DNA of 64,000 nucleotides, from contig OY755044.1 in assembly GCA_963576565.1 (NCBI GenBank), positions 43,032,735-43,096,734 of the forward strand. The letters are read 5' to 3'. The notes under the pieces were generated by a model, which made no database searches, was not told the DNA's origin, and saw only the letters and a program-made list of their open reading frames with translations. Origin of the DNA: Aspidapion aeneum (lineage: Eukaryota > Arthropoda > Insecta > Coleoptera > Brentidae). Shown piece by piece: positions 1 through 64,000 of this stretch. Made by a program: the position numbers and the translations under genes. Position 1 is the stretch's first letter. Each line of letters begins with the position of its first letter.

Positions 1-3000
1 GTTAACGAAGATTTACGATTACCTTAGGAAATCTGGTTTAATGTTTGAAGTTAGGTACAAAAACTCTGACATGTGTCATATAAATTATCGGTTTGGTGTA
101 ACGTAATGGATAAACGAAGAAGGCTGAACTTCTAAAGATAGTAAGTGGTTGCCACAAATCTCTCATATAAGCTTTTCAGTACAGCATTAAACAGAATGGT
201 AAAAAATTGATAAAATGTGCACGCGCTTGCAGATAGAACAACAATCTATGAAAAAAAATGGATATGTTTCTTTTGATAGCGTTATATTTTTTTAAATCAT
301 TTGGCATATATATTAAAGCGAAAAACAGAATTAAAATATCATATACAAACAAGTGTTTCTTTATGGAACAATATTTGGCATTTGGTAACAAACCAGTGTT
401 TCTTTATTAAACAACTGTTTTTGATTTATTTTTTCTTTATTAATACCATAGACTATAGTAGAAGACTAGCAAATAAATAAAGAACTTTAAAATTTATTTT
501 AAAAAACGTACTTACTTAATAAAGAAGTTTAAAATCTTTGTTTGGCCCATTGATAACTCAATTTCCTTTCTCTTTAAGAATCACCAAAATTGTGTTCTCC
601 TCTAACCTTTATTTTTTCTTTTTAAAATCAATGCGAGGGAAAACTAAAACAGTGCTTCTTTAGAAACCCTTATAATGATCATAGAACACCAAATATTGCA
701 AGCCTTTCTTAAACCAATTGTAGAGAAAGAGATAAAACTGTTACTATGATACCAAAATATAAAGGACTGAATCTTTAAGATTTGCCTATAAATTCTGAAT
801 GGTATAATGCGACGTTGAAAAATTTTTTTGGTAGTTTTAAGTTGTTTTGATGTTATTTTTAAAGTCAAAGAACATTTAAAAGATATTAAAATGATGCGAG
901 ACTCACTTATACAACAAAACTGAACAAAATTGTTCAGAAATTTCGTTTTTCAGGTAAATCTTTTGAAACTGCTTGACCTTCAAACACCTTTTAAATCAAA
1001 ATCATAAGTGCAAATAAATCAAAGACATTTTGAGAATAATTAAGTGTAACTTTTTTAGCACATACCAATATAGTACAATTTTTAATCCTAACCGTCATTC
1101 AAAAAATGTACAGAGTATCCCAAACTTTGGTGGTTTTAATACTTCTAGGTCTAGGGGATATGATAGGGTCACTGCATCCTGGAAGCCTGGCGTCTCCATA
1201 AGAAGACACTACGTCTTTGTGATGCAGTGACCCTAGGATATGAAAATCATCAGAGCCTCATATTTTTAAACTTCGGCATCCGTATTTGAGAATATAACCT
1301 CAAAAATGTTATTATTGTTTATTTTTATTGTAAATATGTCTATTCAGACGCCGATACTGGTAAATCGATAGATGAACTCGATGTATAAAGAATAAATATA
1401 CGTAGGTCGTGTTTCATACAGCGTTGTTATACACTTTCTTAAAAATATTGCTCTTTTTCTAACTTATAGGCGCATGATGGGGGTAAAAGCGAATTGTTTT
1501 CATGAATCAATTTTTATCGCTGTTCCGGGTCTTTTGGTCTGGTTGGTCTCCTAATAAGTTAATAATTAATACTATCTACCTTCCTACCAAATAAATATTT
1601 AAAAAAAAATAAAATAAAATATAAGAAAAATGTTTTTATTTATATTATGGGCGATACTTATTTTTCAAGTTATAACAGAATTCACCTCGAATTTTGTTGC
1701 GCTTATAGCAGTTTAACACATAATCAAACTAACTAAAGTTTATAATTATATACTTTCTTTTGAAAAAAACTAAAATCTTAACCATATTGAATTGATAAGT
1801 GAGGTATGTGAGTGGCAGAATAGATTTGTCCTGTAAATGTCACTTATGTCCCGCTACCTTCTTCTTTCACTTTCCAAAATATAGTACTAATTTTATTAAC
1901 AGTTGTTTTTTAAATGATCTCACTTGATTTGACTGCAAATTTTTTCCATGACTTAAGCAGTTGCGAAAAATTTTTTACTTGTGTTTTTTTTTCTCGTAGT
2001 TTTAAACTTTTTTTTATTTTTTAGTAATGGAAGCACAAACATAGAAACAAGTTTTTGACGAGGGACACGAGTGACCAGAACCTGAACCTAGATATAAAAT
2101 GTATATTTTTTTAAATGCAAATAACTTGAGGTTTTTAGTAAGGTTTAGTAATTCCTATACTCCAAAAACATGTTTAAAATAATTACATCTTATGCTGTTT
2201 TATTTTATAAAAAAATTACATTGTTATTAAAAAAATTATACTGAAGATAGAGACACCACAAACTATAACTGAATACATTTAGTCTGCCTCAGATTAATTT
2301 CTTTAGTGATTTTTGAACAACAAGATCATACATGAGTACTAATCATGGGGATATGATTTTAAACAAATGAGAACTGCTTCACAATAATATCGGGCACTTC
2401 CGAAGGCTACAATTTACACAATGTGTTCAGCTATATACATAGATAGTTAAATAAGCAAATTCCTAAACAAACCTGGAAACCATATTTAAATAGTAAAATT
2501 CTTCCCCCCAAATTTTCGGTATCCTCATGTTCTAAGATATTATTCTAAAGTTGTCAGACACCTTTATACAACATTATGTAGTAACTACTGGCCGTAATTT
2601 AAACAAGTAGTATGTTCTCAAGACTAGGCACTAGTTTTCTTTTTAATAAAAATATGCTGCCTGCAAATTTATATTTTTATCATATGTAGGTTTTGTCTTG
2701 TTTTTAAATAAAGGCCAATTTTTTTTTTAGTCTTACAAGCTTGCATTCTTTAACGCCCTCTAGAATCTCGAAGGACACCGCTCAGCTCTAATATTTGTTT
2801 GTAGATCTGATGCTCTAGATGTGAAAAGTTCTTTGGTTCTTTAAACAATATTAAGTTTTCAAGCCCCGAAGTGTTCTTGAAAATGTGATCATCTAAAGCA
2901 ATATTCTCATAATCCATTGATATTTTCCTATTACCTTACATCCACTTATTGTTATAATATCGGGGACCAAAAACCTTACCATACAGATCTTCCTTATTGG

Positions 3001-3042
3001 AATCATTATCGTCTTGAACAAAACTTAATGCAGTTGGTTTTT
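1..3042 (+). repeat. Left arm of the 7.6 kb palindrome
   Basis: This arm is matched in reverse complement by 4579-7624. The break from symmetry is near 3042, inside a coding remnant: the left side continues into further coding sequence, while the right side switches to unrelated sequence. Apart from that remnant and a MITE at 1164-1235, I see no gene in it. Short open frames here recur mirrored in the other arm and are not convincing genes. Confidence 0.85.
1164..1235 (+). mobile_element. 72-bp hAT-type MITE, long form
   Basis: The ends are a perfect 15-bp inverted repeat, TAGGGTCACTGCATC at 1164-1178 and its complement at 1221-1235. They are flanked by an exact 8-bp direct repeat, GGATATGA, at 1156-1163 and 1236-1243. 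An 8-bp duplication with TAGGG-type ends is the signature of hAT-superfamily insertions. The interior holds a second small hairpin around AAGAC/GTCTT. A 48-bp relative with its own 8-bp duplication lies at 23811-23858. Confidence 0.85.
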
Positions 3043-3142
3043 GCGGTTCGAAGAATAGCTTTAAAAAGTTTTCTGTTTGCTCTGCCTTGTCTAATTCCAC
3101 TCTTTCTAATACGGAGCACCTATCATTTACACCGTACAACAA
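2750..3142 (-). pseudogene. Broken coding remnant, DUF8207-like (left-arm copy)
   Basis: On the minus strand an open frame from 3142 down to 2936 contains the pattern DLYGKVFGPRYYNNKWM. It is followed after one in-frame stop by a stretch with FKNTSGLENLILF and an IYKQILELSGVLR-like end near 2750. The order (FG-x-RY, W-M, then F-x-NT-x-GL, then a helix ending in LR) resembles the uncharacterised DUF8207-type proteins common in insect genomes and Polinton- or virus-like elements. That assignment is from memory of the family and is tentative. The frame is interrupted, so I call it a pseudogene. Its upstream end crosses the arm/loop border, so the gene was present before the inverted duplication formed. 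Confidence 0.45.
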
Positions 3143-3185
3143 TATATTGGTAAGTTAATTATGTTTAAACTACACCTGAGGATAG

Positions 3186-3360
3186 CTGAATTACGTCTGC
3201 AGTACATCTGAAGTACAGCTGAAGTACATCTGAAGTACAGCTGAAGTACAGCTGAAGTACATCTGAAGTATGTCTGAAGTACATCTGAAGTACAGTTGAA
3301 GTACATCTAAAGTACATCTAAACTACAGTTGAATTATGTCTGAAGTACGTCTGGATTATA
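3186..3360 (+). repeat. 11-bp minisatellite
   Basis: About 16 head-to-tail copies of an 11-bp unit, close to TGAAGTACATC / TGAAGTACAGC, with increasing divergence toward the right end. It lies in the palindrome loop and overlaps the 3' end of the minus-strand coding remnant. Expansion from the end of that gene is plausible. Confidence 0.85.
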
Positions 3361-4091
3361 TGTGTTAAGTTTTCAATTTTTTGCTTACAATATGTATAGA
3401 ATTGCTGATCTCGCCACAAACCGTCTTCTTCTCCAAATGATGTTGGCATTTTCCAAACATTTAAATTGTTCTTATCATTTAATAAAGATATTAATATAGT
3501 TTATCTTTATTTAACCCACCTTTTGCCTTTTATGTTGCTAATAAATAATAATTTGTATTATATTTTACAGATGGTACAAGGCCCTTGCAAACATAGTCAA
3601 GAACTGACTGTTATTTTAGTTTTATTAATCTATTTGTTTATTATTTTGCTTACAATTTGATGAATATTTTCACGCACTTTAATTAAGTTATTTGGAGCCT
3701 TATCGAAGTAAACAGCTGTTGACTTGGTCTTCTCAAATTCATGGAACATTTCCAACATTTTAAAATGTTCCATTATTTTGCATACTAATTCACCTTTTCT
3801 ATGAGTAACAGCAAAATTTTGTGGTAGATAATGTTGCGTTATCGCAATAGTAGGATCGTATATTAAATTATTAAGCTCAAGCCAGAAATGCGGTTAAATT
3901 TTAATTCCATTTGAATATAACTTAGTACTCACTTGTACCTTGGTTTTTATTCCACATTTCTCAGCTAATTCGTGGAAAACTAAACTTGCAGCTAAGCATA
4001 CACCACAGTAATTTGCCCGAATAAATGCCTTTTCACTACCATATTTGATTATATTATTTAATCTGATGTACTCTCGCATAATATCAGACAT
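3318..4091 (-). pseudogene. Broken gene with a Cys-His-Asp transglutaminase-like motif set
   Basis: The minus-strand frame from the ATG at 4089-4091 has an in-frame TGA just upstream and contains NYCGVCLAASLVFHELAEK. A frameshift near 3893 is followed by PHFWLELNNLIYDPT and then a helical, charged stretch. The order Cys with a following helix, then H-x-W-x-E, then DPT is typical of the transglutaminase/papain-like fold, in which the catalytic residues are Cys-His-Asp. That reading is inference from motif order. A GTAAGC donor-like site near 3656 and an open continuation at about 3477-3318 suggest an intron, but the acceptor is weak. The last part ends in the minisatellite. Either a decayed virus- or Polinton-like gene or a captured host gene would fit. 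Confidence 0.4.
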
Positions 4092-4590
4092 GACTGGTCA
4101 CATCAAGAGCTTGATGATAAATAGTTCTTATTTGTTTTAGTATTTGAAATTATGCAATCTTGTAAACAGTATGTTCTAATTAGTTTAATAATTTTTGAAG
4201 ATGTCTTTCTCATTGACATATTGATAACTTTTAAGTTGGTAACACTGGTAACAGTGAAATTTGGTTGGTATCATTGACTGGTTGGTAATTTCTATTAAGT
4301 TGGTAGCCATGGGATATTGTTGGTCACAATGTCTCTTTGGTTTTGCATTTTGTTAATATATCTTGATTTTTATCATTTTATTCATTATGATTTAATTCAT
4401 TGAAGAGAAAATATTTAGTGGTTTTTGAAAAAGACGCGAGGTGGAGTCAATAAGTAGGTAGGTAGATAGCTTATATTTTGCAAGCGTCGTGTTATTTTAT
4501 TATTTATATCGCCTAATTTTAATTAAACTTTTAATAGTTACAGAAAATGTCTCTCTTTACTGATGTCGTGAGTCGGGCCCGCAAAAACCA

Positions 4591-4875
4591 ACTGCATTAA
4601 GTTTTGTTCAAGACGATAATGATTCCAATAAGGAAGATCTGTATGGTAAGGTTTTTGGTCCCCGATATTATAACAATAAGTGGATGTAAGGTAATAGGAA
4701 AATATCAATGGATTATGAGAATATTGCTTTAGATGATCACATTTTCAAGAACACTTCGGGGCTTGAAAACTTAATATTGTTTAAAGAACCAAAGAACTTT
4801 TCACATCTAGAGCATCAGATCTACAAACAAATATTAGAGCTGAGCGGTGTCCTTCGAGATTCTAGAGGGCGTTAA
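4591..4875 (+). pseudogene. Truncated DUF8207-like remnant (right-arm copy)
   Basis: This is the mirror copy of the left-arm remnant. The same frame runs from about 4591 to the TAA at 4873-4875, broken by an in-frame TAA at 4687-4689. Upstream of 4579 the sequence is not homologous to the left copy, so the N-terminal part is missing. A short unrelated frame beginning ATG at 4547 runs into it out of phase. Confidence 0.4.
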
Positions 4876-6389
4876 AAAATGCAAGCTTGTAAGACTAAAA
4901 AAAAATTGGCCTTTATTTAAAAACAAGACAAAACCTACATATGATGAAAATATAAATTTGCAGGCAGCATATTTTTATTAAAAAGAAAACTAGTGCCTAG
5001 TCTTGAGAACATACTACTTGTTTAAATTACGGCCAGTAGTTACTACATAATGTTGTATAAAGGTGTCTGACAACTTTAGAATAATATCTTAGAACATGAG
5101 GATACCGAAAATTTGGGGGGAAGAATTTTACTATTTAAATATGGTTTCCAGGTTTGCTTAGGAATTTGCTTATTTAACTATCTATGTATATAGCTGAACA
5201 CATTGTGTAAATTGTAGCCTTCGGAAGTGCCCGATATTATTGTGAAGCAGTTCTCATTTGTTTAAAATCATATCCCCATGATTAGTACTCATGTATGATC
5301 TTGTTGTTCAAAAATCACTAAAGAAATTAATCTGAGGCAGACTAAATGTATTCAGTTATAGTTTGTGGTGTCTCTATCTTCAGTATAATTTTTTTAATAA
5401 CAATGTAATTTTTTTATAAAATAAAACAGCATAAGATATAATTATTTTAAACATGTTTTTGGAGTATAGGAATTACTAAACCTTACTAAAAACCTCAAGT
5501 TATTTGCATTTAAAAAAATATACATTTTATATCCAGGTTCAGGTTCTGGTCACTCGTGTCCCTCGTCAAAAACTTGTTTCTATGTTTGTGCTTCCATTAC
5601 TAAAAAATAAAAAAAAGTTTAAAACTACGAGAAAAAAAAAACACAAGTAAAAAATTTTTCGCAACTGCTTAAGTCATGGAAAAAATTTGCAGTCAAATCA
5701 AGTGAGATCATTTAAAAAACAACTGTTAATAAAATTAGTACTATATTTTGGAAAGTGAAAGAAGAAGGTAGCGGGACATAAGTGACATTTACAGGACAAA
5801 TCTATTCTGCCACTCACATACCTCACTTATCAATGCAATATAGTTAAGATTTTAGTTTTTTTCAAAAGAAAGTATATAATTATAAACTTTAGTTAGTTTG
5901 ATTATGTGTTAAACTGCTATAAGCGCAACAAAATTCGAGGTGAATTCTGTTATAACTTGAAAAATAAGTATCGCCCATAATATAAATAAAAACATTTTTC
6001 TTATATTTTATTTTATTTTTTTTTTAATATTTATTTGGTAGGAAGGTAGATAGTATTAATTATTAACTTATTAGGAGATCAACCAGACCAAAAGACCCGG
6101 AACAGCGATAAAAATTGATTCATGAAAACAATTCGCTTTTACCCCCATCATGCGCCTATAAGTTAGAAAAAGAGCAATATTTTTAAGAAAGTGTATAACA
6201 ACGCTGTATGAAACACGACATACGTATATTTATTCTTTATACATCGAGTTCATCTATCGATTTACCAGTATCGGCGTCTGAATAGACATATTTACAATAA
6301 AAATAAACAATAATAACATTTTTGAGGTTATATTCTCAAATACGGATGCCGAAGTTTAAAAATATGAGGCTCTGATGATTTTCATATCC

Positions 6390-6461
6390 TAGGGTCACTG
6401 CATCACAAAGACGTAGTGTCTTCTTATGGAGACGCCAGGCTTCCAGGATGCAGTGACCCTA
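6390..6461 (-). mobile_element. Mirrored copy of the 72-bp hAT-type MITE
   Basis: This is the exact inverted counterpart of 1164-1235, including the 8-bp target duplication (TCATATCC at 6382-6389 and 6462-6469 on the plus strand). It was duplicated with the arm and is not an independent insertion. Confidence 0.85.
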
Positions 6462-7624
6462 TCATATCCCCTAGACCTAGAAGTATTAAAACCACCAAAG
6501 TTTGGGATACTCTGTACATTTTTTGAATGACGGTTAGGATTAAAAATTGTACTATATTGGTATGTGCTAAAAAAGTTACACTTAATTATTCTCAAAATGT
6601 CTTTGATTTATTTGCACTTATGATTTTGATTTAAAAGGTGTTTGAAGGTCAAGCAGTTTCAAAAGATTTACCTGAAAAACGAAATTTCTGAACAATTTTG
6701 TTCAGTTTTGTTGTATAAGTGACTCTCGCATCATTTTAATATCTTTTAAATGTTCTTTGACTTTAAAAATAACATCAAAACAACTTAAAACTACCAAAAA
6801 AATTTTTCAACGTCGCATTATACCATTCAGAATTTATAGGCAAATCTTAAAGATTCAGTCCTTTATATTTTGGTATCATAGTAACAGTTTTATCTCTTTC
6901 TTTACAATTGGTTTAAGAAAGGCTTGCAATATTTGGTGTTCTATGATCATTATAAGGGTTTCTAAAGAAGCACTGTTTTAGTTTTCCCTCGCATTGATTT
7001 TAAAAAGAAAAAATAAAGGTTAGAGGAGAACACAATTTTGGTGATTCTTAAAGAGAAAGGAAATTGAGTTATCAATGGGCCAAACAAAGATTTTAAACTT
7101 CTTTATTAAGTAAGTACGTTTTTTAAAATAAATTTTAAAGTTCTTTATTTATTTGCTAGTCTTCTACTATAGTCTATGGTATTAATAAAGAAAAAATAAA
7201 TCAAAAACAGTTGTTTAATAAAGAAACACTGGTTTGTTACCAAATGCCAAATATTGTTCCATAAAGAAACACTTGTTTGTATATGATATTTTAATTCTGT
7301 TTTTCGCTTTAATATATATGCCAAATGATTTAAAAAAATATAACGCTATCAAAAGAAACATATCCATTTTTTTTCATAGATTGTTGTTCTATCTGCAAGC
7401 GCGTGCACATTTTATCAATTTTTTACCATTCTGTTTAATGCTGTACTGAAAAGCTTATATGAGAGATTTGTGGCAACCACTTACTATCTTTAGAAGTTCA
7501 GCCTTCTTCGTTTATCCATTACGTTACACCAAACCGATAATTTATATGACACATGTCAGAGTTTTTGTACCTAACTTCAAACATTAAACCAGATTTCCTA
7601 AGGTAATCGTAAATCTTCGTTAAC

Positions 7625-8442
7625 ATTCAGGCATCTTCGGATGTTAAATCTTGAAGGATTTTTTCTAAAGTTTAAACAAAGAAGAAAATGTTAATAATAA
7701 TTTCTTTAGCAGTTACATAGGTAGTTAGTTAAATTATCTCATTGACAAAAATGATTTTGCTTTATTTTAAATTAAAGTTTTTTGCTTTATTTTAAATTAA
7801 AGTTTCTTTGCTTTATTTTAAATTAAAGTGATAGTTCGAATTCAATTTTTAAAATCAAATCTCACATAATAATAAATAGGTAACAAACAAGAATTAAACT
7901 TATAGGTAAACAACTTTTCCTAGGGTGTGTTTATATAATAATGTCCTTTGGATTGCATATTAAAATAATATATTATTAATATTAAATAATTTTCTCTTCT
8001 CATTTATTTTTGAACCAAAAAATTCTACTTAAAAAACAATATTTAAATCCTCCAATTCAAAACAATTTTTTTTTGAAATCGGTCTATTTAAAGTTGTGAT
8101 ATCAACAAAAACCTAACAAGGTCCTAGTGACCGAGTTATCTTCTTAAAAAATAAAGTCAATGTGAATCCAGCACCAATCACATACAAAAATAATTTCCTA
8201 AATCGGTTCAATATATGTTGAAAAATTAGGAAAAAAATATTAAATTGGCTGTTTTGTGTTTGTATCATTCTATTTGTAATAGATATAGATAACTCTTCTA
8301 ACCAAATACCAAAAATTTACTAAACTTGTTTAACAAAGAGGTGTGTCACACTAGACTACACTAGCATAGTATTAGTCTTAATGCTTTTTTAACCAACATT
8401 TTGTTAATCTAACCATTTAACCAGAGCTATAATATTTTTAGT
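7625..8442. other. Intergenic AT-rich stretch
   Basis: No gene is seen. It holds the short tandem repeat at 7753-7829 and, near 8165-8250, a diverged version of the module that recurs at 9060-9300 (an AATTTC-TAAATCGGTTCAA-like core). Confidence 0.5.
7753..7829 (+). repeat. Three copies of a ~26-bp tandem repeat
   Basis: The core GCTTTATTTTAAATTAAAG occurs three times in a row with spacers of T-rich sequence. Nothing else can be said of it. Confidence 0.85.
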
Positions 8443-8800
8443 TATTAAGACCCTTTTTACAGTAACCTGAGGAGACCGACCTGTAAAGTTAGTTTCCTGT
8501 CATTCATATGGTATTTAAACTAGCATAAAATATATATAAATATTAATGTACCTACTCAATGGCTAGTATATTTATTTCTATCAGACAACCCATAATTTAC
8601 GTTAAAAATGACTATTTTTAGGTAATAAGGCCCTTTTTACACTACCCTAAGGAAACCTGTAAAGTTAGTTTCCTGCCGTTTATATGGCATTTAATCTAGC
8701 ATAAAACACCACAAACATACTTCACATTTGTATAGATATTAATGTACTTACTCAATAGCTATCAAAAAACCTAAATTATGTTAAAAGTGACTATTTTTCA
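8443..8800 (+). repeat. ~180-bp imperfect tandem duplication
   Basis: The segment starting TAAGACCCTTTTTACAGTAA near 8446 is repeated near 8626 with many substitutions. The shared parts include CTGTAAAGTTAGTTTCCTG, a CATATGG/TATATGG-containing piece, TATTAATGTAC and a TGACTATTTTT end. Divergence is high, so the duplication is old. Confidence 0.75.
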
Positions 8801-9001
8801 ATTGGATCACTTTTTAGTTTTACAAACCTATCAAATCGTAAACACAATATTGAAAAACTGGTTTTCCTAATCATACATTGATCACATGTTAAATAAAGGT
8901 ATAATAAGGTCTTTTTGGTTAACATCCATATTTTTACACCTCACCCTGTAACAACTAATGCTTTTTAAACCAACACTTCATTAATTCAACTATTACATAC
9001 C

Positions 9002-9305
9002 TAGTTAATAAGACCCTTTTGATTGATCTAGATCTCCTTAATAATTAGTACAAGTTAAGCCACACCAATGCAATAAAAAAAAGAATTTCTCGAATCGATT
9101 CAAATGTGCTGAGAAATTAGCGAAAAACTATTAATGCCCTTTTGGGTGATCTATTGCTCCTTAAAAATTAGCACAAGTTAAACCACACCAATGCATTAAA
9201 AAAATAATTTCTCGAATCGGTTCAATAGCTAGGTAAATCCCATACAAAAAGAATTTCTCGAATCGGTTCAATAGGTGCTGAGAAATTAGTGAAAAACTAT
9301 TAAGG
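9002..9305 (+). repeat. ~130-bp diverged tandem repeats
   Basis: Two to three tandem copies share CACCAATGCATTAAAAAA, ATTTCTCGAATCGGTTCAA and CTGAGAAATTAGCGAAAAAC. An older copy lies near 8165-8250. Open frames across it come from the repeat and are not genes. Confidence 0.75.
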
Positions 9306-9764
9306 ACCAAATGAGATTTGCGCAGTACACCGAAATGCGTCTTTCTTGGAAACTGACGACGCAAAACATGCACATCTAGCGTAAAAAGTAGCTTTGCTAC
9401 CCCCAACTCATAGCGATCTTTCATTATGTACCCTTATTTTTATTTTATTTTATTATGCATTTTGGCACTTAGGGAAGGCTTTTTTATGATACATACATCT
9501 CTTGCTTGCTTAAGCCTTTGTTTGTGTGTTTTTCCAATAGATACTAAAATTAATAAGTATTTTGATGCCGTTTTAGTTGTGCTGAAATATTACCATTCAA
9601 CATGTTTGCAATATTCTTGTTGGCGATCATTACAACCATTTTTAAAAAATGAAAAATTTAAAAATACCATTTTTATCAAATATGACAAATAAATAACCAA
9701 CTGTATTACATAATATTGCATCATATTACATACGATTGCATCATATTTCGTGACCTCGTGGCTA

Positions 9765-11110
9765 TTGCTAATTCGATAACACAGAAACATGTGAGGGGTC
9801 ATAAGGTTATCTGTTAACTATATAAACAACACTAAAAAATACACATACAAAATGCACATCGATAAATAACTTTATTTTTTAACAAACAAAGACAATAATA
9901 ATTATTATTATTATTAATCAACTAACGCCTGTTTTACATTCAAACATACCAGGCTAAGCTAGTGAGGTCTTTTTGTTGGCTATCCTGTCAATTTTAAACC
10001 GTGTCAGGTAACAACACAATAATAGGTACACATTATTTCTTGAGTCCTTCAAACTTGAACAACAGCCACGGATTATGTCACATAATAGGTAGGTGATGCA
10101 ATACAAACACATATCACTATTATATCATGCACTGGTCACGTGGTGTTAAACACCACAAACAACTTTTGCCTTAATATCTTTTTAACCAACACTTCATTCA
10201 TTCGTTCAGCCAGAGCTATAACAGTTAGATCATAAATTAAAATTTAGAACACAGTAAGATGGACTTTCAATATAATTATTGGTCAACTAAAAGAACACTT
10301 CAACAAAAAAAAACTTGGACTTTGAACTAGAAGAACTTTTAGAAGAGAAAAATTAAATAAAATATTTATAAATGGTTAGCAGAATGGATATATTTTGGGT
10401 TTGATTCATACAGGTACATCATTGAGGAAAAACTACCAACATTATACCCATTATTACCTACAATATGGAAACGTAAATTAACAGAGGCAGCGCTGGAATA
10501 TACAAAAATATATCCAAACTATGACGTGAAAAAACATCTTCAATCAATTATTTTTAAATTTGATGGTCGAGATGAGTGTGGCTTATATGATACATATGAA
10601 TAAAAATATATAATTAAAACATACTTTTAGTTTTTATTTTAGAATTATTTAATTTGAGACATCCTGTACAGCATAAATAACCAGCTGTCTTAGATAAAAT
10701 AGGAATGTGTGCGAGTCATAAGGTTATCCTATAACTGCATAAACAACGATAAGATACTCGTGCAGTCATTTTTTAGAAATTATTTTATTTTTTAACACAC
10801 AGAGAAAATAACAGGCTATCCCGATTAATTTTAACAAATATTTTTAGAAATTATTTTATTTTTTAACCAACAACCAAGGCCTTTTTCACATTAGGACTTA
10901 CCTAGCCCAGGCTAAGCGAGTGAAGTGGCTATCTTACTGGCTGGCACCTAACTCATTGCCAATAGGGCCTTTCAACAGCTAAGGCCTTACCTAGACCAGG
11001 CGAAGCTAGTGAAGTAGCTAGCTTACTAAAAAAACCACCTCATTTTACCTACTCTCGCATTGGCACCTAACTCATTAGGGCCTTTCAACAGCCTCTGGTT
11101 GTTACGTCAT
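9765..11110 (+). repeat. Dispersed repeat modules, possibly one old element in several copies
   Basis: A module with GTCATAAGGTTATC and ACTTTATTTTTTAAC appears near 9798 and again near 10715. A module with CCAGGCTAAGC and GTGAAG appears near 9949, 10909 and, as CCAGGCGAAGC, 10997. The phrase GGCACCTAACTCATT is doubled near 10945 and 11056. A short ATT/AAT run sits near 9896-9917. The arrangement looks like overlapping old tandem copies of a non-coding element. Confidence 0.6.
10259..10603 (+). pseudogene. Coding remnant of unknown family
   Basis: The frame from 10361 to the TAA at 10601-10603 gives about 80 residues of protein-like composition, with KWLAEWIYFGFDSY, LPTLYPLLPTIWKRKL, DVKKHLQSIIFKFDGRDE and a GLYDTYE end. 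A poly(A)-signal-like AATAAAAATATA follows. Upstream an ATG at 10259 lies in the same frame, but three stops fall between it and 10361 (the first at 10328), and acidic codons such as ELEELLEEK appear in another frame. I infer indels. I do not recognise the family. The even aromatic and charged pattern suggests a formerly real gene, perhaps belonging to the surrounding repeat modules. Confidence 0.4.
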
Positions 11111-11820
11111 TGCTGACAGCTTCTTGCACACTTCTTTTAGCCCCAAGGTCAGATCAAGTTCACTTATTCAGCAGCAGACAGACAGACATACACACAGACA
11201 GAAGTGGATGGCATGGTTACCATTTGGTCCAGAACCCACACTACTACACTACTGTTATACAATAATCTATTTTCTGTCGTAAGTAGTATAAATAAATATG
11301 ATGCCTAATATGCAGGACTGTTTAGAATATTTTCATTTCTGACTTACAAGACCTTCTTTTGTCACCCTGGTATCAAGCAAACATATCGCCAGACCGGCCT
11401 TTATGAATAAGTCAGTTTGAAATCTGAAAATCCTTTTTAAAACTGGCGACCCATTGTGAACGTAGGTTGCGGAAAGTGTTAAAATGTTAATTTAGAGCCT
11501 TTTATCTCTGTTCTCTTTTTCAGTATAGATGTGATATGGATATTTACTGCATATTTATAGCTTGTAATGTATATCTTAAAGAGGTTGTCTAAAGAATTGT
11601 TTAAAGCCGCTTAAAAAGTGGTAGAAGCTATTGCTCGATCTTAAGACGCTTTTGGCACAATGTAGGGGTGCTTGTACAGATGGCTCAACCAATAATGTCG
11701 TAACTAAAATTTTTAGGAATGCAAATTTAACCCCACTAGACAACAGTGTAGCTATTCTTAAATTACCCATGCACAAATCTAGGGAAAAATTTTGCGAATG
11801 AAATATGGGACCATTCTTAT
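11111..11820. other. Intergenic stretch without a recognised gene
   Basis: It contains a short CAGA/CACA-rich run near 11171-11201. A 101-residue minus-strand open frame (11576-11881) has no recognisable motif and runs into the inverted repeat at 11821, so I do not count it as a gene. Confidence 0.5.
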
Positions 11821-11960
11821 GCCCAGTTTCCACGTATGCGTGCCCACCCTGATTCAAAAAACGCATCAGGTGACGCTGCATTTAAAACCGGTGCAAATCC
11901 ATGTCCCGTCACGTGATGCGATTTTTGAATCAGGGTGGGACGCAGAGGTGGAAACCAGGC
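11821..11960. mobile_element. 140-bp inverted-repeat MITE-like element
   Basis: The arms 11821-11875 and about 11907-11960 are imperfect reverse complements. Both contain GTTTCCAC, CCCACCCTGATTCAAAAA and CGCATCA-GTGACG in matching order. The loop is about 31 bp and GC-richer than the surroundings. No clear target duplication is seen, so the superfamily is undecided. Confidence 0.7.
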
Positions 11961-12111
11961 TTTAATGTACGAAACGCTTAACGGGGGCGGGAGGTTTAGC
12001 CCTGCGTTACACTCATTATTTTAGCTCACACTATTATAGTAAAGTATGAAAAATAAATATTATAACAAAAAAATATTTAAAAAAATTGTGTTTGCTTAAG
12101 GCCACACGGCA

Positions 12112-12314
12112 GAAGTGTAAACTTCAACAAAGCGAAATTAATAATACTGGCCTTCATCAGCTGCATCATCATATCGCTCGCTGAATTTTCCTCTCACAGT
12201 TAGTCGACTCAAGCCGACTTCACCCGAATGAGCGTTACATAGCCAAGCCTGGCGGCTCAGTTCAATTCACTACCCACAAAAACTGCTAAACGCGCCTAAG
12301 GAAGTTTACACTTC
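12112..12314. repeat. 203-bp element bounded by GAAGTGTAAACTTC inverted ends
   Basis: GAAGTGTAAACTTC at 12112-12125 is the reverse complement of 12301-12314. Each end is itself partly palindromic (GAAGT/ACTTC). The interior is GC-richer than the flanks. It may be a short non-autonomous DNA transposon. No target duplication was identified. Confidence 0.5.
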
Positions 12315-12886
12315 AAAAATCTAAATAAATTTATTTTTTATGTTTAATCTTAATTATGTTTTTTATTACAATACCTAGGTACCTTAAGCAATAAAATCTC
12401 TACAGGTGATTTATAAATTCTGATGATATCTTTGGCAACACCACAATTTTTTTTGATAAATCTTTTAATGAACTTTCCTTCGCTGCTCCTGAGCATTTTA
12501 ATTTGTCGTTTGATCAGCCAACAAAAATAAAGTGGTAAAAATAATAAGCCTCATTAGCAACGAAGACAGTTTGAAATATGGCACAATCTCACCAAAAGCC
12601 ATCTGAAATTCCTTTATTAACGCTTCCATATGTTAAGCATGTGATTCAAGCCTACAAATGGACCGGATTACGCAACGCCATCGATTTTTTTTTGTCAAAG
12701 TTAGTACATTATAGTGTTTAATTTCAATTAAAAACGCCGACAGTTGATCTTTGGTGCCTTCCAAATAAAAATAATCTACCAATTCATGGGCACTACAGTT
12801 ACAACGTATCAAGAATTACCCGCTTTCAGCAAATTGTTTACCTGGAGCAGTTTTGTTAATTCTAAATAAATTGTCCACTTAATTCT

Positions 12887-14374
12887 ACATACCTGCTACC
12901 ACCACTTACAGATAAAAATACTCACTTAGTCACAACATCAGAGGAAAAAGCCAATATGCTGGCCAAAATCTTTTCCTGCAACTCAATCCTTACAGTGCCA
13001 AATGGAAAAACTCCACCGTTCATTGAAAGGGTTTCCCACAGTATGCCAGAGGTACCCTTTTGTTACAGAGAAATACGAAAATCCCTTAAAAAGTTGGATA
13101 CAAACAAAGCAATGGGTCCAGATGGCATTCCCGCGATAGTACTCAAAAATTGTGCTAACGAGCTCACCTCAACTTTCGCTAAATTATTCAATTTATCTTA
13201 CAGGCAAGGAGTATATCCATCATCATGGAAGTCTGCCGCAGTACAACCTATTCCAAAGAAAGGAAAAAAGACAGATCCGTTAAACTATAGACCAATTGCT
13301 CTACTTCCGGTGATATCAAAAGTAATGGAAAGAGTTGTGAACAATCACCTAACCAAGTACTTGGAAAAGTACAAAATTATCAACGACAAGCAATACGGAT
13401 TTCGAAAATATAGGTCAACTGGCGATTTACTTACATACGTCACTCACTTATGGCAAAAAGCGATTGAGTTACGGGGCGAAACAAGAACAATTGCCTTAGA
13501 TATATCTAAAGCATTCGATAAAGTCTGGCATGAAAATCTGCTCAACAAGCTCAAAGCAACGGGATTGTCGCCGAAACTTTGCACTTGGTTTGAAAGTTAC
13601 CTTAAGGATAGATCCATTTATGTTGCACTGGATGGCTGGAACTCCAACTCTTACTAAATAAATGCTGGTGTGCCACAGGAAGCAATCCTTTCGCCAACAC
13701 TTTTTCTAATTTACATAAATGACCTCATAGATAAAACAGTAAATCCACTTTATTGCTTTGCAGATGATGGCAATGTAGTCTCCATAGTCATATCACCCAC
13801 TCAGTGTCTATCCGCACGTGAATTCCTTTATCTTAGACTAACTCAAATATCGCAGATAAATAATGACCTGGAGATAATAGAGGACTGGGACAACAAAAAC
13901 CTTGTACAGTTCAACGCGCAGAAAACCCAAGCAGCCCTGTTTTCAAAAAAGTCCAGCACCGGTGAGCCAAACATCATGCTATCTGGAAGTGCTGTCACAT
14001 TGCAGAGCCAGTTGAACATCTTAGAAATCACAGCAGAGACCAACATGTCTTGGCACAGTCTCGTGGCAGATATAGCTAAAAGGGCGTCCCAAAAGCTTGG
14101 GGTGCTATTTCGTACAAGACATCTGTATACACCAAGCCAACTGCTGACACTCTACAAAGCCCAGATTTGACCAACTATGGAGTACTGCTCACATATATGG
14201 AGTGCGGCACCCAAACATACCTTAATGCTTTTGACCACCGTGCAAAAACGAGCTATCAATCTGATCAATGACCCCGCACTTACCCGTAGCTTGGATAGTC
14301 TCGAACATCGAAGAACTGTGGGCGATCTATCTCTTCTACAGGTATTATCACGGAAACCATCAATTTACTGTTAA
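12887..14374 (+). pseudogene. Jockey/CR1-like LINE reverse transcriptase, 5'-truncated, interrupted
   Basis: One frame (same phase throughout) encodes a non-LTR reverse transcriptase. Visible motifs are NKAMGPDGIPAIVLKN, the LNYRPIALLPVISKVMERVV block, QYGFRKYRSTGDLL, ALDISKAFDKVWH, a degraded GVPQEAILSP, INDL and the catalytic-type FADD at about 13760. The endonuclease region upstream is missing. In-frame stops occur at 13655-13657, 14168-14170 and 14372-14374, so this copy is dead. The C-terminal end of the same LINE continues after the BEL insertion at 22256. The clade is assigned by motif style only. Confidence 0.85.
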
Positions 14375-14385
14375 AATAGAGGCAC

Positions 14386-15096
14386 TGGTTCGTCCCGCCT
14401 TCCTTTTTGTAAATATGTTCTTTTTACTATAATTTACCAAATTGGTTCGAATTAGGCTATTTGGTGATTCACTAGAGCATTTTCTATTTTTTGTTTATTT
14501 AGTATTAATTAACTAATTAAGTACTTAAAATTACTGGGTTATTTGCATTCGAAACTCCCGCGGTTTTAAAGGCAAATATTACAATTTGCTATAATTAATT
14601 TACTTTACATAAAATGCATTTTGAATTACTAAGGTTCCTAGTTCCTTTAATATGGACCTTCGTAATCTCATTCCCTCCTACTTATTCCCTTTTCTCCTAC
14701 GCCTATGGATTAACGACGCCACTGGGCGCCATGTGGGAGAATGAACGCAGCAGCGAATACCTGCTGCAGCATCAGAGAGAACCGTTTCGCCTTCGAACGA
14801 TAATACACGCGTGTTAGCGACTCTCCTACCACATTCATGTGGGGTGCAAAAAATACGGTTGAACAGCACGTCCTCCCATGAGTTCCGCTTCCTGTATAAA
14901 AATGGTAAGTGAAAATGCATTATTTTTACCTTACATACATTTGTTTATTGCTACACTAACCTAGAAGGTAAACTAGACCATTTCAGAATCCCTTGTACCA
15001 GCTTAGCCTATGACCTTATTCCCTTAAAATTACAGTCCACATCTGACACCGTTAAATTCCAGACAACTCTCCTTTCTGGACCACCAGGGAGCCCCA
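14386..15096 (+). repeat. 5' LTR of the BEL/Pao element
   Basis: It is 711 bp, runs from TG to CA, and is repeated at 21540-22250 with a constant offset of 7154. A TATAAAA sequence at 14895-14901 could be promoter or RNA-processing related. It is followed by a donor-like GGTAAGTG. The 80-residue and 67-residue open frames in the LTR are present in both copies and show no recognisable domain. Confidence 0.96.
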
Positions 15097-15160
15097 TTTT
15101 TGATCCTTAGCGACCCGGATTTCTGGAATCGTTTTTTTGCCTTTTTAGGTTAGTTTTTTT

Positions 15161-15410
15161 TTACTGGTTTCAAATGCAAGAAAAACCCTTGTTTTTCCTA
15201 AATGCCTTTTTTACTGGTTTCAAATGCAAGAAAAACCCTTGTTTTTCTTACATGCCTACTTTAGAAAACCCCTAGGTTTCTAAAATACATTTTGCGATTT
15301 TTTTTGTGTAAAAACAAATGCAAGAAAAACCCTTGTTTTTCTTACATGCCTACTTTAGAAAACCCCTAGGTTTCTAAAATACATTTTGCGATTTTTTTTT
15401 GTGTAAAAAT
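15161..15410 (+). repeat. Leader tandem repeats with hairpin-forming units
   Basis: A 50-bp unit is doubled (15161-15260) and a unit of about 95 bp is doubled (about 15221-15410). Within each unit the sequences AAGAAAAACCCTTGTTTTTCTT and AGAAAACCCCTAGGTTTCT are near-palindromes able to form hairpins in the RNA leader. A packaging or translation role in the long leader is possible but not shown. Confidence 0.8.
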
Positions 15411-15639
15411 TAAATATTTTTAACAATAAATTTAGCCTTTTCATGCGAAAAACCAAACACAGATAAAATCTGTAAACTACTATGCTTTTTTTTGTTTCGA
15501 ATAAATCAAGTTTTTTCGTTTCTTTTTTGTAAAAAAAAAACCGTATGGAATTTGGGTGTTTTTTTGTTTGTCACTGGAAATAGTTTAAAATAGTGTCTGC
15601 AAAGTGCTATTATTTTAGCCGTTGTGCCTTCACATTTGT

Positions 15640-15845
15640 GGATTGCTATAATTATATCCAATTTGCTCGAAAAAAATCTCCACATTGCCATATTCATTTT
15701 TGCTTATTGCAAATTGCTATGACTATATCCGATTGCGGATGCTTTACTATATTCGTTTTTGCGTAAAAATTGCTATGAATATATCTATTTCTAATTTACT
15801 ATTATAATATCTGTCTGCAAATGGCTATGATTGTATCCATTTTTT
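15640..15845 (+). repeat. Four spaced copies of a TTGCTATgATTATATCC-like motif
   Basis: Near 15643, 15713, 15770 and 15822 the leader repeats a roughly 20-bp phrase of the type ATTGCTATGACTATATCC, spaced 50-70 bp apart. It lies between the LTR and the gag start. A role as a leader signal is conjecture. Confidence 0.6.
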
Positions 15846-16205
15846 GCGTGCATAATAAATTTTGAAGGAAATTTAATTCTTAACTTGAGAATTTGTTTTC
15901 GTGTAAAGGCAGATAAATAGTTTTACCAAATTAAATGCTTTTGATTTGTAGGTATTTATTTTTAAATTTAATACATAGTAGGTACCTACTTATTTGAATT
16001 CGCGAGGCGAAGATAAAAAAACTTATACACAAGTTTTTTGTTATCATTAGTTTGCATCGGGTATTTTCTTTACTTTTGTGCGCTTATAGTTTGATTATTG
16101 TAATTAAACGTAGGACATTAATATTTATACAGGGTGTCCAAATTTTGATTTTTTTTTCAGTTTACCTAATTTTTGTCAATTATTTTTTGGATTTTTTTTT
16201 AAATC

Positions 16206-19200
16206 ATGTCTAGTTCGGATAAAATTTTAAAGGCTAAAGCCTTGCGCTATAGTGCGATTTCACAGCTAAATTTGATCATTGAATCCGCGACCCTCGCAAA
16301 AAATGACCCTGCCTATCACAGCGGCTTTAAAGTCAAATTTCGGACATTGTCAAAAATCAAAAAAGATTTTGAAAAGCACCATAATACTTTGTTGACGTTG
16401 GTAGCCTCTGATGAGGATCGCTTAGTAGTAGAAAACAAAGTGTTTATGGACTTTTGCAAACGCTGTGACGAGATTTCCACTATATTTTACGAACTTTTCG
16501 AACTACCCTTTGAAGATGGAGCGCTTTTGAGCAGTACGATAAATCCCATGGGCAGTCCCTGTGCCTCCACAGACCAGCATGGTTTACTGCCTAGGATAAA
16601 AATACCTCTTTTTCAAGGGGAATTTAAGGAGTTTCCAACCTTTTTGCAAGCCTTTAATGCTACCGTGCACAATAATAGGTCGCTGGGAAACTTTGAAAAA
16701 TTCAATTTGCTTTTTTCTAATTTAAAGGGCCCTGCCCTGGATGTCATTTCTGACATTCCTATCCTTGCTGAAAATTATTTAAATGCCTACCACACCTTGG
16801 TGGATAGGTATACAAATAAACGATTACAAGCTTACCTTCACTGGAAGGCAATTGAAGGCTTCTCTCCTCTTACTAAAGAGAATGCTACGAATTTGAGGAA
16901 TTTGCTTGATTGTTTTTCGAAAAACTTAAGTGCTTTAAAAGTCATGGGTTTTAAAACGGAGTTTTGGGATTATATTATGGCACAAATGCTCTTGGATAGG
17001 TTGGACCTAACCACGCGCAAGGCATTTGAGCAAAATTATTGCTCCAATGAGATCCCCTCTTATGATAAAATTCGTGCTTTTGTTTCTAGCCATTGCATTG
17101 CGTTGGAACAAATACAACAAACTCAAGATTACTTAAAAAATAAAGATTTGTCAATTTCAAGTCAGAAAAATCAAGCAAAGTTTCAAAATCGATCTGCTTT
17201 GTTTGCTAATACTCAGAGAGCCTCCAAAAATGCCTCCCAGTCTCCAAATGGCCAAAGTGGCTTAAATAATACTCCAAACCCTCAAAAATTTTGTTTTCTC
17301 TGTAAAAGTGGCGATCATATAATATACAGATGTCCTCATTTTTTGGCGAAAACTCCCCAGCAACGTTTTGAGATTGTTAAACAACATAAAGCGTGTGTCA
17401 ACTGTTTGGGCTCAAAGCATAATTTACCCCAGCAATGCAAATCAGAAAAAAGATGTTTACATTGTGGCCAATTTCATCACAGTCTCTTACATTTTTTTCC
17501 TATTAATTCTACACCTAGTTCTGCGAGTAGCCCCTCTACTTCTGCAGTGCAACCCCCGAGGAGCCCCGTGGCTACCGAATTTAATAGAACCACTAACACC
17601 ATTGTTACTGGTATGTCTTTAAATGATCGCGAAGTACTTCTCTGTACCGCTTTAATACAAATACAGGATGTTTTTCAAAATTGGCACACAGTGCGCGCCA
17701 TCTGTGACTCTGGTGCTCAATCTTCATTTATATCTAAGTCATGTGCTGATAGTTTGGGCCTTCCTAAATTTAATATCGCCATGACTCTACAAAGCTTAGA
17801 TCGAATGACAACTTCGGCAAAATCTGGAATTAATTGCAATATATCCTCTTTGCGTGATAATAATTTTGTTTTTAATTTTGATGCGATAATACTCGATAAA
17901 ATTTGTAGTGATTTACCTCATTCCTCATTTTCGATTAAAAGTTTTCCTTTTCTCGCCAACTTAGCACTAGCTGACCCAGGCTTTAATAAAAGCGATAAAA
18001 TTGATTTATTGTTGGGCGGCGATGTGTACCCTTACATTTTGCTAGATGGTCGTTTGTCTACGGGACCCAACAACCCCGTCTGCATTAATACTATTTTTGG
18101 TTGGGGAATAATGGGCAATCTTTCACTTTCACCTTCAACTACAAATCAAATTAAAACATTTTTTACTACGTCAATGAACGATTCTTTTGTCAATTTAGAT
18201 AAAAATCTACAACGATTTTGGCAAATAGATGACATACCTAATGTCAAGGCCATTGACCCCGAAGATGAGTTTTGCGAAAATTATTTTTTGAAAACTACCT
18301 CAAAAAATGAGGAGGGGAGATATATTGTATCTTTACCATTTAAAGTTACTGCTCCAGATTTTGGCGACACTCGATCCATTGCCGTACGTCGTTTTTTCTC
18401 CCTTGAGAAGAAATTGCTACAAAACCCTGATTTTTATGCTGCCTACAGCTCTGTTTTACAAGATTATTTAGATAATAATCATATGCAACCGGTTTCTGCA
18501 CCTTTGCCGACCGAAATTTCAAATCATTTTTATATTGCACACCATGCGGTGTTTAAAAAAGATTCTACTAGCACCCCCCTGAGGGTGGTTTTTGATGCGA
18601 GCATGCACGCCCCTGGCAAAATCTCGCTCAACAACGCTGTTTATACTGGGCCCCCTTTACAAAGGGACTTACAAAAAATTTTATTACTTTATCGTTTGCA
18701 TAAATTTTGCTTTTGTTGCGACATCCGTCAAATGTACAGGATGATTTTAGTTGACCCTAGTCAAACTAATTTTCAAAGAATAGTTTGGAGGTTTGATCCT
18801 AACCAGCCTATTCAAGACTTCGAAATAAATAGAGTTTTATTCGAGGTCTCTTGTAGCCCCTTTTTGGCTATCAGAACTTTGCTGCAACTTGCTAGAGAGC
18901 ATGAGGACCTTCCTCTTGCCTCAAAAATCATTGAGGAGGCAGTTTTTGTCGATGATGTGATTTCGGGAAGTGATGACTTTTTTAAGGCCACTGAGATGAA
19001 AAATCAATTAATCGAGCTACTTAGCCGAGGTGGATTCGAATTGCGTAAATGGGCGAGCAATTGTCCCGAGTTACTATCCGATCTTCCTGAGTCACACATT
19101 TCGATGAAGGCTCTTTCTCTCGATTTAGATGCTGAAAATTCAACTTTGAAAATTCTCGGTTTAAATTGGAACCCTCATACTGATGAATTTTTTTATACTT

Positions 19201-21497
19201 TCGACTGTTCTCTCCAAACATGCACTAAAAGAACAATTTTAAGTAATTTGGCCCGCATTTACGACCCTCTGTCTTTTTTGGCGCCAATAGTTTTAATTTT
19301 AAAATTAATTGTTCAATACTGCTGGGCAGAAGACTTAAACTGGGACGACCCTGTCAGTCCGGAAATTGTTTTTAAATGGGAAAAATTTAAAAATGAATTA
19401 AAGTTTTTGCATTCTGTTAAAATTCCTCGTCAAATAATTTTGCCTAATGCTAGTCAAATCCAGCTAGTAGGATTTTGCGATAGTTCAGAACGGGCCTATT
19501 GTGCTGTCGCTTATATTCGAATTTTTTATTCTGATGGAAACATTAAAGTTTTTTTTGTTTGTAGTAAATCTAGAGTCGCACCGTTGCGTCGTAAACTAAC
19601 TTTACCAAGACTAGAGCTTTTAGGAGCTGTTTTGTTGGCTAAATTAATGGATTTTTTACTAGAAACGTTCTCGGAAAAAATTAAATTTGATAAAATTCTT
19701 GCTTTTACTGATAGCACAGTGACCTTATCTTGGATTCAGGGATCTCCTCACAAATTTAAAACATTTGTTTCGAATAGAACTGCCTATATACAAGGAAGAA
19801 TTAGCCCTGAGTTTTGGCATTATGTTCCTACTGAACAAAATCCTGCTGACTGCGGTACTAGGGAAATGTATCCCTCTGATTTACAAAGATTTTATTTTTG
19901 GTTAGAAGGGCCTTCTTTTCTAAACCAACCTACAAATACTTGGGATTTTATGACAGTTACTTACGATGGGAATGCAGTTTTGGAAGAACAGCGAAAAAAT
20001 ATTTTTAACGTTTTTACTTGCGAACAAACAGTTGAATATTATGTAAACAACTTGTTTGAAAAATACAGTTCTCTTTTTAAAATTAAGAGAATAGTTGCTT
20101 ACTTTTTGCGAGGGTTACAAAAGTTTAAAAATCCCTCATACAATTTTGCTACTGATTACCTTACAAATCAGGATTACTACAAAAGCTTACTTTTTATTTC
20201 GAAATGCGTACAATCTTTTTCTTTCCAAAAAGAAATTGAATTACTAAAAGATAAGAAACAGCTTCCAAAAGCTTTTCAAAAATTATGTCCATTTTTGCAT
20301 AATGAAAGCTACGATTTGCTTCGTGTTGGAGGCCGTTTATGCCATTCAAATTTATCATACGATAAAAAATTTCCAATTCTTTTGCCTTCTAGTGCAAAAT
20401 TCACTGAATTACTGATTTTAGATTTGCATCGCAGCAATCTTCATTGTGGTATACAGACCACAACTTTTTTACTAATGCAAAACTTCTGGGTATTGTCTGC
20501 TAAAAAGGTAGTGAGAAAAGTTTTAAGTTCTTGCCATACTTGCTGGAAAACTAAACCTAACTCCCTTCAACCCCCTATGGGTAACCTACCGAAATTTAGA
20601 GTTTCCGAAGCAAAGGTGTTCGAAAATGTAGGTATAGATTTTTGTGGTCCGTTCACGATTACTCTTGGTCGGACCAGAGGTGCAAAAACCATGAAAGCAT
20701 ATGTCTGTTTATTTATCTGTTGCGCTGTTAAAGCCGTGCATTTAGAGTTAGTCTCTGATATGACATCAGAAGCCTTTCTGGCTGCTCTGCGCCGCTTCAT
20801 AGCTAGAAGAGGACTATGCTCAAAGATCTCTTCAGACTGCGGGACCAACTTCGTGGCCTCTGAAAAATACTTGCGACAAATTTTTTCTGATTGCGTGAAG
20901 GGGGAAGGTATAGTTTGGTCTTTTAACCCACCTGCTGCTCCCCACATGGGAGGCATTTGGGAATCAAACATTAAATCTTTAAAGACTCATCTTCACAGGG
21001 TAGTTGGAAATCAAATACTCACCTATGAGGAATTAAATACGGTTTTAACCCAAGTTGAAGCCATAATGAACTCACGTCCTTTATGTGCCTTAAGCACCGA
21101 TCCTATTGATCTGGCGGTCTTGACTCCTAATAATTTTTTAAATTTGAGGCCTCCAGGTACAATACCCGATCCAAACTACTGCGATATTGCGTTAAACAGG
21201 CTGTCCAGGTGGCAACTGTTGCAAAGAATGCACCGCGATTTTTGGATTCGCTGGCATCGCGAATATTTGCACACTTTGCAACAGCGAGCCAAATGGCACC
21301 AACCTCTTGCTTCCATTGATATTGGTACTATGGTACTGATCAAAGATGAAAATTCCACTCCATTGGATTGGCCCCTAGGCCGCATTGAAGACCTTATTAA
21401 AGGTTCTGATAATGTTCCACGGGTTGCTATTGTAAAGACTACTAAAGGTACCTACAAACGGCCTTTGGTAAAACTATGCGCCCTGCCTACAAATTAA
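16206..21497 (+). CDS. BEL/Pao gag-pol polyprotein, 1763 residues
   Basis: This single ORF encodes the proteins for retrotransposition in cytoplasmic particles followed by integration in the nucleus. In order: a DUF1759-type gag region (about 127-290, with IPLFQGEFKEFPTFLQAF); cysteine-rich zinc knuckles (about 362-440, CFLCKSGDH, CVNCLGSKH, CLHCGQFHH); an aspartic protease with CDSGAQSSFIS (about 498-510); a reverse transcriptase with VVFDASMHAPG (about 795) and catalytic FVDD (about 914); a Pao-type RNase H with GFCDSSERAY and LPRLELLGA (about 1088-1150) and FTDSTVTLSWIQG; an integrase zinc-binding HCGIQTT...CHTCW segment (about 1405-1445); an rve core with Asp in GIDFCGP, Asp in SDCGTNF and Glu in GGIWES (about 1477-1585); and a C-terminal DUF5641 domain (about 1663-1757). 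No stop or frameshift is present. The start follows a T-rich leader, and the first ATG of the frame is used. Confidence 0.97.
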   Translation: MSSSDKILKAKALRYSAISQLNLIIESATLAKNDPAYHSGFKVKFRTLSKIKKDFEKHHNTLLTLVASDEDRLVVENKVFMDFCKRCDEISTIFYELFELPFEDGALLSSTINPMGSPCASTDQHGLLPRIKIPLFQGEFKEFPTFLQAFNATVHNNRSLGNFEKFNLLFSNLKGPALDVISDIPILAENYLNAYHTLVDRYTNKRLQAYLHWKAIEGFSPLTKENATNLRNLLDCFSKNLSALKVMGFKTEFWDYIMAQMLLDRLDLTTRKAFEQNYCSNEIPSYDKIRAFVSSHCIALEQIQQTQDYLKNKDLSISSQKNQAKFQNRSALFANTQRASKNASQSPNGQSGLNNTPNPQKFCFLCKSGDHIIYRCPHFLAKTPQQRFEIVKQHKACVNCLGSKHNLPQQCKSEKRCLHCGQFHHSLLHFFPINSTPSSASSPSTSAVQPPRSPVATEFNRTTNTIVTGMSLNDREVLLCTALIQIQDVFQNWHTVRAICDSGAQSSFISKSCADSLGLPKFNIAMTLQSLDRMTTSAKSGINCNISSLRDNNFVFNFDAIILDKICSDLPHSSFSIKSFPFLANLALADPGFNKSDKIDLLLGGDVYPYILLDGRLSTGPNNPVCINTIFGWGIMGNLSLSPSTTNQIKTFFTTSMNDSFVNLDKNLQRFWQIDDIPNVKAIDPEDEFCENYFLKTTSKNEEGRYIVSLPFKVTAPDFGDTRSIAVRRFFSLEKKLLQNPDFYAAYSSVLQDYLDNNHMQPVSAPLPTEISNHFYIAHHAVFKKDSTSTPLRVVFDASMHAPGKISLNNAVYTGPPLQRDLQKILLLYRLHKFCFCCDIRQMYRMILVDPSQTNFQRIVWRFDPNQPIQDFEINRVLFEVSCSPFLAIRTLLQLAREHEDLPLASKIIEEAVFVDDVISGSDDFFKATEMKNQLIELLSRGGFELRKWASNCPELLSDLPESHISMKALSLDLDAENSTLKILGLNWNPHTDEFFYTFDCSLQTCTKRTILSNLARIYDPLSFLAPIVLILKLIVQYCWAEDLNWDDPVSPEIVFKWEKFKNELKFLHSVKIPRQIILPNASQIQLVGFCDSSERAYCAVAYIRIFYSDGNIKVFFVCSKSRVAPLRRKLTLPRLELLGAVLLAKLMDFLLETFSEKIKFDKILAFTDSTVTLSWIQGSPHKFKTFVSNRTAYIQGRISPEFWHYVPTEQNPADCGTREMYPSDLQRFYFWLEGPSFLNQPTNTWDFMTVTYDGNAVLEEQRKNIFNVFTCEQTVEYYVNNLFEKYSSLFKIKRIVAYFLRGLQKFKNPSYNFATDYLTNQDYYKSLLFISKCVQSFSFQKEIELLKDKKQLPKAFQKLCPFLHNESYDLLRVGGRLCHSNLSYDKKFPILLPSSAKFTELLILDLHRSNLHCGIQTTTFLLMQNFWVLSAKKVVRKVLSSCHTCWKTKPNSLQPPMGNLPKFRVSEAKVFENVGIDFCGPFTITLGRTRGAKTMKAYVCLFICCAVKAVHLELVSDMTSEAFLAALRRFIARRGLCSKISSDCGTNFVASEKYLRQIFSDCVKGEGIVWSFNPPAAPHMGGIWESNIKSLKTHLHRVVGNQILTYEELNTVLTQVEAIMNSRPLCALSTDPIDLAVLTPNNFLNLRPPGTIPDPNYCDIALNRLSRWQLLQRMHRDFWIRWHREYLHTLQQRAKWHQPLASIDIGTMVLIKDENSTPLDWPLGRIEDLIKGSDNVPRVAIVKTTKGTYKRPLVKLCALPTN

Positions 21498-21525
21498 ACT
21501 CTCTGAAATGCCCCTGGGCATTCTC

Positions 21526-21539
21526 AGGGGGGTGGGAAA
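21526..21539 (+). promoter_or_regulatory. Polypurine tract of the BEL element
   Basis: AGGGGGGTGGGAAA abuts the first base of the 3' LTR. This is the expected primer site for plus-strand DNA synthesis. Confidence 0.9.
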
Positions 21540-22250
21540 TGGTTCGTCCCGCCTTCCTTTTTGTAAATATGTTCTTTTTACTATAATTTACCAAATTGGT
21601 TCGAATTAGGCTATTTGGTGATTCACTAGAGCATTTTCTATTTTTTGTTTATTTAGTATTAATTAACTAATTAAGTACTTAAAATTACTGGGTTATTTGC
21701 ATTCGAAACTCCCGCGGTTTTAAAGGCAAATATTACAATTTGCTATAATTAATTTACTTTACATAAAATGCATTTTGAATTACTAAGGTTCCTAGTTCCT
21801 TTAATATGGACCTTCGTAATCTCATTCCCTCCTACTTATTCCCTTTTCTCCTACGCCTATGGATTAACGACGCCACTGGGCGCCATGTGGGAGAATGAAC
21901 GCAGCAGCGAATACCTGCTGCAGCATCAGAGAGAACCGTTTCGCCTTCGAACGATAATACACGCGTGTTAGCGACTCTCCTACCACATTCATGTGGGGTG
22001 CAAAAAATACGGTTGAACAGCACGTCCTCCCATGAGTTCCGCTTCCTGTATAAAAATGGTAAGTGAAAATGCATTATTTTTACCTTACATACATTTGTTT
22101 ATTGCTACACTAACCTAGAAGGTAAACTAGACCATTTCAGAATCCCTTGTACCAGCTTAGCCTATGACCTTATTCCCTTAAAATTACAGTCCACATCTGA
22201 CACCGTTAAATTCCAGACAACTCTCCTTTCTGGACCACCAGGGAGCCCCA
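21540..22250 (+). repeat. 3' LTR of the BEL/Pao element
   Basis: It is 711 bp, the same length as the 5' LTR, and I found no difference in the parts I compared, including both embedded open frames. It is followed by the GGCAC target duplication. Confidence 0.96.
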
Positions 22251-22255
22251 GGCAC

Positions 22256-22450
22256 CAAGAACCTCATTATATCAGAATGCATATCTCTGGAGAACAGCAT
22301 CGCTGTGGAATAAACTCCCTGCGACAGTTTTCCCTGCAGGTCACAACCTGAACAGTTTCAAAACCAACACACACCAACATTTCCGCGCACTGGCCGCTTC
22401 TCGAGCGTAATAGGGATCTCCTTGCGAGTGCGCTTAACCGTAAAAAAAAA
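22256..22450 (+). pseudogene. C-terminal end and 3' tail of the split LINE
   Basis: The plus-strand frame reads RTSLYQNAYLWRTASLWNKL, then an LP-x-x-VFP-like stretch and FKTN, ending in a TAA at 22408-22410. This is the usual C-terminal pattern of jockey/CR1-group LINE proteins. A run of nine A's near 22441-22449 may be the LINE tail. It is the continuation of the reading frame region ending at 14385. Confidence 0.75.
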
Positions 22451-23802
22451 CTATGGGCCCATCGCACTGAAATAGTTTGGCCAAAAGCCATCAATTTTTC
22501 TGTCAAGCCGCCTTTAAAAATTTATTTAAAAAAATGAATGTTTGGATGAATATTTGGAAGATGATAAAATTCGAGATGGGAATACTCGATTTTGTAGAAT
22601 TTGGGTGGCCTCATCGTACTCAATGAACCAAAGGACTAAAAATTAAAATGAAATTAGGGTCAAGTGTAAAGGCAGAAAGAAAAATCGTCTGGTTACATCA
22701 TGCAGTGCAGTTTAATTTAAATCCAAGGGTTTTCTTACACTGATCAGTTCTATCCTGCCTACCCTTAGCGCTGTACCTATCAGGCTATGAATAACAGTTA
22801 TCCCGAAAATCAGATGAAAATACTATAATAAAAAGAAAAAGAAAACTTTATTTAAATTATTTTTCATCCTTTATCCTTTTTGTAATCGATACATATGTTT
22901 TCACAAAAAAATTCAGCCAAAAGAACCAAATTTTAGCATTATCTTATTCAAGTTTTGCAAAATCATTTTTATTTATTTTAAGATCTTTTTTACAGCTTCT
23001 ATTAAAACACAAACATGTGTTTTACTTTATTTACTCACAAAACACAAAAAGACACCTTCACTTTAATCACACTACTCATTTGTAGGCATTGTCAGTTACT
23101 ATGGCTATGCCAGACGGGTAATATTATGTGACCAGCATTTTATCTTTAAGCAGATCTTAAGAAATAGTAAAGGCACGAAAAAAGTTGACTTAATTTTAAC
23201 AAGACTAAGGAAGGAATAAGGAAGTAAGTTATTCTTTAGGCTAAGAAACATAAATAAAAGTCCTTGCGATGGGCTCTTATTGTAAATGAAGTTGGTCAGA
23301 CAAAATAATTATCTTAAGCTTCTGCAGACCACATATCGCAACCCCGCTAAAAAATAGTCACAACTCAAAAAACATTGTTTAACTCAATGTAATACGGACA
23401 CTTTTTTAGAATAAGGCATCATGACGTTGTAAATCAGGATGTCACGCAGGATGGTAAATAATATAAAAAAAGAAAACAAATAAAGAAGAAACTTTGTATA
23501 TATTTTTACAACGAGTTATAAAATGCTCAATAACAACTGGGAAAGTGATTATTCTTTAATAAATTCAAAAGATTTTTTTCTTATTCTCCTTAATTCTAAG
23601 TACACTGAATAATTCAAAAAAACAGTCACAACACAAAAAAGAACAGTATTTTACTTGTTATATGGGTCAGATTTAACCAATAGTTCACACGAAAACTTTC
23701 ACAACTCGAAATGTGACTCTTTTCAGGATGAAACTCCACGTTCAAGCTGTTATAAAGTCAAAAGTGACACTGTAAAGGAACGCATCCTCAGCTAAACTGG
23801 AC
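22451..23802. other. Unassigned intergenic stretch
   Basis: It is AT-rich with no recognisable protein motifs, tandem array or RNA gene. Confidence 0.5.
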
Positions 23803-23810
23803 AAAATAAA

Positions 23811-23858
23811 TAGGGTCACTGCATCCTGGAAGCCTGGCGTCTCCATGCAGTGATCCTA
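23811..23858 (+). mobile_element. 48-bp hAT-type MITE, short form
   Basis: The sequence matches the 72-bp element at 1164-1235 but lacks 24 bp of its centre, including the inner hairpin. It begins TAGGGTCACTGCATC and ends ATGCAGTGATCCTA. It is flanked by a perfect 8-bp direct repeat, AAAATAAA, at 23803-23810 and 23859-23866. This is an independent insertion of the same family and confirms both its boundaries and its duplication length. Confidence 0.85.
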
Positions 23859-23866
23859 AAAATAAA

Positions 23867-26620
23867 AGAGTCACATTGCCATCTCGCGGTGAATTGTCGA
23901 AACATAAATGTGACGCTTTTATGGAAGAAAGTATACTTTTGTCACCTGAGATGCTCCTAATAGGGGGTTCTATCGATTTCATGAAATTTTGCTTCATTCT
24001 GCCCTTCAAAAGTTATCCAAATTCATATAAAATCTTTTTGGTATAATTTCAACCCTACCAACAGAGAAAAGGCGCGGGTCTTTGCGGTCCGAGCACAAAG
24101 TATTTGTTTTCTGACCGACCCAGCCCAGGTGGATGCATGACACCTGATTGGCAGATTTTTTTGAGATGCGCTTTTAAATGCTTTCAGGTGTTCTTTGCGG
24201 GACCCCTTTAGTCGGCAGTATGCAGAGTTAGAAAATAAATCAGTGTTGTTTCTGTAGGTATAGGAATAGAAAGTTTTATTATCTATTTTTATTTCTTTAG
24301 TTTACGCCATAATTAAATTAAATAATTTTCATGAGTATATCTACCGCCGCCCATGTCACTTTCTTTAAAGGATATGCCGATGGTCGGCTTTAACCTTTGT
24401 TCAAATGACTTTGCAAAAACTCAAGTTATTTTGATGATGGCGGCAGGTTAATCTCAATAACGGCGATTTTTGAGTTGTGACTCTTTTTCAGTGGGTGTGC
24501 GATATGTTAAAAATTACAATCGGATTTATAAATAATGTCGCAACTGAAATTTTTCTGGATATAAATCTAAGCCTATCTTGACAACATGTCGGTCCTTTCT
24601 TCTTTGTCTTTTGTTTTTCAAACCTACTCAGAATGCGTTGTCGGTGGTTTTGAGCCATTTAAGGGTAAAAATAATTTTGCAATAGGAACTGGTACCGGTT
24701 TCTCTTTCTATAATGTTCGGCTTACTGTGCAAGGAAAAAGAATTTCCGATTTTAGTGCCAACAGTTTGGGTATTTCCAACACGAAGTCACTCTATACTAA
24801 AGAGTTGTTAATTATAATGACGGGTAGGATTGGTTTGGTTTGTTGTTCGCGCAAGACCTCATCAGTAAGTGTCCTAACAATCTAAGGACTCCCAAGTGGA
24901 AACCCCTAAAAAATTTAAAAAAAAATGGGTTTTGGACCCTTTCCATGGGATCGCGGGTGAAAAGGATATATTGGTTATAAAATAGGAAAAATTATTTTCC
25001 ACGGTGAACCTTTAAGCTAATAGAAACTAATTGGCCTTTCTTGTAAGCAGCAGTCAAAAAACGAATGACAGTAACCGAGTGGGAGAAGAACACGCAACCA
25101 TGCGTAGACTGCGGCCAGTAAAACACCCAAAGGCTCACATATGTAGAACTATATTATAGGAAAACGAAAAATTGTAATAATAATAATTATAATTAGTTAC
25201 CGAATCGGCAGAAAACGTAAATGTAAAAATTCTATCATTTACCCTTAGATAAGAAATAATTTTATTAAATGTATACCTAAAATCCAACACCCACCTCTCT
25301 GAACTTTGCGACCAATATTATTAACTTCATTTAATACAAATCGCGTAATTATTGTTCTAAAAATGACTCTATTCTAGGGAAGTTTTTGCTATATAATTCA
25401 TAAACCCAATTGTACAATAAAAAGGTTATAGGTCATTACAATTAATGATATTCCAACAGAAGTTGATTCGCTTTTATTTGAATAACCATTATCCATCCAC
25501 AATCAGCATCATTTTGGTATAAAATATAGTTTATGAGGATTTTACCTATTAAATTAAATTTCATCTACCTTTTAATTTATGAGATATTATAAATAAATTA
25601 TTAGTCATTTTTATGTAGATTCCCAGAAACGAAAAGGTTGACAAACTTGCCAATATAAAAAACGAAATTAGGAAATCAGTCCGAGTTTTAGCAGATATAC
25701 ATTTATTTATGAGTGAATTGAGTTCAATATAGGGTCGAATTAGATCCATATTTTCATTCAAAATTTAAAAAAATTCTTAAAGGCTCGACTGGATGTAGTT
25801 TGGGACCCAATTCGGATATATACTAAGGAAATATAAGATTTCCAGCACCCAGAGCTGAACTTCACCTTAAAGAGTAGACACTATGAACAACATAATGGAA
25901 TAACTCTAAAAGCTTGAGCAAAACTGAAACTGTCATTTATTTTTTATTGGATTGAGTAGGTTGTCAATTTATTAAAAGTGGTCAAAACATAGGATTTGTC
26001 TTGGACGGAATCTCAAGAGACATTGGCCTCCTCACAGGGAATCCAAACAAATTAATTATTGATAAGCCAATATCGAGGGGGCACGTGTTACTGCCTGATC
26101 TCGCCCCCGAAATCTAATCAAAATTTCATGGATTGTCAAGCAATCTCAGATTAGATTGTTCCACCTTTATTTCTTAAGGGGTTGAATTATTTATCGCTGT
26201 AATGTCTTTGCAAAAGTCTGAGATTCTGCTCAAGCGAACGAGGAAGCCGAAATAAAAGAACAAAGTACAGTTTGTAATAAAACTGGATAATCAACGAATA
26301 TAACCTTTAATATTACTCCATAACTTTATTACTTGGGAACGACTACGACTACAAAATATAACCGTTATGTCCACTATAACTTTTAACAGTGGATCAAAAC
26401 TGTAATTTTAGCCAGTTGGTCGGACTACTTTCTGTTCGAAAATGTTAGTCTTAAAAAGGTTTTAAACGTTACAACTAACAAATTAACTACAGAAGATTGT
26501 CCCACAACTGACTTGCCTGTCAAATCTTATTAAATCAAGAATGGCTTATATGACTTTGAGCTAGAATGTTAGCTTTGTCCTCTAGAAGTTAGTGTAGTAG
26601 AAGTAAAGTACTTTGACACA
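23867..26620. other. Unassigned intergenic stretch
   Basis: No confident gene. A 99-residue plus-strand open frame at 24586-24885 has no recognised domain and no supporting signals. Imperfect inverted GCCGCC/GGCGGC sequences occur near 24344 and 24436. The rest is ordinary AT-rich sequence. Confidence 0.45.
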
Positions 26621-26621
26621 A

Positions 26622-26718
26622 GGATGATGATGATGATGCTGACTCAGCTAAAGCTGGATATTTGCTCAATACATGTCGAATGGTGTCGTCATCCTTCCTA
26701 CAGTGTCTTCACTTCGTC
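26622..26718 (-). pseudogene. LINE C-terminal remnant
   Basis: On the minus strand the sequence reads CRKDDDTIRHVLSKYPALAE, matching the cysteine-histidine motif at the end of many LINE polyproteins (C-x-x-D-D/E-T-x-x-HVL-x-x-P-A-L). Upstream a MGLTKK-type phrase appears in a shifted frame. Only a fragment survives. Confidence 0.5.
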
Positions 26719-26719
26719 T

Positions 26720-27395
26720 TTTTCGTTAATCCCATTCTGTGCAATGGTATTCTTAGTTCACAGTATCCCGTATAGGCCAACCTTTCTCGTGAATCTTATA
26801 AATTTTCTAGTTCTCTTGTTAGAAGGTTCTATAATGAATTCTTTGTAACGCAATTAATGTAAGTAATGAATTTGTAATCCTAAAAATGGTTGGTTGAAGA
26901 AATACTGAGCCATCTATTATTTCTGGTAATAAGTCAGCAAGATTCTTGCTTGATTTTTCCATTAGGCCCAATACGAATTTAAATTCTGGATCAAGAGACA
27001 ATTATGTTAATTTTTTATTTGCTTTAACTTAATCTCTATCCTTAGGCAAACTTTAGAACGTTGTTAAATATATAAAGGAATTAAAACTTCACTGGTTGGT
27101 ATTTGCAATGACTATAGAAGAAGCACTACTTAGTTCTGGGTTTCTCGTAGAGAAAGTACTTCCCGATCATGCGGATGCGTCCATTTTAGTTCCCAGATTT
27201 CGTGGAGAGACGGTGCCAAAAATCTTTAACAATAGCACCCTCTTTCCGCGGTTGTTGCATACTAATCGAAGTATACAGCAGACCCATCTACCCGCTGTTG
27301 CTATGCGCGGGGCTCAGCACCTGTATGTTGGGTTGCCTATCTAGTCCTGTATTATTACTAATGGTATATTGCTTGACAAGTTAGGCAAGCCAGAT
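26720..27395. other. Stretch without a recognised gene
   Basis: An 82-residue plus-strand frame at 27096-27344 has no motif I recognise and overlaps another open frame of similar length, so coding is unsupported. Confidence 0.4.
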
Positions 27396-27403
27396 GTTTT
27401 AAT

Positions 27404-27750
27404 TAAGGACACTCATCGTAAAGGCAAGCTTTATAGGAAGCGAAACCTGACATGTTTTCCTCGGTTTTGCATTGGCGGCTGGGTTTTATTTTAAAGATGT
27501 TGTTTAACACACTCTGAAGATACCTAAACTGTATAAATTTATGTATTTGGAAATAAAGTTATGTTGCAACAAAATATCTTGAAACTATTATTATTAAATA
27601 AATATTTAGACTGTGTTAAAACCATATTTTTAAATAAGAACGAGCCGCCAATGCGAAACTGAGGAAAACATGTCAAGAAAAATAACCCAAAAATGGAAAA
27701 TTATTCAGGCTTCGCTACCTGTAAAGCTTGCTTTACGATGAGTGACCTTA
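27404..27750. mobile_element. 347-bp hAT-type MITE
   Basis: The inverted arms begin TAAGGACACTCATCGTAAAG at 27404 and end with the complement of TAAGGTCACTCATCGTAAAG at 27750. The match continues inward through a GAAAACATGT-containing core to about 27480 and 27646. The right arm has an extra segment of about 30 bp. The flanks GTTTTAAT (27396-27403) and GTTGTAAT (27751-27758) form an 8-bp duplication with one mismatch. The family differs from the TAGGGTCACTGCATC MITEs. Confidence 0.8.
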
Positions 27751-27758
27751 GTTGTAAT

Positions 27759-28690
27759 TGCTTACCATACAATAAAAATAGGGTTATAATATAAGCATAG
27801 GGTATCCTGTTCGGTTTGGTTTGGTTTCAAGGTACCCAGTTGTTTTCCTTTTTGCCTTTTTTTGTATACTTACTTTTTAATAACAATGTCAATAAACTTT
27901 TTTCTCTTGATAACGCAAATATTCCTCCTTTCCGCTAGAAACCCATATTATTTTCCGTTGATTTCTCATATTACTTATTTATAGCTCTTTCATGTACCCA
28001 ATAAATAAAAAAAACATTTATTTGATTTTTCTTTGCGGCTATGCGACATCAAAATACAATTTGGCTTGAAGAATTTTATGGCTCAGTATCGGAGTTTATT
28101 TCGAAAGCTAGGTAGGTTAGTTCGATGGAGTTATTTAAGAATAAAGTCAGTAAATCTGGGTCACATTTTTTATATATAACGTTTAGAATACGTATATCTA
28201 TAAAACTAAGAATTGTAATATTATTTGATATGTTTTATTTTGGTATATTAAAAATAATTTAACTAAAACTAAAACATAATTGAACATATAGCCCACTAGA
28301 TTCTAAATTAAAATCTAGCAATCTGAAACGCAGAGAAGTGTCATTCGTTGACGTAAACAAGGAAGTCCACTTCGCACTTCATTTGTTTATCATGTTGCAG
28401 GCTCACTCTGGAATAGAGAATTTATTCAACTACTAGTCACAATCCGTCTGAATCCAACAACGTTCATTTACAAAAAAGTTGCTTCAAAGTATTGAAATTA
28501 TGAAAATTACTAAACGTCAATTGGCTTGTAATGTAGAAATGGTCAATTTCCATTCCAACTAGAGAACATTGACAAATTTGATTTTTAAATTTAAGGGTAT
28601 TACTATAAAATAAATATCTATGGATGGATGAATTATGAATTAGACCAGCTAGATGGCGCAAATATCGGGAGATTCATTAAAAGTAGGGGA
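27759..28690. other. Unassigned intergenic stretch
   Basis: It is AT-rich with no convincing coding or structural feature. Confidence 0.45.
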
Positions 28691-28694
28691 TGAG

Positions 28695-28850
28695 CTTGGT
28701 TGGGAGGTGTACAGAAAATGGATGAGACCTAAATACCAAGAAAAATAATGAACTGGAGACCTGCAGGAAGGCGCTAAAGTTCGATATGGTCGAACAGTCG
28801 TACCAGAGGGGGCAGAATGGAAGGCACTGGTTATTTATGCTAAAGCGCAC
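28695..28850 (+). pseudogene. Possible degenerate LINE 3' coding end
   Basis: Fragments such as MNWRPAGRR, preceded by a YRKWMRPKYQEK-like piece in changing frames, resemble the GHVxRMDDxRxPxxxxxWxPxGRRxRGRP end seen in the intact RTE ORF at 39949-42855. Frames are broken and the match is short. Confidence 0.3.
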
Positions 28851-29400
28851 CAGGCTATCTATTCTCGTACTTGAACGATGTGTTAGTAGTAGCTAGTAGT
28901 AGTGGTGGGAGACCATTTTTGGTCGATCGACTAAGCCCTATTCGCAAAACCCGATTTGTCCGTACACCATATACCAAACTAATGCACGTGCCCCTTAGGA
29001 TGCAAGTTTTCTTTCTCCAAGAGGACTTAATTTTGCCTGGCGCTTCTTTGTCGAAGGCAGGGATTATATAAATATACACAGTGGACGCACGCTTTAACAC
29101 CCCTTCTGAAAAGTGGTCCTGCTACATGTTAGACTTGCATCTATCTAGCATCGCTATCGTCCCAGCAGAACTTGATTATCGACGATAGTCTTCCTTCCTT
29201 TTAAGCGCAACAGTGGAGTTCGTCGTGAGCTGACTGTAGGAGATTTATGCTGGCGCCATCCTGGTACCGACTATATTATATATTATTATTCCTGGTTCCT
29301 CGGCTGGCTGCGTGTCGGCTTCTGGACTACTCCTGCTTATATTCTCGATGTTGAAAGTCAACTTATATTTTCCGTGCATCGATCACACGCTAATTCGATG
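28851..29400. other. Stretch without a recognised gene
   Basis: Opposing open frames of 66 and 81 residues overlap at 28855-29100 without motifs. A compact AT run lies near 29271-29290. Confidence 0.4.
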
Positions 29401-29404
29401 ACGA

Positions 29405-29545
29405 CAGTTAAATGTTGAAAAGGATGTGAGCGGCAGGGCAGACTTTTTTTTTTGTTTTTGCATCGTTGTTCGAGAAGCGAACCTGGTACCTTCTACATGT
29501 GAATCCGACGACCATACCACAGCACTACTCTGCCGCCTAAACGAT
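29405..29545 (-). mobile_element. Candidate tRNA-derived SINE
   Basis: On the minus strand GTGGTATGGTCGTCGG (plus 29505-29520) resembles an RNA polymerase III A box. GGTTCGCTTCT (plus 29473-29483) resembles a B box (GGTTCGANTCC), at about tRNA spacing. A run of A and T follows. The head is not a clean cloverleaf, so this is a SINE-like or tRNA pseudogene candidate. Confidence 0.4.
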
Positions 29546-30575
29546 GTGATATTTCCCATCACTTGCTCTAGCCAATGGCAAGCATAGAGCCCCCGAGGTT
29601 GTAATGTCAATTGAAGAAGAAAAATTTAAAAAAAAATAGTCTTATGTGTGTACTTGCTTTAGAAAAAGTTAAAGTTTTTTCTTCTAAAGGCGCCTACAGA
29701 TATTTATACAAATTTGACAAGTAAACTTAATTCGCAATCAACATCAATACTTTGATTCTACCCAGCTTGTACCGCGTTAACAATTGAAATTTGCCTGTTT
29801 GGTGTTGACATACAAGTAGGCCATGATGGGCCAACTCTATTATGTTCAGATGTTCCGCATTCGACAGAGCATGGTAACTGTTTTGGAGTCTCTAGCCTAT
29901 AGCTATAGCCAGCCAGCATCAGCAGTTCTAGTTTTAAGTTCTCTAAATTCGTGAACTATAAAAGGTGTAACATATAGATTATACGGAGTGTTTCAACGAA
30001 AACTGAATCGAACCTTTTTCGGATATTTCTGTTTGGAATTTGGAAAAGCCATCGGACTCATCTATTTTGTTGGACTTTAACTCTATTTTGAGTAGGGAGA
30101 GTGGGTCAGGGGATACCTTGGTTTAAAGGACTGTTAAAATGTCTTTATAACCGTGCAAAAATTTAGAAAATCTATTGATGTGTATTGGAGATATGTCTCT
30201 CCGAACCCCCAGCGATAAAAAATTATAAAATGAGAAACATTTAAAAATAATGAAACAGAAAATAAGAAATAAGAGTCACTGCAAAATATAAAAATATATC
30301 TCGAAATCTAATTGATAGATTTTCAAAATATTGTTGTAAAGATATTCAAGAGGCCTTTAAAACAAGGTATTATTACGCGCCCCACTTTCCTTATTTAAAA
30401 CATAAGGTTAAAGTTTATAACTCGAAAGGAGTGCCTGCTAGAAAAAATTTAAGACAGCCAAGAAGTGTCTTCGTCGCAAGCAAAATGGACTTTCCAAATT
30501 CATCAAGAACTACCCGAAACAGCGTCTGTTAAGTTTTCGTTGCAACAGTCTGTATATACTATACTACTATTCGGT
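29546..30575. other. Unassigned intergenic stretch
   Basis: No gene or clear repeat is recognised. Confidence 0.4.
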
Positions 30576-31715
30576 TTAGAACGTTTTTCTACGTTGTCTG
30601 ACGCCTATTCTCCACCTCCTTCGATCCTGACAATAATCTTCTGTCAAGTTTTTTTGACTCTTGATCTTTGAATTGACTGACGCCATTCCAGTTTAGGACG
30701 CCCTCTTTTTCTGCGCCCTATTGGTTGCCATTCTAGGACCTGCTTTATAATCGTCGTTCATCCGTTGTACATGGCCGTACCATATCAGTTGTCTTTTAGT
30801 AACGTCATCCGTTATGCTTCCCTCCATTCTTTCTTTTATGATCTTATTTCTTATATGATCTGTTCTAGATATGCTCATTAATCTTCTTATTTTATCCATT
30901 TCGACACTTTTCATTTTTGTTTTGTATTTTTTGGTTACGCGACAAGTCTCTATTCCATACAACAGCGTGCTTTTCACCATTATTTCCTATATGGTTAATT
31001 TAACATTCTTTTTTGTCTCGCTGCTCCATAAAATACTGTTAAGACATCCAATAACCTTTTTGCTTTTACTAATATTTTCTTAAGTTATTTACAGTCTGTT
31101 CCTTTCTTATCAAATGTGACACCCAAGTATACATACTTATTGCATGGAGGTATTGTTTGTCCACTGTCTAGTTCTATCACTTAATTCGTTTTCAATTCAT
31201 TCAAGTACTGTGTCTTGACCACGTTCACCGTTAACCTCCACTTTTGGTATTCTTCCGTTCACTTTCTCATCATATACTCCATGTCTTCTTTATCATTAGC
31301 TTCAATTACTTGTTCGTGTATATATGGTAAATCGGTCGTTAAGTTGTATTCCCATGCCGTGTACTTAACGTTGCCAGTTTTTTAGAGCTACTACGATAAG
31401 TATTTTAAAAAGAGTTGAAGAGATACAACATCCCTGTCTTAAGCCTTTTATTACCAGGAATTCTTTTAAAAGTCGATGATTTCCAATTTTAATTTTTGAT
31501 TTTTACCCTATATATAGTTCTTTTATCGCTTTAATTTTGTTCCAACACTGTCCATAATTTTTTTACTAGAAAGTTGCTTTGTGCAGATCCACAAAGGTAA
31601 CGTGAGTCTCTATATTTCTAGAACTTCTTTTCTCAATTACTTGTTTAAGACAAAAAACATTATCATTACAAGATCTGCCTGCACGAAACCCACTTTGCTC
31701 TTCTTTTTAGGCTCT
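30576..31715 (-). pseudogene. Degenerate RTE-like LINE
   Basis: Read on the minus strand from about 31715, the sequence shows GFRAGRSCNDNVFCLKQVIE and an ETHVTFVDLHKA block, then a thumb-like region with KYVYLGVTFDKKG, then LLYGIETCRV and RQLIWYGHVQRMNDDYK. It ends WRIGVRQRRKTF with a stop at 30576-30578. The order matches the RT and C-terminal part of the RTE ORF at 39949-42855, with which it shares YGHVQRM and a WR-x-G-x-x-x-RR end. Several frameshifts and stops break it. The endonuclease and first RT motifs are absent. Confidence 0.75.
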
Positions 31716-32877
31716 GTATATTTAAACCAAATTATTTAATTCATAGTTTAAAATGCAATGCAAAAAATGCTATAGAAGTTTTAAGCCAGCATGTTGTCAG
31801 ATTTCTAGAAATTATAAAAAAGGCGGTATTTATTTATACCACCCTAAACCATGACATTAAATTTATAGACCACATTTGAGAAATACATTTGTATAAATCG
31901 GTACACGGACTTGAAAGTTAGGGAGTCGCGACTCTAAAAGCCACTTAAAGGGATAATTTGAATAATATTTCAACCCTAAACAGTTTGGAGGGGGTGTGGA
32001 TTGAACTGATCAATCTTTGGCAACAACTGTTTCCTGTTGTTGAGCTACTATACGGGGTGCGGTAAATAAATTTTCAGAATTCTTGTTAAAATGTCGACTC
32101 TTTCAATTGAATTGAAAAGTACAACTATTTTTATTATACCTCTTTAATATTGTATATTATAAAGGTTTGGTTCAATATCGGGGAAATTTCATAAAACCTT
32201 AAAATGCATTAGGGCCAAAATCGACGTCTGTTTTTTTTTTGTTGCCTGTGGGACAAGTTATAGAACAATAACGGATTTGATTGGGTCTACGGTAAAATAG
32301 CACACCCAAAATGCCCACCATCCCTTTACTTTTTTACTTTGAAATTTATTTTTTAGGTTAAATATATAAGTGCTTATTAACCGCACTTTTTTGTTTTAAT
32401 AAAATCAAAATCATCCTGGGAACGTCTAACAATCACCTATAAGTGACCCTTATCAATGCTGTCATATTAATCCATCTGTTGAAAATCGTTTAGGTTTTTT
32501 TCCATTAGAGTAGGGAAAACGCGAGATTTCCTCTAATAACTTATTTTTCACAACAAAAGTAACAACAGCTGATCGTTTCTTTCATTTTGACAAGGTCGCA
32601 ATAAAATCAAAAGTTGCGTTTGGTATTTACGTCGGATTAAACTTTTTGAACGAAATCGTTCGCTTATTCCATCTAGATCTAGGGGAGGTAGATCTCAATC
32701 GTTCGGTAATTCTGCTCAGACTAGTCGGACGTAAATCTGGTTGCTCCGTGGATTTTGACCGACGAAACAGATTGATCCGAGATTGTGACGTCATGTTGGG
32801 TATTTGTTTTGTTTACAAAAATATTTTTTATATAAAAATATTGAAATTGAATTATTTGATGTTGAAGATAACAAATT
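31716..32877. other. Flank left of the foldback element
   Basis: No gene is seen. TCGTTCGGTAATT with a following GCTCAGACTA is near 32697-32730 and recurs in the same orientation near 45268-45300, beyond the other end of the foldback. The two flanks therefore share a short direct similarity. Confidence 0.5.
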
Positions 32878-32906
32878 ATATAAAGGAGGAGGCACTAAAT
32901 ACATTG

Positions 32907-34085
32907 TTTACCGGGACGCGTCAGATGAGCTGAATTTAAAATATGTTGAAGGACAAACCTTCCTGATATTTTTACCAAAAAAAATTAGGGGGGTCATAGG
33001 ATTCGTTTTCGAGCTATACTTATTTAAATGTGCGCCACTGAAATATTGGAAAATATGACCATTTGTAGTTTTTTTGTAATAACTTATCGCCAAATAAAAA
33101 TAAAAAACTGATATTAGCTTTACTTTATCGAGTAAAAGAGTTCTTTTAGGAATTTTATCAGTTTTTGACATATAGTTTCCGTCACATACCTACAGAGTGG
33201 CTCAAAATAATAATAAAAAAATACAGGAAAAATACCTGAGATTTATTAAATATAAAGAAAGGAAACTAAAAATACATGGTCAAAATTAACTTCACTTGCT
33301 TTCATGTGAGTCGCTTTAACTATTCTAGAGTGATGTTTGCATAATAGGTTATGTGATAAGCTTACAGGGCATTTCAAAAAAAAATTAATTCAACGCATGA
33401 CACGTTTACTAATGGTCTACGGAATAGTGTGTTTACCGGGATGCGTTAAATGAGGTGAATTTTTGATATGTTAGGGCCCAAGCCGTCTAAATACTCATCT
33501 CATAGAAATTGGGGGTCATCGGTTTCGTTTTCGAGCTGTAATTATTTAAATCCGCTACTGGAAGGAAGAAAAATGTGAATTTTTGTAGTGTTTTTGCTAT
33601 AACTTCTCGTCAAATAGAAATAAAAAACCAATATTAATTTTATTTAGTTGAAAAAAAACTCTTTTTAAGTATGTTTTCAATTTTTTTTTTAGTTTTCGTC
33701 ACATATCTACAGAGTGGCTCAAAATATGAATAACAGAAATACAGGAATAATAACTGGGATTTGTTAAATATACCTAATGGATGAAATTAAAAATGCATAG
33801 TCAAAATAAATTCATTTGCTTCAATGTGAGTCGTTGTACTTATTGTAAAGTAACATTTACATACATAATGGTTTATATCCCCTCTTAAGGGTAAATCATT
33901 TTTTTTTTAATTAAACTAATAATAGGTGTACTAACTGTGTAGCGGAATAGTGTGCTTAACGGTATGCGTCAGATCAGGTGAATTTGAGATATGTTAGAGC
34001 CCAAGCCATCCTGAAACTTGCTCAAAAATATTGGGGGGGGGTCATCGGTCTCGTTTTTGAGCTATACTCTTATGAATTTTCGCTA
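32907..34085 (+). repeat. Left arm: three ~525-bp units
   Basis: The units share GGGTCAT(A/C)GG-TTCGTTTTCGAGCTATA, CACAGAGTGGCTCAAAAT-like and TCA(A/T)GTGAGTCG-like phrases. The outermost unit is the closest match to the outermost right-arm unit, as expected if whole arms were inverted after the units formed. Confidence 0.75.
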
Positions 34086-34332
34086 CAACTTCTATCTCTT
34101 TATAGGGATAAAAAGTTGATATTTAAACTTTTATCAATTAAGTTTGTTCACAGGCTTTATTTTTGAAAATTTTTGGCAGAACCCCCGGAAAGCGGTTAGT
34201 AGACCCCTTTTTGTCTTTTTGTCCCCACATTTCCTATATTCTAGCATTAAATAAGTATAACTCGAAAACAAAACCGATCACCACCCACTTTTTCTTGAAA
34301 CAAGTATTACGACGGTATAGGCTTTAACATAT

Positions 34333-34778
34333 TGTCATGTATGTAATTTGGGCATGCTATCCGGAACTTGGTTGGTTGACCTGATGTAAAGGTATTAGGA
34401 CGTCAACCTAGGAAGTATGTGGTGCAAACGATTTATGTTTAAGATTGAAACACGTTTTTAATCACATGCTTCTAAAACCAATCAAGAACGGATAGTCGGG
34501 GTTCAGTTCAGTGAGTACGCTAAGTACCTAAGTTCTTAATAGTTAAGTAGAGAAGCAGTAAAGAGATTCTGATCGAGAGCTGAACCCGACCTACACTTGA
34601 ATAATATTTGTATCACCGACCTACACTTGAATAATATTTGTATCAGACAACTGGGCCAGACAGTAGTGATTAGTGAGTAAGTATCTTTGTACTTATAGTA
34701 TTATTAAACCCTATCTCACGATCCTCTTTATTTGTGCGCAACACGTACACAAATAGTCACGACAACCCCCTCGTGACA
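34333..34778 (+). repeat. 5' LTR of the gypsy-like element
   Basis: It is 446 bp. Compared with the 422-bp 3' LTR it carries a tandem duplication of about 30 bp (ACCGACCTACACTTGAATAA begins each copy, near 34587 and 34617), plus small differences. Confidence 0.93.
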
Positions 34779-34780
34779 TA

Positions 34781-34793
34781 TGGTGGAGGTGCC
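34781..34793 (+). promoter_or_regulatory. Likely primer-binding site
   Basis: TGGTGGAGGTGCC lies two bases after the 5' LTR. It starts with the TGG expected to pair with a tRNA CCA end. The tRNA identity is not assigned. Confidence 0.6.
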
Positions 34794-35003
34794 GTTATCT
34801 TTTTCAAAAGATTTTTATCTCTTTTTGTAATCTTTTTTAAAAGTTATTTTTGTAGAGATTTTAGCATTTCTTAAGGGTTTTTGAATATTGGTAGGTCGTT
34901 AATTTTGCTGGGCAGTACATTTTGTAGGCCTCTAAGACAAACAAGTTTACCTTATTTTATTTTTTCTCTTCAGATATTTTTTGTTTTTATTGTTGTTTTA
35001 AAT

Positions 35004-36716
35004 ATGGAACCACTTTGCAACACACTTAATATGCCTCCAATCGTGCCTCAATTTACAGAACCACCTACGTTTGATCCGAAATGCAGTTGCCCCGTTAATT
35101 TTATAAACGAATACGACAGAATTTGTGACAAAAATTTTTGGCCAAACACATTCAAAATGAGATGTTTAAAGTCCTATTTGGAAAAGCCAGCAAATTTTTG
35201 GTACACAAGCTACACACAGACAAACTCAAACAAAAGTAAGACATGGGATGACGTCAAAACAGATTTTATAAACTATTTCGGTGGCAAATTTGCATATTAA
35301 AAATTCAGAGAACAGTTTAGGCAAAGAAAACAGTTATCCAATGAAAGCATTAAAAGCTACTATTTTTCACTATTATCTTTGTCAAATTTAATTAGTCCTA
35401 AAATAGAATTTCTCGATTTCTTAGAGGCATTTGAAGATGGAATTTTGAGGGAATTTTATGAAAATTTTAAAATTTTATGTACAAATAACATAACACAAGA
35501 CAAACTTAAAGACATTGTACTTTTGTTACAGCGAATCGCAGAAACAAAAGTGCAAAATTCATACGTATCGGATCAAAATTTTGAGGAGGATATAAACTTG
35601 TCGTATTTTAGTTCAAATTCAAATATCTTGCAAATCTAAGGTTCCATAAATCACCGAAAAAATTTAAATATTTTATTAGATAGCGGATCTTCACAAAACA
35701 TAATACATAAAAGTTTAGCTGGAAAAATTTTGAAAATTCAAGGGAATAGTAGATTATCTACAGCAGGCGGTCATTTTGTTAACCCATTAGGGAAAACAAA
35801 CATAGAAATCCAATTTGGCCATTTCAAACACAGGGTTTCTGCCCTGGTAGTGGAAGAACTACCAGTACCTCTAATTTTGGGTACTTCTTTTCTTAAACAA
35901 AGTAAAGTCATTATTGACTATTGCAATAGTAAGGTGACAATAGGGGAGGACTTTTCAGTTAATTTTTATAATTCGTATTCTGGTCCTTTAGACTCTTGCC
36001 TCTCCGTCACAGATAAATTTACTAAACGCAAATATGACAAGATTTTTTTGAAATCGCCAAAAATATTTTATTTAGGTCCAAATAAAACACTAAATATAAA
36101 AATTCCATGTGAATTTACAAGTCAGATTTTAAATAATTTTCCGAACTTTCAGTTTACTAAAGGCTTTAAAGCTAAGCATCTGGAATTAGTGTCACAACCA
36201 ACAATTTTAAAAGATGTTGTCCATTTTCAAATTTTATCCAGGCACCATAAGTTAGTAAAAATTTATAGGGGTGCAAATTTAGGCTTTTTTATTAAAAGTA
36301 ATAATCAAAATCTGTATTTTAAAAATAAAAAATCAAAGTCTCAAATTAATAGAAATACTTATATCAACAATCGTAATAATTTTCAAATAGGTAAGACATC
36401 AGCCAGTGACATTGGCCTCGAAAGGAAAACAAAACATTCACGAAATTTTTATCGTAATAACAAATATGAAATTTCACATTGTAATCAAAAATGCAGTCAA
36501 AATCCGTTGTTAAATATAAACAAGCAAAATGACCATTACCTGTCTCAAAATACATTAAATAATTTGGAATTTTCAGTTCAAAGGTTGTTCTCGACTTTTC
36601 AGAATAGTTCCTCAGAAAACTTATGTAACATGATTACTCAAGATGGCTATATTTATAACGATAATGATAACGATAGCAATATTGATGACGGCCAATATTC
36701 AGTGCGTCTTAACTAA
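35004..36716 (+). pseudogene. gag-protease of the gypsy-like element, two in-frame stops
   Basis: From the ATG at 35004 one frame runs to 36716 with only two breaks, TAA at 35298-35300 and TAA at 35637-35639, and no frameshift. The first part is a retrotransposon capsid-type gag (FINEYDRI, FKMRCLKSYLEKPANFWY, TWDDVKTDFINYF). After the second stop comes an aspartic protease with LLDSGSSQNIIHKS and VPLILGTSFL, the usual DSG and ILG pair of retropepsins. No CCHC zinc knuckle is seen between them. The tail is rich in Asn and Asp. The protein would form particles and process them, but this copy is broken at both domain edges. Whether the stops are damage or read-through sites cannot be told here. 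Confidence 0.8.
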
Positions 36717-39532
36717 ATATTTTTGGCCTGCATCTCTAAAATAATCTCAATAAATATTATTAAATCTGGCATCTGGAAGACAAGTTTCTATCACATTTTT
36801 TTTTCGCAACGACTGAAGCCAAAGTAACTCTTAGTTTACCCTCCATACATCAATTTTTTTTTCAAGTGACAAAACGATTTTTTTGTTTTTTTTTAAATTT
36901 TTATTAGTTTTAATTAGTTATCTTTTATTGATTCTTCAAACAATTATGTATATTTTTTACATTATGAAGCAATGCTCTTATTAGGCCACCATCTTCTGAA
37001 AATTATACAAGATGGATTTCCATATGGCAACACATTTTCTTAGAAACCCGAATCAATGAGATAATAATTAGGCAATTGTATTTTATCTCTATAACTTTAG
37101 CCTTAACTCTTATCTAACATTTTAAGGAATTTTAAGGATGCATTATTTTAAAGCGGTCACAATTGGATCTATTGGGGACCACTGTATGGTACAAATGTTT
37201 TATTACTAAAGTTAGAAATAAAAACTAGTACTTTTTCTTTGCTGTGGTTATATATAAATATACATATTTTTAAAATTTTTAAAGAAATAGCTTAGCTCTA
37301 TATTGAAGCATTCTATGTATTTTATTTTTCTACCATAAGTACTCAATTTTCGAGTACATACACTCACTACTTTTTGCTACTTATTTGCCGAATCTACATT
37401 TTTATTATTTTTTCATTTCCCCCAAATAATATTGTCGAATTATCTGGATAAATATTTCTACTCTTCTCGAATAAACTTTTTAGGAAAACAGTAACTCTAA
37501 TAATTTGGCTGTTATGGTCACCTATGCAAAATTAAATAAAACTAATTTGCCTATCGAAGTAAGTGTATATATGTCAATTCAGACTAAAATTTAATTTAGG
37601 TGTGAGCCTCCAGGGCCTTTAACCTAAACTCTAAAGACGTACTTTTGTTTTATTTTTCTTTATAAGTTTGACTAATTGAGACTTCCTTGTATTTTTTTAC
37701 TTCAATGATTCTAGATGTCTTCAAAATTTGAAGAACATTTACCTAAAAATGCACCAGAACGCGACTTTCTAATAGTAATATCGGTATCCAGATGCCAGGA
37801 TAGAATACACATAACATAGGGCACACTACTATCAGTCTTTCTTTTTTACAACATTATTAGGTACGCATTTTAATTTGTAAAACTGTGGTTTGTGAATCCA
37901 CACATCCATGTCGTGTGAAATACCTGAATAATAACAAAGTTTCTGAGTTTTAGGTAATTTTTAGCAAACATAGTAAGTGAGGCAGAGAAATACAAAATGG
38001 TCCTCTTTTGAAAAATAGCATGGGAAAATGTTCCCTATTGAAAGTGAAGTTCAAGGCCTAAACAAAAAGAACTTTGTCAATAATAATTATCATGATGGAT
38101 TTATGGTAAATTAATTTGCCAATGACGTAACAAAAGTTGTACAGGTATTATCCGTAAGTATGCAAACTGGTCTTAGCAAAAGACTTAACGTCTAGATAGG
38201 TTATTTAGTTTTACGATAGTAAAATTTAGTTTTACGATAGTAAAAATTCAGTTTATATGGGCTTTCAGAAGCCTCTTGTAAAAAAAAAACACATCAGATC
38301 TCCGTCCTTTAAAAGAAAATAAGTTGATTTTAGTATAGACATATGATGTGAATTTTGACGGTATTACCCAATGACGTCATTACTTTCCAGGGATCCCAAT
38401 GGAATTACCGTGTTCGCTCTTCTCGGGTATTACTCCGCGCTTATGTATTTAAAGATAATAGCCAAGTAGTAAGAATGCATATATGGATAAGAATGATAGT
38501 TGGTGTAAGACATGTATATTACAATATAAAGCATACATATTTTTTTTAAGTTTAACGAATATAGTTTACAAGTTATACCTAGTCTTTTAGCATAGGAGTT
38601 TTGGTTGATTTTTTAAGAGTGATCACAAAACTTTAATTTATCTTTTTGTTTACGCCAATGTTAGGGCCCAACAAAGGCATTCGATAAATATTAAGGTAAA
38701 ACATTAAGTCGACTTAAAATTTATAAAGGTACCTGTAACTATTAAAGCATGGATTTAAAAGTAGTGTTTAATACAGTAATTTTTTTGATGTATGAATAAA
38801 GGCAAATAGAAGTAGATTTAAGATGAAGTTATAAGATGTAGTATGTAGGTAAAAATGAAATTATGGCTTTAATTTGAAGTTTATGTGAATGAGCTGGAAA
38901 TGTTTGTTAAAAAATGTAGGGTGTAAGCTAAACAAGATATTTGGAGTATGCGCATTTTAATTATATTATTCCATAGGATTTATTCTTTTGTAATCCGATA
39001 AGGTTGTTTTTGTACCATATGATATTTTGAAAAATATGTATTTTTTTTTAGTTAAATATTTATATCTATTACATTTAGGATATACATACTAAAATTCCAA
39101 AATTCTGCTTGATAATAGAAACTTGTAAAAAAAACTGTAATTTCATTATTAAATGGGTCAACCCATAAATAAAACAATCAAACGTTAAAGCAGTAAATAG
39201 TAAAGATGTTTAATGCATTTTTGTTAACTTTTTTGTTGTTTTAGCTTTTCTTTATCATTTTGCTAAAAATGTTTATTTTACTTTAAATTACATTTGATAT
39301 TTATACAATTTATGTAAGAAATCTATCTAAACTAGTACTTTTTTGAATAAGTTTAAATAGATTGAACTTGAATATATTTTCTTAACTTTTATTAAACTGG
39401 ACTCAAATTGTAATTAATATTTTTAATTTATTGTATTCACTTAAAAAAAAAATGATTTGTGAACATCGTCCTATATACATATTGTACTTATGATAATTAA
39501 AATTTAGATTATTTATGTTATTTTTTATACCC
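36717..39532. other. Gypsy interior without recognisable pol
   Basis: 2.8 kb of AT-rich sequence lie between gag-protease and the RTE insertion. I see no RT, RNase H or integrase motifs in any frame and no long ORF. Either the element is a natural non-autonomous form or its pol was replaced by unrelated sequence. Confidence 0.6.
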
Positions 39533-39547
39533 ATATATTTTGCCTAA

Positions 39548-42500
39548 GGGGGTACGGGGTAGACCTCGTCAGATGTCTATCAGGGGAAATGAATCGACCC
39601 CTGCCCTCCGTAGATTCCAGGTACTCTCTGACCCGGAGAGTTAGCACCTGTTTAGGGTCCCATTCCCAGGGTTACGGGAGAAGACCACATCGGTATAAAA
39701 GGCGGAGAGGATGGACCTCGGTACGGTGATCATAGCGCAGGTGGCAACCCTTTCTTTTAGGGATAGTATAAAAGAAGAAGATGCTGCCTTGTAGTACCGG
39801 CGTTGGAATCGTCAAAGGCTAGGGGAAGAAAACCTCGATCAAAAATCACCTGGTCCTCCAGGTTGGGGGTTGGGGCATTAGACTAACTCTCTGATACCCG
39901 GAAAAAACGTACACTGTTAAAAAACCCAATCAAACGCCTCGGAAAGAAATGAAAAACCTAAGACGAACCAAGCAAAGAAACAGGAATATGATTTTTGGTA
40001 CATGGAACGTACAAGGAATGAGTCGAAAAGTGAATGATATAGTCCATGAGTGCAGCAGAATGAAGGTTGACCTTGCTGTACTAACAGAAACGAAGAAGAA
40101 AGGAAAAGGATCTGAAAACCTAGGACAGTATGACCATTTCTATAGCGGAGTGGCAAAAGAAAAACATGCGCAACAAGGAGTATCTATTTTGGTCAACAAA
40201 AGATTTAGAAAATATATCACCAACTGGGAAGCAGTAAATGAACGGCTAATAAGAATGAATATCACAATAAAAGGAATGAGACTTACGATTTTTGGAATCT
40301 ATGCGTATAATGACGATGCAAATGTAGCCGTGAAAGACAATTTTTTTGAAGAAATCCACAATGAAATATCAGCAGTAAGTACATCTAGAGAAATTGTAAT
40401 ATTGGGAGATTTAAATAGTAGAACAGGTAACAGAGTAAATGATCTGACAGTTGGCCAATATGGAGAAGATGTTGTTAATGACAATGGAAACCGGCTTATC
40501 ACAGTATGTGAGCAATTAGACCTAAAAATCCAAAACGGTTTTTTCCAACATAAGAAAATACACAAATATACCTGGACCAAACCCTCACAAAACCTGAAAT
40601 CCGTCATTGATTATCTTATCACTAAACAAAAGACAAAACTAAAAATTCAAGATGTCAGAACAAAGCGTGGATCAACATGCGGAAGTGATCACTATTTTCT
40701 GGAGACCAAAATTCTCTTTCCTTATCAAGGCCGAAGCCTCCATCAACAAAATCTTGATGATACAGTGAATGAGGAAATTGATCACTGTCAATATAATCTA
40801 CTAAGCCTAGAACATGACAGCGTAAAAAACTTATACAAAAAGAGACTGAACGAAAAACTTAATTCAAGTTCAGGGGAAACCCCAGATGAGGAATACGAAT
40901 GTATCACATTAAGCATCCATCAAGCTGCAAAAGAAGCACTAGGATTAGTGGAAGAAACTCCTAAAAGAACAAAACCATACTGGTGGGATGCTGAGATTGA
41001 AAGTGAAATAGAGGAAAAAAGGAAATTATATCACACGTACTTATCCCAAAAGACAGATAGAAGCAGAGAAGAATACAAAATCGCGCAATCAAAGGTGAAA
41101 AGAATGATCAGTGATAAGAAGAATCAATCATGGATGCAAAAGTGTCAGAAAATAGATTCTTACTTAGGAGGTAGGAGAAGTACCAAAAGCTGGAAAACTA
41201 TAAGATCGATCAAAAAAGAAACATGCAGAGATATTATTTCACCAATACCAGACAAAGAATGGGATGAGCATTTTAAAAAACTTTTAACTGAAGATAGAGC
41301 AGAATTCAAGGAAGACGAAAGAGACAATATCATTAGAACGATGGGATCTCCAGTACCCCTCACAATATCTGAGGTCAAAAACGTGTGCAAAACCTTAAAA
41401 AGCGGTAAATCTGCCGGACCCGGAAATATCCCAGCGGAACTTATTAAATATGGCACTGAAGAATTGTTTTGTAGATTACGGAATCTTTTCCAAAGATATT
41501 TAAATGGAGCTGTAGTACCAACTGAGTGGAAAACGTCATATATATCCACAATACACAAAAAAGGAAGGAAAGATATATGTGACAATTATAGAGGTATATC
41601 TGTAACTAGTACGCTAAGCAGAATATATGGCAAAATAATAAGAAATAAAGTGGAGAGCGAATATAAAGATATGGAGGCAGAAGAACAAGCTGGTTTCAGG
41701 GCGGGTAGATCGACTTCAGATCATCTCTTTTGTATAACCCAAGTTATTGAAAAGAAAATGGCATACGGACAAGAGCTCCATCTGCTTTACGTAGATTTGC
41801 AGAAGGCATATGATAGTATACCACTAAATCTACTTTGGAAAGCGTTGGAAAAGACAAACATAAGCGTACAACTAATTAAGGCCATCAAAGAGTTATACCG
41901 CAATAGTAAGGCAAAAGTTAAAATAAAAGCAAAACTAACCAAAGGCTTTCAAGTAAATAAAGGTCTTAAACAAGGTTGCTGTATCTCGCCTACGCTCTTC
42001 AAGATATATTTGGAACAGGTCCTTAAAGTCTGGAAGAGAAAATGCCAAAACATGGGAATTCCGTTGAATGAAACCACCTTGTATACTTTATGTTTCGCCG
42101 ATGATCAGATAGTGGTGGCTCAGGATTATGACGACCTCGAATATATGACACGAAAACTAATAGACGAGTACAATAAGTGGGGACTAGAGGTTAATATCAA
42201 TAAGACAGAGTATATGTGTATTGGTGGAACGAAACAGGATCTAATCTTAAATACTGGGCAGCGAATTCAGTCCTGTGATGAGTATAAATACTTGGGTCTA
42301 AAAATTACAGCTGACGGAACACTAGACAAAGCTATAAAAGATAGAAACGTACAAGGAAGAAAAGCAATAACTTTATTAAATGGAATAATTTGGGACCAAA
42401 GTATATCAAAACATAACAAAAAGCTTATATATAACACCATTGTAAAAAGTATTATTACATACGGCTCAGAAGTATGGCCAATCAAAGATAGAACAGAAAA

Positions 42501-42872
42501 AATGCTTTCCGCTACGGAGATGGACTATTGGAGAAGAGCAGCAGGGAAATCAAAAAGAGAAAGAGTTACCAATCAAAGAATAAGAGAAATTATGACAGTG
42601 GGTGAACGTACTCTAGTGGATGATATAAGAACAAAACAACTGGTGTGGTACGGACATGTACAAAGAATGGATGATGGAAGACTACCTAAACAAATATTAC
42701 AATGGAAACCAACTGGCCGAAGAAAACGAGGAAGACCAAGGAGAAGCTGGAGAGAAGGAATAGATAGTGAAATAAGAATAAGAGGCCTAGATGATGAATT
42801 ATGGGCAAACAGAAACGAGTGGAGATTGGGTATCGGAAGACGTAGAACGTTGTGAAACCGATAAATATATAT
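39548..42872 (+). mobile_element. Full-length RTE-type LINE
   Basis: It is flanked by an exact 15-bp direct repeat, ATATATTTTGCCTAA, at 39533-39547 and 42873-42887. It starts with GGGGGTACGG, has a GC-rich 5' region of about 400 bp, one intact ORF, a very short 3' region and an AT-dinucleotide tail in place of a long poly(A). Short simple-repeat tails are typical of RTE elements. It is inserted in the gypsy interior and is the youngest layer of this nest. Confidence 0.93.
39949..42855 (+). CDS. RTE-type LINE polyprotein: endonuclease plus reverse transcriptase, 968 residues
   Basis: It nicks target DNA and copies its own RNA at the nick. The N-terminal apurinic-type endonuclease shows GTWNVQG (about 23-29), a TETKK glutamate (about 50), GDLNSRTG (about 153-160) and a GSDH active-site end (about 245-248). 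The reverse transcriptase follows, with KSAGPGNIPAELIKYG, NYRGISVTSTLSRIYGKI (about 546), EEQAGFRAGRST, LYVDLQKAYDSIP (about 614), GLKQGCCISPTLF and catalytic FADD (716-719). The C-terminal part has YKYLGLKIT, WYGHVQRMDDGR and a basic GRRKRGRPRRSW stretch. An in-frame TGA lies 14 codons before the chosen ATG, and no other ATG intervenes. There are no internal stops, so it may be active. Many insect genes annotated as craniofacial development protein 2-like are copies of such ORFs. Confidence 0.96.
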   Translation: MKNLRRTKQRNRNMIFGTWNVQGMSRKVNDIVHECSRMKVDLAVLTETKKKGKGSENLGQYDHFYSGVAKEKHAQQGVSILVNKRFRKYITNWEAVNERLIRMNITIKGMRLTIFGIYAYNDDANVAVKDNFFEEIHNEISAVSTSREIVILGDLNSRTGNRVNDLTVGQYGEDVVNDNGNRLITVCEQLDLKIQNGFFQHKKIHKYTWTKPSQNLKSVIDYLITKQKTKLKIQDVRTKRGSTCGSDHYFLETKILFPYQGRSLHQQNLDDTVNEEIDHCQYNLLSLEHDSVKNLYKKRLNEKLNSSSGETPDEEYECITLSIHQAAKEALGLVEETPKRTKPYWWDAEIESEIEEKRKLYHTYLSQKTDRSREEYKIAQSKVKRMISDKKNQSWMQKCQKIDSYLGGRRSTKSWKTIRSIKKETCRDIISPIPDKEWDEHFKKLLTEDRAEFKEDERDNIIRTMGSPVPLTISEVKNVCKTLKSGKSAGPGNIPAELIKYGTEELFCRLRNLFQRYLNGAVVPTEWKTSYISTIHKKGRKDICDNYRGISVTSTLSRIYGKIIRNKVESEYKDMEAEEQAGFRAGRSTSDHLFCITQVIEKKMAYGQELHLLYVDLQKAYDSIPLNLLWKALEKTNISVQLIKAIKELYRNSKAKVKIKAKLTKGFQVNKGLKQGCCISPTLFKIYLEQVLKVWKRKCQNMGIPLNETTLYTLCFADDQIVVAQDYDDLEYMTRKLIDEYNKWGLEVNINKTEYMCIGGTKQDLILNTGQRIQSCDEYKYLGLKITADGTLDKAIKDRNVQGRKAITLLNGIIWDQSISKHNKKLIYNTIVKSIITYGSEVWPIKDRTEKMLSATEMDYWRRAAGKSKRERVTNQRIREIMTVGERTLVDDIRTKQLVWYGHVQRMDDGRLPKQILQWKPTGRRKRGRPRRSWREGIDSEIRIRGLDDELWANRNEWRLGIGRRRTL

Positions 42873-42887
42873 ATATATTTTGCCTAA

Positions 42888-43726
42888 AATTTGTTACTTT
42901 TATTGACCCTTATATAAATTACTTAGGTATATCATTTTTTAATTATTGTGGCAAAAAGCCCAGATTTTTCTAATATTTTTAAATGAAATTAAATGTGTAT
43001 TGAAATTAATAATTTTTGTCTAATGAGCTCTCGTAATGTATGTTTTAGATTCGCCAGCCTAACTTGCTCCGAATCCAGAAGAGAAGAATCTAATGAAGAC
43101 TGTATGTGTATGATGTCTAAGCAATATCTCTAAAGGTCAAGCAAAGCGGCCTATGTTTAACCAAAGTTATGCAATCGACGGATAAGCGGGTGAGCATAGC
43201 TGACCGGATAGCATCATGCTCAAGCACAGATAGTCAATCGTCAACCTATCGCAAGCTCATAACAAACCATATACACCAGACCAGCAACGTATCTAGCGGG
43301 GGGAGTCAACGTCAACCCTTTAATTTGTCGTGTAGCTAATCAATACGACAACCTAGCAATCCGAAGCAAAATCTTCCAATGAAACTAATTTGAGATGAAG
43401 AGTCTTTATGGCGAAAAGCAAATAGTAAATGGGCAATGGCTAAAGAGCGATCTGCAAACGTCGAGGAAGAATAAGGCAGCATGCCACCCGCAATCTCCGT
43501 TGACATAGCAAGACTGCGGTAACATTAACCAGTAACTAGTTATGAAGAAGAAAGAAGATCCAAGAGCAAGTAAAGCTGCGCGAATCAGAGTATTATTTGG
43601 TTAATTTATTAATTTGTCGATTGGATTGTTAAATTGTTCATTTTTATTCTTTTCTTTTTGCTTAAATCAGATTTTAAATTATTTTGTTTAAAACTGTGGG
43701 TCCAGTTTTCTTCGAAGAGGGGCATA
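42888..43726. other. 3' interior of the gypsy element
   Basis: No gene. A purine-rich GAAGAGGGG directly upstream of the 3' LTR (near 43713-43722) is a likely polypurine tract. Confidence 0.6.
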
Positions 43727-44148
43727 TGTCATGTATGTAATTTGGGCATGCTATCCGGAAGTTGGTTGGTTGACCTGATGTAAAGGTAACAGGACGTCAA
43801 CCTAGGAAGTATGTGGTGCAAACGATTTATGTTTAAGATTTAAACACGTTTGTAATCACATGCTTCTATAAAACCAATCAAGAACGGATAGTCGGGGTTT
43901 AGTTCAGTGAGTACGCTGAGTACCTAAGTTCTTAATAGTTAAGTAGAGAAGCAGTAAAGGGATTCTGATCGAGAGCCGAACCCGACCTACACTTGAATAA
44001 TATTTGTATTAGACAACTGGGCCAGACAGTAGTGATTAGTGAGTAAGTATCTTTGTACTTAGTATTAATAAACCCTTAAACTATCTCACGATCCTCTTTA
44101 TTTGTGCGCAACACGTACACAAATAGTCACGACAACCCCCTCGTGACA
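43727..44148 (+). repeat. 3' LTR of the gypsy-like element
   Basis: It is 422 bp and homologous to 34333-34778, lacking its 30-bp duplication and having small insertions such as CCCTTAAACT near 44072. It ends CGTGACA before the ATAT duplication. Confidence 0.93.
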
Positions 44149-45143
44149 ATATCTCAAATTCAGAGCATCTGACGCATCCCAGTAAACATTTTCCACACAC
44201 TATTCCATAGGCAATCAGTACACATGTTATGCGAATTTCAAAAATGTTTGAAATACCCATTAAGTCTATTATTATTATTGTATTTCAATTATTCAGAGTT
44301 TGAGCCACTATGTAGATATATGATGAAAACTATATGTCAAAAAATGAGAACATACTTAAAAAGACTTTTTTTTTTCAACAAAATAAAATTCATATTGGTT
44401 TTTTATTTTTCTTTCACGAGAAGTAATAACAAAAAACTACAAAATCTTACATTTTACCATAATCCATTGGCGCGCATTTAAATAATTATAGCTCGAAAAC
44501 GAAACCGATGACCACCCAATTTTTTTTAAACAAGCATCCGGACGGTTTAGGCTCAAACATATCTTAAATTCACCTTATTTCACGTATCCCAGTAAACACA
44601 CTATTTCGTAGACAATTAGTAAATATGTCATGCGTTGAATTATTTTTTTTAAATACTCTGTTAGCTTATAAAATAACCCATTATGCAAACATCACTCTAG
44701 AATAGTTAAAATGACTCATATGAAAGCAAGTGAAGTTAATTTTGACTATGCATTTTTAGTTCCCTTTCTTTATACGTAATAAATCTCAGGTAATTTTCCT
44801 GTATTTTTTTAAAATTATTTTGAGTCACTCTGTAGGTATATGGCGCAAACTATATGTTAAAAATTGATAAAAGTCCTAAAACGACCCTTTTGTCAATAAA
44901 ATAAGACTAATATAATTTTTTTGTTTTTATTTGGCGATAAGTTATTACAAAAAAACGACAAAAGGCCATATTTTTCCATATTTCAGTGGCGCGCATTTAA
45001 TTAAGTATAGCTCGAAAACGAATCCTATGACCCCCCCAATTTTTTTTGGTAGAAATATCAGGAAGGTTTGGCCTTCAACATATCTCAAATTCAGCTCATC
45101 TGACGCGTCCCGGTAAACAATGTATTTAGTGCCTCCTCCTTTC
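44149..45143 (-). repeat. Right arm of the foldback element
   Basis: Three inverted units match the left arm, with AAATTCAGCTCATCTGACGC near 45088 as the mirror of the first left unit. Open frames here belong to the repeat. Confidence 0.75.
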
Positions 45144-46175
45144 CGACATCACAGGACAATTTTGTCAAAATTATAGCTATAATATAGGCTTAAGTTGCAA
45201 TATGTACATAATATTTTTGGTTATATTTAGGGTTATAACCATTTATAAAAATTTGTTCGATTTAATCCGGATCGTTCGGTAATTCCAATTTGCTCAGACT
45301 AATCTGTAATCACGCGACCAAAAATCCGTCGCCTCTGAGATGCAAATATCTACTACCAGCTAAAGAATAGTATGTTTCTATTTTAGCTTTTGATGACGGG
45401 CCACGATTCTTCACTTTGTTGACGTCATATCGGAGGCTGATTTTTTTTTTGATGGTCACGTCACGATACAGCTGATTGTCTTTAAAATATTGCAGTTGGA
45501 ACGACGGATCATGAATATTTGATTTTTTTTGTAAATAAAGCCTGTTTTGAGATTGTTGTTACTATATTCTTGCAAAACAATTTTTTTTTAATGTATAGTA
45601 ATCCTTAATTTTTTAGAGCCGCTTCCATAGCTCACACAAAAATTAAATTTAAAGCAGAAGCGAATGTGTTCGTTTCTGCGAAGAAAGTAATCGGATTATC
45701 TAAATCTATTTGTTTATATTCGGCACTCGGCAGACTTCAAAAAATGATTTTTTCTAGTGTAATTTTGTCTTAAAAAGATTAACGCCGGTATTTTTGGATT
45801 CTAACCGAGCTTTATTGTAAAAAATCATTAAAAAATCTAAAAAGTTTTCAAATAAACAAATGCCATGACAAACACAGATGATAAAGTCAAATACATGTCA
45901 AATATAACAGCTGGCATGCGGTACATGGCGGGTAATTTGAATTCAAAATAAGGAAATCTAAATCTTGAAGCTTTTAACCTTTTAATCATCTTGCATCCTT
46001 ACAATAGTTTGGTGGAATATCGGGATGGCGTCTAAGAATATTTCGCTCAAATTTCGCGGAAATCTGTATTGCCATTTTGATAATAAAAAAAATCGTCTTA
46101 ACCCCCATAAGACCCAATGTAAAAATCAGCCCCCCGAGAACAGCTGATTTTTTCAGTGTCGTGGCCTGTATTTTT
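45144..46175. other. Flank right of the foldback element
   Basis: No gene. It shares short direct similarities with the left flank (32550-32800), including the GTTCGGTAATT phrase, a TGACGTCAT site and an ACAGCTGAT phrase. Confidence 0.5.
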
Positions 46176-46240
46176 TATAAACAACAAGTAAAATTAAAGA
46201 AAGAAAAATAAGAAAAAAGTTTTTGCTTCGGCCGGGACTC
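46176..46240 (-). repeat. 65-bp direct repeat, copy 1
   Basis: It matches 46576-46640 at an offset of exactly 400 bp with few differences. It covers the T-stem and acceptor half of the tRNA-like sequence and its downstream tail. Confidence 0.8.
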
Positions 46241-46295
46241 GAACCCGGGATCTCTTGCTCTGTACGCAAACATTCTAAACATTGAACTCCGAAGC
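46225..46295 (-). tRNA. tRNA-like sequence, probably a pseudogene or SINE head
   Basis: The minus strand folds as a 71-nt cloverleaf. The acceptor GCTTCGG pairs perfectly with CCGAAGC, and the T arm CCGGG-TTCGAGT-CCCGG is perfect. An anticodon stem TTTGC/GCAAG has a 7-nt loop GTACAGA, whose U33-like T gives anticodon ACA. The D arm is weak (GTTC/GAAT, loop without GG) and one linker base is missing. Six T's follow soon after the 3' end, as a polymerase III stop would. ACA is not a normal animal anticodon, so a functional gene is unlikely. Confidence 0.5.
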
Positions 46296-46575
46296 CATAC
46301 CTAAATTTTCGGAAAACTTTCATCTATGCAGGCTGCGGTGTCTCAATACAAGAACAAGAGACTCTCAGGGTATTAACTCGACAAAGTCATCAAACTGATT
46401 TCTATAATTCTTCCTTCCCACTGTCAAAGGTATGAAAACTCAAAAGTTAGACGTAAACTATCAACGTCTGAAAACATGAGATTACCTTTTCGTGTGTTAA
46501 AATTTCTGATCGCAATGGGCGATTGCCAACATAATTCTCAAATACCAAATTGCAAATACTGCAAGGACCTAAAAC

Positions 46576-46640
46576 TATAAACAACAAGTGAAATTAAAGA
46601 AAGAAAAATTAGGAAAAAGTTTTTGCTTCGGCCGGGACTC
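46576..46640 (-). repeat. 65-bp direct repeat, copy 2 (truncated tRNA-like)
   Basis: It is the same as 46176-46240. Homology stops in the B-box region after GGCCGGGACTC, so only the 3' part of the tRNA-like unit is present. Confidence 0.8.
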
Positions 46641-48062
46641 TTTGTTGGCCTTGATCTAATCTCTAGTTCTTCTAGAATCTATGGCTGTAGACTTTTTTTG
46701 TTGGTTACACGGACTGTCAAGTGCCAAGAAGTTATCTCACAAATCTTGGCATGCAATTTACTTACGGATGTGGACTTGTGTACAAAATGTCTTTAAAAAA
46801 CGCCTCGTATTAGATCTCCTAAATCCTCTTTTATATATTTATTGGTCCCCATCAAACTAAAAGTCTTTTGCAGGGGGCTTTTGTTTTTTGTCCGGTTCTT
46901 CTATATGGGATTTATGGCTTATTTCGGAATGGCGTTTTGGCCTTCGCTTCAGGACAAGATATATTTGATGGCATGCGTTAAGAGCCAGAGTATATTTTAT
47001 TTAAAGGCGATCCATTTTCTGGCCAAGACCTCATTTTGTTTTCAAAAAAGTCCCTTGGAACCAAAAAATACCGGGCGGGATTTAGGAATATTCTTTTTCA
47101 TTAAGTGGACAATTGTCACAAAAATCAAGCCGTTCCACAGTGGAACGTTTTGAAGATCTAGGTGGACAACCCCTGAGCAACATTAACACTCTTTAATGCT
47201 TGATTTTTTTAGCTTTAAAATAACATAAAATATTGAAAAGCATTTAGTATTTGCAATATATCCACCTCTTATATAGGGTGATTCAGATTTTAACGATTTT
47301 AAGATTTGTAGTCATACTGTATGTTTTTCACGAAAATTGTTTCAACAAATTTTATAACAATGAAGTAACGGTATCTATTTTTTTTAGTTTTTGCAAGAAG
47401 GAATTTAAATAAAACAGTTTTGCAATATACAAGGTGTTTCAGAAAAATTTAAATAAAGACGTTTTAGGCGGTAAGGGACGATCAAGAAAAAAATTCCGCT
47501 CTCATCTGTCACTATATGAAAAATAAATGCATTAAAAATTTTAAACTTCTCACCCCTTGCCTGGAGTGAAACCAACCCCTAAAATTATAATGGGAAATGT
47601 TCATCGAATGGCAGTATCTTTAAAGGGGTTTAATGTGAGAAAATTTAAGAGATATTTGGATTTTAATTTTATATAACTAAGAAAGTTTTAAAAAATATTT
47701 ATTAAATTGGAAAATGCCATTTTTATTTGAAAAATATCATTACTTAATATAAAAAATAATAGAATAATTAACTAACACAAGTCCATTTTATTATTATCTT
47801 GCAAACTAAACTGTGTTAATTAATTTCTAAATCTGACACAAAAAAGACAAGAAAAATATATTATCATATTTCTAAAACTGCATAATAATAACTCGCTCCG
47901 TTTAAAACTTAATTTTTTGGATTTTTTTAACCTCAAAGAACTTCCCTTGGGGTTTGGTGCAGATGCATTTTTATTAAGCTTGGTTAAGCTTGTGACAGAG
48001 TGAAAAGTTACTGTTTACAAAAATTCGTGAAAGTCGAGAGTTTCAAAAACCCATCGTACAGA
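46641..48062. other. Unassigned stretch with weak repeat signals
   Basis: No confident gene. A 103-residue plus-strand frame at 46842-47153 lacks motifs. CGTTCCACAGTGGAACG near 47130 is a near-palindrome. With the following ATCTAGGTGGACA it is inverted near 49980-50012, hinting at an old element spanning 47.1-50.0 kb. Confidence 0.4.
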
Positions 48063-48070
48063 CATACACA

Positions 48071-48215
48071 GGGCATATTATTAAATTACGTAACCCCTCC
48101 TCCCCCCATCGCAATGCATTTTTAAGAAAACATATATTCAAGAATCATGACAGTGTAACGCAAGGTTAATAACCCCCCTTCCCCCCTTGAGCGTTACGTA
48201 CTTTAGGAATCGGCC
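48071..48215. mobile_element. 145-bp MITE with 8-bp duplication
   Basis: Imperfect inverted ends (GGGCATATTATTAAATTACG... and, read inward from the right, GGCCGATTCCTAAAGTACG...) are flanked by exact CATACACA at 48063-48070 and 48216-48223. The interior has C-rich runs on both sides. The 8-bp duplication fits hAT- or P-like families. Confidence 0.65.
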
Positions 48216-48223
48216 CATACACA

Positions 48224-48988
48224 TAGGTACATGGGATAGGGTGTCTCAGATAAAAGTAACTACTAGGGGGTTTATGAGGATTTAGGAGACCGTAAGACAT
48301 ACCAATTTTGGTAAAAAAGTGCCGCTATTCCGAACTGTATCAAAGAAAACATTTATATGCGTTTTCAAAATATTGAGAAATAAATGGATCCATGAGGGAT
48401 CTAATACCTTCCTAGCTAGACTATTAGCATACTTCAAGTGAAGCCATGATAATATATCAGCTTTGAAAAGTTTTTTGTATATATCTGAGAAACTGAAGCT
48501 CTTACAAAGTTTTTAATTATAACACGAATTATTGAACAAAATATAGTCTACTATATTACGAAAACTGTATATTGATACAATGCTCCGTTAAAAAGATAGA
48601 TTTTTTTAAAATTTTAATTGTCAAAAAACTCTCATTAGCATAAATAGATTTTGACCAAAATTTAATCAGCTCGTAAGAGTGTCGAGCACTATTTTACCTG
48701 AAAATTTTATGAAAATCGGTTCAGCGGTTTAGGAGCTATCGTGTTACGAACAGAAATAATATACACACACACACAGACAGAGATCACGACGATATTGCTA
48801 GGATAGGTCAAAATACACCCAAATAACACATTTTCGGCGTTATCTAAAAAAAAAATTTACTTCAAAAATAATACCTATTAATAATAACTTTGCTATGTGG
48901 GCTAGGAAGACAAAAGCTAAAAATTGTGTGTGACTTTTTGAAAAAAAATAAAGTCCTAAAAAATTGTTAACGTCATTTTATTGGCCTA

Positions 48989-48991
<3 letters not shown>
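48224..48991. other. Stretch with an insect-repeat-like 3' motif
   Basis: No gene. The phrase AAAATCGGTTCAGCGGTTTA and the AGGAGCTATCG that follows, near 48713-48740, are common in dispersed insect repeats as I recall. A short CA run and ACAGACAGAG come next. Confidence 0.4.

Positions 48992-49076
<85 letters not shown>
48992..49076. repeat. (AT)n microsatellite, 85 bp
   Basis: An uninterrupted AT alternation. It can extrude as a cruciform and is prone to length error in assemblies. Confidence 0.97.
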
Positions 49077-49079
<3 letters not shown>

Positions 49080-49411
49080 TTATTCAATTTGTTGAAAAGA
49101 AGGCGACAATATTTTAATTTTTCGAATAACAATTTAAGTTTTTAAGCATTATTTTGAAACCCCCTGTAGATATTTTTAACTTCGACACTGCATCCGATTA
49201 AGCTCGCAATATCGCCACTTTTTTCCTTCTGAACGAATATCGTAAGTGTTACCGTTTCTGAAAATCCCACAAAGCCCTATGTACTGACTTTTATCTGGAC
49301 ACCCTGTAGACAAACAGACACATTGACTCATCGTGATATAGAAAAATGCACGAAGATTGACTAATTTAGGTTAGAAATCCCCAAAGGGCAAATTTGTGAA
49401 GGTATAAAAAA

Positions 49412-49451
49412 AATGTCATTAAACACAAATAATGTCATTAAACACAAATAA
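49412..49451 (+). repeat. 19-bp perfect tandem duplication
   Basis: AATGTCATTAAACACAAAT occurs twice without a gap. Confidence 0.9.
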
Positions 49452-50203
49452 TACGTTTTCTATTTATAGAGTTGCAGGCTAACAAAATAATTAAGTACAA
49501 GTTTACCGCAAAAAAAGGACAAAATTTCAATACTGCGTCAGAAAGTAGAGATTTCGGTTAATTAGAAAATAATAAAACTAACATCAACAAATTCTAACAA
49601 ACTAAAGTTTCAGTCCAACAAAAACTATTTGAGAATAAAATGTTGCTTACCAAAACACCAGCGAATTCATAAAATCATAGCAAGTAAAACACTGCAACAA
49701 TGACAGTCAAAATGCTTTATGTCTTGAGAACATGTCACTCTAAAAATGCCTGGCACTTGTTTTACTCCAGCGCCTACTACGCGGGAAAAAACAATATTGT
49801 TTTAAAGCATTGCCCATACATAAGATTAAAATGTCTAAGCAGAAAATTTTCAAGATGCAACTTTCAATGCAATTATCTTGACAACCAGAAATAATATTTT
49901 GGATCTAGGATGTATGGAATGTGCTCTTTAATTGTAGGTAGCTGAAATGTTAATTTATGGTACTTATCCATGTCCACCTAGATTAGTCAAACGTTCCACT
50001 GTGCGTTCTGGAGAGCTTCTCGCCAGAGTTTGGCAAACTTCGAATTTCAAATTGATTTCGAACCACAACAGTGCTTACGGACAAGGGTGTATCCTGCCCA
50101 TAACAGAAGGGAGGTCTGGTTTCTAAATTTGATATTTTTTAAGTAATATAAAAAAATATGACGGACCTCTCACAAAATACTAGAGATAAAATATATATGA
50201 AAA
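49452..50203. other. Unassigned stretch
   Basis: No gene recognised. Confidence 0.4.
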
Positions 50204-50697
50204 AGCTCTGCGTATACCATATAATGAGCGTGTAAAAGTTTTGAAATAACACTTTTTTGGAAATAGAATTTAACATTTTTTGATAAAACTTTTGACAGTT
50301 GAACAAGAAAAGAACTCCTTAACGCGCATTTAAATCTTCAATAAAAATAAATAAACCTCAACCCTCAAAAAACGTGCCTAGTTTACCTAATTTTTAGTAA
50401 TTTTTTGATATATTTTTTTTTCTAAAAGTGTTTCACTTATCGCAATGTGGTTTTAAATGCGCGGTGCATTTAAGTCTCTTCTTAAAAGTTGCAAAAAATA
50501 TTTTTTCAATATTTACAAAACTCTGGTCAAAAAATTGTTTTATATTTTTATTCCGATATAACTCTGCACCGCCTCCAATGACTTAGCGGCTTCAGAAAAT
50601 TTGAATTATTTAATAGCTCTCCTTTATTTGAGTACTTCTTCCATAAAATAGTTATTTCAAAACCCTTACGCGCTCATTATGTGCTATACGCAGAGCT
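50204..50697. mobile_element. ~494-bp inverted-repeat element
   Basis: AGCTCTGCGTATA at 50204 and a following TAATGAGCG...GTTTTGAAATAAC are inverted at 50640-50697. Inner parts around GCGCATTTAAA (50331) and TTTAAATGCGC (50452) are also inverted. No coding sequence and no clear duplication. Confidence 0.65.
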
Positions 50698-50959
50698 CCC
50701 TCTTGAGAGAATTATCGCTGCTAGCACGTGGGTTTACTTTTGAGAACTCACAAACGAGCAAGCAAGCAAATGGACAAATAGTTTAAAGTAATTATTGAGA
50801 GAACTTCCCTTATGTGTAAAGACGGCCTAGCCTAATCAAAAAGAGGATGAAAGTCCAGAGTATTCTTTTAAGTGGAAAATTGATAATAGTTTAATATTAA
50901 ACTAAAAAAAATTCATAGTTTGTTCTTAGTTACTAATTTTATTTTCTCTTTGTTTGCAG

Positions 50960-51007
50960 GTAGGAATTTTTCTAGCGATTTGGTCAATTGATAGTCAGCG
51001 ATTTCAC
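50960..51007 (+). CDS. Candidate 48-nt internal exon of a host gene
   Basis: A pyrimidine-rich tract ending TTTGTTTGCAG (to 50959) precedes the segment and a consensus donor GTAAGT (51008-51013) follows it. The 48 nt have one stop-free frame, beginning at the first base: VGIFLAIWSIDSQRFH. The other two frames have stops. Length divisible by three and phase 0 on both sides fit a cassette exon. I do not recognise the protein. Chance occurrence is possible in a 64 kb window. Confidence 0.35.
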
Positions 51008-51128
51008 GTAAGTATTTAGTTTGGATAAAGGTTACCTTAAATTAAAATTTATTAGTAGATATTTCTAATAAGATGTGTCTTTTACTTTAAAGTATTCATT
51101 TTCTTCCTTAAATGACGAAATCTTAAAC

Positions 51129-51272
51129 TAAAGCTTAAATTGCACTAAGCGGAACGGCACTGCAACGGAACTGCGCGACACCACAGATTTAATCTATAAT
51201 GCCGTGCCGTGTAGCGCGATATCGCGTTGTTCCGCTGTCGTGCGGTTCCTCTTAGTGCGGTCTAAGCTTAGG
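51129..51272. mobile_element. 144-bp GC-rich MITE
   Basis: The arms share AAGCTTA, GCACTAAG and GGAAC(G/C)GCAC in inverted order, and the centre carries GCGCGATATCGCG. TA at both borders could be a 2-bp duplication. It is much GC-richer than its flanks. Confidence 0.65.
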
Positions 51273-52246
51273 GGCAAAATATCCTTTGTAAAAACTCTCC
51301 AGTATTCCAGTGGATAGTATTCAAGTAAAACCTAGAAACCCTAGTAAATCTCAAGACTGGGTTGTGACACCTGCACTTCCAAAGTAACACTGACAATTCC
51401 CAGTAAGGATGTACCCAGCAAACATGCATTACAAAAAAGTACTTTTTAAGTACTGGCTTTCACTGCTGCCCATAACGGCAAAGTACTAAGTAGGAAGTAC
51501 TTAATTCGTATTGATTTGGAACAACGGCCTGCATCAGGCCAGCAAGTATATATTTTAGTGAAAAAACACTGTACTCTTAAAGTAATGCATTTTTTTTAAC
51601 TTCTTTGTACACAAAAGCATGTACTTTTAAAGCAATATATTTTCTTCGTATTACAAAGTAAATACAAACAAAAACTGAATTTTTATACATTTTTTTAAAA
51701 AAACCTGTACTTTTAAAGCATTGTATTTTATTAATTTTAGTAGTACAAAGAAACTACTTTTATTGTAAATATTGTAAGGACATTACGTCACTCACGTCTC
51801 ATATTTACGGAAGGAAATATTTGATCATTATATAAAGATCTTTAATATTTTCCTTTTCATATCAGATGATGATATTTCCAAGGATTATGGAACATTCCAC
51901 ATCAATTTAAAAATAAATAAAATCATTCACATTCTTAAGCTTGACATTCCTTAGTGTACCTGTAAAATGCTGACTAGTGTTTGCCATTTAGTGGCAAGGA
52001 CGGCAAACATCAACTTCTCAGTTTTTTTGTAAATATTTTATTTTCACAGTAAAATATTTAATTGTGTAAAACCACCAGAAACAACTACTCCGAGGGAAAA
52101 TACCCCTACCGGCATTGAATTATACTGATGGTTTGAGGCTTTCGTTGGGAACTTGTTAAAACTGTTTGGTTTTCACTTTCTCCAACGTCGATCACGAGGA
52201 TACGAGTGATCCCCGTCTGGAACACGTCCTGATAGTCAGGAAAAAA

Positions 52247-52294
52247 TGTTCCATGATGATGGCCCAAAAGGTTGAAACCGGTCCGGTCGTGGAT
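52247..52294 (+). ncRNA. Hammerhead ribozyme remnant at the inversion junction
   Basis: The GAAA...GTC part (to the cleavage-equivalent position 52288/52289) is conserved. The inversion breakpoint replaced the 5' strand: the core reads ATGATGA with A at the catalytic C3 position, stem II is weakened to GGCC/GGTT and stem I is lost. It is predicted inactive. Confidence 0.7.
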
Positions 52295-52520
52295 TGGCAT
52301 GGAACATTTTTTCCTGACTATCAGGACGTGTTCCAGACGGGGATCACTCGTATCCTCGTGATCGACGTTGGAGAAAGTGAAAACCAAACAGTTTTAACAA
52401 GTTCCCAACGAAAGCCTCAAACCATCAGTATAATTCAATGCCGGTAGGGGTATTTTCCCTCGGAGTAGTTGTTTCTGGTGGTTTCACACAACTTATGCTC
52501 TACACGGAGCTATCGCCTAC

Positions 52521-52568
52521 ATTCACCTGAGGATGGCCCAAAAGGTCGAAACCGGTCCGGTCGTGGAT
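52521..52568 (+). ncRNA. Type I hammerhead ribozyme 1
   Basis: Stem I is ATTCAC (52521-52526) pairing with GTGGAT (52563-52568), 6 bp with one G-U. The core is CTGAGGA (52527-52533). Stem II is GGCC/GGTC with loop CAAAA (52535-52547). GAAA is at 52548-52551. Stem III is ACCG/CGGT closed by a GTC loop. Cleavage is expected after the GTC-type C at 52562. One U (52534) lies between A9 and stem II, a departure from the classic core that I associate with Penelope-type variants. Confidence 0.8.
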
Positions 52569-52794
52569 TGGCATGGAACATTTGTTCCTGACTATCAGGA
52601 CGTGTTCCAGACGGGGATCACTCGTATCCTCGTGATCGACGTTGGAGAAAGTGAAAACCAAACAGTTTTAACAAGTTCCCAACGAAAGCCTCAAACCATC
52701 AGTATAATTCAATGCCGGTAGGGGTATTTTCCCTCGGAGTAGTTGTTTCTGGTGGTTTCACACAACTTATGCTCTACACGGAGCTATTGCCTAC

Positions 52795-52842
52795 ATTCAC
52801 CTGAGGATGGCCCAAAAGGTCGAAACCGGTCCGGTCGTGGAT
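52795..52842 (+). ncRNA. Type I hammerhead ribozyme 2
   Basis: It is identical in all core and stem bases to the first, with CTGAGGA at 52801-52807, GAAA at 52822-52825 and predicted cleavage after 52836. The 274-nt spacing to the previous site defines the RNA monomer. Confidence 0.8.
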
Positions 52843-53443
52843 TGGCATGGAACATTTTTTCCTGACTATCAGGACGTGTTCCAGACGGGGATCACTCGTA
52901 TCCTCGTGATCGACGTTGGAGAAAGTGAAAACCAAACAGTTTTAAAATATTTAATATTTTTGTACTAAAATAAAGTGCTTTAAAAGCAACTGTTTAAAAA
53001 TACTTTTAAAATGTTTTTTCACTGTTATATTAATTTTGCAGTAAAACTTTTAAACTTTTAATAATAAATTAAATGTACTTTAAGAGTACCTTCTTCAAAA
53101 TGTTATTAAAATGTTTTTTTGTGAATATTTTATTTTCACAGCAAAATATTTAATTGTTTTGTACTAAAATAAAGTGCTTGAAAAGCAACTGTTTAAATAT
53201 ACTTTTAAAATGTTTTTTGGCCATTAGCCCTGGCTGCACTTGTCATTCTTTAAAAATAAAGTATAACTTTTCGTTGTATTAAAAATAAAGTACTAAAATG
53301 TTGCGTTTTTTGTACTTTTAAATAATATGCAAATTAGACAATACAAAAATAATAAAAATAATGCACATCGTTGCCGATGCCAGCAGTTGCCAGCAGTTAA
53401 AGTACAATATTAGTAAAGTACCAGCAGGTCGATGTTTGCTGGG

Positions 53444-53872
53444 TAACCATCGGTACTTAGCCAATGTTTCTATACTATTTGGCCATCTTCCCCTCTTCTC
53501 TGTCTGTTGCCCTGATCATCCACCTAGTTCCCGCATGTTTCTTCAAATCGCCCGCCTATCTCATTTGAAGTCTTCGCCTACTTCTTTTATTTTTCCAAGG
53601 TCTCCAGTTTACAATATATTTGTTCCGACGATCCTCTTTCTGTCTCTTAATTTTGCTACTTCTCCTCTGACATCCCTTACTTTTGTTTTATTTCTTATTC
53701 ATTTGTTCCTTTTCCATCTGTTAGCTTTACATGTAACATTGTCTTTTTATTGATCTATTGGCTTTTGATACTATCCATGGACACATGGGTTATACATTTT
53801 TTTTTAAAGTACTGAGGATATTTTTTCTTTTTAATATGTAGCTTAATTTACCGAATTCCACCCAGGTCAATC
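53444..53872. other. Stretch without a recognised gene
   Basis: A 130-residue plus-strand open frame (53361-53753) is Leu/Phe/Ser-rich, overlaps the transposon end and looks like the antisense of decayed sequence. I see no real gene. Confidence 0.45.
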
Positions 53873-54312
53873 TTACTCATTTCTTGATTTCAGCAGTTTG
53901 GTTTTCTTTTTTTGTTTAATAATTTGTCTCTGATTTCTATATTCTTTTCCTTGTTCTGTTTTTTGTTGGTTTATTCTGATCGCGATATTTTCATCTGTGT
54001 TTATTAGGAATTTAGTGTTAATGTACTTCATTCTTAAGCCTATGTTTTTAGCTGCTTTATCTAGTTCTTCCATCATTTTTATTAGTTCTTCTTCTATATC
54101 TGTTATTAAGGCGATATTGTCAGCATATCGTAGGTGGTTCAAGTATTGTTCGCTTACTTTGATACCTATTTCTTCCCAACCTAAGTTTTTAAAAACATCT
54201 AGGGCTAGGGTTAAATAGTTTAGGAGATATTGTGTCACCCTGGCTGACACCTCTTCTTATGAGGATTAGCTTGGTGCCTTCGTGGATTTTGATTGATGTA
54301 ATTGCTTCGCTA
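53873..54312 (-). pseudogene. LINE reverse transcriptase remnant, downstream part
   Basis: The minus-strand frame contains HLRYADNIALITDIEEELIK (RT motif with YAD) followed by LDKAAKNIGLRM, typical of the region after the catalytic site. Upstream a KLILIRRGV fragment lies directly before the MITE insertion. The protein continues, in broken frames, at 54978-55180. Confidence 0.75.
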
Positions 54313-54316
54313 TATA

Positions 54317-54973
54317 CAGGGTGTCCCATAACTTAGGGGCCATAGTGCAGCAGGTGATAGAGGAGGCTATTTCCGAGAAAAAAGTTTATATAACATGGAG
54401 AGGAGTGGGAGAAAAAGAGTTTTATAAAAAACTAAAATCTGTTACAGTCCTCTTAATCCTCAGCTAATTGTGATTCAAAAATGTGGTATTTCTTTTTTTG
54501 ATAAAATTAAAAGTTGAAGAGATACACAATAACCTCCAAAAATGAATAAAAAATAATAATTTAAAAAAAAAAATAATTTTTGCTTACTTATTCTTTTAAA
54601 AAGTGTCAATAATATTTTATTATTATTTCTCGCTAGAGACTTGTTTTTATTAACATAAAATATAAAAGAAACATTGCGTTTAATATGACATTCATAAAAT
54701 TTTAAAAATATTTTTTTTTTAAATTGACTGACTAATTTTTTTAAATTTCATTTTTATTTCAATTTATTGCTCTTGTTCTAATGCAGGATTTTATCCAATT
54801 CATATTTTTACTGCGTTTTTTAAAGAAGTTATTATCAAAAAAGTTTAAAAAATCGCCAACTTTGATGCTCTGTATCTCGACAAAGAAAGAGTTTTAACCC
54901 AGGAACTTTTTTATCAGACATGATCTCCTCTATCACTTGTTGGACTATGGCCCCTAAGTTATGGGACACCCTG
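54317..54973. mobile_element. 657-bp mariner-type MITE
   Basis: About 50 bp of near-perfect terminal inverted repeat begin CAGGGTGTCCCATAACTTAG on each side. TA (or TATA) is duplicated at the borders. The interior is AT-rich and non-coding. It splits the LINE remnant 53873-55180. The Tc1/mariner assignment rests on TA plus end style. Confidence 0.8.
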
Positions 54974-54977
54974 TATA

Positions 54978-55180
54978 TTGGCTATAGACTGTGTATCTCT
55001 GATCTGTATAATCGGCTATTAATTAAAGATGATTTTACTGACCAGTACTTAATGGTACCGAAAGCTTGTTCAAAGTCTATAAACGCAATAGTAAAATATT
55101 GTATTCGTTGGCTCGTTCCTAGGATTTTCATGTTAATAGGTGGTCAACTATACTGAAACATTTTCTGAGGCCTGCTTTTA
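54978..55180 (-). pseudogene. LINE reverse transcriptase remnant, upstream part
   Basis: Broken minus-strand frames give KAGLRKCFSIVDHLL, ERANEYNI and a degraded LINE FIDFEKAF-type block, in the order expected upstream of the RT segment at 53873-54312. Confidence 0.55.
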
Positions 55181-56139
55181 GTATTTCATTTAGAAGAATA
55201 TGGAGCCAACGTTTACAAGACGTTTACAAAAGGCAACATTTAAGTTTGATTGCAAATCAAACACAGAGTTTTTAGCAAATTGTATTTTCGCAAAAATTTG
55301 TTTATACTTAGAATAAACTCGTTGTTTTCTTCACGCATGACATATAGACCAGGCAAATTACACTTTGAGAGCAAGAAAATTATTAACAGGACTTGAAGCA
55401 TTGGAAATTGTAGAACGGCGAAAAACAAAGAAAAAAAAAAATAAATGCGTGAGCAGGGGCGTTGCGGGTTAGGTTTGGGGGGGGGGGTAAAAAGGGGCAG
55501 GGAATCGTATTATTGCGATTTCCGGCGAAAGCTGACGTCGGCGAAAAAAGTGACATACAGAAAAGTCATAGGCCATGAAAATATATAAAACTTTTGTATA
55601 TGTCATTTTTTACATAACCTCAAAATGTTCGTGAAAAATTAAAAAAACCGTAATTTTTTTTTTTTGTTTTTTATTTTTTTATTTTTGCAAAAATAATGTC
55701 AGTTTGACAAAACTTGGTAAGAGTAGAGCTGTTTGGGTGCATATGTCTACAATATTTTACAAACAAAAAAATTAAGAAATTTCTAAGATATTTGTTTTTT
55801 CCTTTCAAAATCGCTTTATTTTTAAATTAAATTTCTCCTTCAGAAAATCATCGCATCCAGTTCTGCTGGTACTCAGTTTTTGGCAATGGGATGTACTTTT
55901 TGGTGAATTAAAAAAAGATAATATGCGTCATTTAAAAACTTGTCCAAAAAATAGAAAAAACTAAAAAAAAAGATTCACAATATTTTTTTAAGTTATTGGT
56001 GTTATTTTATAAGTTTTAAAATATTTTTTAAAACTGACTAGATTACTTAATTCCACACAATATAAATGGCTATTATTATGGCAAAAAAAATAGGCTATCT
56101 GCTTTGTTTTTGGAAAATTAATGTAAATATATACATATA

Positions 56140-57697
56140 TATTTTTATAGATCTAGCTAAAGCCTTCGACACCGTTTGTCATCAAAGGCTTATAGCAAAG
56201 TTAGAATCCATAGGAATACGAGGAATCGCAAAAAACCTTTTTCAAAGTTACCTTAATGAATGGAAGCAAATCGTACGAATTGGAGATTCATACAGCGAAG
56301 CAAAAACAATAGAATACGGAGTTCCTCAAGGCACAGTTATTTCACCTACTTTGTTTAACATCTACATAAATGATCTACTGATGGAGCTCTAAAAGCTTAT
56401 TGCGATGATACGGTATATCATGTCGAAGGTGACACTTGGGATGAAGTTGAAATTATTATAAAGACAGACTTCGAAAAAATAATCAAATGGTTCGATATGA
56501 ATTTGCTGTCGATCACCATCAAAAAACCGTATATCTACCATTTGCAAGCTACTCAACTGGTTTGTATTTTATGTATTGTATTAATGTAGCATGCAGGCAA
56601 GAAATATGGGAAATAAAACGTGAACATACATCCAATTATTTAGGAATCAGGAATTTGACACTCACCTAAAATGGGATAAACAGATAGAAAGTCTTAACAA
56701 AAAAATTAGGTCATTAATTTATATGTTCAGCCAGCTAAAAAAATTGTTACACTAAAAATTGCAAAAACGGTATACTTTGGACTAGTCCAATCTCTGTTAT
56801 CTTATGGCATTTTAGCATGGGGTGGGGCGTACAGCAATGTCTTAAAACCCCTAGAAATATCACAAAAACGGATTTTAAAGATAATATGCAAACTACCACT
56901 AAGATTTCGGACGACAGAGCTATACAAGCACGTAGGTATTTTAAGTGTAAAACAACTATTTTATAAAGCCTCACTTCTATACTTAACAAAAAACAGATTA
57001 CTTAATACTGAAACTCTGCATAAACATGACACCAGGTTCTCGAAAAGTCAGAAAATAAATCTCCCCAGAATGAATAAAACAAAAGGGCAAAAGTCGTACT
57101 TTTTTGTAGGGTCAGAAATATATAATCAACTTCCAGATGATTTAAAGCAAATTGTCTACAAAAAAGCATTTAAAAGAAAAATTAATATTTGGTTGCTTCA
57201 TAATAACATTAATTGCATGAATAATTAATTATATGTATATCAATATTTAAGTATATGTGTATGTCAGGATCTTGAATCGTAAATACCTATATGTATGTTC
57301 TAAACTGTATTTTAAATAGCAATCAATATTGCATGCTTCCACTATTGCTTGAAAAGAATAGTAGAAGGCTTTTTATTTAATTTTTGCTCAAGAATTTTGT
57401 TTTTTTGGTTTTTTTTAAATTTTATTTCAATAATATTTTGTTTACTTAAAATGTAATTATTATAACTAAAACCTTTGCATACACATTATGAAAAAAATAA
57501 AACGTGGGTCATTAAGACAATTATATTACCACCTAACGCGACAGTCAAGTTATTTTTTAACTTCGTTGCATTTGGTCATTTTTAATTTTCTTTATATATG
57601 ATATTCTCCATATTTATTTATTTATTTACATAGGTACTTTATTATGGTATTATGAGTGTCATTTTCTTTTATAAATAAATAAATATTTAAAAAAAAA
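56140..57697 (+). pseudogene. 5'-truncated jockey/CR1-like LINE
   Basis: The plus strand starts in RT domain A, DLAKAFDTVCHQRLIAKLES. It continues with GVPQGTVISPTLFNIYINDL, then after a break AYCDDTVYHVEGDTW, later SLLSYGILAWGGAYSNVL and YFFVGSEIYNQLPDD, and a C-terminus at the TAA near 57226. Frameshifts are visible near 56389 and 56530, and the C at the second position of the FADD-type box is unusual. The 3' end is AAATAAATAAATA plus about ten A's. A short ACAT at both borders is the only duplication I can propose. It interrupts the left arm of the foldback. Confidence 0.8.
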
Positions 57698-58195
57698 ACA
57701 TTATGACACAAATTATATTTTTTCTAATAAACATTTTTCATCGCTCTGTATGTTATTTTTAATTTCTTTCTGAGTTTTATCGCCATCAAAAAGTGCCGCC
57801 TAAAGCGAAGCACCCCGTCACCCCCTAGAAAACCCAATTTCTTTATGTACAGGGTTTTCCCGTATATTTTTACACCATATCTAAAACGTGTATTTGAATT
57901 GATATCAAAATACTATAAATACAAAAGTTTTATAATTTTTTACAAATTTTAGGAATCTTAAGGTCAGAATGTAATTTTTTTTTTCTAAATGTCAAAATTT
58001 GACAGGTTGATGGTTGTTTTTTTTTTAAATTGAACACCCTATATATTATTTTAGATTTTTATAGATCTTTTGTTCCTGATTTCAAAAATATATATGTTAT
58101 GATTAATTCGTTTGTTAGTTTTTGAGATATATGCGTTTAAAGTTTCAAAAATTAAATTGATACTCTTTAAAACATCAAAACCATGAAAAACACAA

Positions 58196-58248
58196 TTCTC
58201 TTGTAGAATTTGAAGTGTTTTCGAGCCTGTTCAAATTCTACAAGAGAA
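58196..58248 (+). repeat. Perfect 19-bp hairpin in the foldback loop
   Basis: TTCTCTTGTAGAATTTGAA at 58196-58214 is exactly inverted at 58230-58248 with a 15-nt loop. It sits in the unpaired centre of the foldback. Confidence 0.9.
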
Positions 58249-59832
58249 AATAGAACAGATATTTGTCGATCTCAGTGGAAATTCTACGCACTCTATCTAT
58301 TAAGCTATTTACAGAAAATTTATAAGAATTATTCAAAATTAAATAATAAAGGAGGCTATGTAGAAAATTATCAATAAAGTTTTAGTTATTAATATTTTTA
58401 AAAAAAATTGTATTATTTTTTGCTTTTACTGGCTTGCGGCGCTCTACATTACTGCGCAGAATCACCACAGATGGAAAATATTAGTAAATTATATACCTTA
58501 CAAAAGCAGCAGCTCACTTTTTGTGTCCATGCGATTGTCTTTTTCATGGCTAAAACTTAAATTTTTTAAAACTTTTAAACGCATATATCTCCAAAACTAA
58601 TAAACTAAATAATCTCAACATATATATTTTTGAAATCAGGAAGAAAAGGTCTAATAAAATCTAAAATAATATATATGTTCAATTAAAAAAAAAACTGTCA
58701 AATTTTGACATTTAGAAAAAAAAATACATTCTGACCCTAAGATTCTTAAACCTCGTAAAAAATTATGAAACTTTTGTATTTATCATATTTTGATAACAAT
58801 TCAAATAAACGTTTAAGATATGGTGTAAAAATATACGGGAAAACCCTGTACATATAGTAATTGGCTTATCTAGGGGGTGACAGGGTGCTTCGCTCTAGGT
58901 GGCACTTTTTGGAGGCGATAAAACTCAGAAAGAAATTAAAAATAACATACAGAGCGATAAAAAAACTTTATTAGAAAAAATAAATTTTTTGTGATCATGT
59001 ATATATTTACAATTTTCAAAAAGCAAGGCGGGTAGCCTAATTTTTTTTAGCCATAATAATAGCCATTTTTCTTGCGTAAAATTGAGTAATATAGTCAGTT
59101 TTAAAAAATGTTTTAAAACTTCTAAAATAACTACAGTAACTTAAAAAAAATTGTGACAATTTTTTTTTAATATTTTCCTTTTTTGGACATTTTTTAAATG
59201 ACACATATTATCTTTTTTTAAATTTAAAAATAAAGTGTTTTTGAGCGGAAAAAGCAAATATCTTTGAAACGACTTAATTTTTTTGTTTGTAAAATATTGT
59301 AGACATTTAGGAGCTCTACTCTTACCAAGTTTTGTTAAACTGACATTATTTTTGCAAAAATAAAAAATAAAAAACAAAAAATAAAAAAAATTACGGTTTT
59401 TAAAATTTTTCTCGAACATTTTGAGGTTATGTAGAAAATGTCATTCACAAAAGTTTTAGCCATTTTCATGGCCTATGACTTTTCTGTATATGACTTTTTT
59501 GTCCGGGGCCAACTTTCGCCGGAAATCGCAATAATACGATTCGCTGCCACTTTTTACCCCCCCAAACCTAACCCGCAACGCCCCTGCTCACGCATTTTTT
59601 TTTTAACTTCGTTTTTCGTCGCTCTACAATTTCCAATGCTCCAAGTCCTGTTAATAATTTTCTTTTTTTTACCCTAAATTATGGTAAATCCGCTGGCCTA
59701 ATAAACACAATTGCAGATATATTTTAAAACAAATTTTGTCGTTTTATGGCTAGAGTATTAGAAAATCACTAGGTACATCCCATAAACACTACTAAGTAGA
59801 GACTGACATAAGTGACGTACGCAAAAAGTTCT

Positions 59833-60196
59833 ATCATAACAAAAACATTTCATGTAAAAAAAAGCCAAGTACGCGAAAATGGCATTCGGTAAAAAGAATT
59901 GAGATAAAAGTAAAGCCAAGTTCTCCAATACAAATTTCAGAATGAAAGGTTCTTACTAGTTTGGAAATGTTTTTTTAAACTTTTCTATTACAGCCAAACT
60001 TCTTTATGTTCAATTTAGCACTGTGCCTAAGTCATTTACAGCCGTAATAGCCAAAAAAATATTTCTAAACTAGTAAGAACCTTTCATTTTGAAATTTGTA
60101 TTGGAGAAATTGACTTTACTTTTATCTCAATTCTTTTTACGGAATGCCATTTTCGCGTACTTGGCTTTTTTTTACATGAAATGTTTTTGTTATGAT
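59833..60196. mobile_element. 364-bp inverted-repeat element
   Basis: Arms of about 135 bp begin ATCATAACAAAAACATTTCA at 59833 and are inverted at about 60062-60196. They share GCCAAGTACGCGAAAATGGC and TAGTAAGAACCTTTCATT. The match is nearly perfect except for small changes. It is non-coding. Confidence 0.8.
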
Positions 60197-60284
60197 TTCA
60201 CTTCTTTTTTAAAGGAATTGGATAATACTTAATTTTTAAAGTAAAAAAATATGCGGAATATTGTTCAAAGCTTTTGCAATGCCT

Positions 60285-61720
60285 TACTTAAATTTTTGAG
60301 GTTTTTTAATTTTTTTCCATGGTTTTATCGTAGTTCCTAACAGCCTTTCAAAGCTCAGCTCTCTAGCGTTTCTGAAAGTGCACAATGTTACTTTTACATA
60401 ACTTGACATGTATAGGGGAGGGAAATAAATTAAAATTGTCGTGTTTTAAAAATTTTTTCCATGGTTTTATCATAATTTCTATCAGCATTCCAATGCTCAG
60501 CTTTCTAGCGTTTCTGGAAGTAGGCAATGTTATTTTTATATAAGTTTACATTTATAGGAGAGGGAAGTAAATTAAAATGTTTTGGGAAATAAATTAAAAT
60601 TGTCGTGTTTCTAAATTTTGTCCTATAGTTTTATCATAGTTCCTATCAGTTTTCCAATGCTCAGCTCTCTAGCGTTTCTGGAAGTGGGTAATGTTACTTT
60701 TACATAACTTTACATTTATAGGGGAGGAGAGTAAATGAAAATATTGGACTTTAATTACTTACTTAAATTTTTGAGGTTTTTTAATTTTTTTCCATGGTTT
60801 TATCGTAGTTTCTATCAGCCTTCCAAAGCTCAGCTCTCTAGCGTTTCTGAAAGTGCACAATGTTACTTTTACATAACTTTACATGTATAGGGGAGGGAAA
60901 AAATTAAAATTGTCGTGTTTTAAAAATTTTTTCCATGATTTTATCATAATTTCTATCAGCATTCCAATGCTCAGCTTTCTAGCGTTTCTGGAAGTAGGCA
61001 ATGTTATTTTTATATAAGTGTACATTTATAGGAGAGGGAAGTAAATTAAAATGTTGATGTTTTTAAATTTTTGTCATATAGTTTTATCATATTGTCTTTC
61101 AGTCTTAAAAAGTTCAGCTCTCTAGCGTTTCTGGAAGTGGGCAGTGTTACTTTTACATAATTTACATTTATAGGGGAAAGAAGTAAATTAGAATTTTGGG
61201 CTGTTTTAATTTTTTTCTATAACTTTATCATAGTTACTATCGGTCTTCCAAAGCTCAGCTCTCTAGCATGTCTGGAAGTAGGCAATGTTACTTTTACTTA
61301 ACTTTAAATTTATAGGGGAGGGAAGTAAATTAGAATTTTGGGGTGTTTTAGTTTTTTCCTATAGTTTTATCATAGTTCCTATCAGTCTGCCAAAGCTCAA
61401 CTCTCTAGCATTTCTGGAAGTGGGCAATGCTACTTTTACATAAGTTTAAATGTATAGGGGAGGGGAGTAAATTAAAATTTTGGGTTTTTTTTTATTTTTT
61501 CCTATAGTTTTATCATAGTTCCTATCAGACTGCCAAAGCTCAACTCTCTAGCATTTCTGGAAGTGGGCGATGCTACTTTTACATAACTTTAAATTTATAA
61601 GGGAGGGGAGTAAATTAAAATTTTGGGGTTTTTTGATTTTTTCCAGGGGTTTGGTCATAATTTCTATCAGTCTGCCAAATTTCAGCTTTGTAGCATGTCT
61701 GGAAGTACAGTAGAATATTG
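60285..61720 (+). repeat. ~142-bp satellite, about ten copies
   Basis: Units share GTTTTATCATAGTT-like, CCAAAGCTCAGCTCTCTAGC, TTCTGGAAGTGGGCAATG and CATTTATAGGGGAGG phrases. Starts fall near 60318, 60459, 60613, 60790, 60931, 61074, 61216, 61358, 61501 and 61643. The block at 60285-60590 recurs at about 60757-61060, a higher-order duplication of roughly 472 bp. Confidence 0.9.
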
Positions 61721-61732
61721 ATGATCTATACA

Positions 61733-61770
61733 TGAGTGAGTGAGTGAGTGAGTGAGTGAGTGAGTGAGTG
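61733..61770 (+). repeat. (TGAG)n microsatellite
   Basis: About nine TGAG units directly follow the last satellite copy. The two may belong to one element. Confidence 0.95.
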
Positions 61771-62344
61771 GCAATTTCGACATTTTTTGAAATTTCGTAA
61801 CGACTTTACTACTTTATGGAATTCCATAAAACTTGGAGGGGTTATTAACTCCATGGAGATCTACGACTGCAAAGTTTGAGATTCGTAACTCATTCCATAA
61901 ACTAATATAATATCATAGACGCTCAGCTTTCATTAGGCCAATAGCATACTCTTTAATTCACGCACTGAGGACCTTTGAAATCAGCCGGTGACGACCGGTG
62001 AGGGCGCTGATGTCGCTATTCGTTTGGTAATAGCAGGTAACCACATGAACTCCAATGCTCGCTCTGTCTTTTTTTTCTTATGCAATAATTTACATAGGAA
62101 AAAAGAGAGAGGAAGCGTTTTTGCCCCTGTGATTACTCCATAGTGCAGTGTTGCCGATATTTTATTTAATTCAAAATCATTTGGAAAAATCTTTCAGTCA
62201 CTCCTTTCAGTATACATGCAACCTTCTGTAGGGGTGGACGCGTCTTGCCCAGTGTAGGCATAGATATGTAGGTAAGAAAAAGTAGATATATTTTCTGACT
62301 TTCAAGAGTTAAGGCCAGAGGCAAATGTACAGTCCTTACACTTT
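61771..62344. other. Stretch without a recognised gene
   Basis: It follows the TGAG repeat and is moderately GC-richer near 61980. No coding or RNA gene is seen. Confidence 0.4.
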
Positions 62345-62640
62345 AAAATTTTTCGGACAACTCAGAATTTTTTTGGGAAAACTCAAGAAATTTTCGGAAA
62401 TGTCAGGAAAAACTTGGAAAATTTTCAAAAAACTCGAGAAATGTTAGAAAAAACTCGGGAAATTTTCGGAAAATGTTTAGAAAACCTCGGACAATTTTCA
62501 AAAAACTTTAGAAATGTTTGAAAAACCTCGCGAAATGCTCGGAAAAACTGGGAAAATTTTCGGAAATCCTGGAAAACTTGGGAAATGGTCAGAAAAACAC
62601 GGAAAATGTTCAAAAAAACTCGAGAAATGTACAGAAAAAC
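62345..62640 (+). repeat. Degenerate ~18-21-bp tandem repeat
   Basis: Repeats of the type GGAAAACTCGGGAAATTTTC run irregularly for about 300 bp. They create a 99-residue minus-strand frame of repeated F/S/R pattern that is not a gene. Confidence 0.8.
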
Positions 62641-62644
62641 ATAC

Positions 62645-62758
62645 ATTGGAAAAGAACTCTTTAACCTGCTACCATCTGAACTGAACAAAAGGTCAAAAAA
62701 ATCTTTTAAAAAACAAATAAGCACTTGGTTACTTCAAAATTATCCAAAATTAAATTAA
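62645..62758 (+). pseudogene. LINE C-terminal fragment
   Basis: The frame IGKELFNLLPSELN...KKSFKKQISTWLLQ ends at the TAA at 62756-62758 and is followed by AAATAAATAAATAG. It parallels the C-terminus of the LINE at 56140-57697 (GSEIYNQLPDDLK...FKRKINIWLL). It is a very short 5'-truncated copy. Confidence 0.65.
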
Positions 62759-63164
62759 ATAAATAAATAGATACCTAACTAACTAGAAACTGATCTTCAA
62801 GAATATTTCATAACTTTTTTTTAGTTTTATATATTTGTTTTTTTTTCATTGTAGTAGTATAACTACTTAAAAATTTTGCATTTAGTTATTTTTACATTTA
62901 TTTGTCTGAATTTTTTAAACTTTTTATTTAGCCAAATATTAAATTCAAAAATACGTAAAACACTTTTAAGTTAAACGGTTCAACTGAAATCATCAGCTGT
63001 ATAAAAAACTAAAAAATTTTAAGTACACTAACGTGACTTTTAACAGACTAAGGTAAAAGCGTGGGGTGTATAAAAATAGTGTTAATAAACGATTGTTTAA
63101 TCAAATAAGAATGACTTGTCTAAAATATCAAATGCGCTAAAAACCAGGTTTGTAATTCCTTACC

Positions 63165-63238
63165 TGTCACTTTTCATCCCTGATTTTAATTTTTTATCCC
63201 TGATCTATCCCTGTTCATCCCAGGGATAAACAGTGACA
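63165..63238. repeat. 74-bp imperfect inverted repeat rich in ATCCCTG
   Basis: TGTCACTTTTCATCCCTG at 63165 pairs with CAGGGATAAACAGTGACA ending at 63238. The core repeats TTATCCCTG-like phrases. It may be a tiny MITE. Confidence 0.6.
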
Positions 63239-64000
63239 CTTTTATCTTTTATGTTTTTATCCCTAAACAACGAAAAAGGATTGGGACTGACCCTTGAAAG
63301 GAGGCGCAGTTTCATTCTTTTTTTGTAATAAGTGGACCCTTTTTGTGGTTTCTAGTTAGTAAGGTCTGGAACGAGTAACCTTATTATTCATATGGTAAGG
63401 TTAAAAACGAAATAGTCTATTACATATGAACAAGAGAAGAGAGTGACAAATTTCACACGAGCGTGAATGTTGAGAATGAGGCGCCAGCCGAGTGAAACAA
63501 CAGGCGAGTGTAAGAAGTTACTTTCTATCGAGTTGTGTACGCTATCTTTCCTACGAACACTGATGAGCTATACTCATTTTTGTAAAAACGGTTCTTCAAT
63601 TTTGCACAAATCAAATGAAACTGCTTTTCCGCACATGTGTGGAAAGATACTTTGCAACACATGTGCAAAAAGTATTTTTCAAAAAATTTCTGCCCATGGG
63701 TGAAACCTAACGTTTTCTGAGGATGAAAATGGTGTGAAACCCATGATTTTCATGTGTGGTCGTAGGAAAAATATATTGCATATGAAATACCTCTTATAAA
63801 AATAATTAACAAACAAAAGTTTAATTTGATACCTTTGCGCTTTTTTTTTCTCTTACATTCTATTTAGTTCTCTTTGCTCAAATAAGCGTTCGCCCGCCTT
63901 TCTTTTTGTGTGTTCTTTCTGTCTAGAAATTAACAGTGTCGGAGTAGCAAAGGGACTACCGGGTGTGCCAAATTCAATGTAGTCGAAATTTATAAAAACT
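63239..64000. other. Right end of the window
   Basis: A 78-residue frame at 63467-63703 has no recognised motif; its cysteines come partly from a doubled ACATGTG phrase. No gene is supported. Confidence 0.4.

Follow-up and report, generated by a model that had tools for sequence, protein, structure and literature searches.

Metazoan non-LTR retrozymes are tandem repeats of ~150–450 bp, present in many copies, non-coding and with less than 50% GC, which carry type I hammerhead ribozymes with a complete core and are flanked by target-site duplications (TSDs) of more than 4 bp. They have no LTR, PBS or PPT, and further hallmarks are ribozymes that self-cleave in vitro and RNAs found in tissue in both linear and circular form. 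Penelope-like elements (PLEs) coexist with them in the genome and are regarded as strong candidates for their mobilisation (Cervera & de la Pena 2020, PMC7229834; this paper and PMC3846280, PMC4918200, PMC11722881 and PMC11829193 are cited throughout from partial texts), and the available part of that text mentions neither tail-out inverted arrays nor two fixed 3' ends. Both the enzyme that moves animal retrozymes and the RNA circle as its template are still proposals (PMC7229834, PMC11722881). The plant LTR retrozymes are likewise non-autonomous, bounded by ribozymes and thought to move via RNA circles (PMC4918200), with type III hammerheads, LTRs and 4-bp duplications (PMC7229834). PLEs with pseudo-LTRs occur as head-to-head inverted and direct copies between short duplications in AT-rich targets, and one of the inverted repeats may bear a 'tail' at its 3' end (PMC3846280, PMC11167929). 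In vitro, reverse transcription by a PLE protein has two internal start sites, and both strands are extended (PMC11167929).

The window analysed here is a 64,000-nucleotide stretch of the genome of the weevil Aspidapion aeneum (G000:C7:43032735-43096734 of a 1.29-Gb assembly whose COX1, translated with the mitochondrial code, is 94–95% identical to its two best hits, both Curculionoidea entries), and copies of the element found in it were searched for genome-wide. Positions 52063–52942 of the window are a single retro-insertion of a 274-nt hammerhead unit, with TSDs of 12-13 bp on both sides (Table 1; unit position 1 is the first base 3' of the cleavage site). The features checked, namely a type I hammerhead whose complete core is spared from change although its Rfam score lies below gathering, a tandem repeat of 274 nt in many copies, the TSDs, a GC content of 47% and the lack of a selected coding frame, support its membership among the metazoan non-LTR retrozymes, and it appears to work like a Penelope insertion. 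The type I ribozyme and the 12–13-bp duplications differ from those of the plant elements, and RNA has been demonstrated for the retrozymes in PMC7229834, where that of the weevil element is predicted from sequence.

Table 1. Features of the hammerhead-bearing insertion and its surroundings, in window coordinates.
Feature	Position	Strand	Basis or remark
Left TSD, TAAAATATTTAAT (12-13 bp)	52050..52062		Exact repeat of 52943-52955
Right TSD	52943..52955		Exact repeat of 52050-52062
Inverted arm, unit 203 back to 10	52062..52255	-	Outer terminus: element 3' end at site B (..CACACAA)
Direct arm, 2.53 units, unit 240 to 109	52254..52945	+	Outer terminus: element 3' end at site A (..CAGTTTTAA)
Truncated hammerhead	52254..52294	+	Arm starts inside CUGA; no 5' strand of stem I; stem II with a C to T change
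Intact type I hammerhead, core 52521-52568, predicted cleavage site 52562/52563	52511..52582	+	Fold from sequence
Intact type I hammerhead, core 52795-52842, predicted cleavage site 52836/52837	52785..52856	+	Fold from sequence
Full 274-nt monomer between the two cleavage sites, GC 47%	52563..52836	+	Putative RNA product
Site-A hairpin AAAAC-CAAACA-GTTTT	52654..52670	+	Among the larger regions compared, the one with the lowest fixed/singleton ratio
Site B, GGTTTCACACAA, proposed second start of reverse transcription	52754..52765	+	Positions of arm ends
Paralogous empty site in an adjacent copy of a ~100-bp AT-rich repeat	53113..53194		Match to the joined flanks

The 13-bp repeats on either side, together with an empty paralogous site inside the window, to which the joined flanks align with 5 mismatches over 82 positions and no gaps, identify the locus as the product of one insertion event. 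An earlier note on this DNA had delimited a retrozyme-like array to the same span, which the TSDs and the empty site bear out as the insert. Its tandem 274-nt direct units also stand (TRF reports a period of 274 with 98% matches for the direct arm), but the left 194 nt, which it had overlooked as such, are an inverted partial copy, and the two arms meet at unequal unit positions (10 and 240). The fixed element ends and the parallel with Penelope described below were absent from that note and are added by the present analysis.

The two intact hammerheads are identical over 48 nt, with CTGAGGA, GAAA and GTC cores, a stem I of 6 bp, a stem III of 4 bp, and one additional unpaired U that separates CUGANGA from stem II and is an inserted base in the Rfam alignment. 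Both folds are complete in all core bases and share the same stems, and their cleavage sites lie 274 nt apart, in agreement with the earlier note; the third core is broken, as it had said, and the plus arm begins inside it at unit 240 (Hammerhead_HH9 13.5 bits, E 5.9). An Rfam scan of the window at gathering score returned one match, a tRNA, and no hammerhead. The covariance-model scan that had been proposed as a check does give Hammerhead_HH9 matches over 52000–53000, at 31.2 bits (E 1.2e-5) and 27.5 bits (E 1.7e-4), but these fall below the Rfam gathering score (cut-off 52). The fold alone is weak evidence, since a loose hammerhead regular expression has three further matches within the window, and strong evidence for the hammerhead comes from its genome-wide copy number: a 32-nt ribozyme pattern allowing up to 2 mismatches has 4042 matches in the assembly and its reversed control none, so that the unit, for which a genome search had also been proposed, is multi-copy and not single-copy. 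Across the 47 copies compared, 97.4% of cells retain the ribozyme pairing and there are no compensatory base changes, the copies being too alike for covariation to be informative.

Stem III varies among arrays. Four of them (L049, L050, L051 and L053) lack one copy of a CCGGT that the other arrays have twice, which leaves A-CCGG-U, that is, a one-pair stem III with a palindromic loop, like the one-pair stem III and palindromic tetraloop of HHR_Amex1 among the newt/axolotl satellite retrozymes (PMC7229834). In contrast, the doubled CCGGT of the remaining arrays gives a 4-bp stem III. Within this single genome, stem III switches between 4 bp and a newt-like single pair by duplication or loss of these 5 nt.

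The unit contains an ATG frame of 62 aa (52533–52721 in the window), open in 27 of 34 array consensi, contrary to the claim that the unit has no ORF; the frame is nonetheless rejected as coding, since it shows no purifying selection. The unit does not contain the ORF with reverse transcriptase and GIY-YIG endonuclease by which Penelope-like elements are recognised. The proposal that the element is non-autonomous and depends on the reverse transcriptase of another is supported by its many copies, its TSDs, the sparing of the ribozyme core and the presence of only this unselected frame.

The 34 arrays studied come from the best 40 of 120 candidates and are the closest copies; L044 runs off both ends of its sequence, leaving 33 for the analysis of ends. 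Their 48 arm 3' ends fall into two groups, 25 at unit 103–115 (site A) and 17 at 197–211 (site B), with 6 elsewhere; 18 are exactly at 108–109 (..CAGTTTTAA) and 8 exactly at 203 (..CACACAA). The probability of such clustering by chance is 1.6e-35, for windows chosen after the ends had been seen. The minus arms of L026 and L051 were read across an interruption, and the A end of L053 is degenerate. Arm 5' ends are scattered in the 33 arrays, and the longest arm has 20.8 units. All 15 bidirectional arrays are arranged with the minus arm on the left and the plus arm on the right, i.e. tail-out, and 13 of them pair one A end with one B end (all-mixed chance 7.9e-4 for 13 arrays); two (L034 and L042) have neither, and none is A/A or B/B. 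A TSD score of at least 9 is reached by 11 of the 15, the best of 60 mismatched controls scoring 6.8 (the TSD of L034 was dropped as a microsatellite artefact, and that of L037 has 2 mismatches), and exact TSDs of 9–15 bp are present in 11 arrays besides the 12–13 bp of the window. The 18 unidirectional arrays end at A (12), at B (4) or elsewhere (2); only two of them reach a TSD score of 9, and the other 16 count against the reading preferred below.

The pairing of ends was also examined out of sample, with a prediction fixed beforehand of one A end, one B end and a TSD of 9–15 bp. Among the 100 exact pattern places listed of the 4042, all on C1, there are ten pairs of opposite-strand neighbours less than 3 kb apart, all minus-left/plus-right, and nine of these loci were examined. 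Five are A/B with TSDs, which are 12 bp in L087, 15 bp with 1 mismatch in L088, 14 bp in L089 and 12 bp in L091; in the fifth, L086, the TSD of 18 bp (1 mismatch) is above the predicted length and the B end (195) falls short of the site-B interval by 2 nt. None of the nine is A/A or B/B. The other four do not fit: L085 pairs an A end with a degenerate one at 213 and lacks a duplication, the B end of L090 is accompanied by one at 249, L092 has ends at 188 and 67, and L093 is probably two insertions. With both samples pooled the all-mixed chance is 2.9e-5 (18 pairs), or 5.6e-5 (17 pairs) without L086.

The same anatomy, a tail-out arrangement with TSDs and a different one of two 3' ends on each side, is found in PLEs of this genome. 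There are at least 91 GIY-YIG matches among the best 150 of 633 candidates, and of 13241 candidates for a PLE query 78 copies were scored, many of which have open frames of 838–842 aa. RVT_1 and GIY-YIG domains were confirmed on one copy, L059, and a comparison of the PLE protein with solved structures gave no match; L059 also has inverted flanks of ~1 kb. Neighbours less than 10 kb apart among the 78 copies form 14 minus-left/plus-right pairs, none in the reverse arrangement and 7 on the same strand, and an array on C6 has 4 minus and 2 plus copies with a period of 3132–3133 bp, whose 3' ends fall at unit positions 2303 and 2344. Eight of nine PLE arrays have exact TSDs of 12–15 bp in a test that allowed for alignment overshoot, and the sequence examined for the ninth (C4:66.09) stops short of its ends; of 56 mismatched pairings, 55 give no TSD above 8 bp and the remaining one gives 11 bp. 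The duplication of C134 adjoins an ATT microsatellite. In the same eight arrays one end is longer by 20–38 nt as aligned (41 for C6 in another alignment), and the short and long ends lie at recurrent sequences, in one family at C2:147.07, C4:58.85 and C7:41.2 and in another at C134 and C9:27.14. The PLE pseudo-LTRs include hammerhead-like motifs ending GAAACGTC or GAAACGTT, and in three arrays measured the ends are 54–63 and 88–95 nt past the hammerhead-like cleavage site; an Rfam scan of the PLE unit L066 found no hammerhead at E 10. In the pseudo-LTRs of L068, L070, L072, L074, L076, L080 and L082 the sequence TTGAAAA stands in place of CUGANGA, U3 and A8 replacing the C3-G8 pair in what is possibly a compensatory change, and L062-L064 keep CTGAAGA.

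The weevil retrozyme resembles described PLEs with pseudo-LTRs in its head-to-head inverted and direct copies, its short duplications, the 'tail' on one side, its AT-rich targets and, on the reading proposed below, its two internal starts with extension of both strands (PMC3846280, PMC11167929). Unlike them, its unit encodes no reverse transcriptase or endonuclease; its starts are 94 nt apart rather than 20–42 nt, and its hammerhead has a full stem III in most copies where that of PLEs is of minimal form. In the in vitro system there is no difference in the start of reverse transcription between strands (PMC11167929), unlike the A/B rule seen here. Comparison of site A with the start regions of four PLE families gives permutation p values of 0.007, 0.017, 0.053 and 0.69, a likeness that is suggestive only.

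We therefore favour, as the likely explanation, a metazoan non-LTR retrozyme whose RNA circle Penelope-type machinery would copy into DNA from both strands of the target. To judge from sequence and selection, transcripts of an array would be cut by the type I hammerheads into 274-nt monomers and these ligated into circles, which have been demonstrated for other animal retrozymes (PMC7229834). A Penelope-like protein with reverse transcriptase and GIY-YIG domains would break AT-rich DNA with a stagger of 12–15 nt, so that one target 3' end could prime at site A (unit ~109) and the opposite one at site B (unit ~203); each copy would then run round the circle for between a fraction of a lap and about 21 laps before the two cDNA ends were joined. 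The expected product, a tail-out inverted array flanked by short duplications, has the shape and the ends observed in the window; the enzyme and the circle are what we infer.

The distribution of variants among units bears on the template. Of nineteen variants that are fixed in a single array and in no other, 15 are present in every unit covering the site. The two arms of the same array have 74 variants in common, where 2000 shuffles give a mean of 27 and a maximum of 60, and of seven array-private variants covered by both arms five are in both and two in one arm only. At 224 unit junctions the sequence continues across the cleavage site, and indels are no more frequent there than elsewhere (13/1359 vs 522/57634). 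From the array-specific shared variants and the read-through junctions a single unit seems to seed a whole array, which suggests that this unit was probably a circle in each case, a closed circle being presumably the simplest such template. Selection was gauged from the balance between variants present throughout an array (fixed) and those seen in one unit only (singletons). The ribozyme core, with 13 sites, has 0 fixed variants and 50 singletons (p 1.2e-4 vs rest) and site A has 1 and 82 (p 5e-6 vs rest), the rest (153 sites) having 129 and 585; these p values are rough, because fixed changes shared through subfamilies are not independent of each other. At N7, the free position of the core, there are 3 fixed and 11 singletons, stems I and II have 4 and 99, and site B, with 31 and 54, is not conserved. 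The ribozyme core and site A are thus spared by array-level changes. In the C6 PLE array, a young family compared over 800 nt (6 copies vs 4 from elsewhere), there are 1 array-private fixed change, 6 singletons and 2 subset changes.

It is possible, if unlikely, that the template was instead a linear multimeric transcript of an array, with the same element and ends and with ribozyme cutting incidental. The PLE protein accepts uncleaved RNA in vitro and ribozyme mutants still insert (PMC11167929), and within arrays 183 variants are common to subsets of units (73 of them in L056+L033+L057), with a further 34 + 37 departures from consensus confined to one arm, many of them in short or old arms. 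A multimer, however, would be expected to carry the unit-to-unit differences of its parent, against which stand the 15 variants present in every unit, the sharing between arms above all 2000 shuffles, and L032, whose two arms have 9 fixed, 3 singleton and no subset variants; the sparing of the ribozyme core also argues against incidental cutting. Subset sharing is commonest in large arrays, which fits later amplification, and such secondary amplification is visible in L035 as a period of 4 units. Mobilisation by a LINE through ordinary target-primed reverse transcription with twin priming is improbable. A frame with endonuclease and reverse transcriptase is present in the window (39895–42855), and twin priming yields 5' inversions and duplications; it uses arbitrary internal sites, however, whereas both outer ends here lie at two fixed ones, a shared poly-A tail is not seen in the array flanks examined, and PLEs of the same genome show the two-ended pattern. 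The inverted arms are very improbably the result of self-priming of an antisense template or a cDNA hairpin, as proposed for PLEs, inverted copies of which in rotifers often have palindromic junctions (PMC3846280), because copying of a hairpin would give mirror-image A/A or B/B ends, found in none of the 18 classified pairs, and because the two arms meet at different unit positions. That the arrays are an ordinary satellite spread by unequal exchange or DNA circles, with the hammerhead a passenger, is scarcely credible despite the secondary amplification in large arrays such as L035, being already contradicted by the TSDs, the empty site, the fixed ends, the uniform polarity and the sparing of the ribozyme core at array level.

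The chances appear even that each bidirectional insertion uses one RNA circle bound to a Penelope-type reverse transcriptase dimer, whose subunits extend opposite target strands from A and B, both rolling round that circle. If general, such an A/B circle rule would explain the inverted, tandem and 'tailed' copies of Penelope and would give their hammerheads a role. Retrozymes of this kind are already known, and the two-site, two-strand insertion signature was not found described for them in a search of open-licence papers, some of them in partial text. The copies carry readable evidence on enzyme and template in their fixed starts, end-pairing rule, single-unit ancestry and shared Penelope anatomy, and the end-pairing signature can be checked in any genome with retrozymes.

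Several minor features were noted. Three arrays (L012, L054+L022 and L036; 65 arm 5' ends examined, L044 excluded) have (TTCGG)n between their arms, after the cDNA 3' end, with the G-rich strand pointing outward, the arrangement expected from an enzyme of telomerase type; an earwig has TTCGG as its telomere motif (PMC11829193). At G000:C73:4559-5896 there is a COX1 frame free of internal stops, as against copies with 11 TGA, and this contig is perhaps that of a bacterial symbiont or contaminant. Elsewhere in the window there are a BEL/Pao polyprotein frame of 1764 aa (16203–21497), reverse transcriptase in two frames (12866–14170), a retroviral-type protease frame (35640–36716), and a tRNA-like sequence on the minus strand (46224–46295; 49 bits in Rfam, not called by ARAGORN) that is perhaps the head of a SINE. 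A tandem array of 142–164 bp units is present at 60311–61706, and repeats that look alike by eye flank L031 and L042.
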